Below the pieces are notes generated by a model. It had not been told where the DNA came from. It saw only the letters and a list, made by a program, of their open reading frames with translations, and ran no database searches. A program made the position numbers and the translations under genes. Positions 1 to 64,000 of a stretch of DNA of 64,000 bases are shown here, piece by piece (position 1 is the first letter of the stretch; each line of letters opens with the position of its first letter). The DNA is from Thalassotalea sp. HSM 43 (lineage in GTDB: Bacteria; Pseudomonadota; Gammaproteobacteria; Enterobacterales; Alteromonadaceae). The DNA lies in assembly GCF_004752005.1 (NCBI RefSeq), contig NZ_CP038493.1, positions 1,636,302 through 1,700,301 of the forward strand, written 5' to 3'.

Positions 1-200
1 GTTGGCCTTTTTTATTTTATTTGCTTAAAATTCGCCGCAAGTAACTGCTAACTTTACCAAACGTAAATTTAATGCTAAGTTAAAACCTGTACATACCTGA
101 ATTCTTTTTTAAGACTCTTTTCGTTTCGGCCGTTATTCCTTGTTCTAAACCCGAAATAGCTTTAAGCAAAAAATAAACTAAAACCAAAAGACCCCTCACT
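1..200 (+). promoter_or_regulatory. rho upstream/leader region
   Basis: This is the AT-rich 200-base stretch before rho. The T-rich start (positions 8-21) could be the tail of a terminator for a gene outside the window; in many gammaproteobacteria trxA precedes rho, but that is family knowledge and not visible here. Long rho leaders commonly carry Rho-dependent autoregulation. I see no clear Shine-Dalgarno motif next to the rho ATG; the bases just before it are acccctcact. Confidence 0.35.
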
Positions 201-1460
201 ATGAACCTAATCGAATTAAAAGATAAACCTATCGGCGAGCTATTAAAGCTAGCAGAAAGCATGAATCTTGAGCATCTTGCTCGTAATCGCAAACAAGACG
301 TTATCTTCGCTATCCTGAAAGCCCATGCAAAAAGTGGTGAAGACATTTTTGGTGGAGGGGTTCTGGAAATTCTTCAGGATGGCTTTGGTTTCTTGCGTAG
401 CGCAGATTCATCATTCTTAGCTGGCCCAGATGATATTTATGTATCGCCAAGCCAAATTCGCCGCTTTAGCTTGCGCACCGGTGACACCGTATTTGGTAAG
501 ATTCGTCCGCCAAAAGATGGCGAGCGATACTTTGCGCTATTGAAAGTTAATGAAGTTAACTTTGATAAGCCTGAGAATTCACGTACTAAGATCCTATTTG
601 AAAACTTAACACCAGTTCATCCAAATGAACGTCTAACCATGGAGCGTGGTAACGGCAGTACCGAAGATATCACCGCCCGTGTTCTAGACTTGGCATCGCC
701 AATTGGTAAAGGTCAACGTGGTTTGATCGTTGCACCACCAAAAGCCGGTAAGACATTATTACTGCAAAACATTGCGCAAAGTATTGCCCACAATCACCCA
801 GACTGTGAATTGATGGTATTGCTTATCGATGAGCGTCCGGAAGAAGTTACCGAGATGCAGCGCTTGGTTAAAGGCGAAGTCGTTGCCTCAACGTTTGATG
901 AGCCAGCCAGCCGTCACGTACAAGTAGCCGAAATGGTTATCGAAAAGGCCAAGCGTCTAACCGAACACAAGAAAGACGTTGTCATTCTTCTCGATTCTAT
1001 TACCCGTTTAGCGCGTGCTTATAACACCGTAATTCCTTCATCAGGTAAAATCCTAACCGGTGGTGTTGACGCCAACGCCTTGCATCGTCCAAAACGATTC
1101 TTTGGTGCGGCTCGTAACATCGAAGAAGGTGGTAGCTTAACCATTATCGCAACCGCACTTGTTGATACCGGTTCGAAAATGGATGAAGTAATCTACGAAG
1201 AATTTAAAGGTACCGGTAACATGGAATTGCATTTGTCGCGCAAGATTGCCGAGAAACGTGTATTCCCTGCGATTCACTTTAACCGCTCTGGTACTCGTCG
1301 TGAAGAGATGCTTACCAAGCAGGAAGAACTGCAAAAACTATGGATATTACGCAAGATCGTTCATGAAATGGGCGAGATTGACGCAATGGAGTTTTTAATC
1401 GATAAATTGGCGATGACCAAGACCAACGATGAATTCTTTAATGCGATGAAGCGTAAATAG
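201..1460 (+). CDS. rho: Transcription termination factor Rho
   Basis: Rho is a hexameric RNA-dependent ATPase and helicase that ends transcription at Rho-dependent sites. The 419-residue product has the usual length. The N-terminal domain (about 1-47) is followed by the cold-shock RNA-binding domain (about 50-120, with GFGFLR and the [13 protein letters not shown] stretch). The ATPase core has QRGLIV at about 172, Walker A PPKAGKT at about 179-185 and Walker B VILLDS ending near D265. The Q-loop segment with [11 protein letters not shown] lies near 280-291. The gene is followed directly by a strong intrinsic terminator, so it looks monocistronic at its 3' end. Identification is essentially certain from sequence conservation along the whole length. 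Confidence 0.98.
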
Positions 1461-1475
1461 CCTCACTAGATAAGC

Positions 1476-1503
1476 AAAAACCGGTCGAATGACCGGTTTT
1501 TTT
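1476..1503 (+). terminator. Intrinsic terminator after rho
   Basis: An 11-bp inverted repeat (aaaaaccggtc / gaccggttttt) around a GAAT loop begins 15 bases after the rho stop codon and runs into a T-rich tract. This is a classical Rho-independent terminator. Confidence 0.9.
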
Positions 1504-1562
1504 ATGCTTTTTTTTGCTAATTAAGCGATAATTACGCCACAAATTTCGACAGAGACCAGATC

Positions 1563-2501
1563 TTGAGTACAGACAACGGCAAGCGCCTTAACAAATACAT
1601 TAGCGACAGCGGTTTTTGTTCTCGCCGTGAGGCAGACAAGCTAATCGAACAAAATCGGGTGACCATTAATGGTAGTACGCCCGAATTAGGCACTAAGGTT
1701 ATGCCCGGCGATGTCGTCAAGGTTAACGGTAAACCGATAGACGCGGTTGCCGACAATAAGTCGGATCGTATTTACATTGCCTATAACAAGCCGATTGGCA
1801 TCACCTGTACTACCGAGCGTAACGTCAGAGGGAATATCGTCGACGCCATCGGTCACAGACAGCGCATATTTCCTATCGGTCGTCTTGATAAACCATCAGA
1901 AGGCTTGATATTCCTCACCAATGACGGTGATATCGTTAATAAGATATTGCGTGCCGAAAACGCCCATGACAAAGAATATTTGGTTACCGTAGATAAGCCG
2001 CTAAGCGAGAGATTCGCCAAGCGTATGGCACAAGGTGTACCTATTTTAGGTACCATCACTAAGCCCTGCGAAATAGAGGTGCTAAGCAAGTACAGCTTTA
2101 AAATCATCTTAACCCAAGGTCTAAACCGACAAATTCGCCGAATGTGTGAATATTTAGATTATGAGGTAAAAAAGCTAAAGCGCAGTCGCATTATGTCGAT
2201 TTCACTTGGTCAGTTAAAACCTGGGCAATGGCGTTATTTAACCAGTAAAGAAATGCAGCAGATTAATGATGCCGTATCGGGCTCGCGTAAGACCTCATTA
2301 AGAGCCGAACAAAATCTAGGTAAAGAAGTAAAACCAGCAGTAAGACACAGCGATAATAAGGATGCTGGCACAAACGATCGAGCCAAGAAGTCGCAGCAGA
2401 AAAACGACAAACATCGTAGTCAGCGCAACCAAGACAAATCGAAGAAAAGCCCTTACTCACAAAAACCTCGGCTTAAAGGTAAATTAACCCTAAACAAGTA
2501 A
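1563..2501 (+). CDS. rluF: 23S rRNA pseudouridine synthase RluF
   Basis: This enzyme of the RsuA/RluB/E/F family isomerises a uridine of 23S rRNA (U2604 in E. coli RluF). An N-terminal S4 RNA-binding domain (about 5-65, RLNKYISDSGFCSRREADKLI) is followed by the catalytic domain with the signature GRLDKPSEGLIFLTNDGD. The Asp of GRLD is the family nucleophile. QGLNRQIRRMCEYL further on is the second family motif. The start is TTG at 1563, because the S4 domain begins only a few residues in. After about residue 240 comes a roughly 70-residue low-complexity tail rich in Lys, Arg, Gln and Ser, probably an RNA-contacting extension. RluF fits better than RluB or RluE because the whole core aligns with the E. 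coli RluF sequence as I remember it. Confidence 0.93.
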   Translation: MSTDNGKRLNKYISDSGFCSRREADKLIEQNRVTINGSTPELGTKVMPGDVVKVNGKPIDAVADNKSDRIYIAYNKPIGITCTTERNVRGNIVDAIGHRQRIFPIGRLDKPSEGLIFLTNDGDIVNKILRAENAHDKEYLVTVDKPLSERFAKRMAQGVPILGTITKPCEIEVLSKYSFKIILTQGLNRQIRRMCEYLDYEVKKLKRSRIMSISLGQLKPGQWRYLTSKEMQQINDAVSGSRKTSLRAEQNLGKEVKPAVRHSDNKDAGTNDRAKKSQQKNDKHRSQRNQDKSKKSPYSQKPRLKGKLTLNK

Positions 2502-2555
2502 GCCAGTGTAGCGGGTATCAATAGCTCTTAAAAATAGCGAAACCAACCAACAATA

Positions 2556-2590
2556 AAAAACGCCTGAAGGTAGATCCTACAGGCGTTTTT
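2556..2590. terminator. Bidirectional terminator between rluF and gpsA
   Basis: The inverted repeat aaaaacgcctg ... caggcgttttt lies between the convergent ends of rluF and gpsA. An A-run on one side and a T-run on the other allow termination in both directions. Confidence 0.85.
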
Positions 2591-2638
2591 CACTATTTAT
2601 TAGCATATCTATTTCGATATTAGCATCTTGCTTTGTCG

Positions 2639-3649
2639 TTAAGACTCGCTTTTACGATCACGTCCTAACAAATCCAACGCCGCTTCTTGCGCAGGTTTGC
2701 CGTTATACAGCACCTGAAACACAGCTTCAACAATCGGCATTTCGACACCGACGCGGTTGGCCAGCATATGCACTTCTTTGGTATTGCGGTAACCTTCGAC
2801 CACCTGACCAATATCAGCCATTGCCTTGTCAACGGTCTCGCCGTTACCAAGTGCTAAGCCAAATCGGCGGTTTCGAGATTGATTATCGGTACAGGTTAGT
2901 ACCAAATCACCTAACCCTGCCATACCCATAAAGGTTTGTGGCTGGGCACCAACGGCAGCACCAAGACGTGACATTTCCGCTAAGCCTCGAGTGATCAAGG
3001 CCGTTCGCGCATTAGCACCAAAGCCAATACCATCTGCCATACCGGCACCAATAGCGATAACGTTTTTAACCGCACCACCTAATTGCACACCGATGAAGTC
3101 TTCATTCTGATATACCCGAAATGAACGTTCGCAATGCAACAATTCAGATAAGGTATCAGCAAAGTCATTGTCTGCTGAAGCAACCGAAATCGCGGTTGGC
3201 AAGCCGGCAGCCATCTCTTTTGCAAATGATGGACCAGAGACCACCGCCAGAGACATATCATCCCCTAACACTTCGACAGCCACTTCACTTAACAATCGGC
3301 CCTGTTCAGGGTCGAGACCTTTGGTGGCCCAAGCTAATTTATGCTCAGCCGTTAGCATTGGCTTTATCAGGTGCAACATATCGGTGAAGGCATGACTAGG
3401 CACAACCAACAAGATATTGTTACTCGCCGCTACAGCTCGCTGCAGATCTGCTTCTACGGTTAGTGATTCAGGAAAGGTGAAACCAGGAAGGTATCGGTCG
3501 TTACTGCGAGCAGCTTGCATGGTTGCAGCCTGCTCAGAATTGCGCCCCCATAACATGGTCTTGTGACCATTGCGGGCCAAGCAAAAAGCAAGCGCAGTGC
3601 CGTAAGACCCTGCGCCTATTACGCTAATATCTGCTCGATCGGCTGACAT
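2639..3649 (-). CDS. gpsA: Glycerol-3-phosphate dehydrogenase [NAD(P)+]
   Basis: GpsA reduces dihydroxyacetone phosphate to sn-glycerol 3-phosphate, the backbone precursor of phospholipids, in the cytosol. The 336-residue product has the normal family length. The N-terminal Rossmann loop is [10 protein letters not shown] (about 11-20). The substrate-binding domain carries [17 protein letters not shown], containing the family's active-site Lys, and later NRRFGLALG and [10 protein letters not shown]. The start ATG shares one base with the secB stop (TAATG), so the two genes are translationally coupled at the end of the yibN-grxC-secB-gpsA operon. The same gene order is known in E. coli. Confidence 0.97.
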
Positions 3650-4149
3650 TAAGCGTCTGCTTGTTGTTGCTCACCAGCTTCAGCAGCACGTTTTTGTACG
3701 TATGAAGCAAATAGCGCGTCAAAGTTTACTGGTGCAAGGTTCAACTGTGGGAATGTACCACGAGAAACAAGGCTAGCAACGGTTTCACGAGCGTATGGGA
3801 ATAATGTGTTCGGGCAGAACGAACCTAGCGTGTGTGCTAGTTGTGGTTCTGGCATGTTAGCAACAGAGAAGATACCAGCCTGTTGAACTTCACATAAGAA
3901 AGCGACTTCTTCGTCTAATTTAGCAGTAACAGTTAATGCTAAAATCACTTCGTAAGTACCTTCTGCAAGCTGAGTAGAACGTGTGTCTAGGTCAAGCTTG
4001 ATTTCTGGTTGCCATTCTTTTTGGAACACTGCAGGGCTTGCAGGAGTTTCAAAAGATACATCTTTTGTGTAGATGCGTTGAATCGCAAATTGTGGTTGTG
4101 TTTGCTCTGCAGCACCGTTTGCTTCTGGGTTTTGAATTTCTTCAGACAT
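3649..4149 (-). CDS. secB: Protein-export chaperone SecB
   Basis: SecB is a tetrameric cytosolic chaperone that holds preproteins unfolded and hands them to SecA. The 166-residue product has the expected size. [16 protein letters not shown] near residue 22 and the EVQQAGIF segment are the typical family blocks. [11 protein letters not shown] near 110-120 and [17 protein letters not shown] near 130 are strongly conserved in proteobacterial SecB. The N-terminus (about 1-20) and C-terminal tail are acidic, Gln/Ala-rich and variable, as usual. It is third in the leftward operon, and its stop codon overlaps the gpsA start by one base. Confidence 0.97.
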
Positions 4150-4196
4150 GTTTACTTCCTAAAATTATTTACTTGGCTTGTTTTATACAAGCTCAT

Positions 4197-4454
4197 TCAT
4201 TTGTTTAATAGTGCGTCAAGGCTACCGTCGTAATGCAAGTCAAACAAATCATCACAGCCGCCTATGGGCTTATCATTGATGAAAATTTGCGGCACCGTCA
4301 TTCGACCTTGACTGCGTTCAATCATTTCCGCCCGTTTTTCAGGAAACTCATCAATACTGATTTCCGAGAACTCTACTTGTTTTTGTTGCAGCAACATTTT
4401 TGCTCTAACACAAAAACCACAAGTCTGACGGGTATAAATTTCAACCTTGGCCAT
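4197..4454 (-). CDS. grxC: Glutaredoxin 3 (GrxC)
   Basis: This small cytosolic dithiol glutaredoxin reduces disulfides at the expense of glutathione. The 85-residue product has the glutaredoxin fold signatures: KVEIYTRQTC at the start, TVPQIFINDKPIGG near 53-66 with the cis-Pro, and the GG-CDDL glutathione-binding turn. The redox motif is C12-G-F-C15 where E. coli GrxC has CPYC. Both cysteines are present, so dithiol chemistry should be retained. It lies between yibN and secB in the same orientation, the usual gammaproteobacterial arrangement. Confidence 0.95.
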   Translation of the reverse strand: MAKVEIYTRQTCGFCVRAKMLLQQKQVEFSEISIDEFPEKRAEMIERSQGRMTVPQIFINDKPIGGCDDLFDLHYDGSLDALLNK

Positions 4455-4475
4455 TTTTATTCCTGAAAGCGAAAA

Positions 4476-4901
4476 TTACTTGGCTACCGGTAAGTTTGCA
4501 CCTTGCCAGGCACTGAAACCACCTTTTAGTACACTTACCTTGTCAAATCCAGCTTTAGCCATAGCGTTAGCCGCTTTGGCCGCTGTTAATCCAGCAGTAC
4601 ATACCACTATAATGGGTTTGTCTTTACTATTTTCAAGGCCTTGAAATGTATTATTGTTAATTTTTTCTTGTGACAGCTGCTTAGAACCAACAATATGGCC
4701 CTTTTTAAACTCAGATTCACTACGAATATCAACAATCACACCATCTTCACGGTTAACCAATAATGTTAACTCTTGGTTGTTAACTTCTTTTACTTTTGAC
4801 AACTTACCTTTGATAAAAGAAAACAAAAGTAAAGTGGCTATCGCCAACCACAACATGCTTAACATTGGGTTGTTTGTGGCAAAGGTTAAATACTGATCCA
4901 T
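4476..4901 (-). CDS. yibN: Membrane-anchored rhodanese-like protein (YibN)
   Basis: The 141-residue protein has one N-terminal transmembrane segment (about 12-31) followed by a single rhodanese domain (about 40-138). The active-site loop is CTAGLT starting at C101, so the sulfur-carrying cysteine of sulfurtransferases is present. The domain also shows VIVDIRSESEFKKGHI and the closing GGFSAWQG. Position and architecture match YibN, the first gene of the grxC-secB-gpsA operon in enterobacteria. The natural sulfur acceptor is not known to me. It is the first gene of this leftward transcription unit, so the promoter should lie in 4902-5000. Confidence 0.9.
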   Translation of the reverse strand: MDQYLTFATNNPMLSMLWLAIATLLLFSFIKGKLSKVKEVNNQELTLLVNREDGVIVDIRSESEFKKGHIVGSKQLSQEKINNNTFQGLENSKDKPIIVVCTAGLTAAKAANAMAKAGFDKVSVLKGGFSAWQGANLPVAK

Positions 4902-4976
4902 TTAATGCGTATCTCTGTAGAAAAACTTACAAATAAATTGATGGTCAAGTATACCGATTGCTTTTAAAGAATCCAG

Positions 4977-4982
4977 TATAAT
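4977..4982 (+). promoter_or_regulatory. Probable -10 box upstream of gpmI
   Basis: A perfect TATAAT lies about 114 bases before the gpmI ATG, in the divergent yibN-gpmI intergenic region. No good -35 hexamer is present at 16-18 bases; TTGCTT sits too close, at 13. It is a weak or activator-dependent candidate. On the opposite strand TATACT at 4948-4953 could serve the yibN operon. Confidence 0.35.
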
Positions 4983-5095
4983 GAAAAAATATAGCCGAGA
5001 ATTGGCTAAGCCTATGGCGCTTTGCTATGTTATTTGGCAGAATCAAGCGATAATCGCCGTCTTGTTAACATTCCATTCATATTTGGGGCTTTTTG

Positions 5096-6640
5096 ATGAG
5101 TAAGAAAAAAACCACGGTACTTCTGATCCTTGATGGTTGGGGATATCGTGAAAACCGTGAATCTAATGCTATTTTTCATGCCAAAACACCGGTAATGGAC
5201 GAACTTTTCGATACCCGTCCAAGCATGTTGATTCAAACATCTGGTATGGCCGTTGGCTTACCAGAAGGACAAATGGGTAACTCGGAAGTTGGTCACGTTA
5301 ATTTAGGCGCAGGACGTATTGTTTATCAAGATTTCACTCGTATCACCAAATCCATCGCCGATGGCGATTTTGCTGAAACCAGTGCCTTAGTAAACGCTAT
5401 CGATGCCGCACAAAGCAAAGGCAAAGCAGTGCATGTATTCGGTCTGATGTCACCTGGTGGTGTGCACAGTCACGAAGAGCATATTTTTGAGTTATTGGAT
5501 ATGGCGAAACAACGCGGTGCTGAGAAAGTCTACTTGCATGCCTTTTTGGATGGCCGTGATACGCCGCCACGCAGTGCTCAATCGTCACTGCAAAAAGCAC
5601 AAGACAAATTCGCAGAGCTTGGCAATGGCCAAGTTGCCTCATTAATCGGCCGTTATTATGCCATGGACCGAGATCAGCGCTGGGAGCGTGTAGAGCAAGC
5701 CTACAACCTTATGGTTAGTGGTGAAGCATCTTATACTGCAGATGATGCGGTGTCGGGTTTACAAGCTGCCTACCAACGCGATGAAAACGATGAGTTCGTT
5801 AGCGCTACTCGTATTCTTGATGACAATGGTGATGCCATTGAAGTCAATGATGGCGATGCGATGATCTTTATGAATTTCAGAGCAGACCGTGCACGTCAAT
5901 TTACTCGCTGTTTTACTGACGCCGACTTTAGCGGTTTTGAACGTAAAAAAGTACCACAGATTGCCGATTTTGTGATGTTAACTGAATACGCCGCAGACAT
6001 TGATACCAGCGTTGCATTTCCACCGGAAGACTTAGTTAATGTATTGGGTGAGTGGTTGCAAAATCACGACAAGACACAACTTAGAATCTCTGAAACTGAA
6101 AAATATGCCCACGTCACCTTCTTCTTTAGTGGTGGACGGGAAGACACCTTTGCTGGTGAAGAGCGCATCTTAGTGCCATCACCGCAAGTCGCAACCTATG
6201 ACTTACAACCTGAGATGAATTCAGGCATCTTGACCGACAAGCTTATTGAAGCCATTGAATCTGCCAAGTACGATTTAATTGTCTGTAACTACCCGAATGG
6301 CGATATGGTTGGCCATACTGGTAAGTTCGATGCCGCGGTTACCGCATGTGAAGCGGTCGACAGCGCCATTGGTCGTGTGGTTGAAGCACTGGAGCGTAAC
6401 GGTGGCGAATGTTTGATTACTGCCGATCATGGTAATGCGGAAATGATGGTCAATAACGAAACAGGCCAAGCACATACCGCACATACCACCGAGCCGGTGC
6501 CGCTTATTTATGTTGGTCGTCATGCCAATGTCGCGAAAAGCGGCGCGCTTAGTGACATTGCACCAACCTTATTACATTTAATGGCAATGGAGCAGCCGAA
6601 AGAGATGACAGGTACTCCATTGATGCGCCTAAGTGACTAG
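5096..6640 (+). CDS. gpmI: 2,3-bisphosphoglycerate-independent phosphoglycerate mutase
   Basis: GpmI interconverts 3- and 2-phosphoglycerate in glycolysis and gluconeogenesis using two Mn2+ ions and a phosphoserine intermediate. The 514-residue product equals E. coli GpmI in length. [11 protein letters not shown] (metal ligand D13) and [16 protein letters not shown] (nucleophile Ser63) are clear. [35 protein letters not shown] and [10 protein letters not shown] also match. I chose the ATG at 5096, not the in-frame TTG at 5093, because a GGGG Shine-Dalgarno stretch (5085-5088) is correctly spaced from it. The end overlaps the envC start by eight bases, so the two are co-transcribed. Confidence 0.97.
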
Positions 6641-7790
6641 CGCGCGTATATTGCACAGAACATGGTCAAGGTACAGCAAAGCACTTATGCTTTGCTGTTT
6701 TTTGCCTATTTCTAGTTTGGCGACAGAGCAGCAAAAGCAAGATACTCGCCAAGATCTGAGTGATGTAAAAAAGCAAATTGCCTCGCACAAAGACCAATTG
6801 CAGCAGAATAATCAGCAAGTCGAAAGCATTCAAAAGCAATTGCGAAAGGACGATTTGGCCATCGCCAGTGTCGCCCGTAAGGTCAAAGACACCAATACCC
6901 AGCAAACTCAAACCCGCGCCAAGATTGCCGACTTACGACAGCAACAACAACAGCTGCAAAAACAAAAGCAACAACAAGAAGGCTTACTCGCGGAGCAAAT
7001 CCGTTCGGCTTATTCATCGGGTCATCATGATTACCTTAAACTGCTGCTTAACCAGCAAAAGCCGGAACAGGTGCAACGCACCCTAACGTACTACAGCTAC
7101 CTCAATGATGCCCGTATGCAAAGCATCGGCAACTTTCAAGATATCCTGCAACAACTGGCGGATGTCGAGCAAGAACAGCAAATACAAGCGGATAAATTAC
7201 AGGCTCTGGCACAAGAGCAAAAGCAGCAACAACAACAAATGTTGGCCAATCAAGGCGAGCGCGAAAAAACCCTTAAGTCGCTCAATTCAAAAATCCTTAC
7301 CTCGAAGCAGCGTTTAAACAAGCTGGAAGGTGAAGAGAAGTCCTTGATTCAAACCTTGGCACGTATTCAAGCGCAGCTGCAAAAACAAAAAGAGCTAACC
7401 GGTTTAAGCAAGCTCAAACGTAAACTGAAATGGCCCGTAAGAGGCCGTATCGCCCACAGCTTTGGTACCAAAAAACAAGGCTATTTACGTTGGAAAGGGG
7501 TGATGATGAATGCCCCTGTTGGCCGCGATATTAAAGCCATTCACGATGGTACCGTGTTATTTTCTGACTGGCTCAAAGGTTACGGCTTGGTCATCGTGGT
7601 TGACCATGGTGACGGTTACATGAGTCTGTATGGCCATAACCAAGCACTATTAAAGAACGTCGGAGATCGTGTTGAGATTGGCGAACCAATAGCGCTTGTC
7701 GGTCAAAGTGGTGGGGTCAGCCAGTCTGGTGTGTATTTTGAAATTCGCCACAAAGGCAAACCTGTTAATCCAAAACTCTGGTGCCGTTAA
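6633..7790 (+). CDS. envC: EnvC-like murein hydrolase activator (degenerate LytM/M23)
   Basis: EnvC-type proteins sit in the periplasm at the division site and activate N-acetylmuramyl-L-alanine amidases. The 385-residue product begins with a basic segment and a hydrophobic signal (about 15-30). A very Gln-rich coiled coil (about 30-275) and a C-terminal LytM domain (about 290-385) follow. The usual peptidase zinc ligands are missing: HxxxD is replaced by the RWKGVMMN region and the HLHFEIR motif reads VYFEIR. The domain should therefore be regulatory and not catalytic, as in EnvC. The start is GTG at 6633, overlapping gpmI by eight bases; the gpmI-envC pairing is common. The stop codon falls inside the first unit of an 18-bp tandem repeat. 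Confidence 0.88.
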
Positions 7791-7863
7791 AGGCTTAGGT
7801 GTCGTTAAAGACTTAGGTGTCTTTAAAGACTTAGGTGCCGTTATAGACTTAGGTGCCGTTAAG
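7780..7863. repeat. 18-bp tandem repeat, 4.7 copies
   Basis: Four full units and one partial unit of ggtgccgttaaagactta-like sequence start at 7780, 7798, 7816, 7834 and 7852, with one to three changes between units. The envC stop codon (7788-7790) is in the first unit and the RDD-protein stop codon (7859-7861, reverse strand) is in the last. The array fills the whole space between these convergent genes. Confidence 0.9.
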
Positions 7864-7872
7864 CAACGGCAC
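7853..7872. terminator. Hairpin at the convergent envC / RDD gene ends
   Basis: A perfect 8-bp inverted repeat, gtgccgtt-aagc-aacggcac, is followed on the + strand by a T-rich but interrupted stretch. One arm is the last unit of the tandem repeat. It may end transcription of envC, and by symmetry of the RDD gene; the U-tract is imperfect. Confidence 0.55.
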
Positions 7873-8419
7873 TGACTTTACTTTTCTGTTTTACCACAAC
7901 AATCGTATCCGCCATCATATCGGCAATCGCCTGGCGATTTTTATTGCTGTGCATCAGCAAAAATTCACTTAATAACCAATAACCATAAAGATTGATGATT
8001 AGATTCATATAATCTGGTTTAAACGACTCGTGATAGGCTTCTCGAGCAAAAAAACCGAGACTTTGGAAATGACTAAAGTCCATAGCAAACAACGCTTGCA
8101 AAGCCACTGCGCCAATCACAATGGCAAATAACATATCAATCAAACCACGCACGAACGCAGTGCGATAGGTAAAACGATTACCTTGGCGATCGAGCACGAT
8201 AATGCCCATAAAGTGCTTACCAAAGGTTGCGCCGTATTTGCCATGAAAGTAATAGCTGTAATACCAAAACAAGCCATAGCCGATGACGGTTGCCAATACC
8301 GCAACACTGATATCGATAAATGCTAAAGATGACAGCAGTAGCATAGGTAAAAGTAGTATTAAGCCATCGATGGCATTGGCCATTAAACGTTGCCAAGCAC
8401 TGGCATATTGATAAGACAC
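7859..8419 (-). CDS. RDD-family integral membrane protein
   Basis: RDD proteins are small inner-membrane proteins of mostly unknown function, some linked to ion exchange. The product is 186 residues from the GTG at 8419. That start is preferred to the TTG at 8455 because a strong GGGGAG ribosome-binding site lies five bases before it, and because RDD domains typically begin with a YxxxWxRLxAxxID block, seen here as YASAWQRLMANAIDG. Three to four hydrophobic segments are visible (about 18-36, 40-60, 95-120, 140-155). GKYGATFGKHFMGIIVLD is the family's second conserved region. No catalytic function can be assigned. Confidence 0.8.
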   Translation of the reverse strand: MSYQYASAWQRLMANAIDGLILLLPMLLLSSLAFIDISVAVLATVIGYGLFWYYSYYFHGKYGATFGKHFMGIIVLDRQGNRFTYRTAFVRGLIDMLFAIVIGAVALQALFAMDFSHFQSLGFFAREAYHESFKPDYMNLIINLYGYWLLSEFLLMHSNKNRQAIADMMADTIVVVKQKSKVSAVA

Positions 8420-8787
8420 GGCTTCTCCCCCAGAAAAAATTTGTTTATTCAACAATCAACAGGCTTAGGCCCTTTTATTATTTTTATTGCAGGTAAGCGG
8501 ATTATTTGAGTCGCTTAAAACATACTCTTATTTAAACATGTAATCAATATGCAACTGAATCTTTTCGCTCTGTAACCCAGATAAATAAAGGCTTTGTTAT
8601 ATTTATGAAAAAACAAAGTAAACAAGGGTTTGCACAATTTATGACTGATTGAATTACAAATGTGAAAAGAGTGTGGATTTGTTTCGCAACTATGAGTTAA
8701 AGTAGGTACATGCTTGATAAAAATCAGCTGTGTGGCAAGCGATTGCCAAATAAAAAAACACACTAAATATAAAAATAAGAATTTCTC
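8420..8787. other. Intergenic region between divergent RDD and yibQ-like genes
   Basis: This 368-base AT-rich stretch must contain both divergent promoters, but I see no convincing -35/-10 pair. A 15-codon open frame begins with ATG at 8605 (MKKQSKQGFAQFMTD) without a well-placed ribosome-binding site; I do not call it a gene. No RNA gene or transposon trace is visible. Confidence 0.5.
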
Positions 8788-9603
8788 GTGCGTATACTTT
8801 TCTCCTTATTATTTATTTTTGTATCTGCAAGTGCAGCAGCCAATACAACGGGCTCAAATAAGCTGGCTATCGTCATTGACGATATTGGCTACCGCTCTTC
8901 GGATAAATCCGCTCTCGACTTGCCTAAGCAAGTCACGTTTTCGGTGTTGCCGCATACACCATACGGCCGACAATTAGCCGAACTTGGTAATCAACAACAA
9001 CGTGAAATTCTATTGCATGTGCCAATGGAGTCGATCAATAACTTGTTACTTGGTCCAGGTGCCATTACCTCAAAGATGGACAAGAGCAATGTTATTAAGA
9101 CCCTGCAAGCATCGATTGCCGATATACCACATATCATCGGCGTCAATAATCATATGGGCAGCCTGCTAACGCAAAAATCTGAGCCTATGTCTTGGACCAT
9201 GGAAGTGCTTAAAGATAATGATTTGTTTTTCTTGGACTCAAGAACCAGTCGTTATTCGCAGGCTGAATTTGTCGCCCAAAGACGCGGCGTACCAACCCTG
9301 CATCGTCATATTTTCCTCGACAATAAAATCGATGAGCAATATATCGAACAGCAATTCAAAAAGATGATTCGTATTAGTCAGAAGAATGGCGAGGCGATAG
9401 CTATTGGTCATCCGCATCCGGCGACCATGCGAGTATTGAAACGATTGATTCCAACCTTAAGACAACACAACATTGAGTTGGTCGATTTATCGACGTTATT
9501 GCCGGCAAGTCAGTTGGTTAATAATCAACAAAGCGACAGCAATATTGATGTGACCGCGCAAACCAATCAAGCGGATCAAAGCGAACAACTTTCGCCGCAG
9601 TAA
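8788..9603 (+). CDS. Divergent polysaccharide deacetylase (YibQ/DUF610 family)
   Basis: The 271-residue protein begins at GTG 8788 with a signal peptide (about 1-18, RILFSLLFIFVSASAAA). The divergent polysaccharide deacetylase domain follows: KLAIVIDDIGYRSSD, ILLHVPMES, IIGVNNHMGSLLT, FFLDSRTS and IAIGHPHPATM. The paired Asp, NxHMG and HPHP motifs are characteristic. In many gammaproteobacteria this gene lies just after gpmI-envC, which fits here apart from the intervening RDD gene. It is presumably periplasmic; the substrate is unknown to me. The tail after about residue 230 is Gln/Asp/Ser-rich and probably disordered. Confidence 0.85.
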   Translation: MRILFSLLFIFVSASAAANTTGSNKLAIVIDDIGYRSSDKSALDLPKQVTFSVLPHTPYGRQLAELGNQQQREILLHVPMESINNLLLGPGAITSKMDKSNVIKTLQASIADIPHIIGVNNHMGSLLTQKSEPMSWTMEVLKDNDLFFLDSRTSRYSQAEFVAQRRGVPTLHRHIFLDNKIDEQYIEQQFKKMIRISQKNGEAIAIGHPHPATMRVLKRLIPTLRQHNIELVDLSTLLPASQLVNNQQSDSNIDVTAQTNQADQSEQLSPQ

Positions 9604-9620
9604 ATTCTGAAATAAATCAA

Positions 9621-10412
9621 TTAAGAGGCGGCAAATACATCGATGTTATTTGCCGTTAGCAATGCAAATAGATATTTTACCGGTATTGCGTAGGTAATTC
9701 CGCTTGGCGCACTGATCACCGACTCTTTGCCGTTGCGCACCAACACCTTATTAATTATCGCCACCACTTTACCAGACTCAGGCATATAGACTGGACTGCC
9801 GCTGTTGCCCGGATAAGCTGTCGCATCAAGTTGATACACTAGCTTGGGGTTTTTCAGCTTTTTGATCATCGCTGGCGTTAATTGCTTACTACCGTGTAAT
9901 GGGATCACATCTGGGGTGATACTGGCGATCATGCCTTTGTGAGTGACCGGATATAGGCCTAGAACCGCGCCAATAGGAAAGCCGGTAAAGGCGATATCGC
10001 TGCCTTCCGCTAAAGTTTGCTTATCGGCTAACGGAATCGGTGCCAATTTACCGCTTTGTAATTTTAACACCGCTAAATCATCGACTTCTGAAAAGGCCAA
10101 TAACGTCGCTTGATGCACTTTCGCTTTTGGCCCCGTCCCAGAGAACACCACTTGTTGTTGCTTTGTTTCGGCATCAAGCCGCTGCAACACATGGTAATTG
10201 GTCACCACATAGCGACCATTACCAATCACAAACCCTGTGCCGTATAGGCGACTCTGTGGCTTACCTGTCGGTTGATATATACCAACACCAACAATGCCTG
10301 GCTTAATTTGCTTGATTGTCTCTATCAGCTTGCTATCAGCGTTAACCAATGGTGACAGCAAACAAGCCAGTAGGCACATCAGTGCCGTAACACTAGCCCT
10401 TATTGGTTTCAT
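9621..10412 (-). CDS. Exported trypsin-like serine protease
   Basis: The 263-residue product has a signal peptide (about 1-25, ending VNADS) and a chymotrypsin-fold domain. All three catalytic residues are visible: His in VVTNYHVLQ, Asp in EVDDLAVLKL and Ser in AYPGNSGSPVYM. It lacks a PDZ domain, unlike DegP/DegS, so it is a single-domain secreted or periplasmic protease. Its ATG lies 20 bases inside the end of the PrsT gene, so the two are coupled in one leftward unit. It probably belongs to the exosortase locus; a role in processing or quality control of exported proteins is inference only. Confidence 0.85.
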   Translation of the reverse strand: MKPIRASVTALMCLLACLLSPLVNADSKLIETIKQIKPGIVGVGIYQPTGKPQSRLYGTGFVIGNGRYVVTNYHVLQRLDAETKQQQVVFSGTGPKAKVHQATLLAFSEVDDLAVLKLQSGKLAPIPLADKQTLAEGSDIAFTGFPIGAVLGLYPVTHKGMIASITPDVIPLHGSKQLTPAMIKKLKNPKLVYQLDATAYPGNSGSPVYMPESGKVVAIINKVLVRNGKESVISAPSGITYAIPVKYLFALLTANNIDVFAAS

Positions 10413-13146
10413 ACAAACGCACTACTTGCTGTTTATCTTCACTATCGCTGATGCTATCAAGCAGCTTTTTCGCTTGTTCAAATTTCTTCAGGTGCACCAG
10501 TAATTCCGCATAATGAATTTTCACTTCTTCATTATTTGGCAGCTCTTCTTGCACTCTGCGCATCAGTAAGTCAGCCTGCTTGTATTCACCATTACGCATA
10601 TAGGCATACGCCAGCGTATCGAGTACATGCGGGTTTTCAGGTGCTAGTTTCGCCGCTTTTTGGGCCGCGCCTAGACCCAGCTCCAAATCATTGGCTTGAA
10701 TTGCAGCCCAGGCCAAATTATTTTGGATAGCGAAGTTATCCGGACTTTTAGTCGCCATGCGTTGGTAGTACTGCAAGGCTGACGCAGGGTCTTGTTCCAG
10801 TTGTAGCTCGGCCAATAAGCCCTGCACCATAGCATTGTCACCATGATCGGTCTGTGCTTGACGCGCTACTTGCATAGCTTTTTGATGATTGCCGGTTTTT
10901 TGTAACACTCGTGCATAGGAAGAAGCACTGGCAAAGCCCTTGTCTACCTCGTACCAATTTGCTGCACTATGAGCCGCTTTGTCCCATTGTTGCAGGCGAC
11001 TTTGAATCTTGGTTGAAAGTGCCCAATAAGGTTTCGGCTCAAGTGTTTTTGGATCGATTTTGGCCAAACGTTTTTCGGCTTCTCGATAGGATTTGGTCTT
11101 ATACAAATAGTTAACTTCAAAAAACTTCAGCATCGCGGCATTAGGGAATATATCTTGCGCTTTTTTTACCTCAGTATAGGCTTGTTGGTTTTTGCCTTGG
11201 TTTTCAAGCGCCATCAATAAACCCAATTGCGCGGTGAAATTTCTTGGGCTGATTTTCACCAACTTAGCGAAGGTTTTCTCTGCTTTGACAAAGTCTTCAC
11301 TGCGGATAGCCACTTTGGCTAATGCCGATAATAATCTTGGATCGTCATCAAACTGGGTTTGCAGTCTTTCTAACTGCTGCAACGCTTGCTCTTCTTGACC
11401 GATATTGTCATAGGCTTGCGCCCGAGCAATAGCAATGGTCAGGCTGTCAGGGTTGTCTTGCGATAATTGCGTTAGGAAGTCGATAATTTTATCATCATCA
11501 ATCTTAGGCGCCATATTGACCGCGGTTCGTAACGCACCTCGATGTTCAGGGTTTCTAGCCAAGACCTTTTCAACATGAACCAGAGCCAGATCATATTGCT
11601 CTAATCGATTGTTCAGTTGTGCCAAATTAAAGTGCGCGCCCATAGAATCTGGCTTAACCACCAATGCCTGTTCAAAGGCTTGCTTGGCTTTTTCAGGTTG
11701 ACCTATCTCTCGCCAAACCACACCGCGCGCCAAATAACCGCCTTCACTGTCTGGTACTTCTTCTATCCAACGGTCGGCTTCGACCATGGCCAGTTCATTG
11801 TTGTCGCTTTGCATATAATGATAGATTAACGCCAATCGGGCTTCCGACATATTCGGGTCAATCCTTAATGCGTTATTAAGATCCTTAATACCTGAGTCAT
11901 CTTCTACAGATAGTTTCAAACTACCGCGGCGGCTCATCATTTCAGGGTCATCCCCTTCGATGTTCTCCAGGCGTTTGATGTAATCTCTTGCTTTGTCTTT
12001 ATCGCCACTGCGCAATAACTCAACCGACGCATTCGCTAAGGTCGCAAAGTCGCTAGGAGATAAGGAGTTGACGGTGTCGATATTGGCAATCGCATCATCG
12101 ATATAACCCAGTCTTAACTTCACTTGCGTCAACACTTGTTGCGCCACATGCGTTTTTGGCAGGCGATTTTCGATTTGTGCCAAATGGTGATAGGCCATTT
12201 CCATATTGTCGGTTTTGTAATGGCTGATACCGGCAATTAGATTGGCTTTGTGTAAGCTTGGCATACTGGTTAGCGCGACAGTCGCATATTCAGCAGCCTC
12301 TTTATATTTACCTTCGCGTAAGCTAATTTCCGCTTTCAACTCATTAATAGACGGCGAGGTAGGCGACATCTTCAGTAATGAGCTGGTATGCATCTCAGCT
12401 TCTTCGAGTTCGCCACTTTTAACCAACATATTGACGTACAGTAAGCGCACGAAAATGTTGTTGCCGTGACGGTCTAAAATAGGTTTTAGCTCAGCCGCTG
12501 CGAGTTCCGCATTGTCATCAAGAGCGTACAAATTTGCCAATAAGATTTTGACATCATCAAACGAATTATCTTGGCTAACTAAAGGCTTAATTTCTTCGAT
12601 GGCCTCTTTTTTCTGACCTTCATTGGCCGCCATCCACGCTTTAGCCATGGTAAAATGCACAGAGTCTTCCGAGCCTTCTTTCATCACTCTCGCCAATAAT
12701 TCAAAACCATCATTAAAGCGACTTAGGTAGGTTAAACCAATACCCGCGACGGCTAATAGTTCGGTTTTCTTTTCTGGATGGAGTTGGGCAACACGATCAT
12801 CATTGGTCCATTCGAGGACACGATCGGATTCTGCTTTAAGTAAGGCAATACGAACTTGCAGGATCATAATCCGGTTGATATCAAAACCATTATCAAGACT
12901 GCGCTGAAATTCTTTTTCAGCACCATCAAAATTACCGGTTTGCATATACATTTGTGCCAGGATAAATCTGGCATCATTAGATTTAGGATCGAGTTGAATC
13001 GCATTCTTTAATTCGACGATTGCAGCCGAAACTTCATTTTGCTCAATGTATGCCAGTGCGGATTGGACATATTCATCTGCGGTCTTTTGGCCTGAGCACG
13101 CCACTAGAGCGGCAACCAAGAGTGCCGGTTTTAACGTTTTTAGCAT
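10393..13146 (-). CDS. prsT: XrtA/PEP-CTERM system TPR-repeat lipoprotein PrsT
   Basis: This 917-residue protein carries a lipoprotein signal (LLVAALVACSGQ, lipidated Cys near residue 17). Tetratricopeptide repeats then run almost to the end, recognisable by recurrent A/LxxALxxxxxxG-type helices such as NLAWAAIQANDLELG and VLDTLAYAYMRNGEYKQA. Length, lipobox and position near the exosortase gene match PrsT, the TPR protein of exosortase A loci. In other bacteria PrsT co-occurs with XrtA, PrsK and PrsR and is thought to help assemble or export the exopolysaccharide. It is transcribed divergently from xrtA and overlaps the downstream protease gene by 20 bases. Confidence 0.92.
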   Translation of the reverse strand: MLKTLKPALLVAALVACSGQKTADEYVQSALAYIEQNEVSAAIVELKNAIQLDPKSNDARFILAQMYMQTGNFDGAEKEFQRSLDNGFDINRIMILQVRIALLKAESDRVLEWTNDDRVAQLHPEKKTELLAVAGIGLTYLSRFNDGFELLARVMKEGSEDSVHFTMAKAWMAANEGQKKEAIEEIKPLVSQDNSFDDVKILLANLYALDDNAELAAAELKPILDRHGNNIFVRLLYVNMLVKSGELEEAEMHTSSLLKMSPTSPSINELKAEISLREGKYKEAAEYATVALTSMPSLHKANLIAGISHYKTDNMEMAYHHLAQIENRLPKTHVAQQVLTQVKLRLGYIDDAIANIDTVNSLSPSDFATLANASVELLRSGDKDKARDYIKRLENIEGDDPEMMSRRGSLKLSVEDDSGIKDLNNALRIDPNMSEARLALIYHYMQSDNNELAMVEADRWIEEVPDSEGGYLARGVVWREIGQPEKAKQAFEQALVVKPDSMGAHFNLAQLNNRLEQYDLALVHVEKVLARNPEHRGALRTAVNMAPKIDDDKIIDFLTQLSQDNPDSLTIAIARAQAYDNIGQEEQALQQLERLQTQFDDDPRLLSALAKVAIRSEDFVKAEKTFAKLVKISPRNFTAQLGLLMALENQGKNQQAYTEVKKAQDIFPNAAMLKFFEVNYLYKTKSYREAEKRLAKIDPKTLEPKPYWALSTKIQSRLQQWDKAAHSAANWYEVDKGFASASSYARVLQKTGNHQKAMQVARQAQTDHGDNAMVQGLLAELQLEQDPASALQYYQRMATKSPDNFAIQNNLAWAAIQANDLELGLGAAQKAAKLAPENPHVLDTLAYAYMRNGEYKQADLLMRRVQEELPNNEEVKIHYAELLVHLKKFEQAKKLLDSISDSEDKQQVVRLYETNKG

Positions 13147-13272
13147 CCCACTTCCTTGAAGTTCTGTTGATTATTATTCGAACAATGAAAGTATAGATGA
13201 AATTTTCAAAGTTATGAGCTAGACCTAATGTAAAGCGTTTTAAAACCTAACTTAAACAAAAACAACAATAGC
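13147..13272. promoter_or_regulatory. Divergent promoter region prsT / xrtA
   Basis: These 126 bases separate the two divergent exosortase transcription units and must hold both promoters. I looked for a sigma-54 signature (GG-N10-GC), because PrsR is a sigma-54 activator, and found no convincing match. Confidence 0.4.
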
Positions 13273-14664
13273 ATGATGAATTTCCGGGTAGCACCGCTGA
13301 TGCTGATCGCACTGATATTTTTGAGTGTTGCCATCGTCAATCAGCAAATAACCATAACCATATGGCGTCATAGCTTTGATGACGGCAGCTATTCGCACGC
13401 CTATCTGATCCCGTTCATTGTTGCCTTTATGTTTTGGCAATTACAAAAACGTGGCGAGTTAATCTCTCGTCAGGCGTTGAGTTTGCCTGCCTGCGTTATT
13501 TTTATCGGCGTTGGCATACTGTTATTTATTTCGGTACGAGCACAGCTCAGTCTCGGTTACTGGTTGTCGATGTTATTATTGTGCGTTAGTGGCATTATGT
13601 TGTTTTTTCGCTGCAATATCGCCACACTTGCCGCCAGTTTCTACCCAATCTATTTGCTTCCGGTATGGGGCGGCTTTACCGATATATTGCAATCGATTTC
13701 TGTCGTTGCAACCGGCGTACTATTAAGTTTTTCAGGCATTCCGTTCTTTATTGAGCAAGAGTTGGTCACCATTCCCGCTGGCATATTTAAAATTGCGAAC
13801 GGCTGCAGTGGCTTACGCTATTTATTGGTGTCACTGGCTTTGGCGCATCTGTATATTTTGCTGTATTTGCGCCATTGGCAAAGCGCGGTGAAATTTTTGG
13901 CGGTGGCCATTGCTGGTGCATTGTTGACTAACTGGATACGCATCACCGCATTGATATTGGTCGGTGAATATACGCAAATGACATCGGATTTAATTGACGA
14001 TCATAATAACTTTGGTTGGTATCTGTATATTCCATTCCTGTTCATTTTATTTAAATACGGTACGCATCTTGAGAACGCTATTGCCAAAAAGCAAAGCCAA
14101 GAGCAAAGCCAGCAAGACGATGAGGCTAACAGCACCAAACCGGTCGCTAGCGTATCACTGCCAACAGTATCGGTGTTTATTATTGGTTTGTTTTTGTCGT
14201 CTTCATTTTTAGCGACTGTGCACAAGTCAACACAAGTGTTGACGCAAATAGAGACCTTACCGTCACCTCAAATTAGCTATTTTTCATCCATTGACGTCAC
14301 GCAAAGCGAAACCGACATACAGCAAACGATTGAATATCGTATTTGGTTTGACTGCAAAGAATTAGATTGTAAGCCGGATTTTTATCTCAACAAAATTGTC
14401 CCTGAAGGCTGGCACGTTGTGCGCCGCTATCAAAACGAGCAGGGCAACCAAGTGATTGTGCGCCGCGGTAATGACGAAGCAAAAATCACCTATCGTTACC
14501 AATTACATGATGCTCAATTTACCAGTTCACTGGCACTGAAATTAGCCAGACTAAAACATTTTATGACAACGGATAGCCGCAGCAGTATCCATTGGCAAAT
14601 GTCTCGATGTAAAACCACGCAATGCCTTGAACAAGAGAAGATAGCCAATGAAGCCACAATGTAA
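13273..14664 (+). CDS. xrtA: Exosortase A (XrtA)
   Basis: Exosortases are multi-pass inner-membrane transpeptidase-like enzymes that cut the PEP-CTERM anchor of exported proteins. The 463-residue product has about eight hydrophobic segments in its first 270 residues. The catalytic triad residues are visible: Cys178 in NGCSGLRYL, Arg223 in TNWIRI and His244 in DDHNNFGW. The part after about residue 290 contains one more hydrophobic segment and a soluble domain (about 325-463). By position this corresponds to the EpsI/DUF3485 domain often fused to XrtA, but it is short and poorly conserved, with a CKELDC pair. The gene heads a rightward unit and overlaps the next gene by 17 bases. Confidence 0.93.
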   Translation: MMNFRVAPLMLIALIFLSVAIVNQQITITIWRHSFDDGSYSHAYLIPFIVAFMFWQLQKRGELISRQALSLPACVIFIGVGILLFISVRAQLSLGYWLSMLLLCVSGIMLFFRCNIATLAASFYPIYLLPVWGGFTDILQSISVVATGVLLSFSGIPFFIEQELVTIPAGIFKIANGCSGLRYLLVSLALAHLYILLYLRHWQSAVKFLAVAIAGALLTNWIRITALILVGEYTQMTSDLIDDHNNFGWYLYIPFLFILFKYGTHLENAIAKKQSQEQSQQDDEANSTKPVASVSLPTVSVFIIGLFLSSSFLATVHKSTQVLTQIETLPSPQISYFSSIDVTQSETDIQQTIEYRIWFDCKELDCKPDFYLNKIVPEGWHVVRRYQNEQGNQVIVRRGNDEAKITYRYQLHDAQFTSSLALKLARLKHFMTTDSRSSIHWQMSRCKTTQCLEQEKIANEATM

Positions 14665-15562
14665 GCGTGTGCTTATTTTTGGCAATGGGCGTCTGATTGA
14701 ACAATGGCGGCAAATGACCAAAGACGTCGAGCAAATAAAATACTGTAGTAACTATGACGAATTGGCTCAGTATCCAGTTAAAGACAGCGCCGTGTTGTTT
14801 GCCAAAGTCGATTTACTGCTCGGCATTAAATTAGCCTTACGCTTTAAACTCAAAGGCTACCCAAAGGTGATGCGGCGATGGATGGGTACCGATGTGCTAA
14901 ACCTGAAAAAACTCAGTGCTTGGCAACGACTTTGGGCGCTACCTATCCTAAAAACGACATTGGATTGTAATCTTGTCTCCGCTTCATGGCTTGGCGATGA
15001 TTTGCATAACATGGGGTTTAAAAACATTAACTCTTGGGAAGCGCCATCGCCCCTGTATTATCAGTGTTTGCAATTAACGGAGCAACACATTGAACACAGA
15101 TGGCAGCAAAAACCAAAGACCATCATCATTTACTCAAATGAGCACAGGGAATGGCTTTATAAAACTCAACAAATGATTGAATTAGCCGAAAAGCTTGCTG
15201 AATATCAGTTCATTTTTGTCGGTCATCCAGATAAACAACTCGGCCTATCCCACAACGTAAAATCAATAGGCATCGTTGACCAAGAGCAGATGCATGAATT
15301 GTATTGTCAGAGCCATTTTTTAATTCGCATCACTAGCCATGATGGCTATTCACGCATGGTGGTTGAAGCACAGCAATATGGCCTGCAAGTGATCAGTAAC
15401 TACCCGCGCGTGCATGGCCATTTTGCGAAAAGCAATGAACAAATAATTGATGTACTCGATTCAATTAACGGCGCTAATCCTGATGCCCGTCGCTATGCAT
15501 TGGATCACTTTACACCGCAAAAATGGACACAAACCTTGCTAACGCAACTGGCTGCCAGCTGA
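14648..15562 (+). CDS. Glycosyltransferase-like protein (GT-B C-terminal type)
   Basis: The 304-residue protein begins with a Rossmann-like segment (KRVLIFGNGRLIEQW). In its second half it has features of a GT-B glycosyltransferase nucleotide-sugar domain: YQFIFVGHPDKQ, an SHFLIRITSHDGYSRMVVEAQQYGLQVISNYP stretch and a closing HF-x-W helix. The E in VVEAQQYG is where family 4 enzymes have the EAxAxGxP motif. The N-terminal half is short for a full GT-B acceptor domain, so it may be a divergent enzyme. It overlaps xrtA by 17 bases, so it is probably a polysaccharide-assembly enzyme. The sugar is unknown. Confidence 0.7.
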   Translation: MKPQCKRVLIFGNGRLIEQWRQMTKDVEQIKYCSNYDELAQYPVKDSAVLFAKVDLLLGIKLALRFKLKGYPKVMRRWMGTDVLNLKKLSAWQRLWALPILKTTLDCNLVSASWLGDDLHNMGFKNINSWEAPSPLYYQCLQLTEQHIEHRWQQKPKTIIIYSNEHREWLYKTQQMIELAEKLAEYQFIFVGHPDKQLGLSHNVKSIGIVDQEQMHELYCQSHFLIRITSHDGYSRMVVEAQQYGLQVISNYPRVHGHFAKSNEQIIDVLDSINGANPDARRYALDHFTPQKWTQTLLTQLAAS

Positions 15563-15596
15563 TTGTCTGCAATACTTAACAAAGAGGTTGTTAACT

Positions 15597-17084
15597 ATGC
15601 TTTTTATGCGAAATTTTGCCATTATCTTGCTTTGCTCGATGGTTTGCCACACCGGCAAAGCCTATGGCACGGATACGCCACCTCTGTGTGAACCTGAGCC
15701 GAAACATCAGCAGACTTATTACGTCGCCCTTGATGGCCATGACTACAAAGGTAAAGGCACTATCAACAACCCTTGGCGCAATATTGCCTTTGCGGTATTT
15801 AAAGCCCAAGACGATAGCCTGATTGTGGTCCGCCCCGGAGTCTATGAAGGCCCAGTTAAAATCAGTAAGACATTTAAAAAAGGCATCACCATCAAATCGG
15901 AAGTGCCTTATGGCGCTAAACTAACCGCGCAAAAACGGGTATTGGCGCTGGTTAAGGCTGCTGCAAACATTCGTATTCAAGGCTTTGAGATTTCCCATAA
16001 AGGGCCAGGTGCTCGCCCGGTGGTGGTGCACATTGATGCTTGGGGTACAGAAAACGTGCATGGTATTAGCCTAGTTAACAATATCATTCACGATAGCTAT
16101 AACAATGATTTGTTAAAGATAAACTATGGCGCGCACAACATTTTGATCAATTGCAATATGTTCTATAACCAAGGCAATTCAGACGAGCATATTGATATTA
16201 ATTCGGTTGCTGATGTCCACGTTCGCCATAATGTGTTCTTTAATGACTTTCCCGCAAGCAATCGCGAAATAACAAAAAAATCATCCAGTTACATAGTTAT
16301 CAAAGACAGTAATAACGAAGATGACCGCTTCTTTGGTAGTACCAACATTAATATTGATGGCAATATTTTCTTTAATTGGCAAGGTTCACATGGCCATGGG
16401 TTTATCTTAGTCGGCGAAGATGGCAAGCCTTACTTCGAAGCCGAAGACATCAACATATTCAATAACTTACTTATTGGTAATAGTAAGATTTCGATGCGCT
16501 CACCGTTTGCCGTAAAAGGCGCTCACAAAATAAACTTTGACCATAACACCGTGATCGGTGACTTACCCAGTAATGCCTATGCGCTGCGAGTCAGTGTCGA
16601 AGGCAACAATAAGGTGCCAACTGACATTAACATGCGTTACAACATTTATTCCGACGCCACAGGCACCATGGGCTCTGGTGATTATCAAATGAGCAATGAC
16701 TTCACCGATACCGAATATGGTGATGTGGATGACTATCTGCTTAGTAATAATATCGTTTTTAATGGCGAAGAAGGCGCACCGTATTCACTACTTGATGTGG
16801 TTAATGCCAGTGATGATGACGATCTGCGCGAATTTGATACCGGCATCACATTGCAACAAACCTTAGTGTCGCCAATTTACCTAAGTAAAAGCAAAAGCTT
16901 TGCCGATGGTTCGACTTCAATTGAGCAAGTATTTAAGAAAATCATCAATGATTTGACGCCGCCTAAGCAGCCGCAAAAGCTGGCATTAGATGAGTCAAAA
17001 GCAGTGCCGTTACACGATATATTAGGTCGTCCACGCACACCGCCGTACAGTATTGGTGCGATCGAATATGAGACAAATAAGTAG
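15597..17084 (+). CDS. Secreted right-handed beta-helix protein
   Basis: The product (495 residues from the ATG at 15597, which follows an AAAGAGG ribosome-binding site) has a signal peptide (about 1-25). Parallel beta-helix rungs follow: repeated NNxI/NxxxxN units such as IRIQGFEISHKG, ISLVNNIIHD, VRHNVFFND, INIDGNIFFN, INIFNNLLIG and INFDHNTVIG. The opening TYYVALDGHDYKGKGTINNPW block is typical of pectate-lyase-like or DUF1565 proteins. The C-terminus ends GRPRTPPYSIGAIEYE, a common end of such folds, and has no PEP-CTERM anchor. It could be a lyase, epimerase or structural protein acting on the exopolysaccharide in the periplasm or outside; the reaction cannot be named. Confidence 0.75.
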   Translation: MLFMRNFAIILLCSMVCHTGKAYGTDTPPLCEPEPKHQQTYYVALDGHDYKGKGTINNPWRNIAFAVFKAQDDSLIVVRPGVYEGPVKISKTFKKGITIKSEVPYGAKLTAQKRVLALVKAAANIRIQGFEISHKGPGARPVVVHIDAWGTENVHGISLVNNIIHDSYNNDLLKINYGAHNILINCNMFYNQGNSDEHIDINSVADVHVRHNVFFNDFPASNREITKKSSSYIVIKDSNNEDDRFFGSTNINIDGNIFFNWQGSHGHGFILVGEDGKPYFEAEDINIFNNLLIGNSKISMRSPFAVKGAHKINFDHNTVIGDLPSNAYALRVSVEGNNKVPTDINMRYNIYSDATGTMGSGDYQMSNDFTDTEYGDVDDYLLSNNIVFNGEEGAPYSLLDVVNASDDDDLREFDTGITLQQTLVSPIYLSKSKSFADGSTSIEQVFKKIINDLTPPKQPQKLALDESKAVPLHDILGRPRTPPYSIGAIEYETNK

Positions 17085-17087
17085 TCG

Positions 17088-17162
17088 ATGAAATTTACTA
17101 AACCGCTGGGCCTTGTTGATTTAGCGAAGATGCTATCTAAGGTCTACACTTTAAAAAAATAA
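17088..17162 (+). CDS. Possible 24-residue small protein
   Basis: A short open frame, MKFTKPLGLVDLAKMLSKVY followed by TLKK, lies between the beta-helix gene and the phosphodiesterase-like gene in the same direction. Its hydrophobic and basic residues alternate as in an amphipathic helix. The ribosome-binding site is weak. It could be a real small protein, the remnant of a longer gene, or chance. Confidence 0.25.
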   Translation: MKFTKPLGLVDLAKMLSKVYTLKK

Positions 17163-17180
17163 CCATTTTCTGGGGTTACC

Positions 17181-18518
17181 GTGAAATCTAAAAAAGTCAT
17201 TTTGGTTGAGTTTAATGAGCTCTGTCCTAGCCTGATAGATAAGTTTTGTCAGCAAGGCAAACTTCCTAATTTTTCGCGCTTAGCAGCGCAAAGCCAAAAA
17301 TTTATCACCGATGCCAACTGTGACGTTGAATACTTAGAGCCTTGGATCCAATGGGTTACCTTACATACTGGGGTTGCCTATGATGAACATAAGGTATTTC
17401 GTTTAGGCGAAGCGCAAAACCTCAAACAAAGCTCGATATGGGATCGCTTATCGAAAAAAGGCCTTCGCTCTTGGTTATGCGGTGGCATGAACATTAAATA
17501 CGACAGCAATGACCCTAATATTTGGGCATTACCAGACCCTTGGAGTCTGGACAGCAAAGCGTCTCCAGCAGAATTTAATACGTTTTTCAATTTTGTTCGA
17601 GCCAACGTGCAGGAACATTCCAATGAAAAATTTCAACTGGGTGCGGCAAGCTATCTGCAATTTTTAACCTTTATGCTGCGCCGTGGTTTATCCATCGCCA
17701 CCCTTAAGCATATTGCCTCGGTATTTTGGAAACGCTACACCGGCGACTCGTGCGCCTGGCGCAAAGCCACCATTCTTGATTGGTTGCAGCTTGATTTATT
17801 CAGCTATGGCTTAAAGAAATTCAACCCACATTTTTCGGTATTTTTCTCTAATTCAACGGCGCATTTTCAACATAAATACTGGCGCTATATGGAGCCGCAA
17901 AAATTCGCGGTAAAAGCCAGTGAAAAAGAACTCGAAGAGTTTGGTAGTGCTATCGAGTATGCCTATCAAAATCATGACCAATTATTAGGCCGGATTATGA
18001 AAATGGCCGATAAAGATACCTGTATCGTCTTATCTTCAGCGCTGAGCCAACAACCGTTCACTGCCGAAGAAGAGCATGGTGGTAGACGCTTTTATCGACC
18101 AACTGATTTTGACCAGGTGGTCAGTTTATTTAACTTCGACGGATTACTCGATGTCAGCCCTGTGATGTCACATCAGTTCCATATGCGTTTCAACGACACG
18201 CAACAAGCTGAGACCGCCTATCAGGCATTACAAGGCGTTACCTTTGCCGATGGCGCCCCATTTCTTAAACTGGTGCTGGAAGACGATAAGGTCTTCGCTG
18301 GCTGTGCCGCGAATAGCTTAGTCGATGAAAACAGTCAATTTGTTATTGACGGTCAGCAGCATAGATTCTTTGACTATTTCTATATGGCGGACAATATCAA
18401 AAGTGGCATGCACCACCCTGATGGCATTTTTTGGGTGTCACAACAACAGGCCAGCGACAGCAATGCAGAACGCATTAAGTTAACGCAAGCGACGTCGGTA
18501 ATTCTTGAACAATTTTAA
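17181..18518 (+). CDS. Alkaline-phosphatase-superfamily (phosphodiesterase-like) protein
   Basis: The 445-residue product resembles type I phosphodiesterases and nucleotide pyrophosphatases. It opens with a beta-strand (KVILVEFNEL), then has LPNFSRLAAQS, the nucleophile-type EPWIQWVTLHTG and the late FSNSTAHFQHKYW stretch. Active family members have Asp-His pairs at the last position and an SDHG motif further on. Here these read STAH and SSALSQQ, so some metal ligands appear lost and catalysis is doubtful. The GTG start at 17181 has a GGGGT ribosome-binding site. It is the last gene of the rightward xrtA unit and faces the flippase gene. A role in polysaccharide substitution is inferred from context. 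Confidence 0.65.
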   Translation: MKSKKVILVEFNELCPSLIDKFCQQGKLPNFSRLAAQSQKFITDANCDVEYLEPWIQWVTLHTGVAYDEHKVFRLGEAQNLKQSSIWDRLSKKGLRSWLCGGMNIKYDSNDPNIWALPDPWSLDSKASPAEFNTFFNFVRANVQEHSNEKFQLGAASYLQFLTFMLRRGLSIATLKHIASVFWKRYTGDSCAWRKATILDWLQLDLFSYGLKKFNPHFSVFFSNSTAHFQHKYWRYMEPQKFAVKASEKELEEFGSAIEYAYQNHDQLLGRIMKMADKDTCIVLSSALSQQPFTAEEEHGGRRFYRPTDFDQVVSLFNFDGLLDVSPVMSHQFHMRFNDTQQAETAYQALQGVTFADGAPFLKLVLEDDKVFAGCAANSLVDENSQFVIDGQQHRFFDYFYMADNIKSGMHHPDGIFWVSQQQASDSNAERIKLTQATSVILEQF

Positions 18519-18525
18519 TCGCTGA

Positions 18526-20025
18526 TTATTCTGGCGTTAAACGCTGGCTCGCCCAACGAAAGTAGATTTTAAGTGGTTGTGGCGACTTGCGTTGTAAGGA
18601 ATGAAATAAGCGCTGCCCCGTGGTATCAAAGGCGCGGAAAAATACCAGTAAATGTACGTAGCCAATAATAAACACTATGCTACCTGGTATAACGCGCCAC
18701 CAACCATCCATATAGCGATTCAAAAACATCACCACAAGTGCCATGCATATGCCTGGAATAAGGATGCGTAACAAGCTTGTTATTGGCATCATTTTATAAT
18801 CAAACGGTTTGGCAAATCGCATATAACCAATCAATTGCACGATCGATAAGCTGCCATAGACCCAAACCGCCGCCATCAAGCCATAATTACTGACTAACAG
18901 CAGGCTAAGCAAACACATCAAGGCAAACACCCCAGCGTTTACCCAGGCAAGCACATCTTGCTTGTCATGGCTTATCAGGGTCAAATTGGCTCCCTCTTTT
19001 AATAAGCCAATAAATTTGAAAAACATCAACCATTGCAATGGTTGCACCGCTGCCATATAACGCTCACCATACAACAGAGCAATCACTTCTTTGGCGTAGA
19101 TAATCAGCGGAAATATCACCAGACCGGCGAGAATAATCAAATAGCGTTCAGCTTGTAACACCTCACCGACGGCGGCCTTGTTTTCTCTGGCAACGACAAT
19201 CTTAGGTAGCAAAATCTCTTTGTAGATACCCGGCACCAATGTTATTGCCGCGCCGGAGAGAATAAAGGCGATGTTAAAAAAGCCTGCGGCTTCGAGAAAA
19301 TCACTGCTTTGTAAGACTAACACCTGACTTTGACGAAAGGTAAAACCGGCAAAAATCACCACAAACGTGGCACTGATCATCTGTTTGATAAAGCGGCTTC
19401 GATAGTGCTGCTCAAATTGCTCATTAAACTGCGCACTGGGCAGGTCATTGCTAATACGAATCACTACTAGCCAAAACAATAAACAGGTGACCGCGTAAAT
19501 AATTAAGAAATTAGTCAATCCCGGTAATAACACCGCACAGATGATCACCGCCAATAGGTTAAGAGGGTTTACAATCAAGCTTACCAAGGCGACTTTATCA
19601 AAGCGGCGAATGCCTTTCATTATCGCCAAATTCAACATGTAACGCGCTTTAAATGACGCCCCCAACAGAATAAACGCCACCAAACTGGCGGAAACACCAA
19701 AGTCAAAATCAAACCAAATCACCAGAGCAATAATGCTAATGGCGATACACAGGCGTATTAAAAACAAGCGATTCACTAAGTGAAAAAATGCCGCTAAGTA
19801 ATCCGGCGATTTGTGCTTCACTTCGGCAACAAACTTGGTGACATTGATGTTCATGCCAGCGTTAACCGACAAGGTAAAAACACTGGCAACAAAAATAATG
19901 CTGGAATACAATCCGTATTCCGCGGTAGTCAATGAACGGGCAATGGTGATCGATATCAGCATGCCACAGATGTACTCACTGTATAGGTGAAAACCGGCCA
20001 TTGCGGTTTGCATTATGGCTCTCAT
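18526..20025 (-). CDS. Polysaccharide flippase (Wzx/MATE-like)
   Basis: The protein (499 residues from the ATG at 20025) is almost wholly hydrophobic with about 12-14 membrane segments, the organisation of Wzx-type flippases that turn lipid-linked oligosaccharides across the inner membrane. ITIARSLTTAEYGLYSSIIFVAS at the start is the usual polysaccharide-biosynthesis-protein signature. The ATG overlaps the stop codon of the preceding glycosyltransferase as ATGA and has an AGGTG ribosome-binding site, so it is preferred to the upstream TTG. It is the last gene of the long leftward exopolysaccharide operon. Confidence 0.85.
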   Translation of the reverse strand: MRAIMQTAMAGFHLYSEYICGMLISITIARSLTTAEYGLYSSIIFVASVFTLSVNAGMNINVTKFVAEVKHKSPDYLAAFFHLVNRLFLIRLCIAISIIALVIWFDFDFGVSASLVAFILLGASFKARYMLNLAIMKGIRRFDKVALVSLIVNPLNLLAVIICAVLLPGLTNFLIIYAVTCLLFWLVVIRISNDLPSAQFNEQFEQHYRSRFIKQMISATFVVIFAGFTFRQSQVLVLQSSDFLEAAGFFNIAFILSGAAITLVPGIYKEILLPKIVVARENKAAVGEVLQAERYLIILAGLVIFPLIIYAKEVIALLYGERYMAAVQPLQWLMFFKFIGLLKEGANLTLISHDKQDVLAWVNAGVFALMCLLSLLLVSNYGLMAAVWVYGSLSIVQLIGYMRFAKPFDYKMMPITSLLRILIPGICMALVVMFLNRYMDGWWRVIPGSIVFIIGYVHLLVFFRAFDTTGQRLFHSLQRKSPQPLKIYFRWASQRLTPE

Positions 20026-21062
20026 GACTGGTACACCTGATGATAATTTTGTGCGCAAACATCCATGGTAAAGTGAGCAAAAAAGTACTCTTTACAATGG
20101 GTCGCAGCCTGCTCTAATTTAGCGGGCTCGGTAATCACATCATTAATGATACGTGCCAGTGCATCACTGTCTGCATACTCATAAAGCCAGCCCGTTTGCT
20201 GCGGTTTTACCAATTCAACATTACCGCCAACACGACTGGCAACACAGGGTACGCCACAACTAAAGGCTTCAAGAATGACCAGGGATAAACCTTCGGTTTC
20301 TGAGGTGACGACTAACAGGTCGGCGTTTTGATATATCTTCTCTCTATCTTGCACATTGCCGTGAAAGTGGCTGATTTGCTCAAGCCCAAAGGCCGCTGCA
20401 CGCTGCTGATTTTGTGCCATTAAAGGGCCGTCGCCATAAAAATTCACCGCCAGTTTTTGGCGACTCGGTAGCGGTAATTTACTGATCGCTTCAATTAGCA
20501 CATGTTGCGATTTTAAGGCAACAAAGCGCCCCACATGAACGATGTTTAATAGCCCTTGCTCGCTGCCTTTTTCGCGGCTGATATCAATCGCCGACAAGCC
20601 ATTTAACACCACTTGGGTTTTATCTTGGTATTGAGGATAGTGTGTGACGAATTTTTTTTGCGCGGCGTCACTAACAAAGATGGCTTTATGCAATCGCATA
20701 AACACCAATCGATACAATACTCGCCACTTAAGACTCAGTAATGGATGTTGGTTATGGCGGGTGTAAACCATTTTCGCTGTTAAACCGATGAGCGCTAAGG
20801 TGACTCTGAATAAACAGTAACTTGAGTGCACATGAACAACATCGGCGTCTTGGCATATCGCTCTTATTTGCCCTACCTTACTCGCTAATAGCAATTTTTG
20901 TGAGCTGTTGTTAACTTGCTCAAATAGCGCATCAGAGCTTTGCCCCATGGATAAGATGATGCTGTCGTCGTGCATCTGCTGACGTTGAAAACAGGCAAGA
21001 TCAACGACAAAGCGTTCAGCTCCTCCCATATTCAAACTACTCACCACATGCACTATTTTCAT
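20022..21062 (-). CDS. Glycosyltransferase family 4
   Basis: This 346-residue GT-B enzyme begins KIVHVVSSLNMGGAERFVVDLA, the typical GT4 start with the GGAE loop. ILEAFSCGVPCVASRVGGNVELV near residue 260-285 is the E-x7-E-type donor-binding motif, with EGLSLVILE supplying the acidic residues. It should add a sugar from a nucleotide donor to the growing lipid-linked oligosaccharide on the cytosolic face of the membrane. Donor and linkage cannot be read from sequence. It is coupled to the flippase by a four-base overlap. Confidence 0.85.
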   Translation of the reverse strand: MKIVHVVSSLNMGGAERFVVDLACFQRQQMHDDSIILSMGQSSDALFEQVNNSSQKLLLASKVGQIRAICQDADVVHVHSSYCLFRVTLALIGLTAKMVYTRHNQHPLLSLKWRVLYRLVFMRLHKAIFVSDAAQKKFVTHYPQYQDKTQVVLNGLSAIDISREKGSEQGLLNIVHVGRFVALKSQHVLIEAISKLPLPSRQKLAVNFYGDGPLMAQNQQRAAAFGLEQISHFHGNVQDREKIYQNADLLVVTSETEGLSLVILEAFSCGVPCVASRVGGNVELVKPQQTGWLYEYADSDALARIINDVITEPAKLEQAATHCKEYFFAHFTMDVCAQNYHQVYQS

Positions 21063-21072
21063 TGTCTTGTTA

Positions 21073-21804
21073 TCAATTCAGCTGCCAATCAACACGGTAT
21101 GGCTTGAAACCCATCTTCTTTTTAAATCGTTTTAAGTTATCACTGGCACCAAAAAATGAACCATAGGCATAGAAATTTACCTGTGGATGGCGTTCGGTAA
21201 TGTCTTGGTAGGCATCAATAATAAGCTGTGGCACCACCCCGAGTTTTTGTACATCGGCGTGACCGTAGATATGTTCAAGCATGCACAACTGACCGGCAAT
21301 TAAAAATCCTGCATAAGCAACGAGTTTTTGGTTTTCATCGAAAACGCCGTAATAACAATAGTCATGGTACTCATTGTTACTGTTGTGGATGGTGCGCTCA
21401 TGCGGTCTTTGGCTGATAAAGTCAGTCGGCATTTTGCCTTGTCGAACTTTAGCCGATTTGCGAATATCCCAAATATCGTCCAAATGTTCGTTGAAATTAA
21501 TTGGCCGGGTTTCATAGTTAAAGCGCACCGCTTTGCGATAATTGCGTCTGGCAGAACTTTCGATACTCATAAAGTAGTCTTTGTCCGCCTCAGGTGCCGC
21601 AAATAAGGCAACACCGTATTGCAACTGCCGCACTAAAAAGTACTTATTGTGTCGCGACATAGCATTACTATAAAACTCTTCAGTGATCTGTTTAAAAAAC
21701 GGATCATTACTGCCTGTTTTATCCAACTGCAAGTCTATAGATACGCTGGGCATATCCATCATTTGCTTGAAAATTGATATAGCTTTCTTAAATTTTTCTT
21801 TCAT
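21073..21804 (-). CDS. GNAT-family N-acetyltransferase-like protein
   Basis: The 243-residue protein has the general pattern of a GNAT or FemAB-type acyltransferase. An N-terminal part with IESSARRNYRKAVRFNY is followed by a central beta-strand block (YYGVFDENQKLVAYAGFLIAG) and then HADVQKLGVVPQLIIDAYQDI, where the acyl-CoA-binding helix would lie. It sits between the ligase and a glycosyltransferase in the polysaccharide operon, so it may acylate an amino sugar or add a substituent. The family call is moderately sure; the substrate is unknown. Confidence 0.6.
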   Translation of the reverse strand: MKEKFKKAISIFKQMMDMPSVSIDLQLDKTGSNDPFFKQITEEFYSNAMSRHNKYFLVRQLQYGVALFAAPEADKDYFMSIESSARRNYRKAVRFNYETRPINFNEHLDDIWDIRKSAKVRQGKMPTDFISQRPHERTIHNSNNEYHDYCYYGVFDENQKLVAYAGFLIAGQLCMLEHIYGHADVQKLGVVPQLIIDAYQDITERHPQVNFYAYGSFFGASDNLKRFKKKMGFKPYRVDWQLN

Positions 21805-21806
21805 CG

Positions 21807-23078
21807 TTATATAATTAACAAAATCTTAATGACTAAATAAATAAATACGACGGCAATCGGTGCTATCACCAACGCCATGCTCATTTGTTTCGTTTGCACT
21901 TCAGCAATGTCAAATGTCTGCTCATCACCTTTCAGTTTTTTCGTTGACGGTTTGCTTTCTTTATCCTGATGGTATTTTTGCCACCACACTGCGGCACTTA
22001 AACCAAGCAGGATATAGAGAATATTAGAAAAGCTTCGAGACAAGAAAAACCCGGTCGACGCGAATGCTAATAAACTGTAAAACATGGTGGTTTGTATTTT
22101 GCTGACCTTATCGGCAAACACGCCGGACATCTGCAACATAGAAAAGCAAAGGCAACCAAACCAAAAAACAAAGCCGAATAGCCCCAGCTCTGCCATCACC
22201 AAAATATACGAATTATGTGCGGTCAGTTCGTGAAAATCGGTGAACCAGCCCTTGCCTATACCAAACAGCACATTATCGAGAAACATATGAAAGCCGTCAT
22301 ACCAGGCTAAGACCCGATCTTGTGCTGAATTTTCATCCAAATCGATGGTTCTAAACTTGCCGGTTACCCATAAAATCGCCGGAAAGGTAATAACACCGAC
22401 AATCGACGATTTAACCATGCCAAACTTCTTATAAAAGTAATAACCAGCAAGTACTAAAGCACCAACTAGGGTGCCTCGGGAATTTGAAATCCATATACCA
22501 TACATGCTTGCTAATATCGCCAAGCGATAGTAATTCTTGCCGAAAAAGCTTTGGCTTTGTCCTAGCAAATAAAACATCATTGGCAAGGTGATAAGCACAT
22601 ACATACCAAAGTCATTTGGATCGCTGTAAACACCAATATAGGTGGCGCGATCCATGATCAAGCCTTGCCCAGACCAACCGATACCAAGTGGGGAATTCAT
22701 CTGCACATAGCCGTGATAGACCATGATACAGGTCGCCAGCACCATGATGCGCATCAGCCACTCTACCTGCCATTGATGTTTAACGATATTGCCGATAAGC
22801 AGCACCGGAATCACCGATGAGAAAAAGAAGATACCCATACGAGTAACACCACCGCCAACCCAGCCGGTGAACAGCATCGACAATAAAATAGCCAGCGCCA
22901 CCCCTAACAATAAAGTCAGTTGTTTAGGCCAGAACTTATTATCCTCAAACATGACATAAGCCACGGCACAGACTAATACCGTATATCGCGCCACTTCCCA
23001 TTCTTCGGTCGCTTTAAACCATTCGTGTGGACGAATAATGACGAAGACAAAGTACAAGCACAGGATCAGGAAGGTCAT
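21807..23078 (-). CDS. O-antigen ligase/polymerase-like membrane protein, exosortase-associated
   Basis: The 423-residue integral membrane protein has about 10-12 hydrophobic segments. It carries the Wzy_C/O-antigen ligase features: IRPHEWFKATEEW near the start (typical of the exosortase A-associated O-glycosylation ligase family) and a large loop with AQDRVLAWYDGFHMFLDNVLFGIGKGWF. TAHNSYILVMAELGLFG carries the His of the ligase motif. It would polymerise the repeat unit or transfer glycan to protein on the periplasmic side. Its ATG overlaps the upstream acyltransferase stop as ATGA. Confidence 0.82.
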   Translation of the reverse strand: MTFLILCLYFVFVIIRPHEWFKATEEWEVARYTVLVCAVAYVMFEDNKFWPKQLTLLLGVALAILLSMLFTGWVGGGVTRMGIFFFSSVIPVLLIGNIVKHQWQVEWLMRIMVLATCIMVYHGYVQMNSPLGIGWSGQGLIMDRATYIGVYSDPNDFGMYVLITLPMMFYLLGQSQSFFGKNYYRLAILASMYGIWISNSRGTLVGALVLAGYYFYKKFGMVKSSIVGVITFPAILWVTGKFRTIDLDENSAQDRVLAWYDGFHMFLDNVLFGIGKGWFTDFHELTAHNSYILVMAELGLFGFVFWFGCLCFSMLQMSGVFADKVSKIQTTMFYSLLAFASTGFFLSRSFSNILYILLGLSAAVWWQKYHQDKESKPSTKKLKGDEQTFDIAEVQTKQMSMALVIAPIAVVFIYLVIKILLII

Positions 23079-24157
23079 ATCACCGGTCTCCTGAAATTGA
23101 CCATCAACTTGTCTTTAAGCGCCAACAACCGCTGTGCCCAGTTTTTTGCCGAAAAGCGGCAGCGTAAACTAACCACTGGTTCCGTATTGGAGGTGATAAA
23201 ACGCTTATAGCTCACCGATGATGCTGCCATCAAGTCGTACTGTGTAAGGCCGTCAGATTCCGCCAAAGTTAACGCTTGAGCGTGCATCACATAGCCAATG
23301 TTGTTGACCTCGTGAATATCAAGGCCACTTTGATAATAACTGAGAATATCGCCGTCGATAACGCCATAGAAAACACCTACGGTTTGCTGCTGGCGTTGTA
23401 ATGCAAACATCATAATCCGTCTTTGTTGCCAAAGTTTGCGAATATACTGACGATGAAATTCAATAAAGCGAGCGCTACTAAATGCGCCAGGCTTTTGTTT
23501 GGCGCGCCATGCCGATTGATGCAGCGCCACCAATTGTTGATACATGTTTTCAACCTCTTTGATGCTATCGGGCAAGACCAAGGTCAAGCCGTATTCAGAG
23601 AGGTTCTTAAGCATTTTTCGGCGTGCGCTGGCACTGTTAATGGAACGAGAATAATTGGCGACCGGCAAAAAGTAACGTACGCGACTTGCGCTCTCAACAA
23701 CATCAGCATCTGCAGGCAAATAATTTTGGCAAAACTGAGCACAATGACTGTTGCTTAACACTTGACTGAACTGCAACCGTTGTAGGTTCGTTATTGATTT
23801 AAGGTAACGATTAAAGGCGGTAAACACTTCTTGTTGGTATGTCGAGTCGAGTAAAAAATCCTGAAATTCGCTGGCGACCTCTTCATGCTCAGACTCGCCT
23901 TGACCAAGGAAAAACAACTCCAGTCCTGACCAAGTCGATTGAAAATAAATAGGTATTACAGCAACCAGCTTTTGCTCGTTATAATACAATTGCACCGCCA
24001 GCTTATCGGATTTTTTCAGATAACGTTCGGCCCATAAGTACAACCAATCAAAGCTACTACAAAATCCAAGATTAACCTCTTGACGCAATTGCTCCCAAGC
24101 CTGCCGATAAGGGAGCAATTTTTCTAATCTGGTGATGTGTTTTACCGTAAACGCCAT
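23075..24157 (-). CDS. FemAB/GNAT-like acyltransferase (cellulose-biosynthesis BcsL type)
   Basis: The protein (360 residues from the ATG at 24157) matches the GNAT domain found in XrtA-locus FemAB and BcsL-like proteins: CSSFDWLYLWAERYLKK near the start and HQSAWRAKQKPGAFSSARFIEFHRQYIRKLW. YGVIDGDILSYYQSGLDIH and a late QYDLMAASSVSYKRFIT follow. I placed the start at the ATG one base after the sulfotransferase stop (TGATATG, with GGTGG as ribosome-binding site), not at the earlier TTG at 24190. Likely role: transfer of an acyl or aminoacyl group to the polysaccharide or its precursor. Confidence 0.7.
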   Translation of the reverse strand: MAFTVKHITRLEKLLPYRQAWEQLRQEVNLGFCSSFDWLYLWAERYLKKSDKLAVQLYYNEQKLVAVIPIYFQSTWSGLELFFLGQGESEHEEVASEFQDFLLDSTYQQEVFTAFNRYLKSITNLQRLQFSQVLSNSHCAQFCQNYLPADADVVESASRVRYFLPVANYSRSINSASARRKMLKNLSEYGLTLVLPDSIKEVENMYQQLVALHQSAWRAKQKPGAFSSARFIEFHRQYIRKLWQQRRIMMFALQRQQQTVGVFYGVIDGDILSYYQSGLDIHEVNNIGYVMHAQALTLAESDGLTQYDLMAASSVSYKRFITSNTEPVVSLRCRFSAKNWAQRLLALKDKLMVNFRRPVI

Positions 24158-24158
24158 A

Positions 24159-25106
24159 TCAGTAGTCCCACCGGTAAAATGGGTTATCAAACGCCTGAAA
24201 AATCTCAGCCAGTAATGGCTGCTTGCTAATGTCTAATTTGTCGCGCCAACCTTCACATAATTGCTCTTCGTCATAGCGTTCAATTTTTTGTCGCGAGTCA
24301 AATGCGTTGTATGATGGCTTGCGGTAATTGGCCATAAACTGCTCGCTGCCGGTCAATTGCAACTGCGAGCTTAATTGTTTGGCGGTATCTTCGGGTTTGC
24401 GCACCATATGTTCATATTGCAGCACCAGCCAAGATGATTTCGGCGCTAAGCTAATTGGTATCCAATTTTCCAAAAACCAACCTAACACATGCTTTTCAAG
24501 CGAGCTGCCATGTTGCAAAACTTGCTGCCCGACATGACGTTGTTGCTCAGTCAGTAAACTGCCCAGTTGCTGGCTCGAAAGATACGCTTTGGCGCAACAA
24601 GGCCAGCCAAGCCTATCTATCGACATCGCCGTTGCAATAGGGTGGCGCATTTGAAAAATGATTTGACCACTGAAATTCTCAGCGAAATCGGCAATATAGT
24701 TTTTTACGTAAAAGAATTTAAATATTTGCCGATCATAAACAAAATTATAAGGTGGCTGCCAAAACTTCCATTGCGTGTTGTAAACGATCTGCCCGGATTC
24801 AATATCTCGGTAGTAATCTAATAATTGGCGTTTTTCGCTGTCATTCAAATCGACAAAAAACCCGTCTTGGGCTTGCGGTAAACGATGACGATACGGATTA
24901 TGATTTAAGGTGACATCAAAAATCTCAACGCTGCGTTTGGTTCTAGGTTCCGCTGATAACAATTCAATTAGCCAAGTCGATCCACCACGGCGATTTGAAA
25001 ACAACAAAATATTTTCTTTGTCGCTTTGTTGGCGCAGATGCAAGCGGCCCAAACTATTATTGGCAATATGACGCAATTGGGATTTAATGGCGTATTTCAT
25101 GCTCAT
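24159..25106 (-). CDS. Sulfotransferase family protein
   Basis: The 315-residue product has the PAPS-binding 5'-phosphosulfate loop SNRRGGSTWLIELL (about 37-50) and a 3'-phosphate-type segment QIIFQMRHPIATAMSIDR (about 148-165). SWLVLQYEHMVRKPEDTAKQL follows. These are the landmarks of cytosolic carbohydrate sulfotransferases. In a polysaccharide operon it would sulfate a hydroxyl of the sugar repeat, which fits the sulfated exopolysaccharides known from marine bacteria. Its start overlaps the stop of the asparagine-synthase-like gene as ATGA. Confidence 0.82.
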   Translation of the reverse strand: MSMKYAIKSQLRHIANNSLGRLHLRQQSDKENILLFSNRRGGSTWLIELLSAEPRTKRSVEIFDVTLNHNPYRHRLPQAQDGFFVDLNDSEKRQLLDYYRDIESGQIVYNTQWKFWQPPYNFVYDRQIFKFFYVKNYIADFAENFSGQIIFQMRHPIATAMSIDRLGWPCCAKAYLSSQQLGSLLTEQQRHVGQQVLQHGSSLEKHVLGWFLENWIPISLAPKSSWLVLQYEHMVRKPEDTAKQLSSQLQLTGSEQFMANYRKPSYNAFDSRQKIERYDEEQLCEGWRDKLDISKQPLLAEIFQAFDNPFYRWDY

Positions 25107-26851
25107 CTTAATGCACGTTCCTTGTTACGTTGAAAATTGATACCTACATCGTCACTGGACGAGACAGTTGACTTGTTGTTACAACGGCTTTGAGAAAATA
25201 AATCCGTGAGGTAGCTACCGCCATTGAAACGCGCCAACAAGTGTAAATTTACCAACAACCAATACACCTCATAATCTGCATCATGGTTGAGTTGCGAATA
25301 ATCAACATGCAAGCTATCGAGGATAGTTTCAGCCTCGCATGCCAGAGACTTTAACGGACCTTTTATCCATTGCCTGGCGGGTACGGGGAAGCCTAACTTT
25401 TGTTGATAAAGCCAATCGCGAGGATAATATTGACTCGCTAAGTGTCGTAAAATGGGTTTAGCCCACTTACCGCCGAAATACTGCTTATCGGTTAACGACA
25501 ACGAGATGTTGTATACCTGTTGGTCCATAAATGGCGAAATAATTTGCCTATTGCTAAGCTCAGCGATGGCCTCAGTTTCGTCATAATGCTGAGCCACCTC
25601 ATTGTCGATTGCAAAATTCATGACGCCGATACGAGCCCCATCTTCAGCCAAGCTGACGCAATCTATTTTATCCATATTACTGATTGATTCTGGGCATTGA
25701 GAATGCCAGAAATCCAACGAATGTTGTTTAAACTGGATGGCAAAACTGCGTAACAAAATACACTTTTCAGAGCTTTGTAATGCCTCTCGAATAAACTTAA
25801 ATTTCCCCGACTGGGCTAAGCCAAGTTTTTCAATAAGATATGCACACTGTTTTGGTAGACGGCGTTTTAGCATTAACCTGGTTTTCGCTTTCTTTACCGC
25901 GTTCGATCCCATCACCGTATCAGCCGCTTCACCGTAAACAATGCCGGTATATTGCTTTGGTATGGCTTTGAGCATGGCCATCATCACCAAGGAACTGTAA
26001 TGCCTTAATGGTTTGCGATAATGCTTGAGAATGGTCGTCAGATCTTGCTCAATGTCTTTCTCATCGATATCAACCACCAAATGTGGCAACTTTAAGGCGC
26101 CGGCAAATTTTGCAGCCATGGCCAATTCGCCGGGGTAATTGTTATAACGGGCTGAGACTAAAATACAGTCATCAAACACCTTTTTGGACATCGCAGCCAA
26201 TAGCGAACTATCCACGCCACCGCTGAGCAAAATTGCCACTTTGCGGTGCTGTTTTTTGGCGTTCAGTAAATTATTGAATAACGCTTGCTCCGTACGTTGG
26301 CATTGCTGTTCAAAATTGGTTTGACTGAGCGCGGTATGATTCCAATCGTATTGCGACACCTGTTGCTGATGTTTTTCTATAACCGCATAGCTTCGTGTTG
26401 GTAAGCGATCAATATGCAAATAATAACCTTGGTACCAAGTCTCCAACCTAAATCGGGTACATTGCTGCCAACCTTGCTGGCTGAACTGCAAATCACCGAC
26501 CGGAAAATTTTGTAAATGACTGGTGAGCTGCAATTGTTGCTTAACTTGGCGCCAATACATACCTTTGCCGCGATAGCGATCAACAAATAAGTAGACCTTG
26601 CCTTGGCTAATGATTGCACCGCAAAAATGACCGTCTAAATTGCATAACTTAGTAAATTGTCGAGCTTGCATGTCGGCACGCAGCTCTTCTAGGGCGCATC
26701 CCCAGAAATAACCAAATAACAGCAGACGATCACCATTGTCTAAGGTTTCATCCAACCAATGTTGACTGCTGTCAGCGACATCAACTTGCGCCGATTGTGG
26801 CCAAGCAAGTGGATCGCTGTTCATATCTAATTGCAGGTTAAAGCCGAACAT
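25103..26851 (-). CDS. Asparagine-synthase-like amidotransferase with lost glutaminase cysteine
   Basis: The 582-residue protein has the asparagine synthetase architecture: an N-terminal glutamine amidotransferase-like domain (about 1-160) and a C-terminal ATP-pyrophosphatase domain. The P-loop is LLSGGVDSSLLAA at about 209-220. True class II amidotransferases start Met-Cys; here the start is MFGFN, so the glutaminase nucleophile is missing. The enzyme, if active, should use free ammonia or another amine. Exosortase A loci usually carry an asparagine-synthase homologue thought to amidate a uronic acid or form an amide on the polysaccharide. It overlaps the ATP-grasp gene by 14 bases. Confidence 0.8.
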   Translation of the reverse strand: MFGFNLQLDMNSDPLAWPQSAQVDVADSSQHWLDETLDNGDRLLLFGYFWGCALEELRADMQARQFTKLCNLDGHFCGAIISQGKVYLFVDRYRGKGMYWRQVKQQLQLTSHLQNFPVGDLQFSQQGWQQCTRFRLETWYQGYYLHIDRLPTRSYAVIEKHQQQVSQYDWNHTALSQTNFEQQCQRTEQALFNNLLNAKKQHRKVAILLSGGVDSSLLAAMSKKVFDDCILVSARYNNYPGELAMAAKFAGALKLPHLVVDIDEKDIEQDLTTILKHYRKPLRHYSSLVMMAMLKAIPKQYTGIVYGEAADTVMGSNAVKKAKTRLMLKRRLPKQCAYLIEKLGLAQSGKFKFIREALQSSEKCILLRSFAIQFKQHSLDFWHSQCPESISNMDKIDCVSLAEDGARIGVMNFAIDNEVAQHYDETEAIAELSNRQIISPFMDQQVYNISLSLTDKQYFGGKWAKPILRHLASQYYPRDWLYQQKLGFPVPARQWIKGPLKSLACEAETILDSLHVDYSQLNHDADYEVYWLLVNLHLLARFNGGSYLTDLFSQSRCNNKSTVSSSDDVGINFQRNKERALR

Positions 26852-28016
26852 TATCCCCCCTGCTAAACTTTCGGGTTAACGCCAAAAAGGAGCGCTTAAG
26901 TTGCACGCAACCAACCACCATGGCGGGCCAAGGATCGCGCCAGCTAAAATAGATAAAAAAGTAACGACTACCTAAGGTGCGCCAATACGCTTTGCATATG
27001 TCGGCAAAGCTCTGTCCATCTCGGTAGCGCGAATATAAATCTTCGTAAAAACTCAAAAAGTAACAGCCATTTTGCTGTTGGTAAGACGGCACAGGTAAAT
27101 TCAAGGCAACCTGATACGACGCGAATACGTTGTTGATGCCGCACTGACTATCAAAATAATTGCACATGCCAAGCCGCGGATTGAGTTCAATGTATTTATA
27201 TTTGCCATCACTGGCATCAAACTTAAACTCCACCATAACCGGTCCAACGAGACGGCAACCGACACCGAGCTTATATACCTGCTCTATGATGTCTTCGTTA
27301 TAATCGCTGCGTGCATGACAGGTGACGCCATAATGCGGTGGCGATAACTGCAAGCGTTGAAATGTAAAATAACTGACCAGTTGATGTTGTCGGTCGAAAA
27401 CACAATTGCATACCCATTGGCTGTCGTCATCGCCAGCAATAACGTGTTGGCCAATAAACATATCCAATTGACTCGCGTATTGCTGGTAAAACTCTTGCAA
27501 CTCGGCAAGGCTGTTAACCACCAAATTTTTGCGGGCAAAAACGTTGTGCTGGTGGCTACGCGGTTTGATTATAATCGGCAATTGGCATTGCTCTACCAAA
27601 GCCTCAGCGGTGTCAGGTAAATGCGTCATCGATACTGGCAAATTGACAAACGCTTGTACCTTTAATACTTCTTCGCGCTTATCGATAAAGTCGCCATTTT
27701 TATACTCTGACGGCAAGGCATACTTAAACTTTTGCGACAATACCTGCTGATGACGTTCAATAAAATTAACGTACCAATCGGAGGTAGGAATCAGCACCTG
27801 ATTTTTACCGGGCCAGCTGCGCAGCAGCGACATCAACTCGCTTTCGTTGTCATGATTAAAGCGTTGTTTGTTGACAGGGATACGGGAATACCAGCTGACA
27901 TCATCATGGCTATCAACGATAACATCACAGCTAATGCCTGCTTTTTGCAGGCTGCGCAAAGCCCCAAGACCATTAGGTCCCGTCGCTAGGATCAATGCTT
28001 TAGCTGCCTTTACCAT
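26838..28016 (-). CDS. ATP-grasp family protein
   Basis: The 392-residue protein has the order of an ATP-grasp ligase. An N-terminal Rossmann-like domain (ALILATGPNGLGALRSLQKAG) precedes an ATP-binding part with LPIIIKPRSHQ (the Lys that holds ATP phosphates). VGPVMVEFKFD and KYIELNPRLGMCNY supply the Mg-binding Glu and Asn. Such enzymes couple a carboxylate to an amine or thiol with ATP. Next to an asparagine-synthase-like gene, a job in forming an amide on a sugar acid is plausible. I start at ATG 28016, as the frame's first codon is a TTG without support. It overlaps the deacetylase stop by seven bases. Confidence 0.75.
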   Translation of the reverse strand: MVKAAKALILATGPNGLGALRSLQKAGISCDVIVDSHDDVSWYSRIPVNKQRFNHDNESELMSLLRSWPGKNQVLIPTSDWYVNFIERHQQVLSQKFKYALPSEYKNGDFIDKREEVLKVQAFVNLPVSMTHLPDTAEALVEQCQLPIIIKPRSHQHNVFARKNLVVNSLAELQEFYQQYASQLDMFIGQHVIAGDDDSQWVCNCVFDRQHQLVSYFTFQRLQLSPPHYGVTCHARSDYNEDIIEQVYKLGVGCRLVGPVMVEFKFDASDGKYKYIELNPRLGMCNYFDSQCGINNVFASYQVALNLPVPSYQQQNGCYFLSFYEDLYSRYRDGQSFADICKAYWRTLGSRYFFIYFSWRDPWPAMVVGCVQLKRSFLALTRKFSRGDNVRL

Positions 28017-29002
28017 ACAATACAATTCAGTTTTAAAGTGGAAAGATCACCCTCATCAAAGCAGTAGCGATTGATACTGTAACGTTCTGAAATAAAGCGA
28101 TTTTTGCCTTTTTCATTGTTAAACGCTAATGAGTATCCCGCGACTTTTGCATTGTCGAGAGTGTGCTGATCGAAACAGTGATAACGCCCCACTGGGTACG
28201 CCAGATATTTAATCGGTTGATTAAGTTGCTGCTCAAGAACTTGTTTAGATAGAGTCAATTCATGCAGTTGTTGCTCTGTGCTCATGCGCGCCAAAATATT
28301 ATGAGTTTTGGCGTGCGAACCGATGTCCATGCCCATATCTTTTAACTGGTGAATATCCTGCCAGTTCATAAATAACGAGTTACTTTGTTGCGCTAATTGC
28401 GCCCGCGCCTGAGGAAACTGCTCGCGCATGTCGTCAAGAATCTGCACCAGAGTGTGATTGTTGTCTCGCTTACTGGTAAATATGACTTGCGCGATTTGTT
28501 TTTCAATGGTGTTCGGTTGCAGATTGATGTCTTGCCCGGTGCTCAAGCTTTTAAATACCCGACCAGTTGACTGGCGCAACAAAAATGCCATTTCATCCCA
28601 CCACGGAATGCGTTCACTGCCAACAAAATCAGTGGTAATGAAAAATGCTGCAGGTAATTGATATTTAACTAATAACGGCGCGGCTTTATCAATGCAGTCT
28701 TTGTAGCCATCGTCAAAGGTAATGACGGCTAAACGTTTATTGATAGGTTGCTGTTCATCAAGAATTTGCGATAACGTCGCAACATCGACCACGTCAAAAC
28801 TGGCTTTTAGTAGCAATAGGAATTGTTCAAATTGGTCGACACCACAGGAAAAAATATTACGGTCAAACTGACAACTATGGCGATCGCCAATACGATGCAA
28901 ATTAAACACATAAATGCCGTTCGGCAAAAACTTGAACAGCAGGTTTTCCAGCTTCAAAGTGCGAATTAAGCGACTTTTTAAGCGCAGTATCGAATCCTTC
29001 AC
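28010..29002 (-). CDS. Polysaccharide deacetylase (NodB-like)
   Basis: The 330-residue product carries a NodB homology domain: AVITFDDGYKDC (D97/D98, catalytic base and metal ligand), MDIGSHAKTHNILA (the HxxxH metal site) and IKYLAYPVGRY. It should remove acetyl groups from N-acetylated sugars of the exopolysaccharide. The start is GTG at 29002, which shares its G with the upstream TAG stop and follows a very good AAGGAGG ribosome-binding site. The N-terminus is basic and without an obvious signal peptide. Confidence 0.85.
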   Translation of the reverse strand: MKDSILRLKSRLIRTLKLENLLFKFLPNGIYVFNLHRIGDRHSCQFDRNIFSCGVDQFEQFLLLLKASFDVVDVATLSQILDEQQPINKRLAVITFDDGYKDCIDKAAPLLVKYQLPAAFFITTDFVGSERIPWWDEMAFLLRQSTGRVFKSLSTGQDINLQPNTIEKQIAQVIFTSKRDNNHTLVQILDDMREQFPQARAQLAQQSNSLFMNWQDIHQLKDMGMDIGSHAKTHNILARMSTEQQLHELTLSKQVLEQQLNQPIKYLAYPVGRYHCFDQHTLDNAKVAGYSLAFNNEKGKNRFISERYSINRYCFDEGDLSTLKLNCIVW

Positions 29003-30177
29003 TACGCCTCCTTCACCGCCACCGAGCGAAATGAAGGTTTATTTAATTCATAATCCCGAAACTGATTCGGGTTACCTTGTTCACCGGCTTCCGCTGCTTT
29101 AGCAATATTGTACATCTCTCTGGCACTAACGTAGTGCAACAGGTAGTTTTCACCATCGTTATAGGTTTGCTCTAAATAGTCATGCATTTCATCACGAGCA
29201 CGACCAAGTAGCGTCTCCATATCATCGTCTTGCGTGCCATGGGTGTGCACTTTGACAAAAATCCACTCCGGTCGTCCTTTAACATGAATATGTGAATTTA
29301 CCCACAAATCGACCCGCGCTGGAATTGGTGGCAATTTCTTTCTGACATCGCCATTTTCAATATGAGGCACACCTTTGCGCCCCGGCATTTTAAAATTAAA
29401 GCCAAGAGGCCCCTGAATAAGCATCAAGTCACCGCTGGCAGCAACATTGGTTTGTACATCCACTCCCCAATCATGGTTCTTGCGCTTGCCAGGTACATTG
29501 CTGGCATAATAAATCGAGTTTACTTTGCGGGTTTGTGTCTCACTTGGTGCAGACGGCAAGGTCATATCAACATAGCAACCGGTTTCTTTAAGCAGTTGCA
29601 ATTCATTATCGAGCCCACACCACATGCAATCTGAACGGGAATTATCTAAGGCCCAGTTACCATGAATAAACGCATACTTTATTTGTTCCGTTTGCGAACA
29701 ATAGGGCAATGCGCCGTGTTCATAATGTAGGGTATGAGCAAATTCTCGCATGGTTTGGCAAAAGTTATCCGGCGTATCATTGTCGTGATGCAAATGAATT
29801 TCGATTTCGCCAAAACCTTCGGCACACAATGCGGATAATTTCGCCAAGTGCTCATAACGGTATTCTTCAGCGGGATAAAAAAAGCTGTGTTTAGGCACAC
29901 AACCGTCACTGTCTTTATGTTTGCTTGCCATCACGCGATAGTCTTTACACCAGCGATCAACGCGGCGTCGCTCGACGTTAATATCATCGGTACGCCACAT
30001 AGGTTCAAAATGATCGGCAAAACAAAACAACACGTGCTTGGTTCCGCTTACCTTTGGCTTGTTTAGCTTTGCACGCAAGAAAGATGGCAACCAAATATGC
30101 ATATTCTTTTGATAAATGACCCGCAAAACCGCCACCGAGCCGAGTATCAGTAGTAATAGAACAACTAACATAAACAT
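29002..30177 (-). CDS. Conserved membrane-anchored protein, possible carbohydrate-esterase fold
   Basis: The 391-residue protein has one N-terminal membrane helix (about 1-22) and a soluble domain rich in His, Asp and Trp motifs: LFCFADHFEPMWR, HSFFYPAEEY, IEIHLHHDNDT and YAFIHGNWALDNSR. LWVNSHIHVKGRPEWIFVKVHTHG comes later. The Asp-His-Glu, HLHHD and HIH/HTH clusters look like a metal site, and the layout resembles polysaccharide deacetylases, but the canonical NodB motifs are not present. It is sandwiched between a deacetylase and a GT2 gene. I do not assign an activity. Confidence 0.55.
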   Translation of the reverse strand: MFMLVVLLLLILGSVAVLRVIYQKNMHIWLPSFLRAKLNKPKVSGTKHVLFCFADHFEPMWRTDDINVERRRVDRWCKDYRVMASKHKDSDGCVPKHSFFYPAEEYRYEHLAKLSALCAEGFGEIEIHLHHDNDTPDNFCQTMREFAHTLHYEHGALPYCSQTEQIKYAFIHGNWALDNSRSDCMWCGLDNELQLLKETGCYVDMTLPSAPSETQTRKVNSIYYASNVPGKRKNHDWGVDVQTNVAASGDLMLIQGPLGFNFKMPGRKGVPHIENGDVRKKLPPIPARVDLWVNSHIHVKGRPEWIFVKVHTHGTQDDDMETLLGRARDEMHDYLEQTYNDGENYLLHYVSAREMYNIAKAAEAGEQGNPNQFRDYELNKPSFRSVAVKEA

Positions 30178-31317
30178 CTAGCTATCACCCCCTCTTGCGG
30201 TGCGCTGCCATTGGCCTTGCTTATTGCCAAGGCAGAACTGCCAAAAGCCTTTTAGCAGAGCCAAGTTCATTAATAGAAAAAATGCCGCTGTAGCCTGTAA
30301 ACTGGCGACATAATTGTGATTTTGTAATTTGTGTATGGCATGCCAAGCAACGCCATAAAAGACGATTTGCGCTAATAAGGTGAACTGGAAAAAACCATGT
30401 TGTAGTAAAAATAAATTGCTGAATAACAACAACACCAGCATATGTGGAATAAACCAACGCACGACTTTATGCGACCAAAAACACCACGCCAAAATGCCAT
30501 GTTCAGGGGCTAATGCCCAAAGGCACTGTTTTAACGCTTTGTAATTGCCTAAGCCAATACGGACACGACGGCCAAACTCATCGCCCAAAGATGGTGCCAC
30601 TTCTTCTCGCGCACTTGCCAGCGTGCGATAGACAACTTTATAGCCCTGCTTTTTAATATTCATGACGATGGTAAAATCATCGACGACGGTGTCTTTGGGT
30701 AATGGTTGATACAACGATTTGCGCATTGCATAGATAGCACCATTGGCACCCAGTAAGGCACCCAATCGGGATTCATGAAATTTGAGAAAGTTCTCATAAC
30801 GCCAATACATACCGTCTTGGTTTTGATTATCTTGCTTGTTATATAGATGCAGTTTGCCGCACACCGCACCAACACCGTCGACAAAGCCACTGACCAATTC
30901 GCTTACCGCATCAATGGCAAACTCGGTATTGGCGTCACTTAACACCACGATATCTTGCTCAACTTGTGCCATTAGATCGTTAAGCACACTTATTTTTCCG
31001 CGGTTTTCACTGAATGCAAACACCTGCAAACGCGGGTCATCTATTTGCGCCAGAATGTCATTGGTATTGTCGCTACTGCCATCAGAGCCAATATAAAAGT
31101 GCAATTGGCCTGGGTACTGCAATTGCTGTAAATTCTCAATTCGTTGGCCAATGCTTTGCTCTTCATTAAACGCAGCAATAACAATTGCGACATCCGGATA
31201 ATCGCTGCAACTGCCCGGCTCTTCACCGTATTTTTGCGACAGCCAATACAGCACCGCCGGATAAATAAAATAGCCATATAGGATCAGCAATAGGCAAATA
31301 AAAAATACCAGGGTCAT
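30178..31317 (-). CDS. Membrane glycosyltransferase family 2
   Basis: The 379-residue product has a leading membrane helix, a GT-A catalytic domain and three or four membrane helices after about residue 270. Motifs are VAIVIAAFNEEQSIGQRIENL, IGSDGSSDNTNDIL, the donor/metal DxD-type VVLSDANTEF, GANGAIYAMRKSLY, VVDDFTIVM and FGRRVRIGLGNY in place of QxxRW. This is the layout of processive or cellulose-synthase-like GT2 enzymes that both polymerise and translocate, though a single-addition enzyme is equally possible. It ends one base before the next gene. Confidence 0.85.
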   Translation of the reverse strand: MTLVFFICLLLILYGYFIYPAVLYWLSQKYGEEPGSCSDYPDVAIVIAAFNEEQSIGQRIENLQQLQYPGQLHFYIGSDGSSDNTNDILAQIDDPRLQVFAFSENRGKISVLNDLMAQVEQDIVVLSDANTEFAIDAVSELVSGFVDGVGAVCGKLHLYNKQDNQNQDGMYWRYENFLKFHESRLGALLGANGAIYAMRKSLYQPLPKDTVVDDFTIVMNIKKQGYKVVYRTLASAREEVAPSLGDEFGRRVRIGLGNYKALKQCLWALAPEHGILAWCFWSHKVVRWFIPHMLVLLLFSNLFLLQHGFFQFTLLAQIVFYGVAWHAIHKLQNHNYVASLQATAAFFLLMNLALLKGFWQFCLGNKQGQWQRTARGGDS

Positions 31318-31319
31318 GT

Positions 31320-31826
31320 CTAGTTCCTTACAATTTCTTTTGCCGGAATGCCCACCACGGTAGCGTTTTCAGGGACATCTTTAACAACCACCGCATTGGC
31401 ACCAACTTTTGCATTAGAGCCAATGCTGATACCACCAATTACCTTGGCGCCACTGCCAATAAATACATTGTCACCAAGCACCGGGGCTTGGCCTTTTTCA
31501 TCGCCTATGACCACACCACTTTCGATAACCACATTGCGCCCGCCTTGAACTTTAGAATTAATCACCACGCCGATTGGGTGTAACAAGATAAAACCGGTGT
31601 CGAATTTGGCGCGTACACCAATCACACAGCCCGTGGTCAACACATTGAACTTATGGGTTAACCACGCTAATGGTGATAAGCGATATTTAATAAAGAATCC
31701 GGTTAAGCGATACAACATCACCGCTAACGTACCGTCGCTGCTTAACGCTCGTAAGAAGCTGGTATAAAAGCCTTGGCTTTGATAAAAGCGCTGCTTTTGG
31801 CGAATATCATCAATAAACTGCTTCAT
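31320..31826 (-). CDS. Serine acetyltransferase-like hexapeptide-repeat acyltransferase
   Basis: The 168-residue protein has left-handed beta-helix hexapeptide repeats from about residue 70 (GVVINSKVQGGRNVVIESGVVIG, then VFIGSGAKVIGGISIGSNAKVGANAVV). It closes with VPENATVVGIPAKEIVRN. It resembles CysE-type serine O-acetyltransferases but lacks their N-terminal helical domain. In this operon it most likely O-acetylates a sugar. Its start overlaps the stop of the preceding glycosyltransferase as ATGA. Confidence 0.8.
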   Translation of the reverse strand: MKQFIDDIRQKQRFYQSQGFYTSFLRALSSDGTLAVMLYRLTGFFIKYRLSPLAWLTHKFNVLTTGCVIGVRAKFDTGFILLHPIGVVINSKVQGGRNVVIESGVVIGDEKGQAPVLGDNVFIGSGAKVIGGISIGSNAKVGANAVVVKDVPENATVVGIPAKEIVRN

Positions 31827-32926
31827 ATCAACTCCATACGCTGGCGCACAAAATCAACATTGCGTTGCCAATTAAAATTACCGGCATGCGCCAGTATTTG
31901 CTGTTTATCCCAGACATTGTGCATGGCTTTTTCGATCGCATCGTGCAGTTGCTGAGCATCACCTTTGCGCACCAAAATACCGGATTGTTCGGTAACAACC
32001 TCTGGAATACCACCGACATTGGTTGCCACAACGGGCACGCCACAAGCAAAGGCCTCTAGTACCACGTTAGGCACACCTTCGCGATAACTGGGCAGAATTA
32101 ACAGCGATGATTTAGCCAACAATTGACTGACTTTATCGGCGGCGATGCTGCCATGTAAGCTAATTTGCTGTTGCATGTTCGCGGCTATTATTTGCTGTTG
32201 CAGCTGCGGATATAACGGCCCTTCGCCAACCACATCAAGATGATATTCAGGATTGCCCTGACTTAATTGCACAAACGCTTCGATAAGCTCGTTGACACCT
32301 TTGCTCGCAATCAAGCTGCCGATAAATATGCAACGGTTTGCTTGCTGATTATCTTCAGGATGAAACAATTGTTGATCGACACCGTTATAGTTAAGCCACA
32401 ATTTATCGTCGGCGATACCAATCGCTTTAAGCTGGCTTTGTAAGTCCTTACTAACCACGAAGATACCTTGCACTTTGCCAAGGTACTTGCGCATTAGACG
32501 TCTGCGCCTTGGATATTGAATATGTTCATTAATGTCTGTGCCATGTACTTTGACAAACATCGGCAACTTTAAATGGCGGTTTAACATCGAGACCGCCACT
32601 GCATCTGGGTAACCCCAGCTGGCTAAAATTGCCGAGGCTTTAAATGCACGTATCCGTGATAACAAACACAATAAGCTCAGGTACTGGAAAAATGGCACCA
32701 AAGAGCGGGCAAATTTAGGGATATAAAAGTAGGGGCAATAGAGCACGTGTTCACTGCTTTTTGCCTGATGACGATGACGCCACCACTCTAGCCAACCGAC
32801 TAAGACCACCATATTGAGTTGATGATATTGGGCCAATTTTTGAAACTGCGTACGGTTAAAACTGGCACGGTTAGGTGCCCAGGGAACCGGATATAAATTG
32901 GTAATCACCAATACAGACTTACTCAT
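31823..32926 (-). CDS. Glycosyltransferase family 4
   Basis: The product (367 residues) starts KSVLVITNLYPVPWAPNRASFNRTQ, as many exopolysaccharide GT4 enzymes do. It contains FVKVHGTDINEH, the C-terminal IFIGSLIASKGVNELIEAF and SLLILPSYREGVPNVVLEAFACGVPVVATNVGG, the donor-site EGxxxxxxE motif. I moved the start to the ATG at 32926, because the 29 residues before it lie within the upstream gene and have no counterpart in the family. Overlap with that gene is then only eight bases. Confidence 0.87.
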   Translation of the reverse strand: MSKSVLVITNLYPVPWAPNRASFNRTQFQKLAQYHQLNMVVLVGWLEWWRHRHQAKSSEHVLYCPYFYIPKFARSLVPFFQYLSLLCLLSRIRAFKASAILASWGYPDAVAVSMLNRHLKLPMFVKVHGTDINEHIQYPRRRRLMRKYLGKVQGIFVVSKDLQSQLKAIGIADDKLWLNYNGVDQQLFHPEDNQQANRCIFIGSLIASKGVNELIEAFVQLSQGNPEYHLDVVGEGPLYPQLQQQIIAANMQQQISLHGSIAADKVSQLLAKSSLLILPSYREGVPNVVLEAFACGVPVVATNVGGIPEVVTEQSGILVRKGDAQQLHDAIEKAMHNVWDKQQILAHAGNFNWQRNVDFVRQRMELI

Positions 32927-34130
32927 GCGCGCTAACCAGCTTCCTATAAACATCAGCGTATTGAGCAGCGGTCGCATCCCAGGTTCTTTGCACGGTGACA
33001 TAATCGAGGCCATTGGCGGTTATTTTCGCTAATTCCTGTTCATCATCGATAACGTTTAGTACTTGTTGTGCTAACGCTTTAGCGTCATGCGCCGGCACCA
33101 AATAGCCCGTTTCACCGTCTTGTATTAATTCACGATGGCCACCGATATCTGAGGCGATAACCGGTTTATTTTGTGCCATAGCCTCTAACGGTTTTAACGG
33201 CGTGACTAATTCGGTAAGACGGATACTTTCGCGTGGATAAATCATGATATCGGCGAGAGAGTAATAACGCGCAACCTGATCGGCACTGACCCTGTCGACA
33301 AAGGTGACATGTTCAGCCAATCTCAGCTTGATGGTTTGCTCCACTAGGTTTTCACGTTCGTTACCGCCGCCAACTAACAGCAAATGAATATCTTTGCGTT
33401 GTTTGAGGATGTGCGACATGGCTTTTAGTAAATAAGACAAACCTTCGTACTTAAAAAAGCTGCCAATAAAGGCAATCACTTTTTTATCTTCCAGACGGTA
33501 GCGTTGCAGTAACTCCGGATCTTTTTCGACTAATGGCTGAAATTTACTTAAATCAACCGCATTCGGGGTGATAAATATTTTGTTGCTGGCAATACCACGC
33601 GATTGAATGTCTTTTTTCAAGCCTTCACAAATACAGCTCACCGCATCGACGGTTTCAAAGGCTTTTTGCTCTACCGATTTGATCAATCGATACATCGGGC
33701 TATTGGTTTTCACTTTACCGGTATCAACCGCGGCATCTTCCCATAATGCGCGCACTTCATAGGCGATAGGAATATTGTGCTTACGGGCAACACGTACCGC
33801 CGCCAAGGCGTTCAACATTGGTGAATGGCACTGAATAAGATCAGGCTTCTCGGTTACCACGTGTTGTTCAATATGCTTGGCTAAATGGCGAACGTAAAAC
33901 ACATAGCCAATCAGAGGAATTTTCGCTAACCAAGACCTGTCTGCAGGGGTACGAAAATACTCAATACCTCGTGCAGTTTCTTTAAGTGATTTAAATTCTT
34001 GGTATCGTTGACTGGTCATTTGCACCGTTTCGATACCCAGCTTTCGTTGGTGGCGTAAAATAGCATCCGAGCGCAGCGAATAACCGCTGATGTTCGGCAA
34101 AGAGTAGTCAAATACATGTAACACTTTCAT
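32919..34130 (-). CDS. Exosortase A-associated glycosyltransferase family 4
   Basis: The 403-residue protein opens MKVLHVFDYSLPNISGYSLR and continues with the block TAYEVRALWEDAAVDTGK-like (here IAYEVRALWEDAAVDTG). This pattern is the one I associate with the exosortase A-linked GT4 family (Daro_2409 type). FIGSFFKYEGLSYLLKAM and YPRESIRLTELVTPLKPLEAMAQNKPVIASDIGGHRELI form the nucleotide-sugar half, with the E of PLEAMA at the usual position. It follows the initiating sugar transferase in the operon and may add the second sugar. Confidence 0.88.
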   Translation of the reverse strand: MKVLHVFDYSLPNISGYSLRSDAILRHQRKLGIETVQMTSQRYQEFKSLKETARGIEYFRTPADRSWLAKIPLIGYVFYVRHLAKHIEQHVVTEKPDLIQCHSPMLNALAAVRVARKHNIPIAYEVRALWEDAAVDTGKVKTNSPMYRLIKSVEQKAFETVDAVSCICEGLKKDIQSRGIASNKIFITPNAVDLSKFQPLVEKDPELLQRYRLEDKKVIAFIGSFFKYEGLSYLLKAMSHILKQRKDIHLLLVGGGNERENLVEQTIKLRLAEHVTFVDRVSADQVARYYSLADIMIYPRESIRLTELVTPLKPLEAMAQNKPVIASDIGGHRELIQDGETGYLVPAHDAKALAQQVLNVIDDEQELAKITANGLDYVTVQRTWDATAAQYADVYRKLVSAHE

Positions 34131-34139
34131 CTCGATCTC

Positions 34140-35546
34140 CTAACGTCCCTTACCAAATAAAACGATTTCTGCGGTTTGGATAAGAATGTACAAATCCAAT
34201 AGGAAACTGCGATGCTTGATGTAATAAAGATCGTATTTAAGCTTTTCCTCTGCATCGGCGACGGTTGCGCCGTAAGGGTATTTAAGTTGTGCCCAGCCAG
34301 TCAGGCCAGACTTAACATTATGTCGTTCGTTGTAATAGGGAATATGCTGCTTTAGCTCGTCGACAAATTCAGGGCGCTCAGGTCTAGGCCCAACAAAGCC
34401 CATGTCACCGGCTATTACGTTGTAGACTTGCGGCAGCTCATCGATGCGATATTTACGAATAAAACGGCCGACTTTGGTCACTCGTTCATCTTCGCTATCT
34501 GCCCACTGTGCGCCATTTTCTTCTGCATCTATGCGCATTGAGCGAAATTTCACAATGGCGAACACATTGCCATGCAAACCAACCCTTTTTTGCCAATAAA
34601 AACAAGGCGCTGACCAACCATCTTCAATTTTAATAGCAAAGTAAGTAAGCAACATGAATGGCCACGTTGCGAGAAATAAAATGACCGATAAGGCGACATT
34701 GAATAAGCGATCAAAACCATTACGCAGGTCATTACTCGATTGAAAGCCGGCGGAATAAATTACCCAGCTTGGATAAATTAAATTGACCGCTATTTGTCCG
34801 GTTTCTCGCTCAATAAAATCAAGAATTTCCGATACCACCACACCGTGAAGTTTGCACGCAAACAGTTCGCGGACCGGCAACAAGGCGCGACGCTCATCGG
34901 TTGCCACAACAATTTCGTCAACATTGTTATTGATCACATAGTCATATAGAGAGCCATTGAGGTGGATAATATTTTGCGTATCTATGTCGGAGTTAATATC
35001 GCCTTCCATATAGACAAAACCAATCAGTTTAAAACTTTCTCGGTCAACCTCCCTGCGCATCCGTTTTTGCACGATCAAAGCACGTTGCCCAGAACCAAGG
35101 ATCAACACATTACGCTTGGTAAAGCCAAGAACATTAAATTTGACGAGTAAATAACGCAGAATAAAGGTCAATAAAGCGGCCAACAAGCAGGCGCTAAATA
35201 GATTTTCACCACTTAAGGCGGTAATAGAAAAGAGACTACGTGCCATGGTCATAAGAACAAAACCAATGGCAAAAGCTAAGCCCAGTCGACGGAATATACC
35301 TGGCAGCTTTTCACGTAATTTTGATTTATACAAACCCAAGCCTAAAAAGCAGGTTTGCATACAGATGATAAATACAACGATCACCCACCAGTTACTGATC
35401 GCCAGCAACTGTGTTTCAGGGAGACCGTCTGCGATAAGCAGAGCTCCGCCTAGCAACACAACATCCATGACATATAACAACTTCTGCATAAACGTTGAGT
35501 AGTTCGTATTATTATTGTTCACCAACTTGTCCTTAGTCAGGTACAT
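34140..35546 (-). CDS. Initiating undecaprenyl-phosphate sugar-phosphate transferase (EpsB/WcaJ-like)
   Basis: This polyprenyl-phosphate hexose-1-phosphate transferase starts the lipid-linked repeat unit. The 468-residue product has four N-terminal membrane helices (about 25-150) and a CoA-binding-like Rossmann domain (NVLILGSGQRALIVQKRM). A fifth hydrophobic hairpin leads into the catalytic domain: KRVGLHGNVFAIVKFRSMRIDAE, GRFIRKYRIDELPQVYNVIAGDMGFVGPRPERPEFV and SGLTGWAQLKYPYG. The KFRSM and DELPQ-GPRPE motifs are diagnostic. It is first in the leftward polysaccharide operon, and its promoter must lie in 35547-35697, opposite the export operon. Confidence 0.93.
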   Translation of the reverse strand: MYLTKDKLVNNNNTNYSTFMQKLLYVMDVVLLGGALLIADGLPETQLLAISNWWVIVVFIICMQTCFLGLGLYKSKLREKLPGIFRRLGLAFAIGFVLMTMARSLFSITALSGENLFSACLLAALLTFILRYLLVKFNVLGFTKRNVLILGSGQRALIVQKRMRREVDRESFKLIGFVYMEGDINSDIDTQNIIHLNGSLYDYVINNNVDEIVVATDERRALLPVRELFACKLHGVVVSEILDFIERETGQIAVNLIYPSWVIYSAGFQSSNDLRNGFDRLFNVALSVILFLATWPFMLLTYFAIKIEDGWSAPCFYWQKRVGLHGNVFAIVKFRSMRIDAEENGAQWADSEDERVTKVGRFIRKYRIDELPQVYNVIAGDMGFVGPRPERPEFVDELKQHIPYYNERHNVKSGLTGWAQLKYPYGATVADAEEKLKYDLYYIKHRSFLLDLYILIQTAEIVLFGKGR

Positions 35547-35697
35547 CTTTACCCGGAAAATTTAGCCTGACAATGTCTAATGATAGACCAATCAATCAGA
35601 TAGCAAGGTCTTTTTAAAAAAAATTTTGTGCAAATAATCAGCGATGAACTAACCTCTAACTATACGAAGAAGAAACTGATATGTTGGGGCATTTGCA
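35547..35697. promoter_or_regulatory. Divergent promoter region of the polysaccharide operons
   Basis: These 151 AT-rich bases separate the leftward 14-gene biosynthesis operon from the rightward export operon and so are the key control region of the locus. I found no clear -35/-10 or sigma-54 pair. A GGGG stretch at 35685-35688 serves as ribosome-binding site for the export lipoprotein. Confidence 0.45.
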
Positions 35698-36333
35698 ATG
35701 AGTAAAGGATTTATTCCTGCCAGAAATTGGTTAACTGCTACAGCTCTTTTAGCTTTATTTGGATGCACAAGTAGTCAGGGTTTACCCCCTGCAACCATTT
35801 ATCCCGCCAAAACCGATTCGGCGGCGTCATATAATTATTTAATTGGGCCGGGTGACCAGCTCAATATATTCGTGTGGCGTAATCCGGAAGTATCGGGGAG
35901 TTTTGTTGTCCGTCCAGACGGTATGATAACAACCTCTTTGGTTGAAGATATTCCCGCCTCGGGTAAAACACCGACTCAATTGGCTCGCGCCATTGAGGAT
36001 CGCCTATCTACCTATTTGCGAGAACCTATTGTTACCGTCACGGTGAGTAACTTTGTTGGTCCTTACAATGAACAAATACGGGTAATAGGTGAGGCAGCGC
36101 AACCACGTGCTGTCAGTTACGGCAAAAATATGACACTACTTGATGTCATGATTGCGGTTGGTGGTTTAACTGAATTTGCTGACGGCAACCAAGCCGTACT
36201 CGTGCGTATCGAAAATGGCAAGCAACGCCAGTATCAGTTGTCTATTGAGGACTTAATAAAGTCTGGTGATATTAAAGCCAATGTTGATGTGCTTCCAGGA
36301 GACATTATCGTTATACCGGAAGCTTGGTTCTAA
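35698..36333 (+). CDS. XrtA-system polysaccharide export lipoprotein (Wza-like)
   Basis: The 211-residue protein has a lipoprotein signal (LLALFGCTSSQ, Cys near 23). A Poly_export domain (about 45-125: YLIGPGDQLNIFVWRNPEVSGSFVVRPDGMI) and a SLBB domain (about 128-175: IRVIGEAAQPRAVSYGKNMTLLDVMIAVGGL) follow. It ends soon after, with PGDIIVIPEAWF, shorter than enterobacterial Wza. This matches the short outer-membrane export proteins of exosortase A loci. It would form the periplasmic ring or outer-membrane channel with the beta-barrel encoded three genes downstream. Confidence 0.92.
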   Translation: MSKGFIPARNWLTATALLALFGCTSSQGLPPATIYPAKTDSAASYNYLIGPGDQLNIFVWRNPEVSGSFVVRPDGMITTSLVEDIPASGKTPTQLARAIEDRLSTYLREPIVTVTVSNFVGPYNEQIRVIGEAAQPRAVSYGKNMTLLDVMIAVGGLTEFADGNQAVLVRIENGKQRQYQLSIEDLIKSGDIKANVDVLPGDIIVIPEAWF

Positions 36334-36385
36334 TAGCTAATCCGCTGATTATTAACCTAAATCAACAATAACAAAGATTGTCGTT

Positions 36386-37987
36386 ATGCATGAACAAATT
36401 GATAAAATCAAGGAACTGCTGCTAGGCGTTTGGGCGAAAAAACACTATGTGATAATTTCCACATGGTTACTTTGTCCAATCGGTTGGCTCGCTGTGTCTT
36501 CATTACCTGACCAATATGAGTCATCGGCTCGTGTATATGTAGATACACAGTCTTTGTTACGGCCGTTAATGAAAGGCATCATGGTTGAAACCGATCCAAA
36601 CCAGCAAGTTCGCTTGATGGTGAAAACACTGCTTTCCCGCCCTAACTTAGAGCGCATTGCGCGCATGACCGACTTGGATGTATCAGCCAAGAATAATGAC
36701 GAGTATGAGTCGATCATTGATGATCTAAAAGACGAAATTTCTATCCGCAGCCTTGGTAAAGAAAACATTTACTCGCTGTCGATGACTTCCGCTAACCCGC
36801 AGTTAGCAAAAGATATTGTGCAAGCGTCATTAACTGTATTCATTGAAAATACCTTAGGTGAAACGCGCAGTGACACCGATACCGCACAACGCTTTTTGCA
36901 AAAGCAAATCAATGAATATGAAAGTAAATTGCTAGAAGCAGAACGTAAATTAACCCTATTCAAGCAAAAATATTCTGGCATTATGCCGTCAGATTCCGGT
37001 GGTTTTTATTCGGCATTATCGAGAGTTAATGCCGACTTAAAAGCGACTCGACTTGAGCTACTTGAAGCTCAAACTCAATTATCATCGGCAAAACAACAAC
37101 TTACTCGCGAAAATGCGATGAGCGAATCGATTTCGGAAAACGTTATTGATAATGCAACGGTGACCACAACCTATGATGAGCGTATTGTGCAGCTGCAAAC
37201 CCAGCTTGATTCTCTGTTGATAAGCTATACCGAACAGCACCCTGATGTAAAAGAGTTACGAAGAACGCTAACGGAACTAAAACGCTTACGTAAACAAGAA
37301 TTAGAAAGCTACTTTGCCGCGATAAAAGAAAATCCTGACGCACAAGGGGCGTTAAACACCAGTGCAACCAATGAGAACTTGGTCTATCAAGAGATGCGCA
37401 TTCAGGTGAATCAGCTGGAAAATACCGTTGCTTCACTAAAAGTACGGGTTGCCGATTATGAAGGGCAAGCAAACGAACTCAATAGTAAAATTCATACCTT
37501 GCCAGAAGTTGAGGCAGAACTTGTCGGCTTAAACCGAGATTATGAAATCAATAAAGAAAAGTATGAAGAATTATTGTCGCGTCGTGAAACCGCAGCGCTG
37601 GCAAAACAAGCAGACGCGACTTCAGACAAAATTCAATTTCGCGTCATCGATCCACCGCGGATACCATTAGAGCCGTCTGGACCAATGCGTATATTGTTTT
37701 TTATCGCGGTATTAATCATTAGTGCCGGTTTGGGTGCGGGTGTTGCCGTCATCGTTATTACCTTAAGTCCAAAAGTCCTTTCCGCGGTGCAACTAAGCCG
37801 CGAAAGCGGGCTGCCAATATTCGGCATTGTTGCCGCCACCGATAATTTGAATATACAAGCAACGTACCGTAGCAGCGTGAGAAAGTTCATTGTCTCCAAT
37901 CTACTGCTATTTCTCGTGCTAGGTGCATTAATAACCTACCACTTGGTACCTGCCATCGCGTCCGGTCAATTAAGAGGGGTGTTTTAA
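36386..37987 (+). CDS. XrtA-system polysaccharide chain-length determinant (Wzz/Wzc-like)
   Basis: The 533-residue inner-membrane protein has a membrane helix near residue 25-45 and a long periplasmic part with coiled coils (about 170-410). A closing membrane segment with the Pro-rich motif VIDPPRIPLEPSGPMRILFF lies near 425-450, and a last helix near 500. It lacks a kinase domain; the separate tyrosine autokinase next to it supplies that, as in other exosortase A loci. It should control polymer length and link inner- and outer-membrane parts of the export machine. Confidence 0.92.
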   Translation: MHEQIDKIKELLLGVWAKKHYVIISTWLLCPIGWLAVSSLPDQYESSARVYVDTQSLLRPLMKGIMVETDPNQQVRLMVKTLLSRPNLERIARMTDLDVSAKNNDEYESIIDDLKDEISIRSLGKENIYSLSMTSANPQLAKDIVQASLTVFIENTLGETRSDTDTAQRFLQKQINEYESKLLEAERKLTLFKQKYSGIMPSDSGGFYSALSRVNADLKATRLELLEAQTQLSSAKQQLTRENAMSESISENVIDNATVTTTYDERIVQLQTQLDSLLISYTEQHPDVKELRRTLTELKRLRKQELESYFAAIKENPDAQGALNTSATNENLVYQEMRIQVNQLENTVASLKVRVADYEGQANELNSKIHTLPEVEAELVGLNRDYEINKEKYEELLSRRETAALAKQADATSDKIQFRVIDPPRIPLEPSGPMRILFFIAVLIISAGLGAGVAVIVITLSPKVLSAVQLSRESGLPIFGIVAATDNLNIQATYRSSVRKFIVSNLLLFLVLGALITYHLVPAIASGQLRGVF

Positions 37988-37988
37988 G

Positions 37989-38981
37989 ATGTCGTTAATC
38001 GAGCAAGCCCTAAGAAAGCAGCAACAAAAGCGTCAACAGCAGGGCAAAGAAGAGAATAAAGTACAACCGGTTGAACCAGATAACGATGCATTACTTAACA
38101 AAGATGCAACCGCTGAAACAACCGACACTGCACAAACGAATACCGAGCAGGTTACGCAAGACATAGAAAAAGACCTTGCACAAGAAGAAGTGCAGCAAAA
38201 GCCGCGAGTGGCCGCTGAAACAAACAACAAAAGCATTTTTATTAATGAGGCTTTATTATCGCAAAAAGGCTTTATTGTCGCCTCTGAGCTTAGTGGTCAA
38301 CGCACCATTAAAGAAGAGTTTAGACAGATTAAACGTAAAATTCTTAATAATGCCTTCGGCCCTGCGAAAGAGACACTTGATAACCCCAATTTGATTATGG
38401 TCACCAGTGCCAAGCCAAATGAAGGTAAGACTTTTATTTCTATAAACCTAGCGTTGAGCGTGGCACTCGAACAAGATAAAACCGTGTTGTTGGTCGACGC
38501 CGATGTATTAAAACCGAGTATTTTAAAAGAACTTGGTGTTAAACCTAAAGCTGGATTAATTGATTATCTTATGGGTGATGTCACCAGCATTGGCGATATC
38601 ATTTACGACACCAATATCAGTAAATTAAAAGTCATGCCGGCAGGCAAAACCCACCACCTTGCCAATGAATTATTGGCGAGTGAGCGCATGGCGAAAATGA
38701 CCACAGAATTATCGGAACGCTATAGCGACCGCCTGGTTATTTTTGATTCACCGCCTTTATTGGGCATCAATGAAACCTCCATATTGAGTAACCTCATGGG
38801 ACAAGCATTGATAACCGTCGAAGAAAATAAAACCAACCTTAACGATGTTAAGCATGCCAATCATTTATTAAGAGATGAATTGGCGAAAGGTTTGGTACTA
38901 AATAAAGCATTTTATTCGCAAAAGGAGAGCTACGGTTACTACGGCTACGGATATGGTTACGGCGAGAACAATAACGAATAA
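37989..38981 (+). CDS. XrtA-associated tyrosine autokinase (BY-kinase)
   Basis: The 330-residue cytosolic protein has a low-complexity N-terminal region (about 1-80). A BY-kinase domain follows: Walker A SAKPNEGKTFIS (about 140-150), Walker A' LLVDADVLKPSI (about 167-178) and Walker B VIFDSPPLLG. It ends in a tyrosine cluster, SYGYYGYGYGYGEN, the site of autophosphorylation that sets assembly and disassembly of the export complex. It starts one base after the chain-length gene. Its last 29 bases, coding the Tyr/Gly tail, are shared with the start of the next gene in another frame. Confidence 0.93.
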   Translation: MSLIEQALRKQQQKRQQQGKEENKVQPVEPDNDALLNKDATAETTDTAQTNTEQVTQDIEKDLAQEEVQQKPRVAAETNNKSIFINEALLSQKGFIVASELSGQRTIKEEFRQIKRKILNNAFGPAKETLDNPNLIMVTSAKPNEGKTFISINLALSVALEQDKTVLLVDADVLKPSILKELGVKPKAGLIDYLMGDVTSIGDIIYDTNISKLKVMPAGKTHHLANELLASERMAKMTTELSERYSDRLVIFDSPPLLGINETSILSNLMGQALITVEENKTNLNDVKHANHLLRDELAKGLVLNKAFYSQKESYGYYGYGYGYGENNNE

Positions 38982-40554
38982 GTACATAATTCCTATAGCA
39001 TTTCTCTCTTTTGCTAACTCGCTTTACGGCGCTGATTGGCAGATCCAGCCTCGCGTTGGTATTGAAGAAGTCTTTAGTGACAACGTAGAGTTGACCGAAT
39101 TTGGTGACGAATCGTCTCTTGTCTCATTATTCACGCCTGGCGTAAATGCATCTTTTCAAACTCAGCGCTCAAGCTTTGTTGTCGATTATGGTCTGACCCA
39201 AGCCATCTATACCCATGATGGCGACCTCAATGATGATTATCATGACTTACTCGCCGAAGGTCGAGTGTCTCTCGACATTGATGGGTTGTTCGCCGTTGGC
39301 TCTGCGTCCATACGTAATGTTGCCGCCAATGATGCCCGTAACTCATTAGCCGATCAGGTATCTGGTGATACCGCTCAATACCAAACCTATCAACTCGGTC
39401 TTGAATATTTCGTCGAGAACTCTCGCTACAACATCATTGCCAGTACCAATATGTCGATAAGCGAAGCCGATGATAATATCGGTGAACGAGAAGGGTTCGA
39501 TACCAACATTGAGACCAGCAACGGCTCATCTGCTCGTTATGTCTTTTGGCAAGGCAGTGCCAATTATTCAGATTATGAAAACAATACCCGTGAAGGTAAT
39601 TTTCACCGTATAGATGCCAAAGTGGGTTACATCACCAATTTTCGTTTAAATCCGTTTATACGTTTTTATGACGAAGATACCAGTGGCAATGTGAACAACT
39701 CAGGTATTCAAGGCACGTCGTCAATCGGTGCCGGGTTACGTTGGTTACCAACAGAACATTTGTTTATTGATTTAAGTTATAACTGGGTCGATGAAGATGA
39801 ACCTGCGGTGGGCTCAGTCTCTGAAGATCAAGAAGATTATTTAGCTGCTGAACTTGAGTGGCGACCATCACAGCGTACACGATTGAGCGGTAAATATTAT
39901 CAACGTTTCTTTGGTGATGCCTATGAGTTTTCCTTTAGACATCGAACCAAACGCCTGACCAGCTCGATCAGATACACCGAAAAAATAGATGTGTTTGACC
40001 GCCAAGAATTGGCGCCTACCAACATTATTGATATCTGGTGTTTGGCGGGCAGCGAAATCAGCCCAGAAAACTGTGTGTTTGCACCAGATGATGATTTTGA
40101 TTTAAGTGATTATACCTTTGCAGGCTTTACCGCAGAGTTTGAACTCGTTGATAGTAATACCTTTTCTCTTGCCGAGTCGTTAACTGTCTCAACCAGTCTT
40201 AGACTGCCTCGTTCAACCATTACCTTAACAGCAACGCATACCGACCGAACAAATTTGGATTTTGGTGATGAAGACGAATATGAGACCTTGCGATTTAACT
40301 ACGATCGTCAAATTACTCGATTAACCAACTTTATCGTTGATCTTAGCTATCGCCGCAATGCATTAAATAGTAATGATGACGCCTTGATACAGCAGGTTGA
40401 TTACTATCGCGTTTATCGCCTCGGTTTAGACAAGCAATTAAATCGTACCTTGGAGTTTAGTAGCTACATTCAACATTTGAATCGTAGCTCAAATCGACTT
40501 GGCTACAGTTATGAAGAAAACCGCATTGGCGCACAATTAGTGAAGAGGTTTTAA
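38953..40554 (+). CDS. PEP-CTERM-system outer-membrane beta-barrel protein
   Basis: The 533-residue protein has a signal peptide (about 1-26, ending LYGADW) and then alternating aromatic/polar beta-strands to a C-terminal Phe (LVKRF), the hallmark of an outer-membrane barrel. The opening DWQIQPRVGIEEVFSDNVELT fits the exosortase-associated barrel family TIGR03016. It probably forms the outer-membrane pore for the polysaccharide, together with the short Wza-like lipoprotein. The ATG at 38953 lies 29 bases inside the kinase gene; no later Met gives a signal peptide. Confidence 0.87.
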   Translation: MVTARTITNKYIIPIAFLSFANSLYGADWQIQPRVGIEEVFSDNVELTEFGDESSLVSLFTPGVNASFQTQRSSFVVDYGLTQAIYTHDGDLNDDYHDLLAEGRVSLDIDGLFAVGSASIRNVAANDARNSLADQVSGDTAQYQTYQLGLEYFVENSRYNIIASTNMSISEADDNIGEREGFDTNIETSNGSSARYVFWQGSANYSDYENNTREGNFHRIDAKVGYITNFRLNPFIRFYDEDTSGNVNNSGIQGTSSIGAGLRWLPTEHLFIDLSYNWVDEDEPAVGSVSEDQEDYLAAELEWRPSQRTRLSGKYYQRFFGDAYEFSFRHRTKRLTSSIRYTEKIDVFDRQELAPTNIIDIWCLAGSEISPENCVFAPDDDFDLSDYTFAGFTAEFELVDSNTFSLAESLTVSTSLRLPRSTITLTATHTDRTNLDFGDEDEYETLRFNYDRQITRLTNFIVDLSYRRNALNSNDDALIQQVDYYRVYRLGLDKQLNRTLEFSSYIQHLNRSSNRLGYSYEENRIGAQLVKRF

Positions 40555-40556
40555 TT

Positions 40557-41642
40557 ATGTACGAATCTCATTACGGCATCAGTCAAAAACCCTTTCAATT
40601 AAGTCCTGATCCTAGATTCTTTTTCGCTTCGAGCCGACATCAGCAAGCATTGTCTTACTTAGAATATGGCTTACAACAAGCTGAAGGCTTTATTGTCGTT
40701 ACCGGCCCCATTGGCACCGGTAAAACGACGCTAGCACAAAGCTTACTGGCATCAATTGATGATTCTGATATTGAAGCGGTCAATATTGTCACACCGAACC
40801 TAAGCCCATTGGACTTGCTACAACAAATCGTCAACGAGTTTAACTTGGGGGTGGTCGATAGCAGCAAATCAAATTTACTGGTGCTGATTGAGCAACACTT
40901 GATTCGACTGACCAGCCAGGATAGACGTGCGCTATTACTGGTTGACGAAGCGCAAAACCTACCATTGGAAACACTGGAAGAATTGCGTATGTTGTCCAAT
41001 ATACAAAAGAAAGGTAAACCTTTGCTGCAAAGCTTTTTGCTTGGCCAAGAAGAGCTCAAAGACTTACTGCAAATGCCGCAGATGGAGCAATTTCGTCAAC
41101 GGATCATTGCCTCATGTCATTTAAAGCCGCTCAACATAAACGAAATGAAAAGCTACATCGAACATCGCTTGGCAACCGTTGGCTTTAAAGAACAAACCTT
41201 ATTTGCCAATTCATGTTATCCATTAATGATGGATGCGACAGGTGGTATCCCGAGAAAAATCAATCTATTAGCCGATAGGGTCATGCTATTTGGCTATCTA
41301 GAAAACACGTTATATTTTGAAGCCGAACATATAGAGGCGGTGCTAACAGAAATGAAGCAAGAGTTAAGTGCGTCAATTGGTAGAGCAGACGATAACAAAC
41401 AAGCGCCTGTCAAAGCGCCTGTGCAAGCAATTAAGCACAGTACCGAAACCATGACGCTGCAACAATTAGGTGAACAATACCAACAATTAGGCGTAGATGA
41501 TGATTTGCGTAATACCTTAATGCGAGTCGACAGATACCTGCAAAAGAACATCGATGAAAAGCTAAAAATGAATCGCTATTTAGATAAACTGTTACGTCAG
41601 AAACAATCTGAAGTGAATCAGAAAATATCCAATGGCAATTAA
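40557..41642 (+). CDS. XrtA/PEP-CTERM system-associated AAA ATPase (ExeA-like)
   Basis: The 361-residue product starts MYESHYGISQKPFQLSPDPRFFF, as do ExeA/GspA-type ATPases. It has Walker A GPIGTGKTT (about 50-58) and Walker B ALLLVDEAQNLP (about 124-135). An arginine-finger-type GIPRKINLLADR lies near 230. The C-terminal 80 residues are charged and helical. The family is a constant part of exosortase A loci; it may drive assembly of the export complex. It begins two bases after the barrel gene and is followed by a strong hairpin, so it closes the rightward operon. Confidence 0.9.
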   Translation: MYESHYGISQKPFQLSPDPRFFFASSRHQQALSYLEYGLQQAEGFIVVTGPIGTGKTTLAQSLLASIDDSDIEAVNIVTPNLSPLDLLQQIVNEFNLGVVDSSKSNLLVLIEQHLIRLTSQDRRALLLVDEAQNLPLETLEELRMLSNIQKKGKPLLQSFLLGQEELKDLLQMPQMEQFRQRIIASCHLKPLNINEMKSYIEHRLATVGFKEQTLFANSCYPLMMDATGGIPRKINLLADRVMLFGYLENTLYFEAEHIEAVLTEMKQELSASIGRADDNKQAPVKAPVQAIKHSTETMTLQQLGEQYQQLGVDDDLRNTLMRVDRYLQKNIDEKLKMNRYLDKLLRQKQSEVNQKISNGN

Positions 41643-41745
41643 ACCCATCCTGTAACCGGATGATTTAAATTAGCTTAGTAAACCTTAACTTAAGTTCTTC
41701 AATTAGGCTCTTAAATTAGCTTATCTTAAACAACGTTTATCAATG

Positions 41746-41774
41746 CGGCATGCTGAGACACAGCATGCCGTTTG
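41746..41774. terminator. Terminator between export operon and prsR
   Basis: A perfect 10-bp inverted repeat, cggcatgctg-agaca-cagcatgccg, is followed by tttgtgttaaa. It lies between the convergent ends of the ATPase gene and prsR and may stop transcription from both sides. The T-tract is short. Confidence 0.7.
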
Positions 41775-41787
41775 TGTTAAACCGCCT

Positions 41788-43143
41788 CTAAACGGACTCT
41801 TTGAGGTTAAGATCATATTTCTCCAACAAGCCATATAAGGTTGGTCGAGTAACACCAAGCATTTGCGCGGTTTTACTCATATTGCCTTCCGCTAAGGTAT
41901 AGGCTTCTTTAATGGCTTTGGATTCCGCTTGACCTCGCACCGAACGCAAATTAAATTGCTGATCAATATCCAACTCGACCTCTTCATAAAAACCTAAGTC
42001 TTGGCTACTGATCAACTGGCCCGCGGCCATAATCACCGCCGATTTGATTTTATTTTGCAACTCGCGAATATTACCAGGCCAATCATGGGCTTTAAGCGCC
42101 GCGACGGCGGTATCGGTAAAACCTTTAATTTTCACATTGTAGTCTTGAGCAAATTTCAGCAAAAAGTAGCGACCAAGAACCACCACATCAAAATCACGAT
42201 CTTTTAATGGTGGAATGTTGATCACCATTTCACTGATACGGTAATACAAGTCTTCACGAAAGGTCTTTTGTTCGGCCATTTTCAATAAGTCTTGATTGGT
42301 TGCACAGACGACGCGTACATCCACTGGAATCTCCTGACGCCCGCCAATGCGTTCAATCACCCGCTCTTGTAAAAAGCGTAATAACTTGGCCTGCAAATTA
42401 AACGGCATATCACCTATTTCATCGAGAAATAAGGTTCCGCCCTCAGCCATTTCGATTTTACCTTTGGTGGTTTTATGGGCACCGGTAAATGCACCTTTTT
42501 CAAAACCAAACAATTCGCTTTCTAATAACGTTTCTGGAATCGATGCACAGTTGATGGCGATAAACGGTTTCTTCACCCGATTACTTTGTTTATGCACCGC
42601 ATTAGCGAGAACCTCTTTACCGGTACCGCTTTCACCAAGTAACAGCGCGGTAATTTCGGTTGGGGCAATACGTTCAATGATATTACGCACTTTGTCCATG
42701 ACCACGCTATTGCCGATAATACCGCTATCAACACCACCCAATTCGCGAATATGGCGATTCTCTTGCTCGAGTTCCGCCATCATAAACGCACGACGAACAA
42801 TCACATTGATGACATCGCCATCGAGTGGTTTTTGGTAAAAGTCATAAGCACCATGGGAGATTGCATCCAATGCCACTTGATGCTCGTCATTGCCGGTGAT
42901 CACAATCACTTTGGTAAAAGGCGCGAGCGACAATATTTGCTGTAACGCAGCGAGGCCCTCACTGGCATTGGCCTCATCAGGCGGTAAACCCAAATCAAGC
43001 AACACCACTTTCGGTTCATGCAAACGCAGAGCACTAATGGCGCTGTCTTTATCGGATGCTAATACCACATCGTAATCCGCCAAGCTCCATTTGAGTTGTT
43101 TCTGTATCCCTTTGTCATCATCGACTATCAGCAATTTTTCCAT
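41788..43143 (-). CDS. prsR: PEP-CTERM-box response regulator PrsR (sigma-54 activator)
   Basis: The 451-residue NtrC-like regulator has a receiver domain (DDDK at 8-11, phosphorylated D50) and a sigma-54 AAA domain. Walker A is LGESGTGKE (169-177), the sigma-54 contact loop is GAFTGA (217-222), and DLYYRISEMVINIPPLKDR follows. A Fis-type helix-turn-helix lies at the end (about 405-447, NMSKTAQMLGVTRPTLYGLLEKY). The ATG at 43143 follows AGGA at a good distance and is preferred to the TTG six bases earlier. It should switch on genes for exopolysaccharide and PEP-CTERM proteins when phosphorylated by PrsK. Confidence 0.94.
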   Translation of the reverse strand: MEKLLIVDDDKGIQKQLKWSLADYDVVLASDKDSAISALRLHEPKVVLLDLGLPPDEANASEGLAALQQILSLAPFTKVIVITGNDEHQVALDAISHGAYDFYQKPLDGDVINVIVRRAFMMAELEQENRHIRELGGVDSGIIGNSVVMDKVRNIIERIAPTEITALLLGESGTGKEVLANAVHKQSNRVKKPFIAINCASIPETLLESELFGFEKGAFTGAHKTTKGKIEMAEGGTLFLDEIGDMPFNLQAKLLRFLQERVIERIGGRQEIPVDVRVVCATNQDLLKMAEQKTFREDLYYRISEMVINIPPLKDRDFDVVVLGRYFLLKFAQDYNVKIKGFTDTAVAALKAHDWPGNIRELQNKIKSAVIMAAGQLISSQDLGFYEEVELDIDQQFNLRSVRGQAESKAIKEAYTLAEGNMSKTAQMLGVTRPTLYGLLEKYDLNLKESV

Positions 43144-43152
43144 ATTCAATTC

Positions 43153-45186
43153 CTAACTCGCTGTTGATTTTGGCAAAAATAATGTAAAGCAGCTGCCTTT
43201 CCCTGGTTCACTGCTGACATCAATACTGCCTTGATATTCTTCAATAAATTGTTTCGCTTCATACACGCCAATGCCCATCCCGGCATTGCCTTTGGTGGTG
43301 GTGAATGGCTCAAATAAAGAGTGTTTAATAAAGTCTGCACTCATGCCACAACCATTGTCTTTTATATCTACGACGATTTGATCCTGTTGCTGATGACCAT
43401 TGATTTGCACCAAGCCATCGCCATTACAGGCATCTTTTGCATTTTGCAGTAAGTGCAAAAATACGTTTTCTAGACCTTCTTTATTGGCGGTAACATACAA
43501 GTCACCGTCTAAGTCAGACTCAATTGCCACCTCAGAACTTTTGTTCATTGCCAGACAGTTATTGATGATTTCAGCAATATCGACGGTTTCATCGCCATGC
43601 TTTTTATGCACATCCTGACTTTTACTTTGTAACTGTGAAACCATCTTGCCCATGCGTTCAGAGGCGGACTCAACGGTGGCAAATACATCTCGAATAAATT
43701 CTGGATTGTCACGGTGACGCTCGGCGTTGCGATTTATTAACGACAATTGCGCCTGCACGTTTTTTAAATCGTGCAAAACAAAGGCTGACATACGATGAAA
43801 AACCGCAAATTGCTGGCCTTGTGCCAATTGCTTTTGTGCGGTTTGCAAGGTTAGGTAATTACCCAGTTGTTTCGAAACCGCAAACAAATAATCCCTGTCT
43901 TCCCAATTAAGGACCGGTTTATGCGCCGGACCGGCGAGGATGAAATAGCCAAGTAAGCGCTGCTGTGACAAGGTTGGAATAAATAAATCCAGACGTTGCT
44001 CTGCCAACAATTTTGCATCGACTTGCAACTCAGGATAGCGATAGGGATAGCTTTGAAACTCGCGAACATCAACTAACCAATTTTGTTTTTGCGAAAACTG
44101 ATGCAAGGTTTCAATTTGCTGCATCATGTTATCGTCGAGGGTGTAATCGCCAACATATTTGGCTTGCAAACGTGCCTGTTGTGCATCAATAAAGCCACAA
44201 CGACTGACACCAAAACAACCACCCATCGCCGCACACGCATTAGCATAGGCATCTTGAGAGTCTTGCTGCTCTATCGCCTCAATAAGCTTTAACCACTCTT
44301 GGCGATAGTCATATTTATTGGCGAAGAAATGCTTGCCAATAAACACGCGAATTTTATCGCGCAATCGGTTGGTAATAAGCAGTGCCAATAACACCAGCAA
44401 ACCCGCCGCCATAAACATGATGCTGAGCATTTCACTCCATTGCCCTTCAATGAAACGAATCACATAGCCAGAGAATGCCAATATCAGTAAATAAACCGCA
44501 CTTAATCCCACCATAGAGGAATAAAACACAACATCACGAGAGATATATAAATCAGGGCTCCAGTTACGCATACGCTTGGCGCTTAACAAAATAAATGGCA
44601 TCACTAATAAGGCGATATAGCCACGGCTGTACCAGAAATAGAAATCAACTCGATTTAATAATGCCGCTTGTGCGTACATCACAAAGTCGAACACCAACAT
44701 ACCGCCTAAGCCAATAGTGAGAGGCCAAAGTGCCCATTTGAGTTGTTGCGAATTGCGATACAGTTGCTCAAGTACCACCAGAGTTAGCAAGTTCATGCTC
44801 AGCAAGCCAATGAATAGCCACTGATAACCGGGATTGAAAAACAGATTAACCACGATAACCGCAGTGAGACCGAGGTAGAGCAGAATAAAGTTTTTACTGG
44901 CTGGTAATTTAACTAAGCTGACGACTTTATCGCTGCCACTTATCACCAGTAAAAATAATGCACCCCATGCCATTAACCGCAGAGATTCAAATACTAAACC
45001 AAATCGTAATGAAAACGATTGATAGACTTGCCAGGCATTGAGCAGGTAAACAACGAGGCTGATGGCGACGCTGACCAACAAAATTTTGGTCGCAACAGAG
45101 GGTTGCCGATGGGATATCAGCAAAACAAGCAAAAATAAGTACGCTATAGCCGCTAAGCCATAGCCAATTAAGCCTATTGTTTCCAT
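43153..45186 (-). CDS. prsK: XrtA/PEP-CTERM system sensor histidine kinase PrsK
   Basis: The 677-residue protein has about nine N-terminal membrane helices (to about residue 300), a GAF-like central domain (about 320-455) and a histidine kinase core. The H-box is FVLHDLKN with H472, the N-box LLQNAKDAC, and the G-boxes DNGCGMSADF and TKGNAGMGIGVYEAK. The layout is that of PrsK, partner of the sigma-54 activator PrsR, whose gene begins only a few bases downstream. It senses an unknown membrane or cell-surface signal. Confidence 0.94.
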   Translation of the reverse strand: METIGLIGYGLAAIAYLFLLVLLISHRQPSVATKILLVSVAISLVVYLLNAWQVYQSFSLRFGLVFESLRLMAWGALFLLVISGSDKVVSLVKLPASKNFILLYLGLTAVIVVNLFFNPGYQWLFIGLLSMNLLTLVVLEQLYRNSQQLKWALWPLTIGLGGMLVFDFVMYAQAALLNRVDFYFWYSRGYIALLVMPFILLSAKRMRNWSPDLYISRDVVFYSSMVGLSAVYLLILAFSGYVIRFIEGQWSEMLSIMFMAAGLLVLLALLITNRLRDKIRVFIGKHFFANKYDYRQEWLKLIEAIEQQDSQDAYANACAAMGGCFGVSRCGFIDAQQARLQAKYVGDYTLDDNMMQQIETLHQFSQKQNWLVDVREFQSYPYRYPELQVDAKLLAEQRLDLFIPTLSQQRLLGYFILAGPAHKPVLNWEDRDYLFAVSKQLGNYLTLQTAQKQLAQGQQFAVFHRMSAFVLHDLKNVQAQLSLINRNAERHRDNPEFIRDVFATVESASERMGKMVSQLQSKSQDVHKKHGDETVDIAEIINNCLAMNKSSEVAIESDLDGDLYVTANKEGLENVFLHLLQNAKDACNGDGLVQINGHQQQDQIVVDIKDNGCGMSADFIKHSLFEPFTTTKGNAGMGIGVYEAKQFIEEYQGSIDVSSEPGKGSCFTLFLPKSTAS

Positions 45187-45359
45187 ACAGGTATGTGTTG
45201 TTATTATCCGACTGTTTATTAATTAAGCATCCACTTAAAAGCTTAGTCGAAATAGCGCTAAATGCCCGTAAAAACAGCAACATTGCCAGTTTTTTATTGG
45301 CACTAAGTACGGCACCTGTTGATTATTTAAACTATCGGTAGATATGGGTGAGAGATTTG

Positions 45360-45387
45360 TTGACAGTCAACACCAGCATTATAGAAT
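45360..45387 (+). promoter_or_regulatory. Promoter of tRNA-Arg
   Basis: A perfect -35 TTGACA (45360-45365) and a -10 TAGAAT (45382-45387) are 16 bases apart. They would start transcription about 15 bases before the tRNA. Confidence 0.7.
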
Positions 45388-45408
45388 GGCGACATACACA
45401 TCGTATTT

Positions 45409-45485
45409 CCACCCGTAGCTCAGCTGGATAGAGCGCACCCCTCCGGAGGGTGAGGTCGCAGGTTCGACTCCTGCCGGGTGGGCCA
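45409..45485 (+). tRNA. tRNA-Arg (anticodon CCG)
   Basis: This is a 77-base cloverleaf with encoded CCA. The acceptor stem is ccacccg/cgggtgg, the D arm tagctcagctggatagagc and the anticodon stem caccc/gggtg around loop CTCCGGA (anticodon CCG). The T arm has GGTTCGACTCC and the discriminator base is G. It closely resembles the E. coli tRNA-Arg(CCG) as I recall it. A degraded copy lies about 3.1 kb downstream. Confidence 0.97.
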
Positions 45486-45536
45486 TTAAGTCCTAGCCTA
45501 TAACAGCACACTTTGTGTAAATGATTTAGTTTCGCG

Positions 45537-46199
45537 CTATCTAAAGGCTGATTTTCTCATTGCCACCATGAGCAGCCAATAAATCATCGACAAAATGACA
45601 AAAACAACGGGTATAGCCAATATCTCGATAGACTTTAAAACTTCTGGGAACAATTTAGCTTGTCCCAAAAAGAAGGCTGCCGTTGCCATAAATAAAGGGA
45701 AAAACATACGCCATAAATGTCTTACTAATTTCTGAATGGTTGATAAACCAGATTTCAATAAATAGCGAATATCCGCAATACCTGCGAATAACATTACTGT
45801 GCCAAAAACAATATATTCAGCGATACCAAAACCACCCAATTGACCACTTTCAGTCTGAGTTACCTGCAACGCGTACCAAGCAAAGGCTGCCACTAACACC
45901 CAAGAAAATACCGTCAACCATTTGTCAAAAACACTGATTTTATATTCTGCGTTTCTGATCGCAGAAATTGAAGACAAAACAAAATAGCACAGTACCGCGC
46001 CGTTCAGCATTGATAGTGGTATCTCTCTTATTGCAGCAACAATAGTGCCTGTGGAGCCTAGTAACAGCATCGCGACGACATAGACTTTGCCATAGCGTTT
46101 ATGGCGTGCATTACCCTTTGTAGTGGCAATCGTCATGAAGCCAAAAATTAACGCGATTGCGCCAGCAGTAATATGCAAAATAATTAAAGTAGATAACAT
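45537..46199 (-). CDS. DUF2306-like integral membrane protein
   Basis: The 220-residue protein has seven or so hydrophobic segments. LHITAGAIALIFGFM at the start and GNARHKRYGKVYVVAM (about 29-44) carry the paired His residues typical of DUF2306 membrane proteins, a family of unknown function. It is transcribed leftward between the tRNA-Arg gene and the two-component system, with no partner gene. No function can be assigned. Confidence 0.7.
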   Translation of the reverse strand: MLSTLIILHITAGAIALIFGFMTIATTKGNARHKRYGKVYVVAMLLLGSTGTIVAAIREIPLSMLNGAVLCYFVLSSISAIRNAEYKISVFDKWLTVFSWVLVAAFAWYALQVTQTESGQLGGFGIAEYIVFGTVMLFAGIADIRYLLKSGLSTIQKLVRHLWRMFFPLFMATAAFFLGQAKLFPEVLKSIEILAIPVVFVILSMIYWLLMVAMRKSAFR

Positions 46200-46500
46200 G
46201 TATTTAAAACCCCGTGGACGTTATTTGGCGATTTGATAGTTAAATGGACTTAACGCAAGCGGCTTACGCGTGAAGCCTTTGATAATCAAAGCATGATTAT
46301 TAGTTTGCTTATTTACTGCTGTATTGCGCATAAAATTCGCCTTAAGTGAACATTCGTTTTCAATGAGAAAATTATATCGACAATAAATTACCGCTGGGTA
46401 ACGAAGTGTAACAATTGTAAATTAGGCTTTGCTTTCTCGAACGAGTAACGCAAACTAACTGAAAATGAAAGCAAACCTTTAACCGAAAACGAATAAGTCT
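46200..46500. promoter_or_regulatory. Divergent control region with GTAAC repeats upstream of the CpxR-like regulator
   Basis: This 301-base gap precedes the response regulator. Direct repeats GTAAC (46398-46402), GTAAC (46408-46412) and GTAAA (46417-46421) are spaced about one helical turn apart, with another GTAAC at 46445-46449. The known CpxR box is GTAAA-N5-GTAAA, so these may be autoregulatory sites of the adjacent regulator. No coding frame is visible in the gap. Confidence 0.45.
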
Positions 46501-47205
46501 ATGCCAAAGATATTAATGATTGATGATGACCTTGCCTTGTGTCATAGCCTTGCTGCCTATTGCAGTCAGTTTGATCTTGAACTGATTTATGCCAATACGC
46601 CGTCTGATGGGTTGTTAAAGTTACAGAGCGAGTCACCGCAATTATTGCTTTTAGATGTCATGATGCCTGAGATGGATGGCTTTACCTTGTGTAAAAAAAT
46701 CAGGCTCAATCACTCGCTGCCAATTATCATGCTCACGGCTCGAGGACAGTTAAATGACAAAATAACAGGTTTAGAACTAGGCGCTGACGACTACGTGGCG
46801 AAACCTTTTGAACCGAGAGAACTGGTCGCAAGAATACAAGTACTATTGCGTCGCCTTGATGAATCAAAACAATCAAACGAACACGCTGATGCACCCAAAG
46901 TACTGATGTTTGATGGCATCACCTTGCATCCTGAGCAATGTCGCATTGAGGTGGATGGAAACGAGATTAAATTAACCGGAATGGAGTTTAGCTTGTTAAA
47001 TATGCTTGCCAGTAACACGGGTAAAGTTTTTAGTAGAGACCAAGTCATAAGCGAACTAAAAGGTATAGATGTTGAACTATATAGTCGTTCCGTTGATATT
47101 TTGTTAAGCCGATTACGACAAAAACTAAATGACGATCCACAACAGCCTCGGTTCATCAAAACATTAAGAAATGTGGGCTATACCTTTGTGGCAAAGAAAC
47201 TATGA
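46501..47205 (+). CDS. OmpR-family response regulator (CpxR-like)
   Basis: The 234-residue regulator has a receiver domain (MIDDD at 6-10, phosphoacceptor D52 in LLLLDVMMPEMDG, switch K101 in YVAKPFEP). An OmpR-type winged helix follows (about 135-232, with IKLTGMEFSLLNMLASN, FSRDQVISEL, VDILLSRLRQKL and FIKTLRNVGYTFV). It is coupled by an ATGA overlap to the sensor kinase gene. The CpxR-like label rests on general similarity and on the candidate GTAAC/GTAAA repeats upstream; other OmpR-type pairs are possible. Confidence 0.88.
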   Translation: MPKILMIDDDLALCHSLAAYCSQFDLELIYANTPSDGLLKLQSESPQLLLLDVMMPEMDGFTLCKKIRLNHSLPIIMLTARGQLNDKITGLELGADDYVAKPFEPRELVARIQVLLRRLDESKQSNEHADAPKVLMFDGITLHPEQCRIEVDGNEIKLTGMEFSLLNMLASNTGKVFSRDQVISELKGIDVELYSRSVDILLSRLRQKLNDDPQQPRFIKTLRNVGYTFVAKKL

Positions 47206-48491
47206 GCATTCAACACTTAGGCTTGTATAGCCGATTTTTTGTGCTATTCACCTCTACCACTCTGTTGCTAGTTGTCTTTATTATTTTAGGCGTTTTTGCC
47301 ATGTCTGAAGACGAAGCCAAGCAAATTGTGTTAGAACGACACCAACAACTATTTGCAATGATGACAGATGTTGCAACCCCGCCGGTTGATATCGAAAAAC
47401 TCAAAGTCGATGCCAAAAAAAATCGTGTTCAAATCCAAATAAATAGTGGTACTAAACGTTGGCATACATCGCAAGAGTTACCATTGCAGGATGAATTACT
47501 TGTCACCGCTGAAAAACTAGGCAGCCTGTATTTTACCAGACACGGAAGCAAGTATTACTTGCTCGCCGAAAAGAATAACTCTTGGATAATTATCACCTCT
47601 CAAATTGCCAATTTAATTATCTATCCTAGCTGGCTAGTTTACTGGCCTTGGCTGATTGTTGCTTTGATCCTTTTTGTTAGTTACCGGTTATTAATCGGTC
47701 AACTAAAGCCAATTAAAGCCGCCATAGACAGTGCCAAGCAAATTAGTGCAGGTAACTTTGAGTATAAAATTAGCCATCACCCAAAAAATGACTTAGCAAA
47801 ACTAACGCATGGATTGGATACTATGGCTGACGAGCTTAATAAGCTTTTTTCTGCCAAGGATGACCTACTGCTAGCGGTAAGTCATGAATTACGCTCTCCA
47901 ATGGCGCGCATGAAAGTATCTTTTGCACTGCTAGAACAAAATGAAATTGTGCAACGGTTAGATAAAGATCTAAATCAAATGGATGTAATTCTTGGCCAAT
48001 TATTAGAAAGTGCACGTTTACAGCAATCAAATAAAGCCTTGCATATCGACACCTACTTTCTACCGAATTTCATCAATGAAGTCATCGAGGAGCATGAAAG
48101 CCGCAGTCGACTTGTGCTTGATGGTGAGGTACCAGAAATAGCGGTTGCTATCGATAATGGTCGTATTAAGTTTGTCCTTCGTAACTTAATTAATAATGCA
48201 TTAACCCATTCGGGCGACCAACAAACAATCTCTATATCATTTGCTATCAATGACACGCATGTTTCCATGGCAGTGAAAGATCAAGGCTGTGGCATAGCGA
48301 AAGAGTATTTGCCAAACATCTTTGAGCCATTTACATCAAACAAACCGGTTAATAACCTCGGCACCAAAGGCTTGGGGCTTGGGCTATATCTATGTAACCG
48401 AATTGCGGTTGCACACGGCGGTTTTTTAACTGCCGAAAGTAAGCTGGAAAAAGGCAGCGTATTTACGTTAACGATTCCTTATTGCACATGA
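47202..48491 (+). CDS. Sensor histidine kinase (CpxA/RstB-like)
   Basis: The 429-residue inner-membrane kinase has two membrane helices (about 12-32 and 146-166) around a roughly 110-residue periplasmic sensor. HAMP (about 167-218) and the H-box AVSHELRSPMARMK with H228 follow. The N-box is NLINNALTHSG and the G-boxes are DQGCGIAKEYLPNIFEPF and GTKGLGLGLYLC. It is translated from an ATGA overlap with the regulator. The periplasmic region has no domain I recognise, so the signal is unknown; envelope stress is a guess from the Cpx-like form. Confidence 0.88.
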   Translation: MSIQHLGLYSRFFVLFTSTTLLLVVFIILGVFAMSEDEAKQIVLERHQQLFAMMTDVATPPVDIEKLKVDAKKNRVQIQINSGTKRWHTSQELPLQDELLVTAEKLGSLYFTRHGSKYYLLAEKNNSWIIITSQIANLIIYPSWLVYWPWLIVALILFVSYRLLIGQLKPIKAAIDSAKQISAGNFEYKISHHPKNDLAKLTHGLDTMADELNKLFSAKDDLLLAVSHELRSPMARMKVSFALLEQNEIVQRLDKDLNQMDVILGQLLESARLQQSNKALHIDTYFLPNFINEVIEEHESRSRLVLDGEVPEIAVAIDNGRIKFVLRNLINNALTHSGDQQTISISFAINDTHVSMAVKDQGCGIAKEYLPNIFEPFTSNKPVNNLGTKGLGLGLYLCNRIAVAHGGFLTAESKLEKGSVFTLTIPYCT

Positions 48492-48516
48492 TGTAAATTG
48501 CCTAAAAGGAACAATC

Positions 48517-48591
48517 ATACCCTAGCGCGGTGAGCATAACGTCCCTCTACACAGTAAGTCGCAGGTTCTACTCCTGCCGGGTGGACCATTA
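48517..48591 (+). pseudogene. Degraded tRNA-Arg copy / tRNA 3'-end duplication
   Basis: Positions 48558-48591 repeat the 3' end of tRNA-Arg(CCG) and its first flanking bases (45455-45488) with two mismatches in 34. The 5' part (48519-48557) keeps only scattered similarity (ACCC-TAGC-GG-GAGC). The anticodon stem cannot pair, so this is not a working tRNA. It is either a decayed tandem copy or the second attachment site of an integrated element. Confidence 0.75.
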
Positions 48592-48651
48592 TATCGACAC
48601 ACGAAAATCGCCATCTGTCGAGAGCGACTTAAAGACGCCGTTTGCCCACGC

Positions 48652-48682
48652 AAAAAAAAAGCCAGCTACAAATTAGCTGGCC
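48652..48682 (-). terminator. Intrinsic terminator after the cupin gene
   Basis: Read on the minus strand, a 7-bp stem (gccagct/agctggc, seven-base loop) is followed by a run of nine T. It lies 18 bases past the stop codon of the bicupin gene and ends the SDR-cupin unit. Confidence 0.88.
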
Positions 48683-48699
48683 AATAAATCGCTATATTG

Positions 48700-49698
48700 T
48701 TAGATAAAGCTAGGCTTTTTCGGGCTATTTGTGCGTCTAGTGATATAGGCAATTGCATCTTGTTCACCATGATTACTAAAGCTGCGAGCGGCGTTAATCG
48801 GGGTAGAAAAATTATCACCTTTGGTTAGCTCTACTTGTTGACTATCAACCGTCATTATTAATGCGCCTTGATGGATGAAAACCACTTCTTCTTCATAGCG
48901 AATGTGATCCGCGATGCTGGCTCCTGGTGCCAATCGAATCGCACTCATAACAAAGTCATGCTGCCAATTTAACTTGCTCGCTAAAATACCTTCTTGTTTA
49001 TTTTCAGGGCCTATCAACCCCGCTTCCGCCACGCCATCAAAGCTTGCCATAACAGTATCTGTTTGCCAGTTAAAATCAGCCACTCGAACAACGATATCAT
49101 CGAGCATTTCGCTGTTGATCACTCGATGTTCAGCAATTTGCTGTGCCGACGTTACCGGCATCGGCAGTTCACCGTCAGGAATGGTTTCACCGAGTGTGGT
49201 ATCAACCAAGGCACCGTTTTCCAACAACACCAAACCAAAATCTTTTGCCATTTCAAAAACGCTTGGTGCCCATAATACTCGGCCAGGATCATCGCCACCA
49301 AGTACCGCATGTAAATAGCCTAGCACGGAGCCCGAGTTTTCAAATCCTCGAAACACATCCATCGGAATCGAAATAACGTCCCCTGGGTTTAGGGTGATCC
49401 GGCCATCATCAGCATTGATGCCGGTGATAAAATCCCAGTCACCAAAATGCACCACAAACACTTCTTCCGTTAGATGACTGTGTTGCGAGTTTAAACACCC
49501 TGGTGGTTGTCTGGCCCCACCGATATTAAACCCATGCGGGATTGATATATGGACATGCTGATGCGGATTTTCGGCAACCCCTGGACCAATCACGGTAAAA
49601 TTTTCTTTTTTATCACTACCTGGTGAGCGTGTGTCTATAAAGGCATTGGTACATGGCTTGAGATCTTTATACTTAACAAGTCTTTGTTCTAGTTTCAT
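48700..49698 (-). CDS. Bicupin-domain protein
   Basis: The 332-residue protein holds two cupin barrels. The first (about 60-165) has NSQHSHLTEEVFVV, supplying the HxH-x4-E metal ligands, and GDVISIPMDVFRGFEN. The second (about 215-320) has IADHIRYEEEVVFIHQG and GDNFSTPINAARSFSN. In both, the His usually found in the second cupin motif is replaced by Arg, so metal binding, if any, is in domain 1 and incomplete. Cupins of this kind include isomerases, lyases and dioxygenases. It lies 12 bases after the SDR gene, in the left arm of the catabolic cluster. The reaction is unknown. Confidence 0.75.
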   Translation of the reverse strand: MKLEQRLVKYKDLKPCTNAFIDTRSPGSDKKENFTVIGPGVAENPHQHVHISIPHGFNIGGARQPPGCLNSQHSHLTEEVFVVHFGDWDFITGINADDGRITLNPGDVISIPMDVFRGFENSGSVLGYLHAVLGGDDPGRVLWAPSVFEMAKDFGLVLLENGALVDTTLGETIPDGELPMPVTSAQQIAEHRVINSEMLDDIVVRVADFNWQTDTVMASFDGVAEAGLIGPENKQEGILASKLNWQHDFVMSAIRLAPGASIADHIRYEEEVVFIHQGALIMTVDSQQVELTKGDNFSTPINAARSFSNHGEQDAIAYITRRTNSPKKPSFI

Positions 49699-49710
49699 CG
49701 TAATACTCGT

Positions 49711-50454
49711 TTATTGTGCTGTCCAGCCGCCATCAATCTTAATTGAGCTGCCAGTTATCATTTGTGAAAGGTTACTAAGTAAAAACATACATGCATTGGC
49801 GACATCACCGGTCGATGCAAGTTTCTTCATTGGAATCATGCCAAAAACAAAGTCTCTAAAAGCTTCATCTTCCAGCATTGGCTTGGTCATCGGTGTTTCG
49901 ACAAAGGTCGGCGCAACGCTATTTACTCTAATGCCCTGCTCTGCGATTTCGACCGCTAGTGATTTGGTTAATCCTTCAACAGCATGTTTGCTCATACAAT
50001 ATAAAGTTCGCCCTGGCGAGCCAACAAAACCCATCTGTGACGACATATTAACGATGCTAGCAGAGTTTGATTTTGACAGAGCAGGTAATAACGCTTTAGT
50101 AACTTTGTACATACTGCGAATATTCATGTCGATTACGCTATCAATATTATCATCCGATTGCTCGCTCATTGGTGCGACACGGTTGATACCAACGTTATTG
50201 ATCAGGCCGTCAATCGTCTCAAGCTCAGTGACCTTAAGAAAAAACTCAGCCGAATTGACATCAACTGGCCATCCAACAATGTGCGCATCCGCCTCGACTA
50301 AAGAGTCTAAATCCGACTGTGTGCGAGCAACGGCAATGACCTTTGCGCCAAGGCTCGACGCCAACAATGCGCAAGCCCTACCAATTCCCTTACCGGCACC
50401 GGTAATTAAGATGGTTTTGTTAACTAGTAAATCTTTACTGTATCCCATAATCAT
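49711..50454 (-). CDS. Short-chain dehydrogenase/reductase (SDR)
   Basis: This 247-residue classical SDR has the cofactor loop TGAGKGIG (18-25), NNVG (86-89), catalytic S139, Y152 and K156 (YCMSK) and a C-terminal GSSIKIDGGWT. It should oxidise a secondary alcohol, or reduce a ketone, with NAD(P). I use the ATG at 50454; ATG 50448 is also possible, and the frame's first codon (TTG 50463) is unsupported. It diverges from the HpsN-like dehydrogenase operon with a candidate operator between them, so both are probably under the LacI-type regulator. Confidence 0.9.
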   Translation of the reverse strand: MIMGYSKDLLVNKTILITGAGKGIGRACALLASSLGAKVIAVARTQSDLDSLVEADAHIVGWPVDVNSAEFFLKVTELETIDGLINNVGINRVAPMSEQSDDNIDSVIDMNIRSMYKVTKALLPALSKSNSASIVNMSSQMGFVGSPGRTLYCMSKHAVEGLTKSLAVEIAEQGIRVNSVAPTFVETPMTKPMLEDEAFRDFVFGMIPMKKLASTGDVANACMFLLSNLSQMITGSSIKIDGGWTAQ

Positions 50455-50515
50455 TGAATCCAATGGTCTTTAAACAGGCCATTTTTAGGCCGATTGTTTC
50501 GCTAAAATTATCTTT

Positions 50516-50529
50516 TGCATTCGAAGTCA
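50516..50529. promoter_or_regulatory. Candidate LacI-type operator (imperfect palindrome)
   Basis: TGCATTCGAAGTCA lies in the intergenic region of the divergent SDR and dehydrogenase operons. It matches 12 of 14 bases of the perfect palindrome TGACTTCGAAGTCA found upstream of the symporter operon. The central TTCGAA resembles the CG-centred operators of LacI-family regulators. Confidence 0.55.
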
Positions 50530-50623
50530 TTATTGATTAGTATGATTTCACTTTCAAGTAAAAAATAAACAAATCGACCAATCATAGGTCGCTTAACAAG
50601 TTATAGCTCAGGAGTTTTCAAAA

Positions 50624-51901
50624 ATGATCAGGTATCTCAAAAAAGGGCCTTCAAACCAAGAAAAAGAAACACAAAACCAAGAGGTTAGAAATATAGTCGA
50701 AGGGATCATAAAAGACATTGAAGAGAATGGCGATAATGCTGTCAGACAATACTCTGAGAAATTCGACAACTGGAATCCGGAGTCATTCCTTCTTTCTAAA
50801 GAGCAAATTAAGGCCTGCTATGACGAATTAGACGACAGCGTTATTGAAGACATACGCTGGGCTCAAAAACAAGTGCGAAACTTCGCTCAAATTCAATTAG
50901 AGTCAATGAAAAACGTTGAAGTAGAAACGTTGCCTGGGGTTATTCTAGGTCACAAGCATATTCCAATGGAAAGCGTTGGTTGTTATGTTCCAGGTGGTAA
51001 ATACCCACTGGTTGCATCGGCTCATATGAGCGTATTAACCGCTAAAGTTGCCGGTGTAAAGCGTGTAATTGCGGCGGCGCCTCCCTTTGACGGTCGACCT
51101 TCACCGGCCATTGTTGTCGCTATGGACTTGGCGGGTGCCGACGAAATTTATTGTTTTGGTGGTGTACAAGCAATCGCCTCTATGGCAATTGGTACCGACA
51201 GCATAGCTCCAGTCGATATGATCGTAGGCCCAGGTAATGCCTTTGTTGCTGAAGCAAAGCGCCAACTGTTTGGTCGAGTAGGTATCGATTTATTTGCCGG
51301 ACCGACTGAAACTCTGGTTATCGCCGATGACAGCGTCGACGGTGAATTATGTGCTGCCGATCTATTAGGCCAAGCAGAACACGGTCCAACATCACCAGCG
51401 GTTTTATTGACCGACAGCGAACAACTTGCGCATGACACTATGGCTGAAGTTGAACGCCAGTTAAAAATCCTGCCAACAGGCGAAGTCGCTGGCATGGCTT
51501 GGCGCGACTTTGGTGAAGTGATTGTTTGTGATAGCAAAGAAGAAATGCTGCAAGTGGCCAATGAATTAGCGTTTGAGCATGTGCAGGTTATGGTTAACGA
51601 TGTTCAATACTTTAAAGACAATATGCAAAACTTCGGTGCGCTATTTTTAGGTCCAGAAACCAACGTTTCTTATGGCGACAAGTGCATTGGCACCAACCAC
51701 ACACTTCCAACTCGTAAAGCTGCGCGCTATACTGGCGGATTATGGGTGGGTAAGTTTATTAAAACCTGTACTTATCAAAAAGTTACGGAAGAAGCTTCAT
51801 TAATGGTCGGCGAATACTGTTCTCGCTTATGTGCAGTAGAGGGCTTTGCAGGCCATAAAGAGCAAGCAGATATCCGTGTAAGACGATACGGAAATAAGTA
51901 A
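50624..51901 (+). CDS. Histidinol-dehydrogenase-family alcohol dehydrogenase (HpsN-like)
   Basis: The 425-residue product belongs to the HisD superfamily: zinc-dependent, NAD-linked, oxidising a primary alcohol through an aldehyde to an acid. Zinc ligands Q250 and H253 (GQAEHG), D352 (YGDK) and H411 (AGHK) and the catalytic E318-H319 (FEHV) are kept. The flanking blocks [23 protein letters not shown] and [15 protein letters not shown] resemble the sulfopropanediol dehydrogenase HpsN, as I remember it, more than biosynthetic HisD. No other his genes are near. The start has AGGAG at a good distance. It leads the rightward operon with the LacI regulator, hydrolase and aldolase, so a catabolic substrate is likely; DHPS itself is not shown. 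Confidence 0.85.
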
Positions 51902-51903
51902 TT

Positions 51904-52917
51904 TTGGCAAAACAAAAACGAGTTACATCTTACGACGTAGCGCGCGAAGCAGGTGTTTCGCAATCGGCTGTATCCCGGGTTTTTCGCCCGGGATTTAGTG
52001 TATCTCAAAAGACGCGCGACAAAGTATTAGAAACCGCCAATCGCATGGGATACAAACCTAATGCCATTGCGCGCATGTTGATCACTCAACAGTCCGGTAT
52101 GGTAGCCGTAATATTGTCTTCTATGGCAAATGAGAACTACCCGGAAGTGCTGTCGCAAATCAATCAGAATCTCGCTGAAAAAGGCAAACGAATTCTGCTG
52201 TTTACTCTTGATAAATCAGATGACCTATCTGACATTATGGAACAAATATGGACGTTCCAAGTAGACGGTGTTATTGCCCTTGCCGCTCATTTCGAAAGCA
52301 AAAACCTCAAGCAATTTGCTAAGCATAATGTTCCTGTGGTTTTGTACAATCGAAATGCGCCAGAAGCGAACGCTAATTCCGTATGTTGTAATCATGAACA
52401 AGGCATCAAACAGCTGATTGATAATTTGATTGACTACAACCATAAATCGTTTTTGATAATGTCAGGTCCTACATCATCGGATGTAGCCAATGAACGCCGT
52501 GAAATCGCTGAGCAAAAACTTGCCAAGCATGGGTACGACAATGTACCTATTATTTACGGAGACTTTAGTTATGACTCAGCGCGAGAAATACTGCGTGACT
52601 GGGCCAAAGACAACCCTTTACCCGACGCAATAGTATGCGCTAATGACAGTATGGCAATCGGTGTGATTGACGAATGCAGAGACGTATTAGGCAAGAGCGT
52701 GCCAGATGACGTCTCTGTTGTTGGTTTTGACGGTCTAACTGCCAGCAAATGGTATAACTATCAGTTAACCACCATTAAGCAACCATTAGAGCAACTAACC
52801 AAAGCCGCGGTGGATATTTTAATAGAGCGTATTGAAAACTCCGATGCTTTGCCAGAAACACGTGTATTGTCGGGCACTTTTATCGAAGGGAAGTCAGTTA
52901 AAGCTAGAAGCGAATAA
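51904..52917 (+). CDS. LacI-family transcriptional regulator
   Basis: The 337-residue regulator starts at TTG 51904. A LacI helix-turn-helix (SYDVAREAGVSQSAVSRVF, about 9-27) and hinge (KPNAIARML) are followed by a periplasmic-binding-protein-like effector domain (SGMVAVILSSMANENYPEVL to the end, with AIVCANDSMAIGVIDE and DDVSVVGFDGL). It probably controls the cluster by binding the 14-bp palindrome at 58332 and its near copy at 50516; the inducer would be the substrate or an intermediate. Within the HTH-coding part (51972-51994) an 8-bp GC-rich inverted repeat could form a hairpin in the mRNA. Confidence 0.92.
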   Translation: MAKQKRVTSYDVAREAGVSQSAVSRVFRPGFSVSQKTRDKVLETANRMGYKPNAIARMLITQQSGMVAVILSSMANENYPEVLSQINQNLAEKGKRILLFTLDKSDDLSDIMEQIWTFQVDGVIALAAHFESKNLKQFAKHNVPVVLYNRNAPEANANSVCCNHEQGIKQLIDNLIDYNHKSFLIMSGPTSSDVANERREIAEQKLAKHGYDNVPIIYGDFSYDSAREILRDWAKDNPLPDAIVCANDSMAIGVIDECRDVLGKSVPDDVSVVGFDGLTASKWYNYQLTTIKQPLEQLTKAAVDILIERIENSDALPETRVLSGTFIEGKSVKARSE

Positions 52918-52918
52918 C

Positions 52919-53641
52919 GTGACTCACACTGTATATTTACTAGCGGGCACTATGTGTAGTGCCCGGATGTTCCATCCATTAACAGCGACATTAACCAACG
53001 TAGGTTATAACACGCAAACAATAGCGTTTAGCACCGAAAAATCTATCGATGATATGGTGCAACACTGTCGCAAAATAATTACCCAACCAGCCATTATTTT
53101 AGGTTTTTCCATGGGTGGCATGGTTGCTTTAGAGCTCGCCAAGCAATGCCCGACACTCATACAAGGGCTGATTTTACTCAGTTCAAATAGTCATGCTGAT
53201 GCACCAGGTCGAGCCGAAATACGAAACCAACATATAGTGCAAGCAAAACAGCAAGGCTTAGAGGATGTGATCAAACATTTTTATTTGCCCAACTATTTAT
53301 ACCAACCTACCACGCAAATAGAGCAACAAATTATTGCTATGGCTACGGATTTGGGCTTAGCGTGTTTTGAGAGTCAGCTAATGGCGCTGGCAACACGAGC
53401 CGACTCTCTCGACGTTATCAGTAAACTCAGCCGCCCATTATTATTGATAGCAGGTAAAAATGACCGTCTTTGCCCAGAGCAAGAACAATATAAAATGCAC
53501 AATGCGTTACAAGATTCTACGCTCTGTTTAATCGATCAATGCGGCCACTTTCCAATTTATGAACAACCACAACAAACATGCGCGAGCATCACAGATTGGC
53601 TAACCACACATTTTGACACGAGGCAAAATAATGACCTTTAA
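52919..53641 (+). CDS. Alpha/beta-fold hydrolase
   Basis: The 240-residue protein has the alpha/beta hydrolase triad: Ser64 in LGFSMGG, an Asp in IAGKNDRLCP and His in DQCGHFPIYEQP. I begin at GTG 52919, one base after the LacI stop, because the first beta-strand (THTVYLLAG) starts there. The longer frame reaching back into lacI adds 29 residues that fit no hydrolase start. It could cleave an ester, lactone or C-C bond in the pathway. It overlaps the aldolase gene by 11 bases. Confidence 0.82.
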   Translation: MTHTVYLLAGTMCSARMFHPLTATLTNVGYNTQTIAFSTEKSIDDMVQHCRKIITQPAIILGFSMGGMVALELAKQCPTLIQGLILLSSNSHADAPGRAEIRNQHIVQAKQQGLEDVIKHFYLPNYLYQPTTQIEQQIIAMATDLGLACFESQLMALATRADSLDVISKLSRPLLLIAGKNDRLCPEQEQYKMHNALQDSTLCLIDQCGHFPIYEQPQQTCASITDWLTTHFDTRQNNDL

Positions 53642-54386
53642 GCAACGTTTAGCAAACCAAGAAAAATTATTAGGTACCTTTATCAAAACGCCTCATTACC
53701 ATGTAAGTGAAGTGTTGGCGAAAACAAACTTAGATGTTTTATGTTTGGACGCAGAACATGCACCATTTGATCGCAAAGATATCGACGCATGCGTATTAGC
53801 GTGCAAAGCTAACAACATGCCAGTCATTGTTAGATTGCAAGATGACAACCCTGCAAACATATTAAATGCGCTCGATATGGATGCCGATGGCATTGTTATT
53901 CCACACGTAAAAACAGCTGAACAAGCGAGAATGCTCAGTAAAAAGTGTCATTTTGGCAATGAAGGAAGAGGCTTCGCTGGCTCGACAAGATTTGCCAATT
54001 ATACTCGAGCAGGCATAACCAATACACTACAAAAAGACCAACATCAAACCACTGTTATCGCTCAAATTGAAGATGCTGATGCGCTGCCCAATGTCGATCA
54101 GATTTGCCAAGTTGATGGTATCGACTGTGTGTTTATCGGCCGTATCGATTTAACCATTTCTTTAGGTCAAGACTCGCCAACGCAGCCAAGCGTAATGGAA
54201 GCCGTCGAGCGTATTGTCGACAGCTGCATTAAACATCAAAAACCGTGTGGCATGTTTGTCGGAAATTTAAATGAGTTGGCACATTGGAAAGCCAAAGGCG
54301 TGCAGTTGTTTTTGCTGGAAAGTGACCACAGCTTTCTATTTTCTGGTGCTGAAACCTTGCTAACTAAATTTAATGAGGTCGACTAG
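53631..54386 (+). CDS. HpcH/HpaI-type class II aldolase
   Basis: The 251-residue enzyme resembles metal-dependent 2-keto-3-deoxy acid aldolases (YfaU/HpcH). It shows LGTFIKTPHYHVSEVLAKTNLDVLCLDAEHAPFD with the catalytic His43, then PVIVRL and DADGIVIPHVKTAEQA. GNEGRGFAGSTRFANY, the metal-site QIEDADAL and FIGRIDLTISLG follow. It should split a hydroxy-keto acid into pyruvate and an aldehyde, which makes it a likely final carbon-cutting step. The ATG at 53631 with GAGG seven bases earlier is preferred to the TTG at 53613. Confidence 0.88.
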   Translation: MTFKQRLANQEKLLGTFIKTPHYHVSEVLAKTNLDVLCLDAEHAPFDRKDIDACVLACKANNMPVIVRLQDDNPANILNALDMDADGIVIPHVKTAEQARMLSKKCHFGNEGRGFAGSTRFANYTRAGITNTLQKDQHQTTVIAQIEDADALPNVDQICQVDGIDCVFIGRIDLTISLGQDSPTQPSVMEAVERIVDSCIKHQKPCGMFVGNLNELAHWKAKGVQLFLLESDHSFLFSGAETLLTKFNEVD

Positions 54387-55878
54387 TTTGCGCATTAATA
54401 ACCGCTTCTCTATGACCCTATATCGGCAAAAGTTAACCACTCCACGGCTTTTCATCATTCTGGTTGTTGCTATGCTTGCCGCTTCCGGCTGTAAGCCAAA
54501 TATCGAAACTAACACTGCAACAAGCGAGGGTCAGGATACAAGCCTATCGTCGCTATCTGAATTAACCATACCAGCATTACAAAAAAGGCGCTTTACCAGT
54601 GCTCTACACATCGAACAATTAGTGTCGACCGGGCAAACTAAAAACCAATACACCGAACATTACAATATTGCTCAAGCGCCATACAGCACCTACATGGCCA
54701 GCTATGATTCGGATGGATTACAACTGTACACGCGTATTGATATCCCGGAATCTGCGCCGCCAGCCAATGGCTATAAGGTGATTATCTTTGTGCATGGCTG
54801 GATTGGTGTTAAAAATGCGCCAAGCTATAACTTTAATTATGCGCCCGACAATAATTACGCCGAGATTATAGATCAATACGTGAAGCAGGGTTTTATCGTG
54901 CTAACACCAGGTCTTAGAGGGCATGGTGCGGTCAATGGCAAGCAAGCTGACGGCATAGAATTTATGCACGCGTGGGATAACGCCAGCTATATTAGCCCTG
55001 CGTTTTACGCTATCGATGTGCTCAATCTATTGGTGGCGACACCGAGTTTACAGAACATTGACTGGCAGGCATTTAATCAGCAACAACGAGCCATTCGCAT
55101 TAATCAAGACGCGATTAATATCACAGGTCACTCTCAAGGTGGCGACGTGGTATTAACCGCCCTAGCTGTTAGTGGTGAAAACCCGCATTTACAACCGACC
55201 TTTAACAGCGCAGCAATTTGGGCCGGGTGTATTTTACCTAAGTTGGAGCAAACACTGCTATACACGCCGATGGCAGAGAGTGCACAAGCCTTTTTGTCCG
55301 GTGATGGCACATGGACAGCATCTGCGGTTGGTCAAGACCAGTCAACAAACCCGGATTTCTTATTTGCCTATCCACCAGATTGGATCACCTACCCAGATAA
55401 CAGCAACAATGACTGGACATGGCAACATGATAAGTGGTCGACAAAAACCGTTAAGCAAAGTCTGCAAAAACGCGTCAGCTCAATGTACGACATATTAACC
55501 GCACAGGTCGAAGATATTAGCGATATCAAGTTCACTATATCGACCAATGCTGATGGCAAAACAATTGTGAATCACGACCCGTTGATAATCGACACCTATC
55601 GCACATTAAGCCCATTTTATTTTCCTGAGGCTATCAAAGAACCGCTATTTTTACACCACAGTGATCGTGACTATTACTCACCAAGCCTATGGAATGAAAA
55701 ACTGGTTAACGCCATAAGTAATGCCAACGGTTACGCTAAGTCATTTGAATACAAAGGCACCACCCATAGCCTAAAACTTAGTGAGCACGCATGGTTTTCT
55801 CCAGCTTCAAGTAACGAAGGCGTGACCGAGATGATTGAGCACAACACAAAACTGTTTAATCGCGCACATAAAAGGTAA
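54373..55878 (+). CDS. Lipoprotein alpha/beta hydrolase (prolyl-oligopeptidase-like)
   Basis: The protein is up to 501 residues. Its signal ends in the lipobox MLAASGC (Cys40), so it should be anchored in a membrane facing the periplasm or outside. The hydrolase fold shows the oxyanion FVHGWIG, nucleophile Ser254 in ITGHSQGGD, an Asp near 431-433 (HHSDRDYY) and His465 (GTTHSLKL). The start is uncertain: ATG 54373 overlaps the aldolase, TTG 54388 has a better GAGG site, and ATG 54412 gives the neatest signal peptide. As the only exported enzyme of the cluster, it may release the transportable substrate from an ester or larger molecule. Confidence 0.8.
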   Translation: MRSTSLRINNRFSMTLYRQKLTTPRLFIILVVAMLAASGCKPNIETNTATSEGQDTSLSSLSELTIPALQKRRFTSALHIEQLVSTGQTKNQYTEHYNIAQAPYSTYMASYDSDGLQLYTRIDIPESAPPANGYKVIIFVHGWIGVKNAPSYNFNYAPDNNYAEIIDQYVKQGFIVLTPGLRGHGAVNGKQADGIEFMHAWDNASYISPAFYAIDVLNLLVATPSLQNIDWQAFNQQQRAIRINQDAINITGHSQGGDVVLTALAVSGENPHLQPTFNSAAIWAGCILPKLEQTLLYTPMAESAQAFLSGDGTWTASAVGQDQSTNPDFLFAYPPDWITYPDNSNNDWTWQHDKWSTKTVKQSLQKRVSSMYDILTAQVEDISDIKFTISTNADGKTIVNHDPLIIDTYRTLSPFYFPEAIKEPLFLHHSDRDYYSPSLWNEKLVNAISNANGYAKSFEYKGTTHSLKLSEHAWFSPASSNEGVTEMIEHNTKLFNRAHKR

Positions 55879-55883
55879 ACCTA

Positions 55884-56906
55884 ATGAGCCAAGCTTTAGC
55901 GGCGCAAATAGCGCAAAACAAAAAATTAGTGCAACGCCTTAGAGCCGCACTATATGATTTCGACGCACAGCAGTTGCCACAGACAATTGAGCAATTATTT
56001 GCACCAGACGCCGTCATTCAATTGTGCCATCCATTTGAAACATTACCATCAAGGGCTGAACTAGCGGAGGTTTTTTTACAACTCGCGAGTGCGATTCCTG
56101 ATTTAGAACGGCGCGATACCATCGTTATTGGCGGGCCATCACTTAATGACAGCCAGTGGGTGGGTTGCTGCGGCTATTATACCGGCAGCTTTGAACACAC
56201 TTGGCTCGGCATCCCTGCAACCGGTCATCAAGTTCATTTAAGATTCCACGAATTTTACCGTATCGAAGACAACCAGATTATCGAAATGCAGGCAATTTGG
56301 GATATTCCTGAATTAATGATGCAAGCAAATGTTTGGCCTATGGTACCCAGCCTAGGCAAAGAATGGCATGTTCCAGGCCCTGCGACCCAAGACGGTATCG
56401 TTAATGTGCCCTATGATAACGCACTCGCCGATAGCAGCCGCAATCTGGTCAACGATATGTGTAACAGTTTAGGTAATTATGCCAGTCAAGGCGTCGCAGG
56501 CATGCAATTAGAAAAATATTGGCACCCAAGGTCAAGCTGGTATGGACCATCAGGTATAGGCACGGGTAGAGGCATAGAAGGGTTTCGCAATTGGCATCAA
56601 ATCCCATTTTTAAATGGCTTACCCAATCGCGTTGGCGATGCCAGTAAAGGCTATTTATTTGCTGATGACCATTATGTTGGTTTTACGGCTTGGCCTGGTA
56701 TGCATATGACTGTCAGCGGCGATGGTTGGTTAGGCATTGCACCAGCCAATCAAAACATAACTATGCGTAGCTTAGATTTTTGGCGTTGCGAAAACGGCTT
56801 AATTCGAGAAAATTGGGTGTTAATTGATCTATTGCATGTCTATAAACAACTTAATGTTGATGTATTGGCGCGTATGCAAGAGATCAATAAAGCGCGTAAA
56901 AGATAA
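55884..56906 (+). CDS. Tandem SnoaL-like (NTF2 fold) protein 1
   Basis: The 340-residue protein looks like two SnoaL-type domains. Each ends in the family's closing motif (acidic turn, W/I-x-D, hydrophobic helix, Q/L): DNQIIEMQAIWDIPELMMQANV near 142-150 and ENGLIRENWVLIDLLHVYKQLNV near 305-325. Domain 2 holds WYGPSGIGTGRGIEGFRNWHQIPF, nearly shared with the paralogues at 57.0 and 60.1 kb. SnoaL-like proteins include polyketide cyclases, isomerases and hydratases using an Asp/His pair. It follows the lipoprotein hydrolase by five bases, so it is in the same operon. The reaction is unknown. Confidence 0.75.
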   Translation: MSQALAAQIAQNKKLVQRLRAALYDFDAQQLPQTIEQLFAPDAVIQLCHPFETLPSRAELAEVFLQLASAIPDLERRDTIVIGGPSLNDSQWVGCCGYYTGSFEHTWLGIPATGHQVHLRFHEFYRIEDNQIIEMQAIWDIPELMMQANVWPMVPSLGKEWHVPGPATQDGIVNVPYDNALADSSRNLVNDMCNSLGNYASQGVAGMQLEKYWHPRSSWYGPSGIGTGRGIEGFRNWHQIPFLNGLPNRVGDASKGYLFADDHYVGFTAWPGMHMTVSGDGWLGIAPANQNITMRSLDFWRCENGLIRENWVLIDLLHVYKQLNVDVLARMQEINKARKR

Positions 56907-56916
56907 ACTCAAATGA

Positions 56917-56947
56917 CAGCGCCAATATCAACAATATATTGGCGCTG
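56917..56947. terminator. Strong hairpin between convergent SnoaL genes
   Basis: A perfect 12-bp inverted repeat (cagcgccaatat / atattggcgctg, seven-base loop) sits between the ends of the two convergent SnoaL-like genes. No T-run follows on either side, so it may be a Rho-assisted end or an mRNA-stabilising structure and not a classical terminator. Confidence 0.55.
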
Positions 56948-56990
56948 CATGATGTCGAATTGAATTGAAACGTCGCGTTGTTAGTTTGCC

Positions 56991-57995
56991 TTAGTCTGGA
57001 TTAACAATGCTTTTGGTACGTTCCAAAATGTCCAGGCCTTGCTGTTTTAACCAGTAAGGAATATCAATAATAACCCAGTTTTCTTCTAGCTTATCTCCAT
57101 CACGGCGATACACATCAACGACACGCATGTCGGCACGTTTACCACCTGGCAAGCCCAAAAAGCCGCCACTTGGAGTATTGCTTAGATTCGGCCAGCCAAA
57201 GAAACAGGCATAATTTCCCTCAGCATAACGGCATATGTGACCATTAAAGACTTTATCCGATAACCCTTGCCTAAACGGATAAGAGTGTTGATGCTGATAA
57301 CGTCTAATGGTGTAACTTGCGCCAATACCAGCGGGACCATACCACACCATATTTTCAGACCAAGATTTGGCTAAAATCTCTGGCGGATAATTATCATCGG
57401 CCGTTTCATTTAGATTCGACAAATCCTCAATCATCTTATTAAGCACTGCTATGGTTTTAGCTGCCTCGGCAGGGTCCTTATCCTCTAACATCACACCATC
57501 ATGGGTTCTCGGCCCTGGATAAATAAACGAGTGACCTGTTTCAATGGTTAAAGGGTTGATGCCAACTTGATTCATTACTTGAATAATATCGATGAATAAA
57601 CCGGTTTGAGTGATCTTGCCGTTTTCTATGCGATTAAAGTCAGCATAGCGAATCATTATGACTTTTTTAGATTTAGGAATACCCAACCAATCGTTATCAA
57701 ACAGAGCCATAAAGTGGCCCATACTCGTTACCCATTGCGAGCCATCGCCACTTTCACCAGCCATAAAAACGTCTTGACGACGCTGAATGTTTTTGAATGC
57801 ACGCATAAATGGTTGCCAAAATACCTCAGCCACAGCCTCACAACCTAATTGCTCATTAAACGGATGCACACCGAAAAATTGATAATCATCTGCGGTATTG
57901 TGTTTTAGAACATCAACGACGGTATGCTCATCGGCGGCCTCTAATTGCTGATAAAAGTCGAGTATCAATTGTTTATTTTTTTGCGTTATCGTCAT
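56991..57995 (-). CDS. Tandem SnoaL-like (NTF2 fold) protein 2
   Basis: The 334-residue paralogue has two SnoaL-like domains: ENGKITQTGLFIDIIQVMNQVGI near 120-140 and GDKLEENWVIIDIPYWLKQQGL near 300-320. Domain 2 has VWYGPAGIGASYTIRRYQHQHSYPF, matching the WYGPxGIG-H core of its sister proteins but lacking the TxRG-x-x-GF form. Its ATG at 57995 follows a purine-rich GAGAAGAG. The earlier TTG (58007) is unsupported. It is the only SnoaL gene on the minus strand and has its own promoter region, shared with the symporter operon. Confidence 0.73.
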   Translation of the reverse strand: MTITQKNKQLILDFYQQLEAADEHTVVDVLKHNTADDYQFFGVHPFNEQLGCEAVAEVFWQPFMRAFKNIQRRQDVFMAGESGDGSQWVTSMGHFMALFDNDWLGIPKSKKVIMIRYADFNRIENGKITQTGLFIDIIQVMNQVGINPLTIETGHSFIYPGPRTHDGVMLEDKDPAEAAKTIAVLNKMIEDLSNLNETADDNYPPEILAKSWSENMVWYGPAGIGASYTIRRYQHQHSYPFRQGLSDKVFNGHICRYAEGNYACFFGWPNLSNTPSGGFLGLPGGKRADMRVVDVYRRDGDKLEENWVIIDIPYWLKQQGLDILERTKSIVNPD

Positions 57996-58442
57996 ATCTC
58001 TTCTCAATTTTTTTGGCCGCTAGAGCCATCAAATCATACGTGTTTAAACTATGTCAGTTTACATGCGGTTATTGTTCGCCTTAAAAACAGTATGTCACTT
58101 TTTCGGGCTAACGTTTTGTTCCATGGTTTTGTTACAGGGTTTTGTGCCACCTTGTTGCGCTGCACAAAGTTCGAGCACCGATGAAAAAACATACTCCAGC
58201 CAAGCCTTGAAACGACGAAAAAGCCTCTCAAAACACTGTTTTAAATAACTTTTATGCAAACCATCAAGCTTTCTATTTGATATTGCTTATAGCAACGCTT
58301 TTCAATGAAGCTAATTAATGCTATGTTGTTGTGACTTCGAAGTCAATTTGTTCTGTTAAATTCAAAAAACAATAAAATTTAACGACAAAATGACGGTAAA
58401 CATGCAAAACATAATTATTAATATAAAAGAGACATTCATCGC
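57996..58442. promoter_or_regulatory. Divergent control region of the symporter operon
   Basis: This 447-base gap lies between the leftward SnoaL-like gene and the rightward symporter operon. It contains the perfect palindromic operator candidate (58332-58345). A 65-codon open frame from ATG 58051 begins with a hydrophobic, signal-like stretch and then a short basic tail. It has no clear ribosome-binding site and I do not call it a gene. Confidence 0.5.
58332..58345. promoter_or_regulatory. Candidate LacI-type operator (perfect 14-bp palindrome)
   Basis: TGACTTCGAAGTCA is fully self-complementary with a central CG, as expected for a LacI-family site. It lies 98 bases before the symporter start codon. 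A 12-of-14 copy lies at 50516-50529 between the two other operons of the cluster, next to the lacI gene's own promoter. Confidence 0.65.
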
Positions 58443-60056
58443 ATGAACGAATTTGGTATTCTTAACTGGAGTATTCTCATCGTATACATAGTGGCTAATT
58501 TGCTGCTTGGCTATGTATTGAGTAAAAAAATATCCTCTTCCAGTGATTTTTTCTTAGGCAATAAAACAACCCCTTGGTGGGCAATCGGCATCAGTGTCAT
58601 CGCAACCTACGTGAGTGCGCTGACCTTTTTAGGAGCCCCGGCATGGGCTTATCAAGAAGGCATGGGAGCTATTGCCATACACTTAAATTATCCATTGGTA
58701 ATAATTGCGGTGGTATGTTTATTCTTTCCTTTTTTCTATAACGCCGGTGTTGCCTCGATATACGAGTATCAAGAAAAGCGCTTTGGTAAGAAAGCTCGTG
58801 CACTAGTCTCAACAATTTGGATGTTATCGCAGACCATGAGCTCTGCTGCTGTACTGTATGCGACCTCGTTAGTACTGGCATTCATCATAAATATCGATGT
58901 CACTAGCGCCATATTTATCGTCACCATAATCGCCTTAATTTATACCATGCTTGGTGGTATTACTGCGGTTATTTGGACTGATGTAATTCAATCAGCCATA
59001 TTGTTTGTTGGTGCCGGTATTATTATGTACGCTTTGATCACCAACATGCCTGGTGATTTTCAGCAAACACTGATGTCATTAAAAGATCAAGGCAAACTTG
59101 ATCCGCTCAATTATTCCGTAGATTTCTTCCAGACCACTACCGTTTGGTCAGGGGTTATCGCAATGACGATTTACCATATTACGGTATATGGCACCAATCA
59201 AATGATGGTGCAGCGCACATTAGCAGCGAAGAATATTGGCGATGCGAAAAAGTCATACTTATTGATGGGCTTTTTAGCCTTCTTTATTTACTTGTTCTTT
59301 ATTGTCATGGGTGTGCTGTTCTATGGCTACTATGATGGCCGAGAATTTGAAAATCCAAACACCATTATCCTGACCTTTGCCGCGGATTATGGCATGCCAG
59401 GATTGATGGGAATCATCGCCGCTGCCGTTATGGCTGCATCGATGTCGAGCCTAGACTCAGCATTGAACTCGTTATCGACTATCAGTACCCTCGATTTTTA
59501 TAAAAAATACTTTGTCAAAGATAAATCTGACCAACACTACCTTAAAGCAACACGTATTTTCACCTTGGTGTGGGCCCTGATCATTATCATTCCAGCGATC
59601 ATGTATCACCTTCATGCCGCAGGCTCTATTCTTGAGATATTAACTAAAGTCGGTTCGTTCTTTGTTGGTGCACAACTGGGTATGTTTGCCCTTGGTTTCT
59701 TCTCACAACATACCACCGAACGTGGCTTGTTAATTGGAACCGCAGCAGCGTTCTCTGTGGTTACCTATGTCGCCCTTGCGACAGAACTAGCTTGGCCTTG
59801 GTATGCGGTAGTTGGGGTAAGTGTTAGCTTGGTTGTCAGTATTATTGCCAGCCTTGTGCTTGATGGTCGCCAGCAAACATACAGTGAATACACCATTAAA
59901 GGTCAGATTGAATCGTTCGTGAAAAACGATAAGCCGATGAAGGAAAATGGCTGGTACTTGGTGCCAGGAAAAATAGATTCTATTAATTACTTATTATTCG
60001 CATTTTTCATCGTCAGCATTATGTCCTTAGTCTTATTTGAATACTGGATAGGTTAA
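58443..60056 (+). CDS. Sodium:solute symporter (SSS family)
   Basis: The 537-residue inner-membrane protein has about 13-14 hydrophobic segments and the SSS pattern: DFFLGNKTTPWWAIGISVIATYVSALTFLGAPAWAYQEGM near 32-70 and YEYQEKRFGKKAR near 105. GGITAVIWTDVIQSAILFVGAG near 175 and AAAVMAASMSSLDSALNSLSTISTLDFYKKY near 330-360 (Na+ site region) follow. It would import the substrate with Na+, the usual marine energy currency. It is the first gene of a rightward operon that continues, with a one-base TAATG overlap, into a SnoaL-like gene. Confidence 0.92.
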   Translation: MNEFGILNWSILIVYIVANLLLGYVLSKKISSSSDFFLGNKTTPWWAIGISVIATYVSALTFLGAPAWAYQEGMGAIAIHLNYPLVIIAVVCLFFPFFYNAGVASIYEYQEKRFGKKARALVSTIWMLSQTMSSAAVLYATSLVLAFIINIDVTSAIFIVTIIALIYTMLGGITAVIWTDVIQSAILFVGAGIIMYALITNMPGDFQQTLMSLKDQGKLDPLNYSVDFFQTTTVWSGVIAMTIYHITVYGTNQMMVQRTLAAKNIGDAKKSYLLMGFLAFFIYLFFIVMGVLFYGYYDGREFENPNTIILTFAADYGMPGLMGIIAAAVMAASMSSLDSALNSLSTISTLDFYKKYFVKDKSDQHYLKATRIFTLVWALIIIIPAIMYHLHAAGSILEILTKVGSFFVGAQLGMFALGFFSQHTTERGLLIGTAAAFSVVTYVALATELAWPWYAVVGVSVSLVVSIIASLVLDGRQQTYSEYTIKGQIESFVKNDKPMKENGWYLVPGKIDSINYLLFAFFIVSIMSLVLFEYWIG

Positions 60057-61039
60057 TGACAACGGTACTCGAAAACGCTTATCAACAGGTGTTTGCTAAC
60101 AACAGCGCAGTGCCATGTGCAATCAGTGATGATTGCACATGGCACGTGGCTCACCCTATCAACAGCTTAGTTGGCAAAGAAAACATTCTAAATGGCTATT
60201 TCAATGTGTTGCGTACAGCGATGCCCGATATCGAACGACGGCCATTTATCTCATTTAGTGATAATGACCGAGGTGAAACTTGGCAAGGGTCAACCGGTTA
60301 CTTGGTGGGTACTTTTAGTCATGATTTATTAGATATACCAGCAACGGGAAAAACGCTTTATTTACGCTATATGGAACTAAGTCAGGTTTGCAATGAGCAA
60401 GTAGTAAGTTGCTACACCATCATCGATTTTATTGACGCGATGGAACAAGCTGGCGTTAACCCGATTCGTAAATGTCTCGGCCGCTCGGGTTTAGTATTAC
60501 CGCCGGCAACTTTTGATGGCTTATGTCAGGATGAGAAAAATAATGACCTAACACAGTCGTCAATTAACTTGGTTAAAGCCATGCACGCCGAGCTCGGTCG
60601 GTTCGACGGCACATCGTTAAGCAGTATGGATTTGGCCAAGCATTGGCACCCAGACTTTCTTTGGTATGGGCCTGGTGGCATCGGAACGACTAGAGGTATT
60701 AGCGGCTTTAGAGAACACCATCAAGGACCTTTTTTACGCGGTTTTCCTGATCGCGGAATCGATGGCACCTTGTGCTTCATCGGTCATAACAACTATGTGG
60801 CAACCGGTGGTTGGCCGCATATGTACGGCACCTTATCAGGAGATGACTGGTTAGGTCTCAAAGCAACAAACATAAAAGTATTGCCCAGAGTCATGGATTT
60901 TTGGCGCAATGAAGGCGGCCTGCTTCGAGAGAATTGGGTAGCAATCGATATAATAGACATGTTGTGGCAAATGGACATCGATGTGTTTGCTGTAATGAAA
61001 GAAAATTTAGTTTTATGCGACAAGCAAGTTATTCGTTAA
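60056..61039 (+). CDS. Tandem SnoaL-like (NTF2 fold) protein 3
   Basis: The 327-residue paralogue has two SnoaL-like domains ending in NEQVVSCYTIIDFIDAMEQAGV (about 115-135) and EGGLLRENWVAIDIIDMLWQMDI (about 290-312). The second contains LWYGPGGIGTTRGISGFREHHQGPF and GGWPHMYGTLSGDDWLGL, very close to protein 1 (55.9 kb). The first domain has ENILNGYF and MPDIERRPFI, where protein 1 has AEVFLQLASAIPDLERRD. It is translationally coupled to the symporter, which suggests it acts early on the imported compound. Confidence 0.75.
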   Translation: MTTVLENAYQQVFANNSAVPCAISDDCTWHVAHPINSLVGKENILNGYFNVLRTAMPDIERRPFISFSDNDRGETWQGSTGYLVGTFSHDLLDIPATGKTLYLRYMELSQVCNEQVVSCYTIIDFIDAMEQAGVNPIRKCLGRSGLVLPPATFDGLCQDEKNNDLTQSSINLVKAMHAELGRFDGTSLSSMDLAKHWHPDFLWYGPGGIGTTRGISGFREHHQGPFLRGFPDRGIDGTLCFIGHNNYVATGGWPHMYGTLSGDDWLGLKATNIKVLPRVMDFWRNEGGLLRENWVAIDIIDMLWQMDIDVFAVMKENLVLCDKQVIR

Positions 61040-61070
61040 TTTGTTTGCTTACAGGTTAGGATATTAAACA

Positions 61071-62195
61071 ATGCCAAATCTTCAAAAAGACATCACGCAA
61101 GTATATTGGCAACCCTTGCAATCATTGCTAAACCCAACAGGGCCAAAGGTACAGGCGCTAGAAGGGTTTGATAGCGAATTCGTCGATCTGGTCGATTATA
61201 TAATTCGCATCACCCATCGAATTTGGGAACAGAAAAACATTGGCCTTTGTTACGATTATTACGCTGACATTTGCCCTGTATACATGCTCGGTGGTTATTG
61301 TGAATCCGTTGATGATGTCGTTGCCAACACCTTAAAAACCATTGCCGCGTTTCCAGACCGTTCATTAATTGGCGAAAATGTCATTCACAAAGACGAGGGC
61401 GACGGAGTTTATTATTCTTCGCATTTGATCACCTCCATCATGACTAATTGCGGCGATTCTGAGTTTGGTCCGGCGACCAATAAGACAGGTAGAGTAACCA
61501 CCATTGCCGATTGCGTATGCAAAGCAAATCGTATCATTGAAGAATGGCTGGTAAGAGATAATTCATTTTTAGTGAAGCAATTGGGTATAGACCCTATCGA
61601 TGCCGCCCGACATATGGCCAAATCTGACGCAAACTCTGTTTTTACAAGCTGGTACACCAGTGAATATGCTCGCGTTATGGCGCACGATCATAGACAGCAA
61701 TGCGAGCTGGAACAATGGACTAATATCGACGACTTTGACGGTCAGGCATTTGCTCAGTCTTGGTTGCAAACGCTGTTTAATCGTAAGCAGTTTTCACAAA
61801 TCGACAAATACTACAAAGGTAACGCCAAACTGCAGTGGCCCGGTGGCCGAAAAGCGGTTGGTTGCGCAAAAATAGCCGGCACATTGATTCAATGGCTAGC
61901 ACAATGCCCGGATGCGAGAGTCAGCTGCGATCATGTTGGCGTCACCTACTTCGACGACAACACCGTAGATGTTGCTATCCGTTGGGGTCTTGCCGGTCAC
62001 TTTAACCCTCAAGATAAACGACTTGCTCACAGTAAAGGGCAAGAATTGTTTGTGTTAGGTGCATCACATTTGCGAATTAGTAATGGCAAAATCGAATCTG
62101 AAATAACCGTATTTGACGAAGTGGCAATGTATGCCAACCTACTTCGAGATGGTTCACAATCATTAGCTATGTTGGGAGGCAAAATTGATGCTTAA
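61071..62195 (+). CDS. Tandem SnoaL-like (NTF2 fold) protein 4 (divergent)
   Basis: The 374-residue protein seems to have two SnoaL-like domains. The first ends with KANRIIEEWLVRDNSFLVKQLGI near 150-172, the canonical polyketide-cyclase-like motif. The second ends NGKIESEITVFDEVAMYANL near 335-355. It lacks the WYGPxGIG core of proteins 1-3; domain 1 instead has YYADICPVYMLGGY and domain 2 has YYKGNAKLQWPGGRKAVG. It is thus a separate branch with possibly a different substrate or step. GGTTAGG serves as ribosome-binding site. Confidence 0.72.
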   Translation: MPNLQKDITQVYWQPLQSLLNPTGPKVQALEGFDSEFVDLVDYIIRITHRIWEQKNIGLCYDYYADICPVYMLGGYCESVDDVVANTLKTIAAFPDRSLIGENVIHKDEGDGVYYSSHLITSIMTNCGDSEFGPATNKTGRVTTIADCVCKANRIIEEWLVRDNSFLVKQLGIDPIDAARHMAKSDANSVFTSWYTSEYARVMAHDHRQQCELEQWTNIDDFDGQAFAQSWLQTLFNRKQFSQIDKYYKGNAKLQWPGGRKAVGCAKIAGTLIQWLAQCPDARVSCDHVGVTYFDDNTVDVAIRWGLAGHFNPQDKRLAHSKGQELFVLGASHLRISNGKIESEITVFDEVAMYANLLRDGSQSLAMLGGKIDA

Positions 62196-63075
62196 CAAGG
62201 ATAATGCGTTAGCACAGTTAACCACGCAGTTATACGGCGAAGGAAACCTTAACGTACTAAGAGCCAAGCTATTGCACTCATCGTCTTGGCAGCAACATAA
62301 TTTGTGTTGCTATGGTAACGAGTTGCAACAAGCGATGTGGTTAGAACACATCAGTGATTTTGGTCTAGGCAATGTCGATGTGGCAAACTGCGTGAGCAAT
62401 GGTCATCACACCGTTGTGCATATCAATGCAGCAAATAAAGCCAATTCCAACCCTGTCAATATGGCGCTTTATTTTCATCATAACGATGAATACATCAAAA
62501 CTGTTGAATGTATTGTTGATAGCCATAGCTACCAACACGCGATAGAAGCAGATTGCAGCCAATTTATCGATAAACTGCCAACACCAGACCCAATTATTGC
62601 CAGCCAAATTGATCAGCAATTACATCCAAAAACTTCGCATATGACGCCAGCGAACTTGGTTGATGGTAATTGCCCGCATATCGATGCGCTTAACAATTGG
62701 TGGTCTATGTGGGTCGACAAACAGCTTAGCCTAGCAAGTGATATCTACGCCGACGAAGCGCGTGTTGAGCTGTCCCACAGCTATTTAGATAACGACAGTG
62801 ACGATATTAAAAGCTATATCATCAAGTTGACTAAAACCCTCAAGCGTAGCTACTTTCAACTCGAAGATATTATTGTAGACGCAAAGTCATCTGACAAAGT
62901 GGCGATAAAATGGTTTGTCGACGGAGATATAACAAGTAATGGCACCAATACACGTGTCAGTGTTCCGGTATTGACGATATTAACCTTTGCGCAAGGCCAA
63001 ATCAGTCATGAATCTATGTTAGTTGATTGGCACGCAACAGCGAAACAGTTCGGCCTTAAGCAAGCGATTATTTAA
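62188..63075 (+). CDS. SnoaL-like (NTF2 fold) protein 5 (divergent)
   Basis: The 295-residue protein has a second half (about 165-292) like a SnoaL domain, with WWSMWVDKQLSLASDIYADEARVEL and the ending AQGQISHESMLVDWHATAKQFGL. The first half shows only weak resemblance (HHNDEYIKTVECIVDSHSY) and may be a worn SnoaL domain. The ATG at 62188 has GGGAGG eight bases before it and overlaps the end of protein 4 by eight bases. The two proteins may form a complex. The reaction is unknown. Confidence 0.62.
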   Translation: MLNKDNALAQLTTQLYGEGNLNVLRAKLLHSSSWQQHNLCCYGNELQQAMWLEHISDFGLGNVDVANCVSNGHHTVVHINAANKANSNPVNMALYFHHNDEYIKTVECIVDSHSYQHAIEADCSQFIDKLPTPDPIIASQIDQQLHPKTSHMTPANLVDGNCPHIDALNNWWSMWVDKQLSLASDIYADEARVELSHSYLDNDSDDIKSYIIKLTKTLKRSYFQLEDIIVDAKSSDKVAIKWFVDGDITSNGTNTRVSVPVLTILTFAQGQISHESMLVDWHATAKQFGLKQAII

Positions 63076-63078
63076 CTG

Positions 63079-63972
63079 ATGAAGCGCATGCCGATACCAT
63101 TAATTGATGCCCATCATCATTTATGGGACATTGAGAAAAATCATTACCCTTGGTTAGCCGCCAAGGGGGAAATGCGTTTTTTCGGGCAGCCTGACCCTAT
63201 TCGCGTGAATTATTTGCCAGCAGACTTTATTGAAGATCACCTAAAACAAGTCGAACGTTCAGTGCATATTCAAGTAGGCATCGAACCTTCTGCCAGAGTG
63301 CATGAGACCAAATGGTTACAACAATGCCACAATCAATCAAATGGCAGATACCCGGCAAAAGCCGTGGTCGATATTGATATGTTGGCGACAGATGTTGAGC
63401 AGCAAATCATTGCCCAAAAACAATACAGCATCACTCAAGGGGTGCGACATATTATTGGAAAAAGCACTGAAGAAAACAAACAACTGCCTGATTTTGATCG
63501 AGATAAATGGTTAGCTAGCTTGCAGTTGCTGGTTAAACACCAGCTTAGCTTTGATTTACAGTGCACCAGTGAACAATATCAACAGATATACACGGTGATA
63601 AGGCAAGTTCCAGAGCTTAAAGTCGCTATCTGCCATCTCGCCTCCCCATGGGAGCAAACCGAATCAGGCTTTGCTCACTGGCAACAGTATATGGCGAAGT
63701 TTGCAGCTTTGCCGAATGTGTATATGAAAATATCTGGTTTTGCCATGTTTAATCATGGCTTTATAGAACCAATGTTTATCAAATATGCCAGCCAAGCAAT
63801 CGAGTTATTTGGTGCACAGCGTTGTATGTTAGGCTCTAATTTTCCGGTTGATAAACTATACATGAGTTACCAACAGCTATTAATGGTGTGGCAAAACTTA
63901 CTGTCTATATACGACCAAGAGCAGCAACAGCATCTCGCCTATAACACCGCACAATCGTTTTATCAGCTATAA
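63079..63972 (+). CDS. Amidohydrolase-2 family protein (lactonase-like, COG3618 type)
   Basis: The 297-residue TIM-barrel metal hydrolase starts PIPLIDAHHHLWDIEKNHYPWL, the hallmark of the fuconolactonase/dicarboxylate-lactonase group (metal His in HHH, about 12-14). It continues with VQVGIEPS-like strand ends (HIQVGIEPSA), AICHLASP, YMKISGFAMF and GSNFPVDKLYMSY, the last with the conserved Asp. It should open a lactone or similar cyclic ester. It begins three bases after the SnoaL-like gene and is the last gene seen; the operon may go on beyond the window. Confidence 0.87.
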   Translation: MKRMPIPLIDAHHHLWDIEKNHYPWLAAKGEMRFFGQPDPIRVNYLPADFIEDHLKQVERSVHIQVGIEPSARVHETKWLQQCHNQSNGRYPAKAVVDIDMLATDVEQQIIAQKQYSITQGVRHIIGKSTEENKQLPDFDRDKWLASLQLLVKHQLSFDLQCTSEQYQQIYTVIRQVPELKVAICHLASPWEQTESGFAHWQQYMAKFAALPNVYMKISGFAMFNHGFIEPMFIKYASQAIELFGAQRCMLGSNFPVDKLYMSYQQLLMVWQNLLSIYDQEQQQHLAYNTAQSFYQL

Positions 63973-64000
63973 TTGCAAGCCACTGAGGCAGGCTTTTGCC

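What the first reader, a model, noticed from the sequence alone, without database searches (positions are those of the whole stretch)
48700..63972. Uncharacterised catabolic cluster built around five SnoaL-like proteins
An Na+ symporter, lipoprotein hydrolase, HpsN-like dehydrogenase, SDR, bicupin, HpcH/HpaI-type aldolase, lactonase-like amidohydrolase, LacI regulator and five SnoaL-like proteins form three adjoining operons. Seen: motifs and gene order. Established: family chemistries (alcohol oxidation, lactone opening, retro-aldol, isomerisation or cyclisation). Inferred: a complete pathway for one small hydroxylated compound. I know no described pathway with this set, and repeated use of tandem SnoaL-type domains is odd. 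Substrate unknown.
Basis: partly seen in the sequence, partly recalled or inferred. Interest (0 to 1): 0.85.

Follow-up and report, generated by a model that had tools for sequence, protein, structure and literature searches.

The report
Likely algal sunscreen breakdown gene cluster
A widespread bacterial gene cluster, apparently run by one switch and not found described as a pathway, probably imports and eats mycosporine-type algal sunscreen molecules, using pairs of fused SnoaL-type domains to strip off their amino acids.

Summary
In detail: 14 genes at 48700-63972, five of them SnoaL-like, four with two recognised SnoaL stretches. The cluster runs past the window end into a MetE-like methyltransferase and a TonB receptor. 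The core set recurs in 12 of the 17 other related genomes that hold the signature gene, and HisD-centred sets around 39 of 80 named loci. There HpaI and RraA aldolases replace each other (18, 18, never both), as do SSS and ABC transporters (14, 32, never both). A palindrome, TGACTTCGAAGTCA, sits in the symporter/SnoB and receptor promoters, the genome's only sites with 0 or 1 mismatch, and a weaker copy in the HisD/SDR promoter. So this looks like one regulon.

The HpsN-like dehydrogenase lacks HpsN's sulfonate-binding histidine in 46 of 46 aligned: not DHPS. In 7 of 80 loci SnoaL genes adjoin serine, threonine or glycine catabolism genes (serine deaminase expected 0.4, seen 6). With the MetE-like enzyme, dehydrogenase and aldolase this fits mycosporine-like amino acids. 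The substrate is inferred, about even odds, and needs a growth test.

The parts
48700..49698 (-). bicupin; the N-terminal cupin is the better conserved half (H73, H75, E79, with R117 in place of the third His); proposed ring-opening dioxygenase or isomerase
   Evidence: Pfam PF07883, two stretches; best PDB hit quercetinase, E 1e-4, to the C-terminal half; 43-sequence alignment, 90% or more
49711..50463 (-). SDR oxidoreductase
   Evidence: PF13561 E 1e-54
50516..50529 (.). LacI-type operator-like site, TGCATTCGAAGTCA (2 mismatches), in the SDR/HisD divergent promoter
   Evidence: same variant at this promoter in 11 of 14 relatives' regions scanned
50624..51901 (+). HisD/HpsN-like zinc dehydrogenase; proposed 4-electron oxidation of a CH2OH next to a hydroxyl
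   Evidence: PF00815; closest PDB chain HpsN 8v35, 395 bits; Leu129 where HpsN has His126
51904..52917 (+). LacI-family regulator, proposed to bind the TGACTTCGAAGTCA sites
   Evidence: PF00356 and PF13377; operator sites
52832..53641 (+). alpha/beta hydrolase, distantly PcaD-like (listed ORF start overlaps lacI; true start probably further downstream)
   Evidence: relatives in 28 of 39 HisD loci and 0 of 41 others
53613..54386 (+). HpcH/HpaI class II pyruvate-type aldolase; proposed last C-C cleavage
   Evidence: PF03328; H49, R74, E153, D179 invariant in 20 of 20; swapped with RraA elsewhere
54373..55878 (+). alpha/beta hydrolase with a lipobox-like signal (by eye), DLH-like; accessory, not core
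   Evidence: PF01738, 24 bits against cut-off 21; relatives in 4 of 80 loci
55884..56906 (+). SnoA: tandem SnoaL protein, signature gene; proposed to release amino acids from the ring
   Evidence: beside serine or threonine catabolism genes in some relatives
56991..58007 (-). SnoB: tandem SnoaL protein
   Evidence: PF07366, two stretches
58332..58345 (.). LacI-type operator-like site, perfect palindrome TGACTTCGAAGTCA, in the SnoB/symporter divergent promoter
   Evidence: the only 0-mismatch site in the 4.0 Mb genome; site at this promoter in 12 of 14 relatives' regions scanned, up to 2 mismatches
58443..60056 (+). SSS-family Na+:solute symporter; proposed inner-membrane uptake
   Evidence: PF00474; ABC transporter in its place elsewhere
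60056..61039 (+). SnoC: tandem SnoaL protein
   Evidence: PF07366, two stretches
61071..62195 (+). SnoD: tandem SnoaL protein
   Evidence: PF07366, two stretches
62185..63075 (+). SnoE: SnoaL-like, one recognised (C-terminal) domain; lowest identity among relatives' copies
   Evidence: PF12680 E 7e-6, 27 bits at cut-off 27; 26-35% in relatives
63079..63972 (+). Amidohydro_2 lactonase-like protein; the cluster continues past the window end with MetE-like, TPR-sulfotransferase and TonB receptor genes
   Evidence: PF04909; L-fuconolactonase model 87 bits against cut-off 400; downstream genes

Best explanation
One LacI-controlled regulon that imports and fully degrades a small O-methylated molecule carrying glycine, serine or threonine, most likely mycosporine-like amino acids (MAAs). 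Proposed steps. (1) TonB receptor and Na+ symporter take it up (inferred from families). (2) The tandem SnoaL proteins hydrolyse the ring-nitrogen (enaminone/imine) bonds, releasing Gly, Ser or Thr and leaving a 4-deoxygadusol-type ring (inferred from gene neighbours and family chemistry). (3) The HisD-like enzyme oxidises the ring's CH2OH, which sits beside a tertiary OH, to COOH (inferred; catalytic residues shown). (4) The MetE-like zinc enzyme takes the enol-ether methyl (inferred; zinc-ligand residues shown, their roles recalled). (5) Cupin, lactonase-like amidohydrolase, alpha/beta hydrolase and SDR open and adjust the ring, perhaps via a gallate-like intermediate after loss of water, to 4-carboxy-4-hydroxy-2-oxoadipate (inferred; weakest step). 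(6) HpaI, or RraA elsewhere, cleaves it to pyruvate and oxaloacetate (inferred; the seven ring-plus-side-chain carbons of 4-deoxygadusol match this acid). Shown: gene set, conservation, shared operator-like sites and enzyme families. Inferred: LacI binding, the substrate and every reaction.
Against: No substrate has been tested. The amino-acid genes flank only 7 of 80 loci, five of them gammaproteobacterial, and the pattern was noticed before it was counted. In the window's own genome the only serine deaminase lies elsewhere, and in 38 of the 44 genomes searched none lies within the SnoA locus fetched. LacI regulators and the sugar-type ABC transporter of relatives suggest a sugar-like ligand. 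A glycerol-kinase-like ORF (by eye) recurs in 7 loci, none with HisD, unexplained here. The cupin lacks the third metal histidine, so dioxygenase activity is doubtful. RraA has E-x20-RD rather than the D-x20-RD that I recall (24 of 24). 14 of 39 HisD loci show no MetE in the stretch held, and 21 of 80 loci hold a lone SnoaL gene. At 3 mismatches the operator is no better than chance in the window.
Confidence: 0.52

Rival explanations
1. The regulon degrades a methylated sugar, sugar acid or cyclitol. The SnoaL proteins act as dehydratases or isomerases, the amidohydrolase opens a lactone, and HpaI/RraA cleaves a 2-keto-3-deoxy acid. The amino-acid genes near SnoaL genes are incidental.
For: LacI regulator, sugar-type ABC transporter in relatives, L-fuconolactonase-like amidohydrolase and GarL/HpaI-like aldolase. 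Limonene-epoxide hydrolase and LinA folds among the SnoA matches show that the fold can do hydrolyses and eliminations.
Against: No glycosidase, sugar kinase or standard sugar-acid dehydratase is among the window's cluster genes; among neighbours, a mandelate-racemase-type ORF (by eye) is in 4 of the 86 loci clustered (only families in 4 or more loci were listed). Does not explain serine, threonine and glycine catabolism genes beside SnoaL genes, nor five SnoaL paralogues.
Confidence: 0.27
2. The regulon degrades another amino-acid conjugate (Gly/Ser/Thr) that is not an MAA, for example an undescribed methylated algal metabolite.
For: The same neighbour evidence does not name the ring.
Against: Needs a molecule with a methyl group, a CH2OH next to a hydroxyl, and Gly/Ser/Thr; MAAs already have all of these (structures recalled) and are reported from algae, corals and cyanobacteria (passages).
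Confidence: 0.13
3. DHPS (2,3-dihydroxypropanesulfonate) or other sulfonate catabolism, as the HpsN likeness suggests.
For: HpsN is the closest solved relative of the dehydrogenase (395 bits against 289 for the best HisD).
Against: His126, which distinguishes DHPS dehydrogenases and binds the sulfonate (paper passages), is Met in 29 and Leu in 17 of 46 aligned, never His. No gene that I recognise as a sulfonate lyase is in the window's cluster.
Confidence: 0.03
4. A biosynthetic cluster for a polyketide-like secondary metabolite, since SnoaL is a polyketide cyclase family.
For: AclR, SnoaL2 and KstA15 are among the nearest folds.
Against: No polyketide synthase or other assembly enzyme among the window's cluster genes; uptake transporters, aldolase and LacI-type regulator point to catabolism.
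Confidence: 0.02

Closest known systems
HpsN DHPS-3-dehydrogenase / HisD histidinol dehydrogenase
   Same: Same family; residues at the zinc site (Q250, H253, D352, H411) and catalytic Glu318-His319 conserved in 90% or more of 46 aligned
   Different: HpsN's sulfonate-binding His126 is Met or Leu; a separate 524-bit histidinol dehydrogenase lies elsewhere in the genome
Protocatechuate 4,5-cleavage / gallate lower pathway (LigI lactonase, LigJ hydratase, LigK/RraA aldolase; recalled)
   Same: Proposed to work like it at the end: lactonase-like amidohydrolase plus RraA or HpaI aldolase, with a C7 hydroxy-keto triacid as last intermediate
   Different: No LigAB-type dioxygenase among the window's cluster genes; HisD-like, MetE-like and SnoaL genes are not part of that pathway as I recall it
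SnoaL/PhzA/B/limonene-epoxide hydrolase superfamily (NTF2-like)
   Different: Two domains fused in one chain and used in a catabolic cluster; Lsd19 and the MonBI-MonBII complex are the fused or paired relatives, with low whole-chain TM scores
L-fucose/L-rhamnose non-phosphorylative pathways (recalled)
   Same: SDR, Amidohydro_2 lactonase, HpcH/HpaI aldolase
   Different: No sugar-acid dehydratase in the window's cluster; MetE-like, HisD-like and SnoaL genes extra
Bacterial MAA hydrolysis by Vibrio harveyi (Dunlap and Shick, as cited in PMC3083659, passages read)
   Same: Suggested removal of the hydroxyamino acids of shinorine and porphyra-334, then formation of 4-deoxygadusol
   Different: The passages read name no genes

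Membership tests
HpsN (DHPS-3-dehydrogenase) | HisD-fold zinc and catalytic residues (Glu318, His319, Asp352) | tested here: met
   conserved in 90% or more of 46 aligned
HpsN (DHPS-3-dehydrogenase) | His126 for sulfonate recognition | tested here: not met
   Leu129 here; Met 29, Leu 17, His 0 of 46
SnoaL (PF07366) | score over Pfam gathering cut-off, SnoaL fold | tested here: met
HpcH/HpaI class II aldolase | PF03328 and catalytic His, Arg, Glu, Asp (positions recalled) | tested here: met
   H49, R74, E153, D179 in 20 of 20
Quercetinase-type cupin dioxygenase | 3-His-1-Glu metal site (recalled) | tested here: not met
   H73, H75, E79 kept, third position Arg117, each in 90% or more of 43
MetE-like methyltransferase (PF01717) | family match and zinc ligands HxC plus distal Cys (ligand roles recalled) | tested here: met
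   PF01717 54 bits; H244, C246, C344 in 90% or more of 36
HMG/CHA aldolase (RraA-like, in relatives) | D-x20-RD motif (recalled) | tested here: inconclusive
   PF03737, but E-x20-RD in 24 of 24
L-fuconolactonase | NCBIfam equivalog cut-off 400 bits | tested here: not met
   87 bits
MAA catabolic pathway (proposed) | growth on, or enzyme action on, an MAA | not testable with these tools
   needs culture or enzyme assays

The most novel reading that the evidence does not exclude
This is the first gene-level pathway for complete bacterial breakdown of mycosporine-like amino acids. Tandem SnoaL proteins are a new class of C-N hydrolases for enaminones/imines, and a MetE-like zinc enzyme removes an enol-ether methyl without cobalamin. 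The pathway is shared by Alteromonadaceae, roseobacters, Granulosicoccus-type bacteria, lake Comamonadaceae and SAR324, with shorter versions that strip only the amino acid.
Probability: 0.45. Interest if true: 0.87.

Novelty: new variant of a known kind. Interest (0 to 1): 0.77.

Why it matters
MAAs are ultraviolet screens of algae, corals and cyanobacteria and carry nitrogen, yet the papers searched showed no gene-level route for their consumption. If right, one regulon of about 14 to 17 genes becomes a marker for MAA turnover in sea and lake metagenomes, gives a function to a widespread group of 'ester cyclases', and supplies several new enzyme activities. Even if the substrate is wrong, a widely conserved regulon with a candidate operator and about a dozen enzymes is now defined and directly testable.

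Tried and rejected
DHPS/sulfonate route: rejected on His126. Polyketide biosynthesis: no assembly enzymes in the window's cluster. Standard sugar-acid route: no dehydratase in the window's cluster. Cupin as a true 3-His-1-Glu dioxygenase: not met. L-fuconolactonase and PcaD identities: far below their NCBIfam cut-offs. The operator scan of the window at 3 mismatches is no better than chance (4 found, 2.17 expected); in the downstream stretch 2 found, 0.43 expected; at up to 2 mismatches the genome has 16 sites against 8 for the reversed pattern. Only the 0- and 1-mismatch sites and their recurrence in relatives carry weight. My ORF caller misread GC-rich loci with antisense ORFs, so co-occurrence counts come from the tblastn rerun; antisense families were ignored. 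Left out of the amino-acid count of 7: a Kbl-like hit of 37% identity (L139), and Tdh (L117) and GlyA (L107, L144) hits under 150 bits. The Micromonas exometabolite paper held none of six search terms. Literature: searches gave listings (titles and abstract starts of the rows shown); passages were read from PMC11382572, PMC3083659 and PMC12405062. No fold search was made with the viral library, and no model of any protein but SnoA.
Full report

The cluster goes on past the window: a MetE-like ORF (PF01717) lies 15-1139 bases beyond it on the minus strand, followed by a TPR-sulfotransferase ORF and a TonB receptor.

Conservation. SnoA relatives at E 1e-10 occur in 18 of 195 related genomes, own genome included. 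Of the 17 others, 12 carry HisD, SDR, cupin, LacI, HpaI, SSS and SnoaL genes together in the stretches fetched; one more (G100) is cut by a contig end; G020, G073, G136 and G159 lack the set there. A class-wide draw gave 9 of 369 at E 1e-60, own genome included, and one family gave 43 of 48; contig lengths shared with L093 and L141 suggest that family is Granulosicoccaceae. In those 80 loci, by tblastn: HisD 39, LacI 43, SDR 43, cupin 39, MetE 29, alpha/beta hydrolase 28, HpaI 18, RraA 18, Amidohydro_2 16, SSS 14, ABC binding protein 32. HpaI and RraA never co-occur, nor do SSS and the ABC transporter. In HisD loci, cupin 35 of 39, aldolase 35 of 39, transporter 37 of 39; in loci without HisD, 4, 1 and 9 of 41. 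21 of 80 loci have one SnoaL gene only. Annotated plasmid copies occur in Ruegeria and Paracoccus and, in partial form, in Vibrio pelagius and the archaeon Halobellus limi.

Regulation. The palindrome TGACTTCGAAGTCA is perfect at 58332 between SnoB and the symporter, has 1 mismatch upstream of the TonB receptor (G000 1706092) and 2 between SDR and HisD (50516). In the whole genome the first two are the only sites with 0 or 1 mismatch. Across 14 relatives' regions (up to 2 mismatches) it is at the symporter/SnoB promoter in 12, HisD/SDR in 11 and receptor in 10. In 14 symporter-bearing loci of the named scan, 10 have a site with at most 1 mismatch; permuted palindromes average 0.18, maximum 2. 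At looser thresholds the motif is not significant in the window. Assignment to the cluster's LacI is inference.

Enzymes. The dehydrogenase is nearer HpsN (395 bits) than HisD (289 bits), but the residue that the HpsN paper names as distinguishing, His126 (passages of PMC11382572), is Met or Leu in 46 of 46 aligned, while Glu318, His319, Asp352 and the other zinc-site residues are kept in 90% or more. A separate HisD lies at 266781. HpaI keeps four residues recalled as catalytic in 20 of 20; RraA has E-x20-RD in 24 of 24. The MetE-like protein keeps its HxC and distal Cys. The cupin keeps two His and a Glu but has Arg for the third His.

The substrate clue. In 7 of 80 loci, SnoaL genes adjoin amino-acid catabolism genes: L118 Tdh-Kbl-SnoD-SdaA-SnoA; L086 SnoA, a LysR-like ORF, then GlyA-SdaA-GcvT-GcvH-GcvP; L097 GcvP-GcvT-GcvH-SdaA beside the cluster; L083 SdaA beside the cluster; L095 SnoA-Kbl-Tdh; L104 and L111 SnoA-SdaA. 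NCBIfam names Tdh, Kbl and SdaA of L118, GlyA, GcvT and GcvP of L086, Kbl and Tdh of L095 and SdaA of L097 above a cut-off; GcvH of L086 gave nothing at the E-value asked. SdaA of L083, L086, L104 and L111 is over the TIGR00720 cut-off in the genome search. L097's Gcv genes rest on tblastn. Outside the 80, SdaA is beside SnoB and a symporter-type gene in G136 and G159, and GcvP lies within 10 kb of SnoB in G073 and L185. L118's genome holds the core pathway, with further SnoaL genes, on another contig, while SnoA and a SnoD copy sit with threonine and serine genes. From copy numbers in 44 of the 80 loci's genomes, all six positives among them (46 serine deaminases), 0.23 co-locations are expected in those 44 and about 0.4 in 80; 6 were seen (Poisson 4e-6, or 6e-5 counting the two Litoreibacter once). 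The test was chosen after seeing the pattern, and most cases are gammaproteobacterial, so it is suggestive, not proof. The own genome's serine deaminase is elsewhere.

Reading. Gly, Ser and Thr on a methoxy-cyclohexenone with a tertiary alcohol and a CH2OH describe mycosporine-glycine, shinorine and porphyra-334 (structures recalled). [quoted passage not shown] Microcystis cultures have shinorine and porphyra-334 in their exometabolome (passages of PMC12405062). The chemistry is my inference: SnoaL enzymes release the amino acids; the HisD-like enzyme makes the acid; the MetE-like enzyme takes the methyl; ring opening, with or without a gallate-like stage, gives 4-carboxy-4-hydroxy-2-oxoadipate, whose seven carbons match the demethylated ring plus side chain; HpaI or RraA gives pyruvate and oxaloacetate. 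PhzA/B, a fold relative, is recalled to form imines on cyclohexenones, a precedent for the reverse reaction.

Verdict. The cluster is real, conserved and very probably one regulon (confidence about 0.95). Amino-acid-bearing substrate about 0.65; MAAs about 0.5. Not seen described as a pathway in the rows of the ten searches listed under Tried and rejected; the library lacks most subscription journals and all preprints.

Noticed in passing
downstream of window, L076 6373-13321: Two sulfatase-like ORFs, a right-handed-helix-like ORF and an esterase-like ORF lie beyond the TonB receptor, probably the start of a polysaccharide locus (names by eye from the translations, not searched).
   Followed up: no
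L040 5370-21972 (Vibrio pelagius plasmid): Four SnoaL genes and a sugar-type ABC transporter lie beside a sarcosine oxidase operon with purU, without HisD in the stretch.
   Followed up: partly
L129, L136, L140, L143 (Chloroflexi and Anaerolineae MAGs): Three or four SnoaL genes with shared neighbours: a DAO-type oxidase (Pfam for L140) and an Asp/Glu-racemase-like ORF (by eye), no HisD or aldolase in the stretch; perhaps a shorter pathway that strips amino acids only.
   Followed up: partly
L100, L108, L109, L111, L112, L114, L117: A glycerol-kinase-like ORF (by eye) recurs near lone SnoA-type genes in these loci, none of which has HisD; unexplained.
   Followed up: no
L192 5218-11195: A 1236-aa ORF that by eye is cobalamin-dependent methionine synthase (MetH) lies upstream of a short SnoaL gene and SnoA.
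   Followed up: no
L039 19000-19602: Ruegeria-type clusters carry a class I SAM methyltransferase between cupin and the MetE-like gene (7 of 80 loci); role unclear.
   Followed up: no
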